Virus record (IMG/VR): IMGVR_UViG_3300030106_003788
Location: 1-29,036 of that record
Reading direction: 5' to 3' (one strand)
DNA from: a virus
Length of the DNA stretch: 29,036 bases
Shown here: positions 1 to 29,036 of the stretch, one piece after another
Layout: the number at the start of each line of letters is the position of its first letter
Position numbering within the stretch: the stretch's first letter is position 1
Position numbers and translations under genes: made by a program
Notes under the pieces: model-generated
Seen by the model: the letters and a program-made list of their open reading frames with translations, nothing else
The model's database searches: none
Told to the model about the DNA's origin: nothing

Positions 1-308
1 ATATTTTGCGATCCGCTGGTTGCGTTTTCAATAATCCAAACTTTAGATACGGTGTTGGGCCCAAGAGTGATGGTGCAGGCAGAGTCTAGTGTACCTGTAT
101 ATTTTAAATATAAGGATCTGCCAGGGTCAGTAGCACCATCGGCTATAGTTGTTGTGTGCGTGTCAGCGTTTGTTGTTATGGCTTCTGTGCCAAAACTAAA
201 CGCTTCTGCTATGAGTTCTAAATTAGTGTTGGTAGACGTACCCCAAGTACCTGACTCGTCTCCCGTGGTAATCTCTTTTAATCTTAAATCGTTTACGTAC
301 GTTGCCAT
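1..308 (-). CDS. Tail fibre/structural protein, 3' end cut by window edge
   Basis: Reading the minus strand from the ATG at 308 gives 102 residues with no stop before the left window edge, so the gene continues outside. It begins MATYVNDLRLKEITTGDESG and continues with WGTSTNTNLELIAEAF, a start I recall from structural proteins of marine metagenomic phages that are thought to be tail fibre or virion appendage components. The start overlaps the stop of the upstream repeat protein as TAATG, so translation is probably coupled. The visible part is Thr-, Asn- and Ser-rich with no signal peptide or membrane segment, as expected of a beta-rich fibre. The exact role, whether fibre shaft, fibre base or other appendage, cannot be decided from the fragment. 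Confidence 0.7.
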   Translation of the reverse strand, partial: MATYVNDLRLKEITTGDESGTWGTSTNTNLELIAEAFSFGTEAITTNADTHTTTIADGATDPGRSLYLKYTGTLDSACTITLGPNTVSKVWIIENATSGSQN

Positions 309-1204
309 TATGCTACCTCTTCCCAAGATGGCGTTTGATTCTCACTAATCTCTGACCAACTCGGAGTTTGTGTGTCTGTAATATTACTATAATTAGGAGT
401 TTGTGTGGTATCAAATTCAAACCAGACTATAAGATTCTCGCCTACTTCCCCTGTAGCGGACACCCCGGCTAACGAAACGTTTGCATCAGCGTTAGGCGTG
501 ACCGTGCCAAGAGCGCTGGTTCCTGCTTGCCCGGTTAGCGTTAAATTAGCTTTACCTGTTACTGTAAGAGATCCAACACCGGTTGTTCCAGCTTGACCGG
601 TTACGTTTACGTTGGCTTCTGCATCTACTCCAACAACAGTTACCGATCCTACAGAAGCAGTTACCGTAGGCAGAGCGACCACGGCTTGTGCGTTTACACC
701 CGGAGATGAGAAACCTGCTGTAGCGCTTTGACCTGTTGGTGTAACGTTTGCCTCTGCATCGGTAGCTACCGTGCCTAAAGCAGAAGTAGCGCTTTGCCCT
801 GTAATCGTTACGTTAGCTTCAGCATCAAACGTAGGCGTGCCAACGGATCCTGTGGCTGCGAGTCCTGCAACACCTATTTCTCCACCGGCTACGATAGCTA
901 CACCGCCTAACGCTGACGTTGCTGACTGCCCTGTAGGTGTTACGTTTGCTTCAGCGTCGGTGGTTACGCTTACCGAGCCTACTGAGCCCGCAAGACTTGG
1001 TAGAGTTGCTATAGCCTGTGCGTTAACACCAACGCCAGATACCGCTGACGTACCCGCTTGACCGCTTGGACTTATATTGGCTTTACCAACTTGCGAGGTA
1101 GTGCCTAAAGCAGAGGTGCCTGCTACGCCTGATATTTCTACTCGTGCAGCGGTTCCACCTAATGACGCAAAAGGCGACTGGGAAAAGGCGGATATACCAA
1201 ACAT
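308..1204 (-). CDS. Ala/Gly/Thr-rich repeat protein of the fibre module
   Basis: This 298-residue protein is made almost wholly of imperfect 16-25 residue repeats. Seven units have the pattern (E/K/D)-A-N-(V/I/L)-x-x-x-G-(Q/V)-(S/A)-(A/G)-T, usually followed by SALG or a variant, and about four more are degenerate. The C-terminus changes to three short QTP repeats (QTPNYSNI, QTPSWSEI, QTPSWEEV). Similar repeat units occur in the zinc-ribbon/cupredoxin-like protein at 8595-9404. The repeats predict a regular beta structure, either a fibre shaft or a surface-exposed adhesive domain. The start is preceded by GGAGAG. It sits between a coiled-coil protein and a fibre gene, so a virion appendage role is likely, but the biochemical function is unknown. 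Confidence 0.75.
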   Translation of the reverse strand: MFGISAFSQSPFASLGGTAARVEISGVAGTSALGTTSQVGKANISPSGQAGTSAVSGVGVNAQAIATLPSLAGSVGSVSVTTDAEANVTPTGQSATSALGGVAIVAGGEIGVAGLAATGSVGTPTFDAEANVTITGQSATSALGTVATDAEANVTPTGQSATAGFSSPGVNAQAVVALPTVTASVGSVTVVGVDAEANVNVTGQAGTTGVGSLTVTGKANLTLTGQAGTSALGTVTPNADANVSLAGVSATGEVGENLIVWFEFDTTQTPNYSNITDTQTPSWSEISENQTPSWEEVA

Positions 1205-1205
1205 A

Positions 1206-1436
1206 TTAGCTCTCCGCTATGTCGTTGATAGTTTTGGTTTCGGTTTCTTTTATTTCTACAGACGCAGTAAGTTGTTGTTCAAAGACAGAGAGTGCTGCGT
1301 TTACTACATCCGTTTGTCGCATGAGGTCTTGTTTCTTGACTCGTAGTTCTTGTATCTGACTTAACAAGTATTTTTGCTGATCGTTCAAATCAGCTACTTC
1401 GTAGTCTTGATCGTTTATGGTAATGGTGTCTGGCAT
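1206..1436 (-). CDS. Small coiled-coil protein of the fibre module
   Basis: This 76-residue protein begins with a short beta-like stretch (TITINDQDYEVADL). A helical heptad-rich segment from about residue 18 to 62 (QKYLLSQIQELRVKKQDLMR and onward) looks like a coiled coil. The N-terminal ITI-x-x-x-x-Y-x-x-x-x-L pattern followed by a helix resembles small phage proteins grouped from memory as DUF6447; I cannot confirm that. Its ATG overlaps the stop of the 118-residue gene as TAATG. A trimerisation or assembly helper for neighbouring fibres is a plausible inference only. Confidence 0.65.
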   Translation of the reverse strand: MPDTITINDQDYEVADLNDQQKYLLSQIQELRVKKQDLMRQTDVVNAALSVFEQQLTASVEIKETETKTINDIAES

Positions 1437-1792
1437 TAACTACCTATTGTTTTAGTGACAGATGTAGGTGTAACTTTCTCAGCAACTTTAGCGTCAAGAC
1501 CTGCTTTCATTGCAGTAACTTCATCAGCTCCTAAAGCTGCTTCAACCCAACCTTGCACATCACTTGCTGTTAAATCGGCAAAAGCTTTAAAGCTTGATAA
1601 GTCTGAAGTGTCTAATGCTTGACTGCCGTAAACATCTGATGTGATATTGACTTCTACTCCATCAATAGTTTCTTTGTTGGTGTCGTCAGTCGCTTTCAGT
1701 CGCCAATGCACATTCCACACTACATCAGACTTAGAATCCTTTGTAGGGTAAGTGTCAACGGTACTTACATCCCATGTGTATGATATTGCCAT
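1436..1792 (-). CDS. Conserved small phage protein (DUF7936-like)
   Basis: The protein has 118 residues. Its N-terminus MAISYTWDVSTVDTYP, the following VVWNVHWRLKATD and the segment DLTASDVQGWVEAALG match my memory of a widespread small phage family (DUF7936), often found near tail fibre genes of short-tailed phages. The N-terminal half is beta-rich and the C-terminal half is helical. The Shine-Dalgarno AAAGGAG overlaps the last codons of the upstream S74 fibre gene. The function is not established. Its place inside the fibre block suggests a virion or fibre assembly role. Confidence 0.65.
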   Translation of the reverse strand: MAISYTWDVSTVDTYPTKDSKSDVVWNVHWRLKATDDTNKETIDGVEVNITSDVYGSQALDTSDLSSFKAFADLTASDVQGWVEAALGADEVTAMKAGLDAKVAEKVTPTSVTKTIGS

Positions 1793-1793
1793 T

Positions 1794-3071
1794 TTATTCT
1801 CCTTTTAAAGTGTTAATTTCAGATTGTAAGGCTTCAATCTGTGTTTGTTGTTCTTGTATAGCGTTTATAAGAACAGGTGTTAATTTAAGATAGTCTAAAT
1901 CATAATCAGATTCTTTTTCATTATCATTAGGATTATGTTGTAAAAGGCTTGTAGAATTTTTTTCTACGCCAACTTCTGCTAATGATTGCTCTAAGTCTTG
2001 TGCGATAAGACCGTATAATTTAGGAGCATCCTCATCTTGTATTTTGTAATTATATTGAGAAGGCTTCAATTTTTTTATCAGGTCTAAACCTATTTCCAAA
2101 TCTTCAATATCTCTTTTGAAGTTTCTATCAGATGGTAAAGAGTTTGACCCTGTTGAAATTGTGCCTACTGATGAGCCATCATTTCTAAATCTAAGAATGA
2201 CACCATCATTATTTCTTCTGTTTAGACCCATGCATTCGTCACTTTCTACTGTAAATAAAGAAGAAGCATTATCTCTTAAAACTACCCCTGAACCTGATGC
2301 TCCATCAATGTTTACGGTGGTAGTTCCTAATAAAAATCTTCGGGATGAGTCAATTCTCATTGCCTCTGAGCCATTATTTTCAAATGTCATAGCTGTGCCT
2401 ACAGCTCCTACAAAAGCAGTTTGGCTAGTATTTTTTATACCTAAGAAAGTGTTGGTAGTAGATTCAACAACAAATGGTGTAGAATTTGCTGAATTATAAG
2501 CGTGGAGTGCATTAGTAGGACTTGTAATTCCAATACCAACATTACCAGAAGAATCAATTCGCATAGCCTCCGTGAAAGTTCCTGCCCTTGTTGTACTAAA
2601 TGTTAATGTGCCATCTTCTGTAGTATTACTCACATCAGTAGCTAAACATCTTATTCCTGCATAAGTAGCATCATTACCAGCATCATCTTGACCTTTGAAA
2701 TTTAAAGCTCCTACTCTATCGCCATCAGCAGGAGAGCTAGAGTTATGGTACAAAATTAATTGTGCTCCTGTTGTTCCTGCATCAGTATTTTCAAATGTAA
2801 CAATATCTGTAAGTGAACTTGTGACATGAAGTGCACCCAAAGTTGGAGCTGCTCCGATTCCTACTTTTAGGTTTTCATCAATAACTACAGCAGGTGTTGT
2901 GCCGACTGTACTCCCTAATCCTATGAGCAAATCATCAGCAGAGTCGTCAAGACCTATGTAAAAGTCTTGAGCATTGCCGTCAAATACTATTTTAGTGTCC
3001 TCGGCTGCTCCACTACCAATAGTGAAACCTGCTCCTGCATCAAATAGTTCTACTGGTACTTTAGTTGTCAT
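1794..3071 (-). CDS. Tail fibre with C-terminal S74 intramolecular chaperone
   Basis: This 425-residue protein has three parts. Residues 1-110 are a beta-rich module that is nearly identical to part of the 620-residue fibre (DTKIVFDGNAQDFYIGLDDS is shared). The middle contains fibre repeats of the AMRIDSSGNVGIG type. The C-terminus from about residue 314 is a peptidase S74 (endosialidase-type) chaperone domain. It begins SDRNFKRDI, where Ser314 and Lys319 have the spacing of the known Ser-Lys self-cleavage dyad. LYGLIAQDLEQ and a final coiled coil (residues about 390-423) follow. In the S74 family this domain trimerises the fibre and then cuts itself off. The gene follows the 70-residue gene with a TAATG overlap. 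It is a likely receptor-binding or side fibre. Confidence 0.85.
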   Translation of the reverse strand: MTTKVPVELFDAGAGFTIGSGAAEDTKIVFDGNAQDFYIGLDDSADDLLIGLGSTVGTTPAVVIDENLKVGIGAAPTLGALHVTSSLTDIVTFENTDAGTTGAQLILYHNSSSPADGDRVGALNFKGQDDAGNDATYAGIRCLATDVSNTTEDGTLTFSTTRAGTFTEAMRIDSSGNVGIGITSPTNALHAYNSANSTPFVVESTTNTFLGIKNTSQTAFVGAVGTAMTFENNGSEAMRIDSSRRFLLGTTTVNIDGASGSGVVLRDNASSLFTVESDECMGLNRRNNDGVILRFRNDGSSVGTISTGSNSLPSDRNFKRDIEDLEIGLDLIKKLKPSQYNYKIQDEDAPKLYGLIAQDLEQSLAEVGVEKNSTSLLQHNPNDNEKESDYDLDYLKLTPVLINAIQEQQTQIEALQSEINTLKGE

Positions 3072-3283
3072 TAGTCTGCTGCCTCTATGGTTAGTGTTCC
3101 TGCGTCAACTTGTCTTTTAATTTCGTCATAATGCCTGTTGCCTTCAGAAATAGGTACGAATAATTCTTGATCTACCAAAACTCCTTCTTCATTAGTTACT
3201 TTTATAACTACTTTTATGCTTACATTTGCACCAGAAAATGAATCTTTTTGATATTTAGCAGATGTAAAATTAAATTCATTCAT
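3071..3283 (-). CDS. Small conserved phage protein of the fibre module
   Basis: The protein has 70 residues, with a predicted beta region (VSIKVVIKVTNEEGVLV, then ELFVPI) and a helical end (YDEIKRQVDAGTLTIEAAD). The VDAGTL-x-I-x-x-AD ending is one I recall from small marine phage proteins located beside fibre genes, without a known function. The start has GGAG nine bases upstream. It lies between two fibre genes and overlaps the next by one base. It may be a chaperone or cap for a fibre, but nothing in the sequence proves it. Confidence 0.6.
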   Translation of the reverse strand: MNEFNFTSAKYQKDSFSGANVSIKVVIKVTNEEGVLVDQELFVPISEGNRHYDEIKRQVDAGTLTIEAAD

Positions 3284-3285
3284 AT

Positions 3286-4299
3286 TTATAACTCCGCATC
3301 TAAAGCTATTATTCCATCTAAATCATAGAATCTACCTGCCGCAGAAGACGTTATTTCAATTCTTCCCCCTGTTGTTTGTGCATTATAAAAAGCTGTGGTG
3401 CCTACATTTGTTCTTGAACCTACTGTTAATGTTGATGACGGGGCAGCTCTCATATTAAATTGCAACATAGAGTGAGCATATTGACTCCCAGCAGTAGCCG
3501 CAGGGTCTTCAACACTATATCTTTGCACTAGATAATATCTATGACACAAAGCTAATTCTTCTGCGTGACTTCTATATTCAAAAGGTGTAGCGTTATCGCC
3601 TGTTTCTATTTGTATACCAGTTATTCTAAAAGAATTGCTTGTGCTGTCTGCTATGTTTACATTTCCTGCGGCTCTGTTTGCAGTAGTGTTATGAAAGTTG
3701 CCATCACTTGCAGAACCACTTGTGTAAGTAGTACCTGATCCTAACCAAAAATGCACAGCCAAACCAACAGTATTATCATCTGCAATTTCAGCACTATTGC
3801 CGCAAGGGAATGTTACAATTTTTTGCTCCCATGTATCTGCAGAACTTACGGTGTATTGTTTTCCTGCGTAAGGATTACTGCTGTTGTCTGGAGCATAAAG
3901 CTCTACATTATAAGTGCCTGTTTTATTAGTTTTAACGTAGAAAGAAATTGTTACCTGTTCTGCAGACGAAGTGCCAAATTTAAAAGGCTGACAATCAAAC
4001 CCTTCAAATGCGTACACAAGAAGAATGTATTCATCTGCTGAAGGCGAAGCGTCTGCTGTTGTGCAATTGACGTGCATACTATTACGAAAACCGTCTGGAG
4101 AACCGCCTGACTGAGATAATTGAAAGTCGCCAATACTACCGCTTGAACTTAATTTATAACGGTCTGGTCCACCGTAGGAATTAGTTACACTATTTATTGT
4201 GCCTCTTTGGTTAACGTCCATGCCACCGTTTATGTTTAATCTTCTACGACCAAATACTTGGTCGCTTACCATTGTTTGATCTACTTTAGTTAATGCCAT
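3286..4299 (-). CDS. Tail fibre / receptor-binding protein with carbohydrate-binding-like fold
   Basis: This 337-residue protein begins with a segment (RRLNINGGMDVNQRGT, then YGGPDRYKL) typical of a large group of phage fibre proteins that carry a jelly-roll, carbohydrate-binding-like domain. The centre (EQVTISFYVKTNKTGTYNVE, then DTWEQKIVTF) is beta-sandwich-like. A conserved tail IQIETGDNATPFEYRSHAEE leads into LCHRYYL, also typical of the group. It probably binds a surface glycan. A role as fibre tip is inferred from family resemblance and from neighbouring fibre genes. It overlaps the downstream start of the 92-residue gene's stop by one base, and has TAGGT before its ATG. Confidence 0.8.
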   Translation of the reverse strand: MALTKVDQTMVSDQVFGRRRLNINGGMDVNQRGTINSVTNSYGGPDRYKLSSSGSIGDFQLSQSGGSPDGFRNSMHVNCTTADASPSADEYILLVYAFEGFDCQPFKFGTSSAEQVTISFYVKTNKTGTYNVELYAPDNSSNPYAGKQYTVSSADTWEQKIVTFPCGNSAEIADDNTVGLAVHFWLGSGTTYTSGSASDGNFHNTTANRAAGNVNIADSTSNSFRITGIQIETGDNATPFEYRSHAEELALCHRYYLVQRYSVEDPAATAGSQYAHSMLQFNMRAAPSSTLTVGSRTNVGTTAFYNAQTTGGRIEITSSAAGRFYDLDGIIALDAEL

Positions 4300-4577
4300 T
4301 ATTTACCTAAATCATCTTCTGAAGCTATTGTAGCTGCGTCTTTATAATCGCTTCTAGCTGTTATTAAAGTTACAAAATCCGCTTTGTTACTGGGTATAGA
4401 GTCTGTAAAAGAGTCGTCATTTATTAAAGTTGTAGTCCACGAGTTTTGCATACGTTTCCAGCAATTATTAATTTTGCCCGTAGCAGCTCCTTGAAACCAA
4501 GAATTTATATCTACTAAATTATCTTTTAGTATTTTTTCATCTGTGTCGTCTATAGTTATTGTTATTGTTATTGCCAT
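4299..4577 (-). CDS. Small conserved protein between two fibre genes
   Basis: The protein has 92 residues, beginning with a repetitive beta strand (MAITITITIDDTDEK), then a helical segment with WFQGAATGKINNCWKRMQNSW. The W-x-x-GA-x-x-GKI-x-NC pattern recalls small phage proteins found beside tail genes, but I know of no assigned function. GAGG lies upstream of the ATG. The position between a fibre and a receptor-binding gene suggests a fibre-associated or assembly role. Confidence 0.6.
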   Translation of the reverse strand: MAITITITIDDTDEKILKDNLVDINSWFQGAATGKINNCWKRMQNSWTTTLINDDSFTDSIPSNKADFVTLITARSDYKDAATIASEDDLGK

Positions 4578-4586
4578 AATTTTTCC

Positions 4587-6449
4587 TCAATATAAAAGTC
4601 CACCTTTGAACCAAGTGTGATAAGCATTAGCAGTAATTGTAATTGTACTTGAAGCTGAAGTGTAGGGATGAAGTCCAACTGTATCATTAGCGTCTAAATG
4701 CACATAAAATACTGCAGAAAATACTGTAGAAAATGAGCCACTTGTAACAAAGTCAGTATATGTAGCTCTCGCAGCTCCTGAACCAGTGTTTATAGCAAGC
4801 CAACATTGATGAATAGTATAGTTTGAATATACAGAAGAAATAAACCAATAAGTGCCGTCTACGGGAGCAGTAAACAAACCTGTTGATGTGTTGAAATCGC
4901 TATTTAAATCTAGAATTTCTGCATTGAAGACTACAGCATCACCAAAAGATGATGTGCTAAAACCTGATTGATCTCCACTTCTGTAGGCATGAAAATATGG
5001 TTGCAAAGGTTTGGTTACTATTCCTGCGGAGTCAATACGCATCGCCTCAGTTGAGGAAGTGGATAAATATAAATAGTTACCGCTATTATTATGAATGATG
5101 GAACTTACATCATCATCAGCAGTATCTCCAAACACAACGCCTGCAAGACTAGAAGTACTACCTGTTATAGCCATAATTCCATGATCTGATGCGTTGTTTA
5201 AATGTAGCTGTCTTGAAGGACTGTCAGTTCCAATACCAACATTTCCACCATTTTCTATTACTACTTTTGAATTTGTACCGACAGTTGAGCCTGTACCTAT
5301 TACTAAATCATCAGCAGAATCATCAAGACCTATGTAAAAGTCTTGTGCATTACCATCGAAAACAATCTTAGTATCTTCTGCACCTGCGTCACCTATTGTT
5401 AGAGTTGGAGTAGTACCTTTAAGTGTCATAGCACTATTAGTTAGTGTTAGTACCTCAGTACCAGCAATATCCATTCTAATAGTATCTTCGTCAGAACTTT
5501 CTTCGACCATAACTTTAGTATCGCCATCAGCGTCTAATAATTGTGTAGCCGTATTAATTGTGGTTTGTGTAGCCACTATGGCTTCTACCTTAGTGCCATT
5601 AGGCGGAGCTTCAGAAAAAGTAAGTGTTGTGCCTGATACGCTGAAAGTGTCTTTGTTTTGGTAAACACCGTCTATATAAACTTGAACATTGTTTTCGTTA
5701 ACAGGATCAGTATTAAGCGTCAGCGTAGTGTCGCTGCCGTCTCCTGTCATAGTAGATAAAGTATAGTTTGATCCTGATACACCAGCTTTGACAGAATAAA
5801 CAGTAATTACTCTGCCGTTAGCAGGAGCTGTCGCAAAAGTTAATGTCGTGCCAGATACTGAATAGACGTTTTGTGCTTGAAACACACCGTCAACAAATAC
5901 TAATAAATCGTTTTCGTTATCTATAGTTTGAGAAAGCGTGAAGGTTGTATCTGAACCATCGCCTGCAAAGATATTAGTAAAGAAAGAATTAGATGCTCCA
6001 AAAGATCCCCAAGCAGAACCTAGATAGCCCTCAAACCTACCTGTTGTTGTGTTGTAACGAAAGTCTCCAGCAGCGGGTGAGCCTGCTCTTTGTGCGGTTG
6101 TTCCTGTAGGCACGTTAAGAGCTGTATCTACTTCTCTTATTGTTCTGCCTGCCGGGAGAGTACAGAACACATCTTTTGTGCCTGCACTAAAATCAACAGC
6201 GCTGTCGCTGTTAGAACTAGAAAGAATGGTTGTTCTAGATAGCGTGTCTGGCGAAGCATCGGTAACTGTTCCGATACCTACCTCAAACTCCGCCGTACCT
6301 TGGCCTGCGATACAGTAGTAGGTAACGTTACTGTTACCTATACCAGCGACAAAGGTTTCAAAACCGGTAGCCGCACCCGCTAAATTTAAGGTGCCTGTAC
6401 CAGTTGTAGTGGTAGTTTCCTTTACCCTGTCGTTAAGGACGAAAGCCAC
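4587..6449 (-). CDS. Long tail fibre with C1q-like C-terminal tip
   Basis: This 620-residue protein starts at a GTG (6449) with a strong AAGGAG before it. The N-terminus (MAFVLNDRVKE, then about 120 residues ending TLPAGRTIREVD) resembles virion-anchoring parts of phage fibres. Two homologous copies of a DGSDTTFTL-type domain follow (about residues 160-290). After them comes the DTKIVFDGNAQDFYIGLDDS module shared with the 425-residue fibre. Residues about 480-620 look like a C1q/TNF-type jelly-roll: FNTSTGLFTAPVDGTYWF (519-536) fits the C1q signature, and the C-terminus WFKGGLLY matches the last strand. C1q-like tips form trimers and bind ligands, so this is a probable receptor-binding fibre. 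Confidence 0.82.
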   Translation of the reverse strand: MAFVLNDRVKETTTTTGTGTLNLAGAATGFETFVAGIGNSNVTYYCIAGQGTAEFEVGIGTVTDASPDTLSRTTILSSSNSDSAVDFSAGTKDVFCTLPAGRTIREVDTALNVPTGTTAQRAGSPAAGDFRYNTTTGRFEGYLGSAWGSFGASNSFFTNIFAGDGSDTTFTLSQTIDNENDLLVFVDGVFQAQNVYSVSGTTLTFATAPANGRVITVYSVKAGVSGSNYTLSTMTGDGSDTTLTLNTDPVNENNVQVYIDGVYQNKDTFSVSGTTLTFSEAPPNGTKVEAIVATQTTINTATQLLDADGDTKVMVEESSDEDTIRMDIAGTEVLTLTNSAMTLKGTTPTLTIGDAGAEDTKIVFDGNAQDFYIGLDDSADDLVIGTGSTVGTNSKVVIENGGNVGIGTDSPSRQLHLNNASDHGIMAITGSTSSLAGVVFGDTADDDVSSIIHNNSGNYLYLSTSSTEAMRIDSAGIVTKPLQPYFHAYRSGDQSGFSTSSFGDAVVFNAEILDLNSDFNTSTGLFTAPVDGTYWFISSVYSNYTIHQCWLAINTGSGAARATYTDFVTSGSFSTVFSAVFYVHLDANDTVGLHPYTSASSTITITANAYHTWFKGGLLY

Positions 6450-6461
6450 TTTGCTTTCTCC

Positions 6462-6893
6462 TTACGCTATTCTAATAATAGCTGTAGACGCAGCGGCAGC
6501 AGGAAATACTATTGTAAAATCACCAGCAGTGGATGTCTTGTCTCCACCAAAGTCTATGGTAGCAACTGATTTATCACTATTAGTGTCGTTGTAGATCATA
6601 CAACCTCTAGCAGTAATGGTAGCCGTATTAAAAGTAAGGTCTGTAAAATCAGTAAAACCTGTGGTACCAGAACTTGTTGGGAAACTAGTTACTTTGGTTA
6701 AAGTAGCTCCACCCGAAGTATAATTAGTACCGCTTGCTTGCCCTGTAGTAGTAAAAGCAGTTGTCGTAGCTCCTAAAGTTGCTGAAGACGTGTAAAGCGC
6801 TAGTTTAAAAGCGTTACCGTTAGTTGCAAAATTATGAGTTGCCGTTAAAAGCTCTTTTTTAAAGCTGGTTGTCAGCGTAGATGTTATAGCCAT
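6462..6893 (-). CDS. Conserved phage virion protein, function unknown
   Basis: The protein has 143 residues. The N-terminus (TTSFKKELLTATHNF, then AFKLALYTSSATLG) and the C-terminus (CMIYNDTNSDKSVATIDFGG, then DFTIVFPAAAASTAIIRIA) match a very common, uncharacterised family of phage structural proteins that I recall from siphoviruses and podoviruses alike. It is beta-rich and Thr/Ala-rich, without cysteine pairs or membrane segments. AAAGGA stands before the ATG. Its place between the fibres and the adaptor block suggests a tail or appendage component. Confidence 0.65.
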   Translation of the reverse strand: MAITSTLTTSFKKELLTATHNFATNGNAFKLALYTSSATLGATTTAFTTTGQASGTNYTSGGATLTKVTSFPTSSGTTGFTDFTDLTFNTATITARGCMIYNDTNSDKSVATIDFGGDKTSTAGDFTIVFPAAAASTAIIRIA

Positions 6894-6895
6894 AA

Positions 6896-7195
6896 TTATA
6901 TCCTTTTTACTATGTTAGCTAGTTCTTCTTCTCCTCCCTTTAACAGTTCTTGAATCAAACTAGCTTTGTAAGATTTTATAGCATTTTTTATGTAAATTAA
7001 ACAAACCTTTTTTATCTCCTCTTCGTATGCTCTTGCTTGCGCTTCGATATGCGGTTCTAAGTCCTCAGAAGTGCCTACTAACTTCTCTGTTAATCGCTCT
7101 GCCCAAAACTCTGGTGGGTGCCCACCGTAATTAGTTGTTTTTGCTTCGATAATTCCTAGCTCTGGTAATCCTTCGGGTGTTATTTTATCTACCAT
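6896..7195 (-). CDS. Conserved small helical phage protein
   Basis: This 99-residue, largely helical protein contains GGHPPEFWAERLTEKLVG, a hallmark of a small protein family I recall from many marine phage genomes and for which no function is established. The rest (EAQARAYEEEIKKVC, then a basic helix with AIKSYKASLIQELL) suggests an amphipathic helical bundle. The start overlaps the end of the Rossmann-type gene by 7 bases and is preceded by GGAG. It probably acts with that neighbour or in virion assembly; this is inference from position. Confidence 0.6.
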   Translation of the reverse strand: MVDKITPEGLPELGIIEAKTTNYGGHPPEFWAERLTEKLVGTSEDLEPHIEAQARAYEEEIKKVCLIYIKNAIKSYKASLIQELLKGGEEELANIVKRI

Positions 7196-7917
7196 TTTTT
7201 TGGCTCCGGGGGTTTTAAATGAGAGTCGTAACGATCAATTAAGACATTCTCTTGTTGAACAATGCTGCGCACAGCTTCGCTTTTTCTTCTTACCGTTAGT
7301 CCTGTCTCTTCAAGCACAGGAACCAGTGGATCCGCTAGCCTGTGGTAGCCGTAAAGTTTTTCTTCGTCCGGCACGTCTGCATCTAACAGTCCGCTAGTTT
7401 TTGCCACCTCTATCTGCATCCCGGCATCGCTGCACTTAGATAGCCAAAACTCTGTGCAAGCTCTTCCTGATTCAGCAAAGTGTATGTTTTCTTTGTATGA
7501 AAAATCCACGCCAAAAAGTTTTAGTGTGCCGACTTGTTGATACAAAGCAAAAGCTACTGCGTACGCTGTGGTATTGTTTAGATAGTGACAGTTTGTAGTA
7601 GAGACAACTTCTTTTATAGGATACTCAATCAAGCCCGGACAACGATCGTCTAGTTCACAAGTGTAGATAGGACCTTTGTGGTCTAGTAATACTTCGGTCA
7701 TACCGCTAGTTTGTCCGCCAGCATCATCAGTATCTAAAAATCTAGATGCTGGGTCCATCATAAAAACTCTATCGTGATAGATTACGTTGCTGACTGCATT
7801 GATAGCCCAAACTTCATCAAAGTTGTGGCCGTGTGATTTAGCTAAACAGTATTCAAACCAAGATCTACCTAGTCCGACTATCGCTACTGTCTTGCCTTTT
7901 AATTTTTCTTCGATCAA
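7189..7917 (-). CDS. Rossmann-type protein, possibly DUF115/MptE-like
   Basis: The protein has 242 residues. The N-terminus GKTVAIVGLGRSWFEY (residues 8-23) is a beta-strand plus glycine-rich turn as in Rossmann folds. Later segments VWAINAV, VFMMDPAS and LKLFGVDFSYKENIHFAESG fit the pattern of DUF115-like proteins, a group related to pterin pyrophosphokinase MptE and to sialyltransferase-type folds. The only possible start in frame near the glycine motif is TTG at 7917, just after the upstream stop; no Shine-Dalgarno is visible, so translation is probably coupled. It lies inside the virion module. A glycan or nucleotide-binding activity is possible but unproven. Confidence 0.6.
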   Translation of the reverse strand: MIEEKLKGKTVAIVGLGRSWFEYCLAKSHGHNFDEVWAINAVSNVIYHDRVFMMDPASRFLDTDDAGGQTSGMTEVLLDHKGPIYTCELDDRCPGLIEYPIKEVVSTTNCHYLNNTTAYAVAFALYQQVGTLKLFGVDFSYKENIHFAESGRACTEFWLSKCSDAGMQIEVAKTSGLLDADVPDEEKLYGYHRLADPLVPVLEETGLTVRRKSEAVRSIVQQENVLIDRYDSHLKPPEPKKW

Positions 7918-7918
7918 A

Positions 7919-8593
7919 TTATGTTACTTGAGAGCGCAGTGAATCATAGCGATACTCGTCACGTCTGCCTCTAGCTTCCGCCCTGTTCTTGAGTCTATCT
8001 ATTTCAGCCATAAATCTAGCTTCGTACTGTTGCTGTATGTCTGGCTCCCCTTTCATAAACGTATATGCTTCTGCTAGCGCTCCGTACAACATAGCGTTTC
8101 TGGCGTTGTTAGATAGCCAAGTGCCTGTTGTGCTAGATACTAAACTAGCGGGTTTATACAAATAGTGTAGTTCTACACTGTACGAGCTGTCTGGAACAGG
8201 AGCCAATATTATTGTGCTGCCGTTATTAGAGCCCGTTGAAAGTTCTTTATCAAAGTCCGCGTAATATCTAGGCAAAGCTCGAAGCGAAGTGTCGCTTGGA
8301 TCTTTGTTGTATTCCTGCATAAAACTAGGATGCTTCTTGCTTAAAAAATGGTAATCGCTGCTGCCGTCTATAACGGCTAGTGAAAAGCTACTTACGAAAT
8401 CGTCCGGGCAAGTTAAGAATCTGTTGCCCGCTGTTACTGTTCCTTGTACGTTTTTTCTAAATACATCGAACTGAACCAGCTCAAATATTCTTTCTTCTGT
8501 GGTTTTTATGATGTCGTTCAACGTATTGGTAAACGTAGTCTCACTATTCTCTACGTAGTTTTGAATTAGCGTTTTAAATTCTGTTAACGTCAT
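7919..8593 (-). CDS. Head-tail adaptor protein (SU10-type)
   Basis: This 224-residue protein has an N-terminal helical region (MTLTEFKTLIQNYVENSETT, then LNDIIKTTEERIFELVQFDVF). A beta-rich middle (TCPDDFVSSFSLAVIDG, then STIILAPVPDSSYSVELHYL) is followed by a C-terminal helical pair (ARNAMLYGALAEAYTFMKGE, then RFMAEIDRLKNRAEARGRR). This order, with YGALAEAYTFMKGEPD, matches phage adaptor proteins that bind under the portal, as described for phage SU10 and related short-tailed phages. No good Shine-Dalgarno is seen; the start lies two bases from the preceding stop. Neighbouring structural genes support the assignment. The exact ring position in the neck is inferred. Confidence 0.65.
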   Translation of the reverse strand: MTLTEFKTLIQNYVENSETTFTNTLNDIIKTTEERIFELVQFDVFRKNVQGTVTAGNRFLTCPDDFVSSFSLAVIDGSSDYHFLSKKHPSFMQEYNKDPSDTSLRALPRYYADFDKELSTGSNNGSTIILAPVPDSSYSVELHYLYKPASLVSSTTGTWLSNNARNAMLYGALAEAYTFMKGEPDIQQQYEARFMAEIDRLKNRAEARGRRDEYRYDSLRSQVT

Positions 8594-8594
8594 A

Positions 8595-9404
8595 TCAAGG
8601 TGTGTTAGCTGTACCGCCCATACCAGAGTGGTTTGTACAGTAATAATATAATGTTGGCGCCCCAGATGCTACCGTTATTTGTGTGTACGCGCCTGAGCTA
8701 CCCGGCGTTCCGTTAGTGGTTACACCCGTGGTGTACTCAGAGCCACCGCCGTGCGTACCGTCTGATGTGGTGGAAAACCTAAGTGGGTGGCCACCATTAC
8801 TAGAATCTGATTGATCTAGTCTATACGTACTACCTTCATTCAAGGTTAACGTTGCTTGTCTAGAACCGTCTATGTAGTATTTATTAGCTCCATAGTAAGA
8901 GGCTACTGTAATAGTGTAAGACGTTATGCTAGAAGTCGTATTAACAGTTACTGTACCTAGAGCCGATAGTCCTACTTGAGTGCTAAGCGTGACAGAATCT
9001 GTAATCTCTCCTGATATGGATACAGTTCCCAAAGAAGCTGTAGCCGATTGACCTGTAGCAGTCAAAGGGTTGTCTGTTATGGTTACCGTCCCCAAGGCCG
9101 TAGTAGCTCCGTCTAAACTAAACGGTCTGCCTATTAAGTCGTTAGTAGCAGTTAAATCTGTACCAAGAACTCTAACTATGCCTTTATCAAACCCTTGATC
9201 TCCGGTTCTAGGATCGGGTCTTGGATCTCTTAATGCTTCTGGGTCGGCTGGTTGCGGTCTTGGTTGCAGCTGCGGGTGTTTAGGACTGTAGTCCTGCGGA
9301 CAAACTTTTAGTCCGTCCCATTGTTTTTTAAGCTGGTTTAAACGGTATCTCTGTCCACAAATATCACAGATACCGTATGCTTTCTTACCTGCTGCAAAAC
9401 TCAT
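8595..9404 (-). CDS. Zinc-ribbon / repeat / cupredoxin-like fusion protein
   Basis: This 269-residue virion-module protein has three parts. The N-terminus carries a zinc-ribbon-like site, with Cys13 and Cys16 (CDIC), Cys35 and His43. A proline-rich linker follows (about 46-70). Residues about 85-155 hold two to three GQSATASLGTV-type repeats like those of the 298-residue protein. The C-terminal about 110 residues look like a cupredoxin: His206 (GGHPL), then Cys256, His259 and Met262 in YYYCTNHSGMGG, which has the order and spacing close to type-1 copper ligands of pseudoazurin-like proteins. AAGGAA precedes the ATG. Metal binding is inferred. It may instead be a beta-sandwich used structurally. 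Confidence 0.65.
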   Translation of the reverse strand: MSFAAGKKAYGICDICGQRYRLNQLKKQWDGLKVCPQDYSPKHPQLQPRPQPADPEALRDPRPDPRTGDQGFDKGIVRVLGTDLTATNDLIGRPFSLDGATTALGTVTITDNPLTATGQSATASLGTVSISGEITDSVTLSTQVGLSALGTVTVNTTSSITSYTITVASYYGANKYYIDGSRQATLTLNEGSTYRLDQSDSSNGGHPLRFSTTSDGTHGGGSEYTTGVTTNGTPGSSGAYTQITVASGAPTLYYYCTNHSGMGGTANTP

Positions 9405-9691
9405 TTCTTCCTTGCTTTCCTAATCGCGTCTTTGCCGCGTTTAAATATGTTGACCACTTGATTTTTACCCATAACCTTTGCTCGTTGTTCACCTACAGTC
9501 AATATCTGTATTTTACGTGCAAACGGCTTTTTAATCTTTTTTACTTTTGCCACGGTAGCGCGTGCGTCTGCTGGGGTAGCAAACTTAATTTTAACCGTAT
9601 CTTTAGGGTTTTCGTCTGTATAGAGTCTTCTGCCTGAACCTTTTGGTTTCTTACCTGTACCGACTCTTGGGTCCTTCTTTTTTCTAGGCAT
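9401..9691 (-). CDS. Small highly basic phage protein
   Basis: The protein has 96 residues, very rich in Lys and Arg at both ends (MPRKKKDPRVGTGKKPKGSG and FKRGKDAIRKARKK), with a predicted alpha/beta core (TVKIKFATPADARATVAKVK, then ARKIQILTVGEQRAKVMG). I recall near-identical proteins from marine metagenomic phages, none with a proven function. The charge suggests nucleic-acid or capsid-interior binding. It lies between the two adaptor-like genes and overlaps the following zinc-ribbon gene by 4 bases, so it is likely a virion component. Confidence 0.65.
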   Translation of the reverse strand: MPRKKKDPRVGTGKKPKGSGRRLYTDENPKDTVKIKFATPADARATVAKVKKIKKPFARKIQILTVGEQRAKVMGKNQVVNIFKRGKDAIRKARKK

Positions 9692-10350
9692 TAAATAATA
9701 GTTCTGTTAGGCAAGAATCTTGAACTAACACTATCTATGTCCTCAAACGCTGCCCTATCAAACTCCTCGTCATAAATTTGTTTCATTATCTGTATCTTCT
9801 CTGGCGCTCTTTTCATAGCTATGTAATAAGCCAGTCCGGACACCATGCACGGTATAAACCTAAATACTATCTCCATGTTATTGGTGTAGTCGCCAACGTC
9901 TTGTATTCTGGTTAGTGCGTTGTATTTAATTATGTCAGTAGAGTTTTCCGGAGTAGGAAATAGTTTAATCTCTGGAGTGGTTTGCCTATCTAAGAAAAAC
10001 TGATTGGGTCTAGCCTGCAAAGTTTTTTCTGGCGTAAACAAATAATCCGATCTGCTGATTCTTTCTAGTTGTATGTCAGTGCTGCCTCTTGTTACGACAG
10101 CTTCGGTTACATCAATGATGTCTGTATCTAAACTGTAGGTTGATGTGCCTTGAGTAACAGTAAAGCTACGTTGCGCCACGGTCCATTGATTTAAACCACG
10201 ATTAGCCCAGTCGGCCATCATAATATTTAAAGATCTTCTAGCTGTATCTAAATCGTAACCTGTTCTGAGCTCTAGCCCACAACGTTCATACGCTTCTTCG
10301 ATAAGCTCATCTATTGTTAAGTCAAATCCTGTTGATCCTGAAGTAGCCAT
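9691..10350 (-). CDS. Head-tail adaptor / tail tubular-like protein
   Basis: This is a 219-residue protein starting at the ATG at 10350, chosen over an upstream in-frame ATG (10380) because AGGAAA lies four bases before it. It has helices TIDELIEEAYERCGLELRTG and ARRSLNIMMADWANRGLN, then a beta-rich core with RSFTVTQGTSTYSLDTDIID. A C-terminal helix-rich end (YYIAMKRAPEKIQIMKQIYD) follows. The helix-W-x-x-(R/K)-G-L-x-x-W-T-V order is typical of the adaptor or tail tubular A proteins that link portal and tail in short-tailed phages. A second adaptor-like gene is at 7919-8593, as in phages whose neck has two rings. Confidence 0.65.
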   Translation of the reverse strand: MATSGSTGFDLTIDELIEEAYERCGLELRTGYDLDTARRSLNIMMADWANRGLNQWTVAQRSFTVTQGTSTYSLDTDIIDVTEAVVTRGSTDIQLERISRSDYLFTPEKTLQARPNQFFLDRQTTPEIKLFPTPENSTDIIKYNALTRIQDVGDYTNNMEIVFRFIPCMVSGLAYYIAMKRAPEKIQIMKQIYDEEFDRAAFEDIDSVSSRFLPNRTII

Positions 10351-10368
10351 ATTGTTTCCTTTCGTGGT

Positions 10369-10398
10369 GTAACCGGGCAAGAACAGTTACCCGGTTAC
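10369..10398 (-). other. Perfect 9-bp hairpin between virion genes, no T tract
   Basis: GTAACCGGG (10369-10377) and CCCGGTTAC (10390-10398) form a perfect 9-bp stem with a 12-base loop. It lies between the end of the 133-residue gene and the adaptor start. No T run follows on either strand, so it is not a classic intrinsic terminator. It could be an RNA stability or processing element that sets different expression for the abundant small virion proteins upstream. Confidence 0.55.
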
Positions 10399-10423
10399 TC
10401 AAACGATCACGAATATTCTCTCT

Positions 10424-10825
10424 TTAGAAATGTTTTGTCAAAACTAAAATGATTGAATAGGCGTCACCATCTGAGTGTCCCACCGTTGTAAAGTCTAAGT
10501 CTCCTGTTTTTCCAGAGCCAGCGTTGTTGGGAATACCTGTGAATAAATCGTAGTATTCGTCACCTGTGCTGTCTGCTGGTAAAGGGATTGCTAATACGTT
10601 AGTTGACGCATCGAACTCGATGTCAACGCCCATACCTCTGCACGCCCAGTAGATTCTTGAGATAGTAACAGCTGTGCACGAATTACCGTCACTGTCTGCT
10701 GCTAGTGCTGAAACATCTACTTTTTTAACAGAAGCCTCTCCTGTTCCGTCAGACTCGTTTGTAAACTTCAAGATGGCGGTTCTGCCGCCATCTTGAATAG
10801 TTTGACTTGTTACTGTATCAGCCAT
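10424..10825 (-). CDS. Small conserved virion protein, possible head component
   Basis: The protein has 133 residues and is beta-rich. The N-terminus ADTVTSQTIQDGGRTAILKF, then the segment GEASVKKVDVSAL, and IYWACRGMGVDIEFDAST match a common uncharacterised virion protein of marine phages that I recall near the capsid gene. It has an AGGAG Shine-Dalgarno. It belongs to the transcription unit that starts after the capsid terminator, together with the 168-residue gene. A decoration or tail tube role is possible; the sequence does not decide. Confidence 0.6.
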   Translation of the reverse strand: MADTVTSQTIQDGGRTAILKFTNESDGTGEASVKKVDVSALAADSDGNSCTAVTISRIYWACRGMGVDIEFDASTNVLAIPLPADSTGDEYYDLFTGIPNNAGSGKTGDLDFTTVGHSDGDAYSIILVLTKHF

Positions 10826-10838
10826 AATTTATCTCCTA

Positions 10839-11345
10839 TTACGCGTCAGCAAATGGAGTAACTATAGTGCCTGAACCTAAGATGATTCCTTCTACTGCAT
10901 ATTTAGCAGAAGCCATAGCAGTTACCTTAACGATACTTCCTGCTAGTCCACCTTTTGTTGATCCGTTCATTGTAATTACGTCGTTACTAGCGCCTGATAT
11001 AAAAGTTTTACCAGTAGCATCGTCTTTACCTGTGTAAAGCCCACCGACAAACTTATCAGTGCCATCGGTTAAGATGTCCATGTCAGTAGCTGCTGTTTCT
11101 ACTACGAAGAAGAAAGTAGCTCCTAAATTATTTAATTGATTAGGATCGTCGTCTCTGCCCGGAGCAGTAGCAACAATACTAGGTAAAGTAAATTTACCGT
11201 CAGCATCGTTAGTAGTTAAAATTTTCCCTGCGTGCGCAGCTACGGTTAAAGTCGTGTCTGCTGTTAAACTGACCACTGTCGCATTACCAGCAGAGATAAA
11301 TCCTGCTAGCGATTTGACCGGTCCACTAAAAGTTGATTTTGCCAT
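10839..11345 (-). CDS. Small virion protein, decoration-like
   Basis: The protein has 168 residues. The N-terminus MAKSTFSGPVKSLAGFISAG, then the segment VVSLTADTTLTVAAHAGKIL, and a Thr/Gly/Ala-rich beta C-terminus match a frequent marine phage virion protein, often thought to be a head decoration or neck component. The sequence has no cysteine. A strong AAGGAG precedes the ATG. It is the first gene after the terminator of the capsid unit, with a candidate promoter at 11435-11461, which suggests separately controlled, high expression. Confidence 0.6.
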   Translation of the reverse strand: MAKSTFSGPVKSLAGFISAGNATVVSLTADTTLTVAAHAGKILTTNDADGKFTLPSIVATAPGRDDDPNQLNNLGATFFFVVETAATDMDILTDGTDKFVGGLYTGKDDATGKTFISGASNDVITMNGSTKGGLAGSIVKVTAMASAKYAVEGIILGSGTIVTPFADA

Positions 11346-11434
11346 ATTAAGTCTCCTTAATTACGTTTATCGTCTTGGCGAGTCTGCTAGGGCAGTCGAT
11401 AAACCATTAATTTTATCCCTAGTTGATTACTAAG

Positions 11435-11461
11435 ATTATATATGAAATTAAGGGAATACAA
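11435..11461 (-). promoter_or_regulatory. Candidate promoter for the post-capsid virion genes
   Basis: On the minus strand a perfect -10 box TATAAT (11435-11440) is preceded after 15 bases by TTGTAT (11456-11461), a weak -35 with short spacing. It lies right after the capsid terminator and about 90 bases before the start of the 168-residue gene. The match and position fit a promoter that restarts transcription. The rest of this 176-base gap holds nothing further that I can see. Confidence 0.4.
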
Positions 11462-11499
11462 GAAAAAAGTTGCCGGGTTGAGTGAGAAACCCCCGGCAA
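11461..11499 (-). terminator. Intrinsic terminator after the major capsid gene
   Basis: On the minus strand the perfect 8-bp stem TTGCCGGG/CCCGGCAA (arms 11492-11499 and 11470-11477, 14-base loop) is followed by CTTTTTTC. This is a textbook intrinsic terminator, 23 bases downstream of the capsid stop codon. It probably ends most head-gene transcripts and separates them from the tail block. Confidence 0.85.
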
Positions 11500-11521
11500 A
11501 GGTTCCTTTAGAATTGAACTG

Positions 11522-12430
11522 TTATGCTCCGGGAGAACCGAATACACATCTTGGATCCGAGAATCCAAAAGAGTATCTTTCTCTAGCCTTGTACCTAACG
11601 TTACCAGTATCGAAGTCTGCTTCCATTGAAGTTCTGATTGGTGACCTAGCGAACATTTTAAATCCGTTTGGTGCATCAGTCTTAATAAAGAAAGCATCTG
11701 TATCTGTCAAATAGTGGTTAACTACATACCCTTCAGGCAGCATACCCATGTTTCTGATAGCGTTTACATCGTTATCAGAGGTAGCTGTTCTTAGAGTTGA
11801 CTCAAGCAGTCTATCAGCAGTGAACTGTAGCTCTTTTGGAATAATTAATTTCATTCCTTGTACTGCTACTTTTAGTCCACGTTCGTCTACGAACGCCGCA
11901 ATATCAATTAATGCTTGCTCAAGAGAAGTTTCATTTAAGTCAGCTGAAGTAGAGAGTTCATTACTAAGACTACCACCACTAATAGTGGGGTGATCTGTAG
12001 CGCAAAGCTCTTTACCGTCACCGCCAGCGAAACTGCTGTTGAAGGCATTGTTTAAAACTGAGGCTGCTTTAATTTGCTTGGTGTTTGACATACTTCTAGC
12101 CAAAGCTCTTGTGTATCTTGCAGACAGTCTATCGTACAAGTTATCTTCAATCGCTTCTTCAGTGATACTGAAAGCTAAGGCAACTGTTTCGTGAGTGTAA
12201 CGAGCTGTGAATGATTCTTGCGCTGTGTCAAAAGCCACTCCTGCTCCCTCAGACTTAACAGGTGCTGCATCAAATCCGGATAACATTACCTCTTCTTCAA
12301 AGGCACGATCTGAAGTCTCTGTGTCGAAAATTTCGGCATGTTCGTCTTCGTATCTGTCGTACTCTAATCCAAAAAGTGCATTTAATCCGGGCTCTAGTTC
12401 TTTTACTAATTGTGCTCTAGATATTGCCAT
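11522..12430 (-). CDS. Major capsid protein (HK97 fold, Mu gpT-like)
   Basis: The protein has 302 residues, the usual size for this class of head subunit. It begins with a helical N-arm (AISRAQLVKELEPGLNALFG, then YDRYEDEHAEIF). It continues through a spine-helix region (LYDRLSARYTRALARSMSNT) and ends with the beta-rich motif TGNVRYKARERYSFGFSDPR leading to VFGSPGA, which I recall as conserved in Mu-gpT-type major head proteins of marine phages. It lies after scaffold and a decoration-like gene in normal head order, and a strong terminator follows, as expected for the most abundant product. AGGT lies before the ATG. No protease gene is seen nearby and no cleavage site can be identified. Confidence 0.85.
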   Translation of the reverse strand: MAISRAQLVKELEPGLNALFGLEYDRYEDEHAEIFDTETSDRAFEEEVMLSGFDAAPVKSEGAGVAFDTAQESFTARYTHETVALAFSITEEAIEDNLYDRLSARYTRALARSMSNTKQIKAASVLNNAFNSSFAGGDGKELCATDHPTISGGSLSNELSTSADLNETSLEQALIDIAAFVDERGLKVAVQGMKLIIPKELQFTADRLLESTLRTATSDNDVNAIRNMGMLPEGYVVNHYLTDTDAFFIKTDAPNGFKMFARSPIRTSMEADFDTGNVRYKARERYSFGFSDPRCVFGSPGA

Positions 12431-12431
12431 C

Positions 12432-13013
12432 TTATGTACCTGCTACGGGACCTCTGTACGCGTGCTCATTAATTTGAACAACTAAGTTCGTATGAGTCGT
12501 ACCGAGTTCATCGTTCTTTGGTCCTTGGTCTACACCAACTATTTTGAGCTGTAAGCCCTGAGTAGTTGCTATAGTCGAAACGTCAAGTTCTCTGGAGGAG
12601 ATTCCAGTTGTAGTGCTTCCGCTTGTTCCAACAGTATCAGCGTTCTTCCCTACGTTTGCTTGAGCAGTGTTCGTTGCCGAATCACCTTGGATCAAGAACA
12701 AAGTGTTAGGGTCGTCGTAAATGTATACTTCAATGTCACCTGAGCTAGCAGTAGTGCTTGCTACATAGTGGTTTTTGTATACAGGTCCGTCTGAAGATTG
12801 GTAAAACACGCCATTAAATACACCAACAATGTTAGCGTCACTTACACCAGCTTGCTCAATGTAACCAGCGTTAAATTTAACGAGGTCACCTTGGAAGATA
12901 GTAGTGCCATAACCTGATGGATTAATTAAGTATTTATTAGCGGATGGGACAGCACTTGCTGGGTTAAGCCCTTTGTAAGGTCTTAAACCAAAAGCTGCAT
13001 CTACATTAGCCAT
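12432..13013 (-). CDS. Head decoration/stabilisation-like protein
   Basis: The protein has 193 residues. The N-terminus MANVDAAFGLRPYKGLNPAS matches a family of phage proteins that starts with ANxDAAFGLRP and sits directly before the major capsid gene. These are generally regarded as structural, probably capsid-associated, from virion proteomics of related phages. It is beta-rich, with the core YIEQAGVSDANIVGVFNGVF and then DIEVYIYDDPNTLFLIQG. AAGGA precedes the ATG. The gene stops one base before the capsid start codon, which suggests coupled translation. The decoration role is inferred. Confidence 0.65.
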   Translation of the reverse strand: MANVDAAFGLRPYKGLNPASAVPSANKYLINPSGYGTTIFQGDLVKFNAGYIEQAGVSDANIVGVFNGVFYQSSDGPVYKNHYVASTTASSGDIEVYIYDDPNTLFLIQGDSATNTAQANVGKNADTVGTSGSTTTGISSRELDVSTIATTQGLQLKIVGVDQGPKNDELGTTHTNLVVQINEHAYRGPVAGT

Positions 13014-13057
13014 TAAACTTTTCCTTTTTACAAATTAAAATTAAGAAACAAATTCGA

Positions 13058-13531
13058 TTACTCGCCTCTGTTTCCGCCAAATGTTACGCGACTTTGTCTA
13101 TTTTTATTAATAGGCATGGCTGGATTTTCTTCCTTCATCAAATCGTTATCTACTGATAGCATTTGATCTCTAGTTTTTGCTTGGAAGTATTGACTTCTTT
13201 CATCTACGGTTTCCCTTGGGATCCTGCAAAGCAATAGACCGCCAACACCAATTACACCTGCATACTTACCGTCACCGATGGATGGATATTCAAAGTCAGG
13301 ATATTCGTCAGCACGAACGGGCTCCCAGCCTTCTCTAAGTCTGGCGCTTGCGTTCTTGGTGTCGTCGTATCCTCTGACTTCAGTTCGTACCCATCTGTGT
13401 ACGTAACCTGCTGGTGGCTCTGGTGCATCCAAAGCGGAAGGAGGGGCCCAAGGTCTTCTTTGAGAAGTTTTTTCTCTAGACTGAGCCTCGCGTGGTTCAC
13501 GAGTTTCGTCGTTTTGTTTTTTATCTGCCAT
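13058..13531 (-). CDS. Conserved head-module protein
   Basis: The protein has 157 residues. It has a charged N-terminus, then RRPWAPPSALDAPEPPAGYV, HRWVRTEVRGYDDTKN and ASARLREGWEPVRADEYPDF. These motifs define a frequent phage protein found between scaffold and capsid, for which I know no proven function. The segment GVIGVGGLLLCRIPRETVDE follows. An N-terminal disordered stretch suggests a head-internal or assembly factor. GGAG stands before the ATG. Confidence 0.65.
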   Translation of the reverse strand: MADKKQNDETREPREAQSREKTSQRRPWAPPSALDAPEPPAGYVHRWVRTEVRGYDDTKNASARLREGWEPVRADEYPDFEYPSIGDGKYAGVIGVGGLLLCRIPRETVDERSQYFQAKTRDQMLSVDNDLMKEENPAMPINKNRQSRVTFGGNRGE

Positions 13532-13546
13532 TATGTTATCTCCACG

Positions 13547-14473
13547 TTATTTAACATACTTCGCGTATTCTTCAAGTGGCACACCCAATTTTTTAGCTAT
13601 TGATACCTGTGAAGGTGTGAGTTTCACAGATTTGCTGCGTCCAGTTTTTGCACTGCGTTTAGCAGATGCAACCGCTTGAACGGGTCGGTTTTTAGTGGAT
13701 GAGTCTTCATCAAATTTGTGAGGAAACTCATCTCTAATCCTTTTGTCCACTTCAGTATAATACTCATCACTACTCGGATCAAATCCTTCTTTAACTAGAT
13801 CTTCGTGAATCGCAAAAGAAGTCATGGTCATGGCCCTGTCCTGCCCGAACCATTGGTTGTCTTCTGCCCACGATTCTGCCTTTGGATCAGGGTCTGGATA
13901 CTGAGGTTGCTCGTATGTGGGGGTTTCAGTTGTAGGGGCTTGCTCTGCCTCAACGGGTTTTGCAGCTTCCCTTTCCTTGTTTAAACCTTCTACGCGTTGT
14001 GCGTCGGCTGCTAGTGCAGCTAGCTTTTGTTGCGCTTCGGTTTGTTTATCTATATCAGATTCTTCGTTAGCTTTTCTTAAATCGGCTTTTGCTTTTTCTG
14101 TTTCTGCGGTAATTCTGTCCGCTTCTGCTTTAATGAAATCGGTATCTAGTTCTTGTGTTCTTGTTTTTAGAGTATCGTTTTCTAGCTTTACGTTGTTAGC
14201 AAACTCTGTTGCCGCCTGTTCTCTACGCTCTGCTTCTCTTAGTTTCGCTGTTAGTTTGTCGATTCGTTTTTGTACGCCTTTGCTATATTCTTCTTGTTCT
14301 TGTTCGGCAGCTGATACCTCAGGTTGTGCAGCTTCTTCTTGCACTTCCTCAACTACGGCAGCTGGTTCGTCAGCAGCTTCTTCTGGTAATGCTATTTCTA
14401 CTCCGTCACCTTCTGTATCCATAGGCACCATTTCTTCTGCTTGACTTAGGTTTGAAAATTTATCGTCTGGCAT
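13547..14473 (-). CDS. Capsid scaffolding protein
   Basis: A start at the ATG at 14473 gives 308 residues. It is preferred to an in-frame ATG four codons upstream because GGAG lies six bases before it. The protein is highly acidic at the N-terminus (EEAADEPAAVVEEVQEEAAQ). It then has long Glu/Lys/Ala-rich heptads predicted to be a coiled coil (about 75-190), a Pro-rich spacer, and a basic C-terminus (RSAKTGRSKSVKLTPSQVSI, then AKKLGVPLEEYAKYV). This architecture of acidic, coiled and basic capsid-binding helices is standard for scaffolds. Its position between portal and capsid genes supports it. No protease domain is seen. Confidence 0.8.
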   Translation of the reverse strand: MPDDKFSNLSQAEEMVPMDTEGDGVEIALPEEAADEPAAVVEEVQEEAAQPEVSAAEQEQEEYSKGVQKRIDKLTAKLREAERREQAATEFANNVKLENDTLKTRTQELDTDFIKAEADRITAETEKAKADLRKANEESDIDKQTEAQQKLAALAADAQRVEGLNKEREAAKPVEAEQAPTTETPTYEQPQYPDPDPKAESWAEDNQWFGQDRAMTMTSFAIHEDLVKEGFDPSSDEYYTEVDKRIRDEFPHKFDEDSSTKNRPVQAVASAKRSAKTGRSKSVKLTPSQVSIAKKLGVPLEEYAKYVK

Positions 14474-14487
14474 GGTCCTCTCCATGT

Positions 14488-14958
14488 TTAAAAGTTGTGT
14501 ATGATTGCTTCAGGATCAGTCACTGTTGCGATGATTTCGTCATCGTTCAGTATCTTGATTTCTCCACCATCGATGTCAATTCTAGAGCCTGCGTATCTCG
14601 CGTAGAGCACCCAGTCTCCTTCCTTACACCATGGACCTGTTTTAGAGAATCTCTCGCCGTCGTACGCGAGCGGACCTGTTTTTAAAACATAGCCCAACAC
14701 CGTAGCGGCTTGTTGTCTTTCGAGTGCTTTGCTAACAAGGTGGATCCCACCGTCGCTAACTTTTTTGCCTTGGTACGGCAACACCATGATACGCCAGCCT
14801 GTTGGCGTTGGTAGTTGGTTCAAAGCACTATCTGTTATCTTTTCTGGATTTAGTGTTTGCGGATCGGTTTCTTTCTTTCCGCTTTCGTATATTTCTTCGA
14901 GCGGCAACTTGGCTTGTTTCTTCTCAGCCCATTGCTCTTCAAGTGTCGTCTTCGTCAT
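14488..14958 (-). CDS. Phage GroES-like co-chaperonin
   Basis: This 156-residue protein has an N-terminal extension of about 50 residues and then a Cpn10 (GroES) fold. TGWRIMVLPYQ (53-63) is the first strand. VSDGGIHLVSKAL (67-79) is the mobile loop, with Ile72-His73-Leu74 at the place of the GroEL-binding hydrophobic triplet. KEGDWVLYARYAG and DGGEIKILNDDEIIATV match the C-terminal strands. Known phage GroES-like proteins (T4 gp31 type) replace host GroES in folding the capsid protein. The location between portal and scaffold fits. It overlaps the 61-residue gene by 20 bases. Confidence 0.85.
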   Translation of the reverse strand: MTKTTLEEQWAEKKQAKLPLEEIYESGKKETDPQTLNPEKITDSALNQLPTPTGWRIMVLPYQGKKVSDGGIHLVSKALERQQAATVLGYVLKTGPLAYDGERFSKTGPWCKEGDWVLYARYAGSRIDIDGGEIKILNDDEIIATVTDPEAIIHNF

Positions 14959-15124
14959 CGAACGTCTCCATTTTCTTTAAAAGGTTTCTAACTTCTTCGC
15001 GTACGAAATTTAAAGCTTGCACTTGACCGACAAGATTTTGGTACTGTTCGTGTGATTCGATTGAACCTGACAGCATTATCTCTTTTATCTGCTCTTCCTT
15101 TGAAGAGATGGCGCGCTGAACCAT
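14939..15124 (-). CDS. Small coiled-coil protein between portal and GroES
   Basis: The protein has 61 residues and is nearly all helical. RAISSKEEQIKEIMLSGSIE is followed by SHEQYQNLVGQVQALNFVRE, and it ends in an acidic tail DDEDDT. I recall the SIESHEQYQ-x-L-x-G segment in small proteins next to portals of marine phages. It overlaps the GroES-like gene by 20 bases and follows the portal stop by 25 bases. It probably helps portal or head assembly; no direct function is known. Confidence 0.65.
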   Translation of the reverse strand: MVQRAISSKEEQIKEIMLSGSIESHEQYQNLVGQVQALNFVREEVRNLLKKMETFDDEDDT

Positions 15125-15149
15125 TTGCGCGAAATTAAGTTCGTCTATG

Positions 15150-17525
15150 TTAGCCTCCGCTATTGCGCTCCCGATCAGCTTGTATCTTCATGGCAGCGAT
15201 GTCTTCTTGCGATTTTATCTTTTCTTCGTCAATTTCTAAACGTTTTTCTGCTATTTCTTTGTCGTCTTGATTCTCTTGTGCCCTTATTTGTAGTTCTTGC
15301 GCTTTCAGTTCTGTTATAGGATCGGAGTCTACTTTAAGTATCTCGTCTAGTCTAGGCATTAACTGTTGCATAAGTTCTAACTCTGTTTGCGCTTTCATGT
15401 TTTCTAGCATCGGGTTTGGCATGGGCGGTTGTCCTTGGGCCATCGCCTGCTGGTTCATCATTTCTTGTTGTTGCATCTGCATAGCTAGTTCTGGGTTCTG
15501 TTGCATCTGCATAGCTAGTTCTTGTTCGGCTTGCATTTGTGCCATGAGCGATACGTGTTGTAGCACATGACTGACTATCAACGATACGGTAGCCGGGTTG
15601 GCTTGCACGTATTTGTTTTCCAAGAAAGCTAAGTGCACTTCGATGTGCGTTGCGTGATCTTGTTCAGGGAACGCTATAGCAGGTCCGCCCATCAACATCG
15701 CACTGTTCTCTGAAGCTGGGTCCATAGGTATAGGCGGTGGCGGATCGGGTTGAAAGAGCGCTTCGATGTTTTCTGTGCCGAGCGCTTGATACATTCTGCG
15801 GTACGCTTCTTTGATGTTGTGCAGTTGCGGATTGCTTTGTACTAACTGGAGTTCTTGTTGTGCCAGCGAGATACGCTGCGACATAGAAAAGAAGTTTGGA
15901 TCGCTAACGGGTATCACGTCCACACGGTCGTCGAAATCGGTTTGCTTGATGCTTTGATCTCCGCCGACGACCATGTACGGATACTCCGGTGGCAGGGTTT
16001 CCGCGAACAGTCGTGCGAGTATTTTAAATTCTGTTTTTTGGGCGTAGTGCAAACGTTTGTGCACTGCCGACATAATTCTTGTGCCTTGTTCTAAGAGTGC
16101 CATGGTCGTGCCGACCGGTAGCTCTTGATTACCTTCGCCGATACTTAAATTAGTGACCGAGGCAAACCTTTGACCAGCTTCGACACAAAAGCCTAGTAAC
16201 TGGAACAAAGTGCCTGATGGTTCTTTGTACGGTAGCGGTATCAGTGAATCCCTAAGTGCGCCGCCCGGAGCGTCGACATCTCTGAACTCGCCGGGCTCCA
16301 AGGGAGTCTCATCGTCGCGGATCCTTAAACCACGTGCCTTAAACCCTGCTGGTAAGTTGGAGAGAGTTCCAGCATCAACTAATTGTCTAAGCGCAGCTGT
16401 GGCCGTCCTCGAAAGGCCCCCGATCATGTGGATGAGACCAAAGCCATAAAACCCAAGGCCCGGCAAGAACTTGTAATGTACGAAGTATTGAATCTTCTGT
16501 TTCATAGGATCGTCTGCACGATAGTTCCTACGAATCGACAATACTTTCGATGAAGTGCTATCTACCGTAATAATGTACGGTAGGTGCATGCCGTCTGGAT
16601 CTTCGAATCCCGGCAAGTCCATCAATACATGAAACTCTAACAATTCGTACATCATGTCCGATGTACCGTCGATACCTTCTAGTTCGTCTTCTTTATCTTG
16701 GGTATCGGACGCCCCGACATACGAGGGTTTGATTTCGACGTCTAAGTACGCGCCGCTAATCTGCTGTGCTCTAACTTCGTTGTGCGACATCTTTACGATG
16801 TGCGTAATTCTTTCACACGTATTCAGATCGCTGACTGAATACGGCACCACTAAGTCATCGACCGGCACGAAGTTACTGCACGGTCTTTGTTTCATGGTGT
16901 CGTAATAAACTTTCTTGAACGCTGATCCGGCGAGCGGTAGATAGAACAGTAACTGATCCATCTCTGGGGTGTACTCTTCCATCTCGGTCGTGATCTGGTA
17001 GTTCATAAAGTCTTGCACCCGACTGGCTTGTAGTTCTACGTCCGGGGTCGCTGCGCCCATAACCTGTGCTTTGACCGGTCCTTTGCTGGGTAATAATTCT
17101 TTAAATGCTTGTGCTTGGAACTGAGTTACCGCTTCGGCGAGCATCGGGTGGGTTACCCCTGATGCGCCCGGAAAAGGTCTGTCTCTGTCTTCGTATTGAA
17201 ACCCAAGGAGATCTAAACCTTTGACGTAAGTGTCTTCCCACTCTTGACGACTGGCTTGGTCTTCTTCGAAGTCCCCCATAAGTTCCATGGCTAGAGCAGA
17301 CAGTTGTCCGTCGTCCATGTACTCTGCTAGGTTAGATTCGAACGGAACTTGCTCTTCAGGTTCGTCGGGAAAGTAGTTGAGTTCCGCAGAACCGTCGGCG
17401 TTAAATTCGACGGCTACGTCTGTATCGCTTGGAGTGGGGTCTTCGATTTCAACCGTCTCTCCCGACTGTACATCTAAATCGATAAGGTCGCTGACCTTTT
17501 CTATGTTAGTTGGCTTTTCCGCCAT
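15150..17525 (-). CDS. Portal protein
   Basis: This is a large 791-residue portal. It has an acidic N-terminus, then a typical packaging-ring core: LDLLGFQYEDRDRPFPGASG, LFYLPLAGSAFKKVYYDTMK, VHYKFLPGLGFYGFGLIHMI and the segment LSIGEGNQELPVGTTMALLE. A long C-terminal tail is rich in Gln and Met (about 660-710). It ends in a coiled coil of Glu/Lys/Gln heptads (about 730-785), as in P22-like portals with a helical barrel. It would form the dodecamer through which terminase packages DNA. AAGGAA precedes the ATG. It follows TerL and a 63-residue gene, as usual in the head module. Confidence 0.9.
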   Translation of the reverse strand: MAEKPTNIEKVSDLIDLDVQSGETVEIEDPTPSDTDVAVEFNADGSAELNYFPDEPEEQVPFESNLAEYMDDGQLSALAMELMGDFEEDQASRQEWEDTYVKGLDLLGFQYEDRDRPFPGASGVTHPMLAEAVTQFQAQAFKELLPSKGPVKAQVMGAATPDVELQASRVQDFMNYQITTEMEEYTPEMDQLLFYLPLAGSAFKKVYYDTMKQRPCSNFVPVDDLVVPYSVSDLNTCERITHIVKMSHNEVRAQQISGAYLDVEIKPSYVGASDTQDKEDELEGIDGTSDMMYELLEFHVLMDLPGFEDPDGMHLPYIITVDSTSSKVLSIRRNYRADDPMKQKIQYFVHYKFLPGLGFYGFGLIHMIGGLSRTATAALRQLVDAGTLSNLPAGFKARGLRIRDDETPLEPGEFRDVDAPGGALRDSLIPLPYKEPSGTLFQLLGFCVEAGQRFASVTNLSIGEGNQELPVGTTMALLEQGTRIMSAVHKRLHYAQKTEFKILARLFAETLPPEYPYMVVGGDQSIKQTDFDDRVDVIPVSDPNFFSMSQRISLAQQELQLVQSNPQLHNIKEAYRRMYQALGTENIEALFQPDPPPPIPMDPASENSAMLMGGPAIAFPEQDHATHIEVHLAFLENKYVQANPATVSLIVSHVLQHVSLMAQMQAEQELAMQMQQNPELAMQMQQQEMMNQQAMAQGQPPMPNPMLENMKAQTELELMQQLMPRLDEILKVDSDPITELKAQELQIRAQENQDDKEIAEKRLEIDEEKIKSQEDIAAMKIQADRERNSGG

Positions 17526-17528
17526 ACG

Positions 17529-17720
17529 TTATTTCCTTTTTTTCTTTTTAACTCTTTTAACAAACGCTTCGTTCTCAGGAGTTGTCGGATCGTCGGCTAC
17601 GTATCTGCCTTTGGCGTTCCGCGCGCGAACTTCTTCGTACTCCACTTCCTCTTCAGGCTCCGGTGGGGCTACCACTGGATCGTTAAAAAATAAACTTCTT
17701 ATCTTCTGTAACCAACTCAT
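17529..17720 (-). CDS. Small conserved protein between terminase and portal
   Basis: The protein has 63 residues. It begins MSWLQKIRSLFF, an amphipathic start, then has a Pro/Glu stretch (APPEPEEEVEYEEVRA), the segment RNAKGRYVADDPTTPENEAF, and a basic tail VKKKKRK. The AKGRYVADDPTTP motif is one I recall in small proteins of many marine phages that lie between TerL and portal. AGGAGGA before the ATG is strong. The function is unknown. Confidence 0.7.
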   Translation of the reverse strand: MSWLQKIRSLFFNDPVVAPPEPEEEVEYEEVRARNAKGRYVADDPTTPENEAFVKRVKKKKRK

Positions 17721-17729
17721 GCTGTCCTC

Positions 17730-19226
17730 CTAATAATAAACTTTTAATTGTCTAGGTTCGTTATCATCCAAATCTTCATCCGATTCTAAACCTATAAACC
17801 CGCCTTGTCGATAACGCATTAGCGCTTGCGTGGTTGAATCCACTAAGTCATCGTGGTCGCCGTAGGGAAACGCTGCACATTCTTCGACTAATTCTTCTGC
17901 CCAACGCGTCTCTGGTACGTAGACCATGCCCGATTCGAGCATGGGCGATACGGCATTGACTCTTGCTATCTTGTCTTGTCCTTTGCCCGGCGTGTAGTTC
18001 ACAACCGGTATCCCCATCTGTCTTAGTTCATGGGTCAAGGGCATACCGGAGGCTTTTGCTTCGATAATAACCGTGTCGGGTTCCCAATATTGGTACTCTT
18101 CTAGGGCAACGCGCTTGAGTTCTGGGAAATCCCACCGACCTTTCTTAACATCAAGGAGCAATAACGCGGGACCACTGTCCTCGCTTGGATAAAACACACA
18201 CCACGTCGTAATCGCCGAGTAATCTGCCGTTTCGCTCTTCGAAAACGCGGTATCGTAGGACTGAATCACGTATTGCATGTTCGGAATGTCCTCGTGTTCC
18301 CATGTTTGCCACCATTCTCGCTTCAAAATCGCGCCTTCTTCCGAAGTTGGGTTCTGTAACCACTGCGCCGACCACTTAGAGACCGGTAAAGACGCCTTGA
18401 TACCCTCTAATTCGTCCATATTCCAAAATTCTGGCCATAAAATGTTGCCTGAATCCGGAAAAATAGCCGGAAACTCGACAACTTCCCACTGATCTGCCTT
18501 TTCGTCGGCTTGTTTGGCTAATAATCTGCCCGTTAAGTCCTTGGTCGACCAGCGAGTCATCACGACAACGATAGATCCGCCCGGCTGAAGACGTTGGCGC
18601 GGTCCTGAACTGTAATATTCCCACGCATTGTCGAGGGCTCGCGGTGACATGGCATCTTGTTCAGAGTGAATGTCGTCCAACACAAGTAAATCCGCCCCTC
18701 GACCAGTGACCGCTCCACCTATTCCAGCGTAGAAGGCCTCACCGCCTTTGTTAGTCTCCCATCTGCCAGCCGATTTGTTGTCTGCTTTCAAAGAAACTTC
18801 GGGGAAGATGTCTTTGTACTCTGGCGAATCGATAAGATCACGAACTTTTCTACCGAATCGAAACGCTAGCTCTGCGGTGTGGGTAATCTGCATGAGCTTG
18901 AGCTTTGGATTTAGACCAAGCAACCAGCTTGGAAAGAAGACAGAAGCAAATTCAGATTTTGTATGTCTAGGTGGCATGTTGACAATCAGCCTTTTGATCT
19001 CGCCTTTGGCTACGCCCTCTAGTTTTTCAGCAAAGCGCTTATGGTGCGAGCCGATAATAACGTCTGGCCACATGTGCCTAACGTATTCGATAAAGTTTTC
19101 TTGTCCTTTGTTTTGTAGGTTTTTGGCTTGAATAGCATCGCTCAGCTCTAAAAGCTCTTGCGCCACATCAGGGTACTGTTCTTTTATCTGATCGAACTCT
19201 TCTTTGGAAAGCAGACTTTTTTCCAT
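17730..19226 (-). CDS. terL: Terminase large subunit
   Basis: The 498-residue terminase has all expected parts. The Walker A region is MPPRHTKS (84-91), Walker B is LLVLDDI (180-186, with acidic Asp184/Asp185), and the coupling motif is VVMTRW (221-226). In the nuclease domain, Asp325 (SYDTAFS), Glu389 (VIIEAKASG) and Asp459/Asp460 (YGDHDDLVD) form the RNase-H-like metal site. It is the packaging motor and headful or cos nuclease, working with TerS and the portal. The small subunit is not adjacent but 4.1 kb away. The Shine-Dalgarno is poor: only a GGA about 15 bases before the ATG. Confidence 0.95.
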   Translation of the reverse strand: MEKSLLSKEEFDQIKEQYPDVAQELLELSDAIQAKNLQNKGQENFIEYVRHMWPDVIIGSHHKRFAEKLEGVAKGEIKRLIVNMPPRHTKSEFASVFFPSWLLGLNPKLKLMQITHTAELAFRFGRKVRDLIDSPEYKDIFPEVSLKADNKSAGRWETNKGGEAFYAGIGGAVTGRGADLLVLDDIHSEQDAMSPRALDNAWEYYSSGPRQRLQPGGSIVVVMTRWSTKDLTGRLLAKQADEKADQWEVVEFPAIFPDSGNILWPEFWNMDELEGIKASLPVSKWSAQWLQNPTSEEGAILKREWWQTWEHEDIPNMQYVIQSYDTAFSKSETADYSAITTWCVFYPSEDSGPALLLLDVKKGRWDFPELKRVALEEYQYWEPDTVIIEAKASGMPLTHELRQMGIPVVNYTPGKGQDKIARVNAVSPMLESGMVYVPETRWAEELVEECAAFPYGDHDDLVDSTTQALMRYRQGGFIGLESDEDLDDNEPRQLKVYY

Positions 19227-19452
19227 TGTAAAATTTTTTTCCGGCTCCGGGACTCCTACCCATTTATATAATTTAGGGGGGTCAGGGTCCTAACTTATCT
19301 GATATCTTTTTTTGTGTCTATTTCTTTTTCTATATACATACATATACACTCGTTGATTTGGGGGGGGGGTACCCCGTCAGAGATATGCTGTTTAAGAATC
19401 GAAATTAGAAATCGTAGAACCTAGGACGATCGTCCTAGGCCTACAAGAGAAA
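19227..19452. other. Non-coding gap before terL with G tract
   Basis: This 226-base gap has no plausible gene. It contains a run of ten G (19360-19369) followed by TACCCC, so that GGGGTACCCC (19366-19375) is a small palindrome. A second run of six G is at 19276-19281, AT-rich stretches lie between them, and the 20-bp palindrome is at 19420-19439. It lies between the end of the 137-residue gene and the terL start, on the 5' side of the late genes. A late promoter or a packaging site could be here, but I see no strong -35/-10 pair. Confidence 0.6.
19420..19439. repeat. Perfect 20-bp palindrome upstream of terL
   Basis: CCTAGGACGATCGTCCTAGG is fully self-complementary. It has no T run after it on the minus strand beyond scattered T, so it is not a clear terminator. 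Candidates are a dimeric regulator binding site, a terminase recognition or cleavage site, or an RNA hairpin ending the 137-residue transcript. It lies 14 bases past the 137-residue gene stop and about 200 bases before terL. Confidence 0.75.
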
Positions 19453-19866
19453 CTAGCAATTCCACCACATATCTCTTTCTTCGATCATTGCCACTATGTC
19501 ATCGTGTGGAATGTTCCCTTCAAAAATTGCACGAAATACATCTCTGAAAAACCTTCCATAAGAAAGACCGTAAGCCCTTTTTGATTCATCTTCCCAATTT
19601 ATAAAAGTGCCTGTTTTTTGTTTTTGCATGATTCCGGTATCCTGATAGTTAAGGCCATAAATCTGTACATAGCTATCAAATTCAAGTTCGCCTCTTTCAC
19701 GTTTAATATTCATGTCGTGAATATGTTTCATGTGTAAAGCTACTTTTATGAAATCATCAATAAGATCAGTAAACTCATTATGTCTTTGATCATCTGGGTT
19801 TGCTTCACTATATGCTTTTCTTTCTTTGTAGCAGTCGGTTTTTTTAATAGTTTCTAGTGTTTCCAT
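19453..19866 (-). CDS. Hypothetical protein, function unknown
   Basis: The protein has 137 residues, is mixed charged and mostly helical, with no recognised family. It has a helical N-terminus (ETLETIKKTDCYKERKAYSE) and a histidine-rich stretch ALHMKHIHDMN. The C-terminus contains the aromatic-rich YGLSYGRFFRDVFRAIFE and DMWWNC. AGGAG lies well placed before the ATG, and a candidate promoter is at 19904-19932. It stands alone between two non-coding gaps. The aromatic and histidine residues do not form a motif I know. Confidence 0.7.
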   Translation of the reverse strand: METLETIKKTDCYKERKAYSEANPDDQRHNEFTDLIDDFIKVALHMKHIHDMNIKRERGELEFDSYVQIYGLNYQDTGIMQKQKTGTFINWEDESKRAYGLSYGRFFRDVFRAIFEGNIPHDDIVAMIEERDMWWNC

Positions 19867-19903
19867 TTGTTTTCTCCTGTTTAAAAATTAAATGTATGTG
19901 TCC

Positions 19904-19932
19904 ATCATACAGACTTATATAAGAGAAGTCAC
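19904..19932 (-). promoter_or_regulatory. Candidate sigma70 promoter for the 137-residue gene
   Basis: On the minus strand GTGACT (19927-19932, four of six to TTGACA) and TATGAT (19904-19909, five of six) are separated by 17 bases. The predicted start is about 30 bases before the gene's ATG, with AGGAG between. Position and spacing are good; the -35 is weak. Confidence 0.45.
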
Positions 19933-19986
19933 GTTATTTATAAATTAATTTGTGCCAGATCGTTTGACCGTTTGCGCCAGTAAAAC

Positions 19987-20011
19987 GACCATGGACCATG
20001 GACGATGGACC
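19987..20011. repeat. 7-bp tandem repeat GACCATG, 3.6 copies
   Basis: GACCATG, GACCATG, GACGATG and GACC follow head to tail at 19987-20011. Each CCATGG within is also a palindrome. It is in the 154-base gap between the nuclease gene stop (20021) and the 137-residue gene. A related word CCATGGACGAGGGAC occurs at about 20157 inside the nuclease gene. It could be a slippage product or a protein-binding site. Confidence 0.6.
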
Positions 20012-20020
20012 TTTAACAAA

Positions 20021-20410
20021 TCAAGCCACAAGTTGATCGAGCTTAGTCACAAGATCATCCCAATCCACAAGGGGCGAGAAAGCCACAAGACCATCATTGA
20101 TGAGCAAATCCACAAGGGACGAAGGAACTAGATACATCTGAGATTTTTTAGACTGCCCATGGACGAGGGACTTCACTAAGAAAAAAGAGGGCGATTTCTT
20201 CCTAGATTTATGAAAGGCTATTTGATGAGGAGAGATATTCACGCGGTTGCTTTTTGTTACTTTTAATTCAACCGTGAAAAACTTCCCCTCTTTTGTTGTG
20301 CCGAGCAAATCAGGGACACCTTGCCCCGCCCACGACTCAAGCCGAACCCATTGAAACTGTTGGGTTTTCTTTTTGACTTCTTGCCAAAAATTGCTTTCAA
20401 GCTTTGCCAT
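20021..20410 (-). CDS. PD-(D/E)XK nuclease, Holliday-junction-resolvase-like
   Basis: The 129-residue protein has the PD-(D/E)XK core of VRR-NUC or Hjc-like enzymes: Glu25 (RLESWAG), GVPDLLG with Asp34, FTVELKVTK with Glu48 and Lys50, and SPHQIAFH with Gln63. This order (E, PD, ExK, Q) is the catalytic set of this superfamily. Phage members resolve branched DNA before packaging or act in recombination. It lies upstream of the terminase block on the minus strand and diverges from the small-gene cluster. No clear Shine-Dalgarno is visible before the ATG. The C-terminus has repeated LV(D/A/T) segments. Confidence 0.8.
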   Translation of the reverse strand: MAKLESNFWQEVKKKTQQFQWVRLESWAGQGVPDLLGTTKEGKFFTVELKVTKSNRVNISPHQIAFHKSRKKSPSFFLVKSLVHGQSKKSQMYLVPSSLVDLLINDGLVAFSPLVDWDDLVTKLDQLVA

Positions 20411-20529
20411 GAGATAAGAAGTTTAAAGAGTAAGAAATAAACTGTAAATCAATTTAAAAATTACTGTACTTATGGGATATATTCATATAGAATGTGTATA
20501 TAAACATTTAACTATTTTGGAGAAAATAT
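20411..20529. promoter_or_regulatory. Divergent AT-rich control region
   Basis: This 119-base spacer between the nuclease (minus) and the small-gene cluster (plus) is very AT-rich. On the plus strand TAGAAT (20488-20493) is a five-of-six -10 box, with only a weak -35 (TGTACT) 18 bases before it. TTTTGGAGAAAATAT leads into the ATG at 20530. At least one promoter for the plus cluster is expected here; the exact boxes are uncertain. Confidence 0.4.
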
Positions 20530-20859
20530 ATGACAACTATTAAACAATGGATACTTAAAACACAATCGCCAGAAGATATTCAAAGCATATCAGACAACGG
20601 CTGTATCAATGGAACTTGTAATGAATTAATTTATTATGATGACACAGTCGAATTTTATGATAATCATAAAGATGAAATCTGGGAGATGTTAAGAGAAGAG
20701 GCAGAAAATTTTGGATATAAAAATGTCTTTGAATTTTTAGGCACTTGGTCTAATTATTCTAAAGATGTAGATGATGATACAACTTTTAAAAATCTTCTAG
20801 CGTGGTGGGCTGTTGAAAATATATGTTATGAGATCATTTTTAATGAAGAAGTCGCATAA
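20530..20859 (+). CDS. Small early phage protein (DUF7222-like)
   Basis: The 109-residue protein resembles a small phage family I remember as DUF7222. Shared features are DIQSISDNGCINGTCNELIY, then YYDDTVEFYDNHKDEIWEML, and FKNLLAWWAVENICYEIIF near the C-terminus. It is acidic and helical without membrane segments. No molecular function is known for the family. GGAG stands ten bases before the ATG. It is the first gene of a rightward cluster of ten small genes and is therefore likely expressed early. Confidence 0.7.
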   Translation: MTTIKQWILKTQSPEDIQSISDNGCINGTCNELIYYDDTVEFYDNHKDEIWEMLREEAENFGYKNVFEFLGTWSNYSKDVDDDTTFKNLLAWWAVENICYEIIFNEEVA

Positions 20860-20877
20860 CCAAACAGGAGGAAAATA

Positions 20878-21021
20878 ATGATTGATGTAACAAAGCAAAG
20901 CACTCATGGATTAAAGAATATGATTAAGGCGTTGAGCATGTTTGAAGTTTTAAACTCTGAAGAAGAGAACCAAAGATTAAAAGCTGCTAAACAAGAATTA
21001 AACAAAAGAAAAAGGAAATAA
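20878..21021 (+). CDS. Very small basic/coiled-coil protein (47 aa)
   Basis: ATG at 20878 has a strong AGGAGG seven bases upstream and opens a 47-codon frame that ends in TAA at 21019-21021, two bases before the next ATG. The product is helical (HGLKNMIKALSMFEVLNSEE) with a basic tail LNKRKRK. It fills exactly the gap between two real genes, with proper spacing on both sides, which supports it as a real gene. It has no recognised family. Confidence 0.7.
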   Translation: MIDVTKQSTHGLKNMIKALSMFEVLNSEEENQRLKAAKQELNKRKRK

Positions 21022-21023
21022 AA

Positions 21024-21341
21024 ATGAAATATAAATACATAGCTGTAACTAAAGAATGGTTTGACAGGATTAATGGGAATTCTTATTTTTCCGTACAAAT
21101 TGAAGACGTTGAAAAAGATATAACCTATAAATTACCTTTCCAACATGGTTATGGAGACCAATCAGAATTTACCATAAAAGAGTTTTTAGGCTTGAAAGGC
21201 TTTAATTCAGATTTACCTATTAAATTTATTAAGATGGAAAATTGTTTAAAGAAAGAAGTTGAAGAACATGGTAAAGGAAAAGCAAGCCAATTTTTTGCTA
21301 ATGCAGAAAATAACTTTAATAGTTATTACTTATTAGATTAA
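21024..21341 (+). CDS. Small phage protein, FDRINGNSY type
   Basis: The protein has 105 residues. KEWFDRINGNSYFSVQIEDV and then FQHGYGDQSEF match a small family of phage proteins that I recall from many early regions, with a conserved W-x-x-x-DRINGN-x-Y-x-S block and a YGYGD-like motif. The C-terminus is charged and helical. No function is known. It starts two bases after the 47-residue gene. The AAAAGGAAAT that ends that gene serves as its ribosome-binding site. Confidence 0.65.
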   Translation: MKYKYIAVTKEWFDRINGNSYFSVQIEDVEKDITYKLPFQHGYGDQSEFTIKEFLGLKGFNSDLPIKFIKMENCLKKEVEEHGKGKASQFFANAENNFNSYYLLD

Positions 21342-21364
21342 TTTATTAACCATTAGGAGAAACA

Positions 21365-21568
21365 ATGAAAGATAAAAACAACGAACTAGAACACACGCTC
21401 TTTCAACTTGAAGAAGCTGTTAGCAATTTACAAAGGCTAACAAATGAGTTTGTTCAAGATGTAGAATGGACAAACAAGAAAGTTAAAGACAATCCATTTT
21501 TGATTGCCAGACTGAGAGCAGATAACGAAAGAACAAGGAACAAGAGGAGGGACAAATGCAAGAAGTAA
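21365..21568 (+). CDS. Small coiled-coil protein
   Basis: The protein has 67 residues. It has a heptad-like helix NNELEHTLFQLEEAVSNLQR and a second charged helix ending in a strongly basic tail (RADNERTRNKRRDKCKK). This suggests a dimeric coiled coil that may bind nucleic acid. AGGAG lies before the ATG. Its last codons hold the Shine-Dalgarno for the next gene, and the two overlap by 13 bases. It has no recognised family. Confidence 0.65.
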   Translation: MKDKNNELEHTLFQLEEAVSNLQRLTNEFVQDVEWTNKKVKDNPFLIARLRADNERTRNKRRDKCKK

Positions 21569-21930
21569 TTTTTACAAACAAACAAGAACAAACTGATAGC
21601 TTAGTGCTTGAATGCGATCTCGTAGGTGATGGTTTTGGACTTTTGATTGCTTTAGCAGATGACAAGTTTGGAAAAGACTTTTTAAATTGGGATATAGAAG
21701 AACAAGATACTTATGTCGCAGAAATAGATCTACAAGTCTATGCCTGTTTTGAATTTGAGGAGTTTAGCGATATCAAGAACCTAGAAGATTTAACGGGGAA
21801 AAGCATCTGCATACATGACGGATTACCTATTTATCCACACGAAGAAATAGTAGCTGTTACAGGCGTGTATAAAGTTAAGGATTACTTTCCACATGATGAA
21901 TTACAGGAGGGATACAATGAGTTGGCATGA
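21556..21930 (+). CDS. Acidic early protein of unknown function
   Basis: The protein has 124 residues, is strongly acidic, and is probably beta-rich (SLVLECDLVGDGFGLLIALA, then YVAEIDLQVYACFEFEEF). The C-terminus EEIVAVTGVYKVKDYFPHDE is mixed. The high charge could indicate a DNA mimic, but that is only a guess from composition. GAGGAGGG precedes the ATG. It overlaps both neighbours, as in an early operon. Confidence 0.65.
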   Translation: MQEVIFTNKQEQTDSLVLECDLVGDGFGLLIALADDKFGKDFLNWDIEEQDTYVAEIDLQVYACFEFEEFSDIKNLEDLTGKSICIHDGLPIYPHEEIVAVTGVYKVKDYFPHDELQEGYNELA

Positions 21931-22039
21931 AAACGAAGTGTTCTTGGAGAACAAATACGAACAGGGTCTTGCAAAAGGCATGACAGAGAAACAAGCGGAA
22001 GAATACGCTCAAAAATGTTTTGAGGAGGGGCAGGCATGA
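21917..22039 (+). CDS. Very small protein (40 aa)
   Basis: ATG at 21917 is preceded by AGGAGGG at ideal distance and opens 40 codons ending TGA at 22037-22039. This overlaps the next ATG as ATGA. The product starts MSWHENEVFLENKYEQGLAK, continues GMTEKQAEEYAQKCFEEG, and is helical. I recall small marine phage proteins with a W-H-E...L-E...Y-E...A-x-x-x-G start and an EEYAQK-like segment. The function is unknown. Tight overlaps on both sides support it. Confidence 0.75.
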   Translation: MSWHENEVFLENKYEQGLAKGMTEKQAEEYAQKCFEEGQA

Positions 22040-22335
22040 CTGAAGAAGTAATTTCAAAGAAAGACCTCTGGGCAGAGTTTGACAAGGTGTTTAATCTAAC
22101 TGACAAACACGATCAATACGTCCACGTCATCATAACTTTTTGGCAAGATTCTATTGAAAACATATCTGTATTTGACAGCTTACAACTAGCAGAACGTCAC
22201 ATTGATTTGTTGCCGGAAGGTTTTGAGAGAGATATAGGAGATCACGAAACCTATCAAGAAATGGAAGGTACAGGCTATCGCCATTTCGTAGTACAAATGA
22301 ACGACACAGACGAACAACAAGGAGTAACACAATGA
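22036..22335 (+). CDS. Small early protein, function unknown
   Basis: The protein has 99 residues and is alpha/beta, with a strand HDQYVHVIITFWQDSIENIS and a helix SLQLAERHIDLLPEGFERDI. A second strand, GTGYRHFVVQMNDTD, follows. The order beta-helix-beta resembles small single-domain regulators, but I cannot name a family. GAGGAGGGG stands before the ATG. It overlaps the next gene by four bases (ATGA). Confidence 0.65.
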   Translation: MTEEVISKKDLWAEFDKVFNLTDKHDQYVHVIITFWQDSIENISVFDSLQLAERHIDLLPEGFERDIGDHETYQEMEGTGYRHFVVQMNDTDEQQGVTQ

Positions 22336-22559
22336 AAATTAAATTAGAGATAGCAGAAACTGTTTGGAGTGAAATTACAATTGATAACGTTAAAAACGTA
22401 GAGGAAGCCAAACAAAAATTTTATGACAACTACGACAAGCTGGGAAAATATTCTCAACATAAAAAGTACGTTTGTGATGATGTTGATGTTTACGATTGGA
22501 CAATAATTAAAAACGGTAAAACAAAGACTCGAGTAGAAGTGATGAAGGAGGAAGCATGA
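22332..22559 (+). CDS. Small early protein, function unknown
   Basis: The protein has 75 residues, with a first strand KIKLEIAETVWSEITIDN, a helix VEEAKQKFYDNYDKLGKYSQ and a later YDWTIIKNGKTKTRVEVM. This is an alpha/beta pattern that I do not recognise. GGAG stands before the ATG. It overlaps both neighbours by four bases, so translation is coupled through the cluster. Confidence 0.65.
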   Translation: MKIKLEIAETVWSEITIDNVKNVEEAKQKFYDNYDKLGKYSQHKKYVCDDVDVYDWTIIKNGKTKTRVEVMKEEA

Positions 22560-22783
22560 GTAACGAGAAACTAGCTTTTAAATTGATGGCTAAAAGCATG
22601 GAAGATTATGTTAAGAAATGTGACAGGGAGGATAAAGATATGAATCCAATCGAAGCAACTTATTTACTGGCAAATTCTTTGGCAACGGCTTTACTATACA
22701 AAGCCGAGGGACATAAGGACAAATGCTTGGTCTTGATACACGAAGCTGTGAACGACGCTTTTCTAAGCGTAAAGGAGGACTGA
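22556..22783 (+). CDS. Small helical early protein
   Basis: The protein has 75 residues and is all-helical (KLAFKLMAKSMEDYVKKCDR, then PIEATYLLANSLATALLYKA). Three cysteines are present without a clear metal motif. GGAGG lies before the ATG, and the stop overlaps the next start by one base. It has no family that I recognise. Confidence 0.65.
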   Translation: MSNEKLAFKLMAKSMEDYVKKCDREDKDMNPIEATYLLANSLATALLYKAEGHKDKCLVLIHEAVNDAFLSVKED

Positions 22784-22959
22784 TGGCTAAATACACACAC
22801 GATACCTACGCTGTAAAAATTTATGACGAGGACGGTACTTTTGTAGGCTACAACAAAGCCAATGAGATTGTCATGCTTTACACAATAGCGGATCCAAAGT
22901 TACGAGCAAAGACAGTCTTACAATGGACGGAAGAAAACAGATACGAGGGACGAGCATGA
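22783..22959 (+). CDS. Small early protein (58 aa)
   Basis: The start is taken at the ATG at 22783, which has AAGGAGG at normal distance; an upstream in-frame ATG lies inside the previous gene without a ribosome site. The product has 58 residues. The beta strand KYTHDTYAVKIYDEDGTFVG and the following helix look like a small alpha/beta fold. Its end overlaps the next ATG as ATGA. The function is unknown. Confidence 0.65.
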   Translation: MAKYTHDTYAVKIYDEDGTFVGYNKANEIVMLYTIADPKLRAKTVLQWTEENRYEGRA

Positions 22960-23294
22960 AAACAAACGTAGGCATAGAACTAACAGACGAAGAACGACTC
23001 GATTTAGGACAGAAGTATTACAAAAAGAACAAGGCGATAACACGAGCCGACTTGAACGTAATCGTTAAAAACTACATCAAAAGCGTATTGACTGCCAGAC
23101 CTTATACTTTGGAGGAGAAACAAAACGAGCCTTGTCTTAAAGAAGAATGGTCGTCACTTAGTCAATTCAAAGAATATCTACAAAAACAAGGCTACACCGT
23201 CATGTCTTTTGACGGCTTTAAGTTAATAGCTAAAGACAGCGACAAGCAAGTGCACAGCTACACGCTTGGCTTGGGTAAAATATTAAGGGATTAG
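22956..23294 (+). CDS. Last gene of the small-gene cluster, unknown function
   Basis: The start is taken at 22956 (ATGA overlap with the previous stop, GAGGG upstream), giving 112 residues. It is helical at the N-terminus (ELTDEERLDLGQKYYKKNKA, then TRADLNVIVKNYIKSV) and mixed at the C-terminus (FKEYLQKQGYTVMSFDGFKL, then IAKDSD). A helix-turn-helix cannot be excluded but is not clear. It runs tail to tail into terS with a four-base overlap and no terminator between. Confidence 0.65.
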   Translation: MKTNVGIELTDEERLDLGQKYYKKNKAITRADLNVIVKNYIKSVLTARPYTLEEKQNEPCLKEEWSSLSQFKEYLQKQGYTVMSFDGFKLIAKDSDKQVHSYTLGLGKILRD

Positions 23295-23794
23295 TCTTTA
23301 CGAACTATCGTGTGGGTTTGGTCGATAGTTTTAGGCGATTCTTTTGGTCTATCCAATAAAGGTATAACATCCGCAAGCAATCCGTCTACTTTCTGCTTTA
23401 ACTGTTCTTCGGACATAGACTCAAGCGTGCCTGTTCTAATTTCTTTCCTATCTACGTACAAGCCGGCTGCTCGGCCTCTCTGCACTTCTGCGGCTACGGC
23501 TGCGGTGTAGTTGCCTTTATCCAAAGCACAATCTCTAATCTCTGCAAGCTTTCTTATGTGTCTGCCGTAAGACACATCAAACTTTGCATTAACCTCAGCT
23601 TGTAGGTCTTGGATGTATCGAACAACTGCGGGGTATTTTCTTGGATTGGTTAACTCGGATGCTCTGCTTTTTGCAGAACTTTTAGAGTAGCCGGCAGACA
23701 AGGCACACTCTTCTTTAGTTTTACTGCCATCGTTGTACACGTATTCGTGGGCAAAGCGTCTGGCTTTTTCTGAAATCTTCTTTTCAGCTTCCAT
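23291..23794 (-). CDS. terS: Terminase small subunit
   Basis: The 167-residue protein matches the Terminase_2 family. KARRFAHEYVYNDGSKTKEE is followed by CALSAGYSKSSAKSRASELT and NPRKYPAVVRYIQDLQAEV, the N-terminal DNA-binding helix-turn-helix of small terminases. A helical oligomerisation region (ALDKGNYTAAVAAEVQRGRA) and a C-terminal tail that would contact TerL or portal follow. It recognises the packaging site and feeds TerL. It is unusual in that it is not next to terL. No Shine-Dalgarno is visible before the ATG. A TTGACT-16-TATATC promoter ends only nine bases before the start codon. Confidence 0.85.
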   Translation of the reverse strand: MEAEKKISEKARRFAHEYVYNDGSKTKEECALSAGYSKSSAKSRASELTNPRKYPAVVRYIQDLQAEVNAKFDVSYGRHIRKLAEIRDCALDKGNYTAAVAAEVQRGRAAGLYVDRKEIRTGTLESMSEEQLKQKVDGLLADVIPLLDRPKESPKTIDQTHTIVRKD

Positions 23795-23803
23795 GGTCGT
23801 AAT

Positions 23804-23831
23804 GATATAACAGCAAATATCCCATAGTCAA
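23804..23831 (-). promoter_or_regulatory. Candidate terS promoter giving a nearly leaderless mRNA
   Basis: On the minus strand TTGACT (23826-23831, five of six) and TATATC (23804-23809, four of six) are 16 bases apart. A start six to seven bases past the -10 falls at about 23797, only three bases before the terS ATG. With no Shine-Dalgarno, terS would be translated from an almost leaderless message. The -10 is imperfect. Confidence 0.45.
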
Positions 23832-23857
23832 AGGACCAAGGGCTGTTTTAGCTAAAA

Positions 23858-24095
23858 ACCTAATTTCCTAATGTGGACCTAATGTGGCTCACATTAGGTG
23901 GAAACCCTTATAGAACCTAACGTACAGCAAAAATGAATGCCATAACGTCATTTATTTAGTGAGGCTGATAGTCTAAATCTTTTGATTTTTGAAAAAATAG
24001 ACATTCACATTAGGTGGAATAATAAAAAAGGTATATATGGGAAAGGGTTTTCGACCTAATTTTTACCTAATGTGAGCGTTTTGTTCACATTAGGT
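23858..24095. repeat. Array of ACCTAATGTG motifs in both orientations
   Basis: Five perfect copies of ACCTAATGTG or its complement CACATTAGGT occur at 23877-23886(+), 23890-23899(-), 24006-24015(-), 24065-24074(+) and 24086-24095(-). A nine-of-ten copy is at 23866-23875(+). Half motifs ACCTAA(T) occur at 23858, 23915 and 24054. Two pairs form inverted repeats: 23877-23899 with a 3-base spacer, and 24065-24095 with 11-bp arms and a 9-base spacer. The array lies between terS and the strong plus promoter. It may be operators, replication iterons or a packaging recognition site. Confidence 0.85.
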
Positions 24096-24106
24096 TTTTA
24101 GGGGAA

Positions 24107-24161
24107 AAGACGACCGTTAACACTTAATCTTTGGAGAAAATACAAGATAAACGGCCGTCTT
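24107..24161. repeat. Inverted repeat, 12-bp arms with one mismatch
   Basis: AAGACGACCGTT (24107-24118) and AACGGCCGTCTT (24150-24161) are complementary except at one position and are separated by 31 bases. The loop contains TTTGGAGAAAATAC, which looks like a ribosome site but has no start codon after it. The hairpin is directly next to the motif array and may be part of an origin, operator or RNA control element. Confidence 0.6.
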
Positions 24162-24175
24162 GGAGTTAGATTATT

Positions 24176-24235
24176 ATGAAAAAATCTATTTATGTATTGT
24201 ACTGGCACTATTTTAAAAATCAATATGGGACATGA
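24176..24235 (+). CDS. Possible 19-residue peptide
   Basis: ATG at 24176 has TTGGAG nine bases upstream and opens 19 codons ending TGA at 24233-24235. The product is aromatic-rich (MKKSIYVLYWHYFKNQYGT). It lies just before the consensus promoter and after the inverted repeat. Such a short frame may be chance; the good ribosome site is the only support. Confidence 0.3.
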   Translation: MKKSIYVLYWHYFKNQYGT

Positions 24236-24246
24236 AAATAAATTGC

Positions 24247-24275
24247 TTGACACGTCTTATAAGATATGTTATAAT
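24247..24275 (+). promoter_or_regulatory. Consensus sigma70 promoter
   Basis: TTGACA (24247-24252) and TATAAT (24270-24275) match the sigma70 consensus perfectly, with the optimal 17-base spacing. Transcription should start near 24282 and run right through the structured leader into the 160-residue gene. It is the strongest promoter seen in the window and lies 150 bases to the right of the last ACCTAATGTG motif. Confidence 0.85.
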
Positions 24276-24281
24276 AGATCC

Positions 24282-24428
24282 TATACGGGTCGGGAACCAT
24301 TGCGTGCGATCTGGTAGTACGGCGAGATAAGCCATGTGACAAGCCAGACTTAATCGACCAACCGAGACGGACGGGACCTGTCGGAATAACGACACAAAAC
24401 AAAAACTGTTTTAAATAAACTTTAAATT
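24282..24428 (+). ncRNA. Structured leader or candidate small RNA
   Basis: The about 140 bases after the consensus promoter are GC-richer than their surroundings and have no credible coding frame. ACGGGTC (24285-24291) can pair with GACCTGT (24375-24381, one G-U), closing the region. Inside, TCTGG (24310-24314) pairs with CCAGA (24344-24348), and GGC (24321-24323) with GCC (24331-24333). The 3' side becomes A-rich and leads to the ribosome site of the next gene. It could be a small RNA or a regulatory leader. No terminator separates it from the gene. Confidence 0.45.
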
Positions 24429-24440
24429 ATGGAGATTATT

Positions 24441-24923
24441 ATGGATAAAAACGTTTGGAGTAAACACTACGAAGGTTTGTTAGATTGTTTGTGGAATCAA
24501 CACGAAAACTACAAAGAACTATTAACCTTAATGTTAAAAACAGCCAAAGAGAAAGACGCTAAACTACTTTCAACAATAAAACTTAAACGAAAAAAGTTAA
24601 AAGGTATTGTTGAAAAGTATGAAGCAGACATTTCTGACTTGGCTTTCAAGAGAAAAGTTTTCAAAGAAGCTGTCTCTGACGTCAAAAGAGAATATTCTTT
24701 TAGACGAAAGATCAGCGGCCTAGAGAAAAAACACTCTTATTTAGCAGTGTTCTGGGACGGCGATGAAGATGTCTATACCACATGGGTGTATTCAGATGAC
24801 TTCAGAAGTGGAGAGGATCCCAAAGATCCCTTTTGTGATTCTCACTATCACCACTCTTACGAAGAAGCCTACCACGCTTGTTTAACTTATATAAAACACC
24901 ATGAAACCAAAGAGGTAACATGA
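24441..24923 (+). CDS. Hypothetical early protein downstream of consensus promoter
   Basis: The start is taken at 24441 (MDKNVW), where GGAGA lies five bases upstream; an ATG four codons earlier has no ribosome site. The product has 160 residues. It begins with helices (LLDCLWNQHENYKELLTLML) and a Lys-rich coiled-coil-like stretch (KLLSTIKLKRKKLKGIVEKY). It ends with a different domain that has YLAVFWDGDEDVYTTWVYSD and a histidine-rich HYHHSYEEAYHACLTYIKHH. The family is not recognised. The strong promoter predicts high early expression. It overlaps the next gene by four bases. Confidence 0.65.
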   Translation: MDKNVWSKHYEGLLDCLWNQHENYKELLTLMLKTAKEKDAKLLSTIKLKRKKLKGIVEKYEADISDLAFKRKVFKEAVSDVKREYSFRRKISGLEKKHSYLAVFWDGDEDVYTTWVYSDDFRSGEDPKDPFCDSHYHHSYEEAYHACLTYIKHHETKEVT

Positions 24924-25102
24924 TGACAGATAAATTAAACTCAGTAGAACTAGTTAAATTAGCTCTAATCTTTACTAGAAACAACAGCGATAAGTTTTTT
25001 AAAACTCACTTGATGAAGCAAACAAACTACACAAGTGAGGAATTAGAGAACTTAACTAATAATTATGTTTCTTCTAATAAGTTAAGCTTAAATAAAAAAT
25101 AG
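24920..25102 (+). CDS. Small helical protein before a terminator
   Basis: The protein has 60 residues (or 59 if the second ATG is used). It is helical, rich in Asn, Lys and Leu (LNSVELVKLALIFTRNNSDK, then SEELENLTNNYVSSN). GAGG lies before the start. It is the last gene of the unit from the consensus promoter and is followed five bases later by a strong terminator. It has no recognised family. Confidence 0.6.
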   Translation: MMTDKLNSVELVKLALIFTRNNSDKFFKTHLMKQTNYTSEELENLTNNYVSSNKLSLNKK

Positions 25103-25107
25103 AAGAA

Positions 25108-25139
25108 GGGGAGATCGTTTCGGCGGTCTCCCCTTTTTT
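25108..25139 (+). terminator. Strong intrinsic terminator, probably bidirectional
   Basis: GGGGAGATCG (25108-25117) and CGGTCTCCCC (25124-25133) form a 10-bp stem (one G-T pair) with a 6-base loop, followed by six T (25134-25139). On the minus strand the same hairpin is followed by a T-rich tract (TTCTTCTATTTTTTATT), so it likely ends both convergent units: the plus unit ending at 25102 and the minus unit ending at 25138. Confidence 0.9.
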
Positions 25140-25287
25140 ATCGTCCTTGGCCCCTGTACCGCTTAAACTGCTTCTTGCCGTGCTTGCTTCTTACAACCGT
25201 GTTTGCGCTTCTGCCGTTGCCCTGAGAAGTGTGCTTGGTCCTTCGTCGGTTGGGATCGATCGTAACGGCTTGTTTTACTTTAGCCAC
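25138..25287 (-). CDS. Very small basic protein, GTG start (49 aa)
   Basis: Reading the minus strand from GTG at 25287 gives 49 codons ending TAA at 25138. The start overlaps the stop of the thermonuclease gene as TAGTG, a sign of coupled translation. The product is very basic (VTIDPNRRRTKHTSQGNGRS, then RSKHGKKQFKRYRGQGR). The C-terminal KRYRGQGR ending is familiar to me from small proteins of marine phages. RNA or DNA binding is suggested by charge. Its last bases lie in the terminator T run. Confidence 0.7.
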   Translation of the reverse strand: MAKVKQAVTIDPNRRRTKHTSQGNGRSANTVVRSKHGKKQFKRYRGQGR

Positions 25288-25661
25288 TAACCCCAAACCT
25301 TAGTCTTCGTGCCGCCATAATACTCAACGGCGTGTCCTTCGTCGATTAACATCTTACAAATGTCCTGTCCGTCCTCTGTATAAGGTATACCGAGGATTCT
25401 GCCGTATTTACCTTTGCCCAAGGACTTTACCTTAAACGTGCCTACGCATAGCTCTTTGAGGCGCTCTTTCGCAGCCAAACCCAGCTTCTTTTCCGCTAAG
25501 TTCCTTGTCCTTGATTCTGGGGTGTCTATGCCGTGCAACCTGACTCTTTGTTTATGCAGCTTCACATCAAAGCCCAAATCTAAAATTACATCAACGGTAT
25601 CCCCGTCGACAACCCGGTCTAGTTCCGCTTGGTATACAAACGCGTCTGGATTATCCGCCAT
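25287..25661 (-). CDS. Staphylococcal-nuclease-like thermonuclease
   Basis: The 124-residue SNase-fold protein has all catalytic elements: VVDGDTVDV with Asp21, RVRLHGIDTPES with Arg41, Asp46 and Glu49, and GKYGRILG with Arg88. This corresponds to Asp21, Arg35, Asp40, Glu43 and Arg87 of the staphylococcal enzyme. It has no signal peptide, so it acts inside the cell, possibly degrading host DNA or trimming phage DNA. The start overlaps the SET-domain gene by 11 bases. A host-like gene on a phage is known for this family. Confidence 0.88.
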   Translation of the reverse strand: MADNPDAFVYQAELDRVVDGDTVDVILDLGFDVKLHKQRVRLHGIDTPESRTRNLAEKKLGLAAKERLKELCVGTFKVKSLGKGKYGRILGIPYTEDGQDICKMLIDEGHAVEYYGGTKTKVWG

Positions 25662-25992
25662 CTTCTACTCCTTCGTCTATATGATAATCTAAAGTAATCT
25701 CTTCGCCTTCCTTTATAGCACGATCCGTTATCAAATGATAAGTCCGATAGTCGTCCCAATCTAGCTTTTGTTCTAAATAACAGTTTGCCTCCGGGTCGTG
25801 ATTGACAAAACCGCCGAGCGCTGTGCGTACATACCCGTGAATGATCGGCACTTTAATGTGCGTCATACCGAGATCCACGTCTTCTTCTATGTCCTCGGCT
25901 GCAAAGATTCCTGTGCCCTCGATATCGCTCTCACCCACCTCTAAACACTTCGGCAAAGGTCGATAATAAAATTTATTGTATTTGGGGGTCAC
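25651..25992 (-). CDS. SET-domain protein, possible lysine methyltransferase
   Basis: The 113-residue protein is nearly all SET domain. SDIEGTGIFAAEDIEED (22-38) is the N-terminal strand pair. GGFVNHDPEANCYLE (60-74) has the N-H-x-x-x-x-N cofactor motif (Asn64, His65, Asn70), and IKEGEEITLDYH (93-104) has Tyr103 at the catalytic position. Classical SET proteins methylate lysines with S-adenosylmethionine. Small SET-like proteins occur in marine phages, with no known substrate. A missing post-SET cysteine cluster and the short length leave activity open. It overlaps both neighbours. Confidence 0.75.
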   Translation of the reverse strand: MTPKYNKFYYRPLPKCLEVGESDIEGTGIFAAEDIEEDVDLGMTHIKVPIIHGYVRTALGGFVNHDPEANCYLEQKLDWDDYRTYHLITDRAIKEGEEITLDYHIDEGVEDGG

Positions 25993-26531
25993 TTATAGCT
26001 TCTGCCATACTCGCCGTAATTCATCACCATGCCGCCAGTATTCATCTCGTCCGGGTCGTCGAGTTTCTTTTTCATCTTAGCTAGAATGTTGCTCTTCTCT
26101 TCCATGCTAGGTCCTTGGTCCTTCAACCTATCGTTCACTATACGTTTGGCCCTACCTACATTCATCACTATGTTTGATCCTTCGGCGTACTGCGCGGTGA
26201 TTGGCATATCAGGATCAGAGTCGCGCGCTATTTTATTACTGCCCATCGTTTCAATCTCATCGAGCTCTCTTTGTACCAATCTAAGTTGATCGGCATCAGC
26301 GCTTTGTACAATGTCGTTAGCGATATCTCTAATTTCGTCCGCTGCTCTTGGATCACCCGCTATTTGTCTGAGGCGATTTAGGCGTTTGACGATAAAGACC
26401 GGCAAGCCTGCGGCTCCTAAATATTCCAACGGATCGTCAGGATCGGGAGCGAGCAGCGACATAATGCCACGAACGTCGTCAATAGGATTACCGACATTGG
26501 AAGGCGTACGCTTTACTATTCTCTGTGCCAT
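25989..26531 (-). CDS. Hypothetical protein of the helicase/SET unit
   Basis: The 180-residue, charged protein is helical in the middle (RQIAGDPRAADEIRDIANDI, then ADADQLRLVQRELDEIETMG). It ends NTGGMVMNYGEYGRSYK, a C-terminal tail I recall from proteins of related marine phages without known function. No catalytic motif is recognised. Its start is 16 bases past the helicase stop, and it overlaps the SET gene by four bases. Membership of one operon suggests a DNA-metabolism or host-control role. Confidence 0.65.
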   Translation of the reverse strand: MAQRIVKRTPSNVGNPIDDVRGIMSLLAPDPDDPLEYLGAAGLPVFIVKRLNRLRQIAGDPRAADEIRDIANDIVQSADADQLRLVQRELDEIETMGSNKIARDSDPDMPITAQYAEGSNIVMNVGRAKRIVNDRLKDQGPSMEEKSNILAKMKKKLDDPDEMNTGGMVMNYGEYGRSYK

Positions 26532-26546
26532 GCTTTGATTATACAG

Positions 26547-27995
26547 CTAATCGAACCATTGGCGAACCTCGCCGAGCACTTCGTTACTGATCTCTACTTT
26601 GTCGAGAAGCGATTGCAGTATCTTCTCATCGACGGTGTCGGGCGAGACTAAGTCTATGTACGTGCAACTGTGCTCCTGTCCGATACGATGAATACGGTCT
26701 TCGGCTTGGATCCGCAGCTCTAAGTCATAGCTGTTCGAGTAGAAGATCATCGCTTTGGCTTGGGTTAGCGTAATACCTCTACCACCTGTCTGCGCATTTG
26801 ATATAAAATACCGCAGCTCGCTGTCCGGGTCTTGAAAGCGAGTAATAATATTTTGACGTTCAACTTGAGGAGTTTCACCGTAGTATGTTGCCACCGCATT
26901 GGTCCCATATTTTTCTGCTAATAGCTTTGCTAGCTGTTCTATGTCTGAGCGGAACACAGCAAATATCACAACTTTACCTTGAGTCTCTTCTAGGATATCC
27001 AGAACCGTCTGCAATCGATTATTCTTTATAAGTATCGTTTTACCTTCCTCGTTCTTCAGACTGCCCGCTACGACTTGTTGCAGTCGCATCAGCTGAGTCA
27101 GCGCATTGACAGTCGTAAACGTATCGCCTTCTAAGATCATCAGCGCTTCTTTGCGCATTTGTTCGTACGCTTGCTTTTGTTCCTTGGTCAGCTCTACCTG
27201 TCGCTTGGTGTACACCTTGGGCGGTAGATCCAAACATTCTTCTTTACGTTTGCGCACAGAGAAACCGCGCAACAACTTTTGTAATTCATCGAGTCGTTGG
27301 TAGCCGACAATGTGGTCAAACGAATGGCCACCTAAAAACTTTCTTTGCGTCAAAGCAAAACGCGCCCGGAACGAATAGTAACTACTGAAACCCAAAAGCG
27401 TGGGGCTCAAAAAGAAACACTGCGAGTACAAATCTAAGGGCGCTTTGGTTATGGGAAAACCTGTGAGTATCCTTCGGTAGTCAGCGAGTGGCGCTAGCTT
27501 GATGAGGTTCTTAGTCCTTTTAGCTTTGGGGTTTTTAATAGTTGTCGACTCATCTATAACGAACATACAGTTGTGAGTATTTAAAAACTCTTCGACGTGT
27601 TGACAACCCTTAGTAGTTGCGAAAGCCTCGACGTTGACGAGTAGAATATTTAATTTACCTGTGCTATCTTCTTCAACCATGTCCTTAAAAGCCTTTGTCC
27701 AACGTTGCGTGTGGTTCGACTGCCAGACCAAAACGTTTCTTTCTATATCATCGGGCAAATGTCGAGCGATCTCATTCTCGCTCCAATTACTAAGCACACC
27801 TTTCGGCGCCACAATAACTGCCCCGGATACCTCGTCTTGTTTAAACAGGATAGCTAAATTATCTAAAAGGATTTTTGATTTACCCAAACCCATCTCTAAA
27901 AACAGAGCGTATAAATTTTTGTATGCGCTGGTTTCTAGAACTTCTCGTTGGTGCTGGTAAGGTTCGGTTTTGTATTCGTAATTTGTTATTTCCAT
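26547..27995 (-). CDS. SNF2-type superfamily 2 helicase/ATPase
   Basis: The 482-residue protein has all SF2/SNF2 motifs. Motif I is MGLGKSK (35-41), Ia is IVAPKGVLSNW (61-71), II is VIDEST (146-151, with Asp148-Glu149), III is LTGFPITK (177-184), V is TGGRGITL (403-410), and VI is RIHRIGQ (434-440). RIHRIGQ with DEST and Gln-rich spacing is the SNF2 signature. Phage SNF2-type ATPases are thought to translocate on duplex DNA and act in replication, repair or transcription. No accessory domain is fused. AAAGGA precedes the ATG. It starts a minus unit with four downstream genes. Confidence 0.9.
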   Translation of the reverse strand: MEITNYEYKTEPYQHQREVLETSAYKNLYALFLEMGLGKSKILLDNLAILFKQDEVSGAVIVAPKGVLSNWSENEIARHLPDDIERNVLVWQSNHTQRWTKAFKDMVEEDSTGKLNILLVNVEAFATTKGCQHVEEFLNTHNCMFVIDESTTIKNPKAKRTKNLIKLAPLADYRRILTGFPITKAPLDLYSQCFFLSPTLLGFSSYYSFRARFALTQRKFLGGHSFDHIVGYQRLDELQKLLRGFSVRKRKEECLDLPPKVYTKRQVELTKEQKQAYEQMRKEALMILEGDTFTTVNALTQLMRLQQVVAGSLKNEEGKTILIKNNRLQTVLDILEETQGKVVIFAVFRSDIEQLAKLLAEKYGTNAVATYYGETPQVERQNIITRFQDPDSELRYFISNAQTGGRGITLTQAKAMIFYSNSYDLELRIQAEDRIHRIGQEHSCTYIDLVSPDTVDEKILQSLLDKVEISNEVLGEVRQWFD

Positions 27996-28036
27996 AAGAC
28001 ATCCTTTATAAATTTCGTTATTCGTTCAAATATATG

Positions 28037-28074
28037 TTGTTATTTATTCTAAATAACTTATACTAAGAAATCAA
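28037..28074. promoter_or_regulatory. Overlapping divergent promoters
   Basis: For the plus strand, TTGTTA (28037-28042) and TATACT (28059-28064) are 16 bases apart. For the minus strand, TTGATT (28069-28074) and TAGAAT (28046-28051) are 17 bases apart. The -10 and -35 boxes interleave in a 38-base stretch between the helicase gene and the right plus cluster, so the two directions may compete. All four boxes match consensus at four or five of six positions. Confidence 0.5.
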
Positions 28075-28106
28075 ATTAACAAACAACAAATTAAGGAGTA
28101 ACGAAA

Positions 28107-28394
28107 ATGGAAGAAATTATGAAGATAGCCCTCGCCAATATCGGCACCGTCCTTTCCAACAGAACATCATTCAATGACGGCACACACGATACCGCGATGG
28201 ACTTAATTTCTATGTACGACGCAGCTAGCCCAGAATTAAAAAAACAACTTCAAACTCTCTGGCAAATACAACACCTAACTTACGAAATGCTTTTCAGACC
28301 AACTGAGCTGATCTCAGACGATAGGTTTTGTGTATGCGGAGAACCACTCGTTGACTGCGACGACGCATACGAGCACATGACACAGGGGGTATAA
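28107..28394 (+). CDS. Small early protein with C-terminal Cys cluster
   Basis: The protein has 95 residues. The N-terminus is helical (IMKIALANIGTVLSNRTSFN, then AMDLISMYDAASPELKKQL). Near the C-terminus is RFCVCGEPLVDCDDAYEHMT, with three Cys and one His that could bind a metal. No family is known to me. AAGGAG stands before the ATG. It is the first gene of the right plus unit and ends one base before the next start. Confidence 0.65.
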   Translation: MEEIMKIALANIGTVLSNRTSFNDGTHDTAMDLISMYDAASPELKKQLQTLWQIQHLTYEMLFRPTELISDDRFCVCGEPLVDCDDAYEHMTQGV

Positions 28395-28637
28395 ATGAAA
28401 GTTAATTTTCCAAGTAAAATACATTTAGATTCTGCAAATTTTATTGTTTATCCGAAACAAAACTTTTATACGACTCACGACATTAAGTTTTGGACTGGTG
28501 CTGATGGCAGTATTTGGGGAGCTTCTTTTTTTAAAGAAAATGGCAAGATGTTGAGAAGAATTAATGCTGAAGAACTAGAACAAATATTTAACCATGCTAA
28601 CAAAATGCACAAACTAGAAGGAGAAAATAAACAATGA
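28395..28637 (+). CDS. Small early protein, function unknown
   Basis: The protein has 80 residues. Its N-terminal half is beta-like (IHLDSANFIVYPKQNFYTTH, then DIKFWTGADGSIWGASFF) and its C-terminal half is a helix (NAEELEQIFNHANKMHKLEG). I do not recognise the family. GGGGG lies before the ATG, next to the stop of the preceding gene. It overlaps the next start as ATGA. Confidence 0.65.
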   Translation: MKVNFPSKIHLDSANFIVYPKQNFYTTHDIKFWTGADGSIWGASFFKENGKMLRRINAEELEQIFNHANKMHKLEGENKQ

Positions 28638-29036
28638 GCATAGAAGCACTATTCGAAAAAGAAGCCGCCCGCAAAGTACAATCTTTAGAAGACAAAGACC
28701 TCAACATGATGTCGATACTTTGTGAGCGATTACTAAAACTACAAGCACAAATCGGCAACGCAGAGGACAATCTGCAAAAATTAAAAGAACAAGAGAAAGA
28801 GTTGTCGCAAGAAGTTATACCAGAACATCTTGCACTGTTAGGCATACTTGATCTCAAGCTGGTAGACGGATCCCGTATATCAGCAGAACCGTTTTACAGC
28901 GCACGCATCTCAGCTGACAAGATAGATGCGGGTCACGACTGGCTCAGAACAAGGGGCCACGGCGACTTGATTAAGAACGTAGTTAGCGTTCAGTTTGGTC
29001 AAGGCGAAGACGAACGCGCTCAAGAAGTGATAGATG
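28634..29036 (+). CDS. Conserved phage early protein, cut by right window edge
   Basis: The frame from ATG 28634 is open for 134 codons to the window end, so the C-terminus is missing. An N-terminal helix pair (LNMMSILCERLLKLQAQIGN, then NAEDNLQKLKEQEKELSQEV) forms a likely coiled coil. After it comes a domain with LDLKLVDGSRISAEPFYSAR and a GHGDLIKNVVSVQFGQGED segment. The helix-then-beta order and the WLxxxGHGxLIK motif recall a common phage early protein found near single-strand binding or replication genes. The function is not known to me. It is preceded by an ATGA overlap. Confidence 0.65.
   Translation, partial: MSIEALFEKEAARKVQSLEDKDLNMMSILCERLLKLQAQIGNAEDNLQKLKEQEKELSQEVIPEHLALLGILDLKLVDGSRISAEPFYSARISADKIDAGHDWLRTRGHGDLIKNVVSVQFGQGEDERAQEVID

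Follow-up and report, generated by a model that had tools for sequence, protein, structure and literature searches.

A cluster of short words, repeated in both orientations, lies next to the small terminase gene (terS) of an ocean phage, and raises the question of which protein reads it and for what end. The window, i.e., the whole stretch of 29,036 bases analysed here, covers only part of a genome that measures about 60 kb, and a sequence-only reading of it had proposed that the cluster is an operator, an iteron-type replication start or a packaging site recognized by the small terminase subunit (TerS). How TerS proteins read DNA has been described as unresolved (PMC9611059), and the best-studied relative of the window's TerS proved almost independent of sequence. 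Passages from a paper on phages of this group make no mention of packaging sites (PMC9599517).

Nine sites of one word lie upstream of terS

Five exact copies of the 10-bp word ACCTAATGTG were observed where 0.07 were expected, a number that none of 100 shuffles reached, and with one further copy carrying a single mismatch these bear out the repeat array in both orientations that had been described previously. The claim that the word is absent elsewhere in the window held as well, as every copy in the record with at most one mismatch belongs to the array. Because three additional copies, each with two mismatches, sit at the same places in relatives, we counted the full array as nine sites (five exact and four degenerate) in 238 bp; it lies directly upstream of terS, which is the adjoining gene on the minus strand. 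The features of the locus are as follows.

23291-23794, minus strand: terS, small terminase subunit, 167 aa (Pfam Terminase_2, E 9e-6; PHROG small terminase)
23651-23674, minus strand: codons of TerS residues 41-48, the predicted helix-turn-helix (HTH) recognition helix (AlphaFold helix H41-48)
23858-23867, plus strand: site 9, ACCTAATTTC, two mismatches, at a position common to clade-A relatives
23866-23875, plus strand: site 8, TCCTAATGTG, one mismatch
23877-23886, plus strand: site 7, exact
23890-23899, minus strand: site 6, exact, forming an inverted pair with site 7 across a 3-base spacer
23900-23913, plus strand: landmark GGAAACCCTTATAG, resembling CTATAAGGG/CTATAGGGG-TTTC of other clades (visual comparison of relatives)
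23915-23924, plus strand: site 5, ACCTAACGTA, two mismatches
23965-23973, minus strand: GACTATCAG, between sites 4 and 5, a possible degenerate IHF half-site with an imperfect consensus
24006-24015, minus strand: site 4, exact
24030-24052, minus strand: landmark GAAAACCCTTTCCCATATATACC, resembling CCCTATATACA, CCCTATACACC and CCTATATATACC of other clades (visual comparison)
24054-24063, plus strand: site 3, ACCTAATTTT, two mismatches
24065-24074, plus strand: site 2, exact
24086-24095, minus strand: site 1, exact, forming an inverted pair with site 2 across an 11-base spacer
24107-24161, minus strand: hairpin bordering the array on its outer side, a 12-pair stem followed by a U-rich tract (fold z -5.0)
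24247-24275, divergent from terS: sigma-70 promoter with an extended -10 element (12/12 consensus match)

Both inverted pairs that had been noted are present and the 3-base spacer is correct, but the outer pair is separated by 11 bases for the 10-bp word and by the 9 bases first reported only if the word is lengthened to ACCTAATGTGA. Sequence comparison showed that TATCAR within the GACTATCAG region is common to clades A (which includes the window) and C. The hairpin, the stem of which is retained at locus L010 despite altered sequence, is likely a terminator or boundary element; Rfam and tRNA searches gave no match.

The adjoining gene encodes a TerS of the SF6/SPP1 family

The window TerS belongs to the SF6/SPP1 family. 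It matched SF6 TerS in profile searches (E 1.9e-6 to 2.4e-6) and with phmmer (E 6e-5), and the DNA-binding domain of its AlphaFold model (mean pLDDT 76, and about 91 at recognition helix 41-48) has the fold of SF6 TerS (4zc3; 1.8 A, Foldseek E 0.16, probability 1.00). For the SF6 domain, little sequence specificity and a weak preference for TTAGGTT have been reported (PMC4737164). The window's word reads CACATTAGGT on the opposite strand, with sites 1, 5 and 9 extending to TTAGGTT (reverse complement), and the helix starts with GYSKSSA in the window TerS and with GYSKNSA in SF6; these two likenesses, which are suggestive rather than proof, lend support to the view that TerS may bind the array.

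Relatives keep the array and switch the word

TerS searches of viral contigs yielded about 195 usable terS loci from HTVC023P/HTVC027P-type marine phages; the relatives HTVC023P, HTVC027P, 023Pt_psg01 and DSL-LC04 have genomes of 57.6-61.5 kb. Across this group we found terS-adjacent arrays with clade-specific words, at least 20 words in all. Close relatives (TerS 84-98% identical) share the word and layout of the window, and relatives with TerS 67-72% identical have an array in the same place with other words. Clades A (ACCTAATGTG) and C (CCTCAGTTC) both have nine sites in an identical orientation order (+ - - + - + - - -), with site offsets of 0,19,30,83,150,193,205,216,224 in clade C vs 0,22,33,80,172,196,210,221,229 in clade A (correlation 0.998). 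These clades, clade B (word CCGTCTAATGT) and HTVC023P (word CTAGGAAA) have the array upstream of terS, and it switches to the downstream side in 023Pt_psg01 (TGTGCCA) and in the D-type phages. In the latter, TerS is about 49% identical to that of the window and the array follows terS at a distance of roughly 0.4-1.6 kb; their words include AAAGTAGA, AAAGTCGG, AAAGTGTC, TTGTAACA, TTGAGACA, TGTGGAAA and GTACAACC. A direct search for the window's word gave nothing in other clades, and the arrays emerged there by de novo word finding. As regards conservation in relatives, by which the sequence-only reading had proposed to judge the array, what distant relatives conserve is the array and its layout, not the word.

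Some loci showed further peculiarities. At L045 (G007:C1:24522-24952), terS is broken across two frames with stops and the array is still present. No array was found upstream of terS in DSL-LC04 (L054), where the intergenic region is flanked by a long inverted repeat (CCTATAG...ATACACTCTC). D-type loci (e.g., L053 and L089) have GC-rich CAAGC-type repeats with a 7-base periodicity about 650-950 bp upstream of terS, which we excluded from the D-type array as a separate feature.

Among 127 terS loci with enough flank, 75% had an array score of at least 7 and 53% a score of at least 9, vs 5.5% and 0.7%, respectively, of 271 control pieces, a comparison that is partly favourable by construction and in which the control pieces came from the same contigs and measured 1.6 kb each, the terS-side search spanning as much as 3.5 kb, divided into two segments. 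Adjacency to terS is also partly by design, because terS served to select the loci and the searches kept to its surroundings. In the two complete genomes that were scanned, further words with high scores (TCCACCA, ACCACCT and similar) map to the region of the structural genes and look like codon repeats. Contig ends did not pile up at the arrays, in a selection of loci that was biased against seeing such a pile-up.

Word variation follows the TerS recognition helix

When the rest of TerS was controlled for, variation in the HTH recognition helix (residues 41-58) was found to track word similarity best. This test used partial correlations between 12-residue TerS windows and word similarity, with the TerS C-terminal domain as the control for divergence. 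For all clades (108 sequences) the peak fell on residues 41-52 (partial r 0.375; largest maximum in 300 permutations 0.108) and for the D-type phages (49 sequences) on residues 47-58 (partial r 0.48; largest maximum in 300 permutations 0.28), the correlations being moderate, the sequences related and shared ancestry incompletely removed by permutation. In matched D-type genomes, TerS reached 0.52 and the 12-residue windows of seven linked proteins at most 0.44, a maximum that belongs to the exonuclease adjoining the D-type array; the 94-aa product of the gene that separates terS from the array reached 0.22. Linkage alone thus does not explain the TerS signal, as judged against the seven flanking proteins that the test took in.

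Individual loci point in the same direction. Among loci with an ARQ[YH]AS helix, T or S at residue 52 goes with TGAGACA in 11/11 cases, and K or Q at residue 52 goes, where an array is present, with TGTAACA/TGTAGCA, except in L140 and L158, which have ASQL in place of ASKL. Small changes in TerS thus accompany small changes in the word. In a comparison with D-type word classes assigned by hand, two TGSEL loci (L044 and L083) have words that end in GG, and their TASEL relatives have AAAGTAGA or AAAGTGTC. Residues outside the helix must matter as well, because in that comparison the helix KDRARVTASEL is paired with three words (L094, L149 and L151). Taken together, these comparisons indirectly suggest, within the limits set by shared ancestry, that the site word and the TerS recognition helix change in concert.

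Alternative readings of the array

Repeated words, IHF sites and AT-rich DNA are typical of iteron replication origins, at which an initiator would bind the words, IHF would bend the DNA and the AT-rich DNA would open. The arrays described here combine repeated words with AT-rich landmarks and, in some cases, with IHF sites; a perfect IHF consensus (WATCARNNNNTTR) was found in 17 of 64 non-redundant arrays vs 2.7 expected, the largest number in 300 shuffles being 9, and the representative of the window's clade had no perfect IHF match and only the conserved TATCAG. A Rep_3-type initiator, however, was not found in 8 records, nor was a recognized initiator found among nine HTVC023P proteins (primase, helicase, PolA and others), and word similarity follows the recognition helix of TerS more closely than it follows any of the seven linked proteins compared. 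Cumulative GC skew, which is dominated by gene orientation, turns at the record ends rather than at the array in the two genomes for which it was computed. An origin is thus an improbable reading of this array.

A second possibility is that the array is an operator, on which a repressor or TerS itself would act to regulate terS together with early genes that diverge from it. The position of the window's array between terS and a divergent consensus promoter, as claimed from the sequence, was confirmed with a perfect promoter match, and SPP1 provides a precedent in that its pac site overlaps promoters (PMC6316719), so that packaging and regulation can coexist. This arrangement is not conserved with the array, however; the promoter segment is missing from the corresponding place in L009 and L010, where the sequence differs, which places the promoter outside the conserved array. 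In addition, a single operator would not need as many as nine sites in a set arrangement spanning 230 bp, and the operator reading fits poorly because many clades, with the D-type genomes and 023Pt_psg01 among the examples, have the array downstream of terS. We thus regard a primarily regulatory array as very unlikely.

It is similarly doubtful, in our view, that some other DNA-binding protein reads the array and that TerS changes with the word by gene linkage only. The best candidate is an exonuclease-like gene that adjoins the array in D-type phages and nearly matches TerS (0.918 vs 0.902 for the word-class AUC, with the hand-assigned classes, and 0.44 vs 0.52 for the partial correlation), and AUC alone does not separate the two. 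By contrast, no correlation is seen for the gene that lies between terS and the array, 10/24 representative loci have a member of the exonuclease family near the array, with none in the window's clade, and the signal within TerS is concentrated at the recognition helix. An attP site is argued against by the absence of a tyrosine integrase from all 15 records searched, several of which are incomplete.

Satellites sharing the window's word were considered and rejected as well. The viral-contig scan returned phage relatives (TerS-found loci), an isolated inverted pair (L046) and an unrelated phage (L047/L052), and the genome scan returned seven isolated inverted pairs, none of which had a third copy close by with at most one mismatch. 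The unrelated phage has three copies of ACCTAATGTGTCGG, which contains the window's 10-bp word, just after terL (L052:3315-3392 and L047:8193-8270) and gave no TerS match; the shared word is either coincidence or convergence. Beside its terminase genes, a 103-aa ORF (L052:236-547) resembles, by eye, the DnaA C-terminal DNA-binding domain.

A candidate packaging-initiation site and its known counterparts

Among the functions first proposed, a TerS site with a likeness to cosB is favoured, because terS-adjacent arrays occur group-wide, their words track the recognition helix and some arrays contain IHF sites; the operator fits poorly and the iteron is left without a supporting gene. We thus consider it likely, on the evidence of sequence comparison, that the array is a TerS-bound packaging-initiation site (pac/cosB-like) of the window phage. 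Several TerS subunits would bind the nine ACCTAATGTG-type sites, each through its HTH, and the DNA would bend between the site groups, with the help of IHF in some relatives and of another or a degenerate element in the window phage. Bending would allow a single TerS oligomer to hold the site groups together and to recruit TerL, the large subunit, for a first cut near the array. We infer these steps of binding, bending, recruitment and cutting, as well as headful (pac) rather than cohesive-ended (cos) packaging.

More tentatively, packaging specificity may have diversified repeatedly in this widespread group of marine phages, with the helix and all copies of the word changing together to give at least 20 specificities, perhaps under selection for capsids that exclude competing or parasitic DNA; we hold this to be possible rather than probable. 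The new element is an extensive natural series of apparently coupled TerS and site changes, found within a TerS family that has been reported as sequence-nonspecific. Since many natural TerS variants adjoin their likely target words, and some of them are only one or two residues and two bases apart, the rules of recognition are directly testable by swapping. If true, the reading would also locate the packaging start of a very abundant ocean phage group.

With regard to known systems, iteron origins (e.g., pSC101) share repeated words, AT-rich DNA and, in some relatives, IHF sites with the arrays described here, which differ from them in mixed orientations, the lack of a detected initiator gene and a word that tracks TerS. 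The SPP1/SF6 pac region (pacL, pacC and pacR) is served by a homologous TerS and is likewise a terS-linked repeat region, in which TerS binds both sides of the cut; the SPP1 boxes, however, are few and are not one repeated word, and the SF6 domain is reported to bind with little sequence preference. P1 pac consists of seven TGATC(A/G) hexamers, an IHF site and a cleavage site (PMC10028697). Here, as in P1, two groups of short repeated words flank a central region, with IHF sites here in some relatives, whereas the P1 words are Dam sites within pacA and those described here are variable, non-GATC words located outside terS. The lambda-family cosB (R3-I1-R2-R1) also has several TerS-type sites in mixed orientation beside terS, with an IHF site between sites, which here is found in some relatives only. 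In lambda, 21 and N15, the recognition helix and differing R-site words set packaging specificity (PMC4669245). Unlike the lambda family, which has three sites, the array described here has nine, with an SF6-like TerS, far more word variants and, as judged from the sequence, no cosN or cohesive end identified. The architecture of a TerS site is itself thus known from lambda cosB, P1 pac and SPP1 pac, and the features that vary here are the number of sites and the long series of coupled changes in word and TerS.
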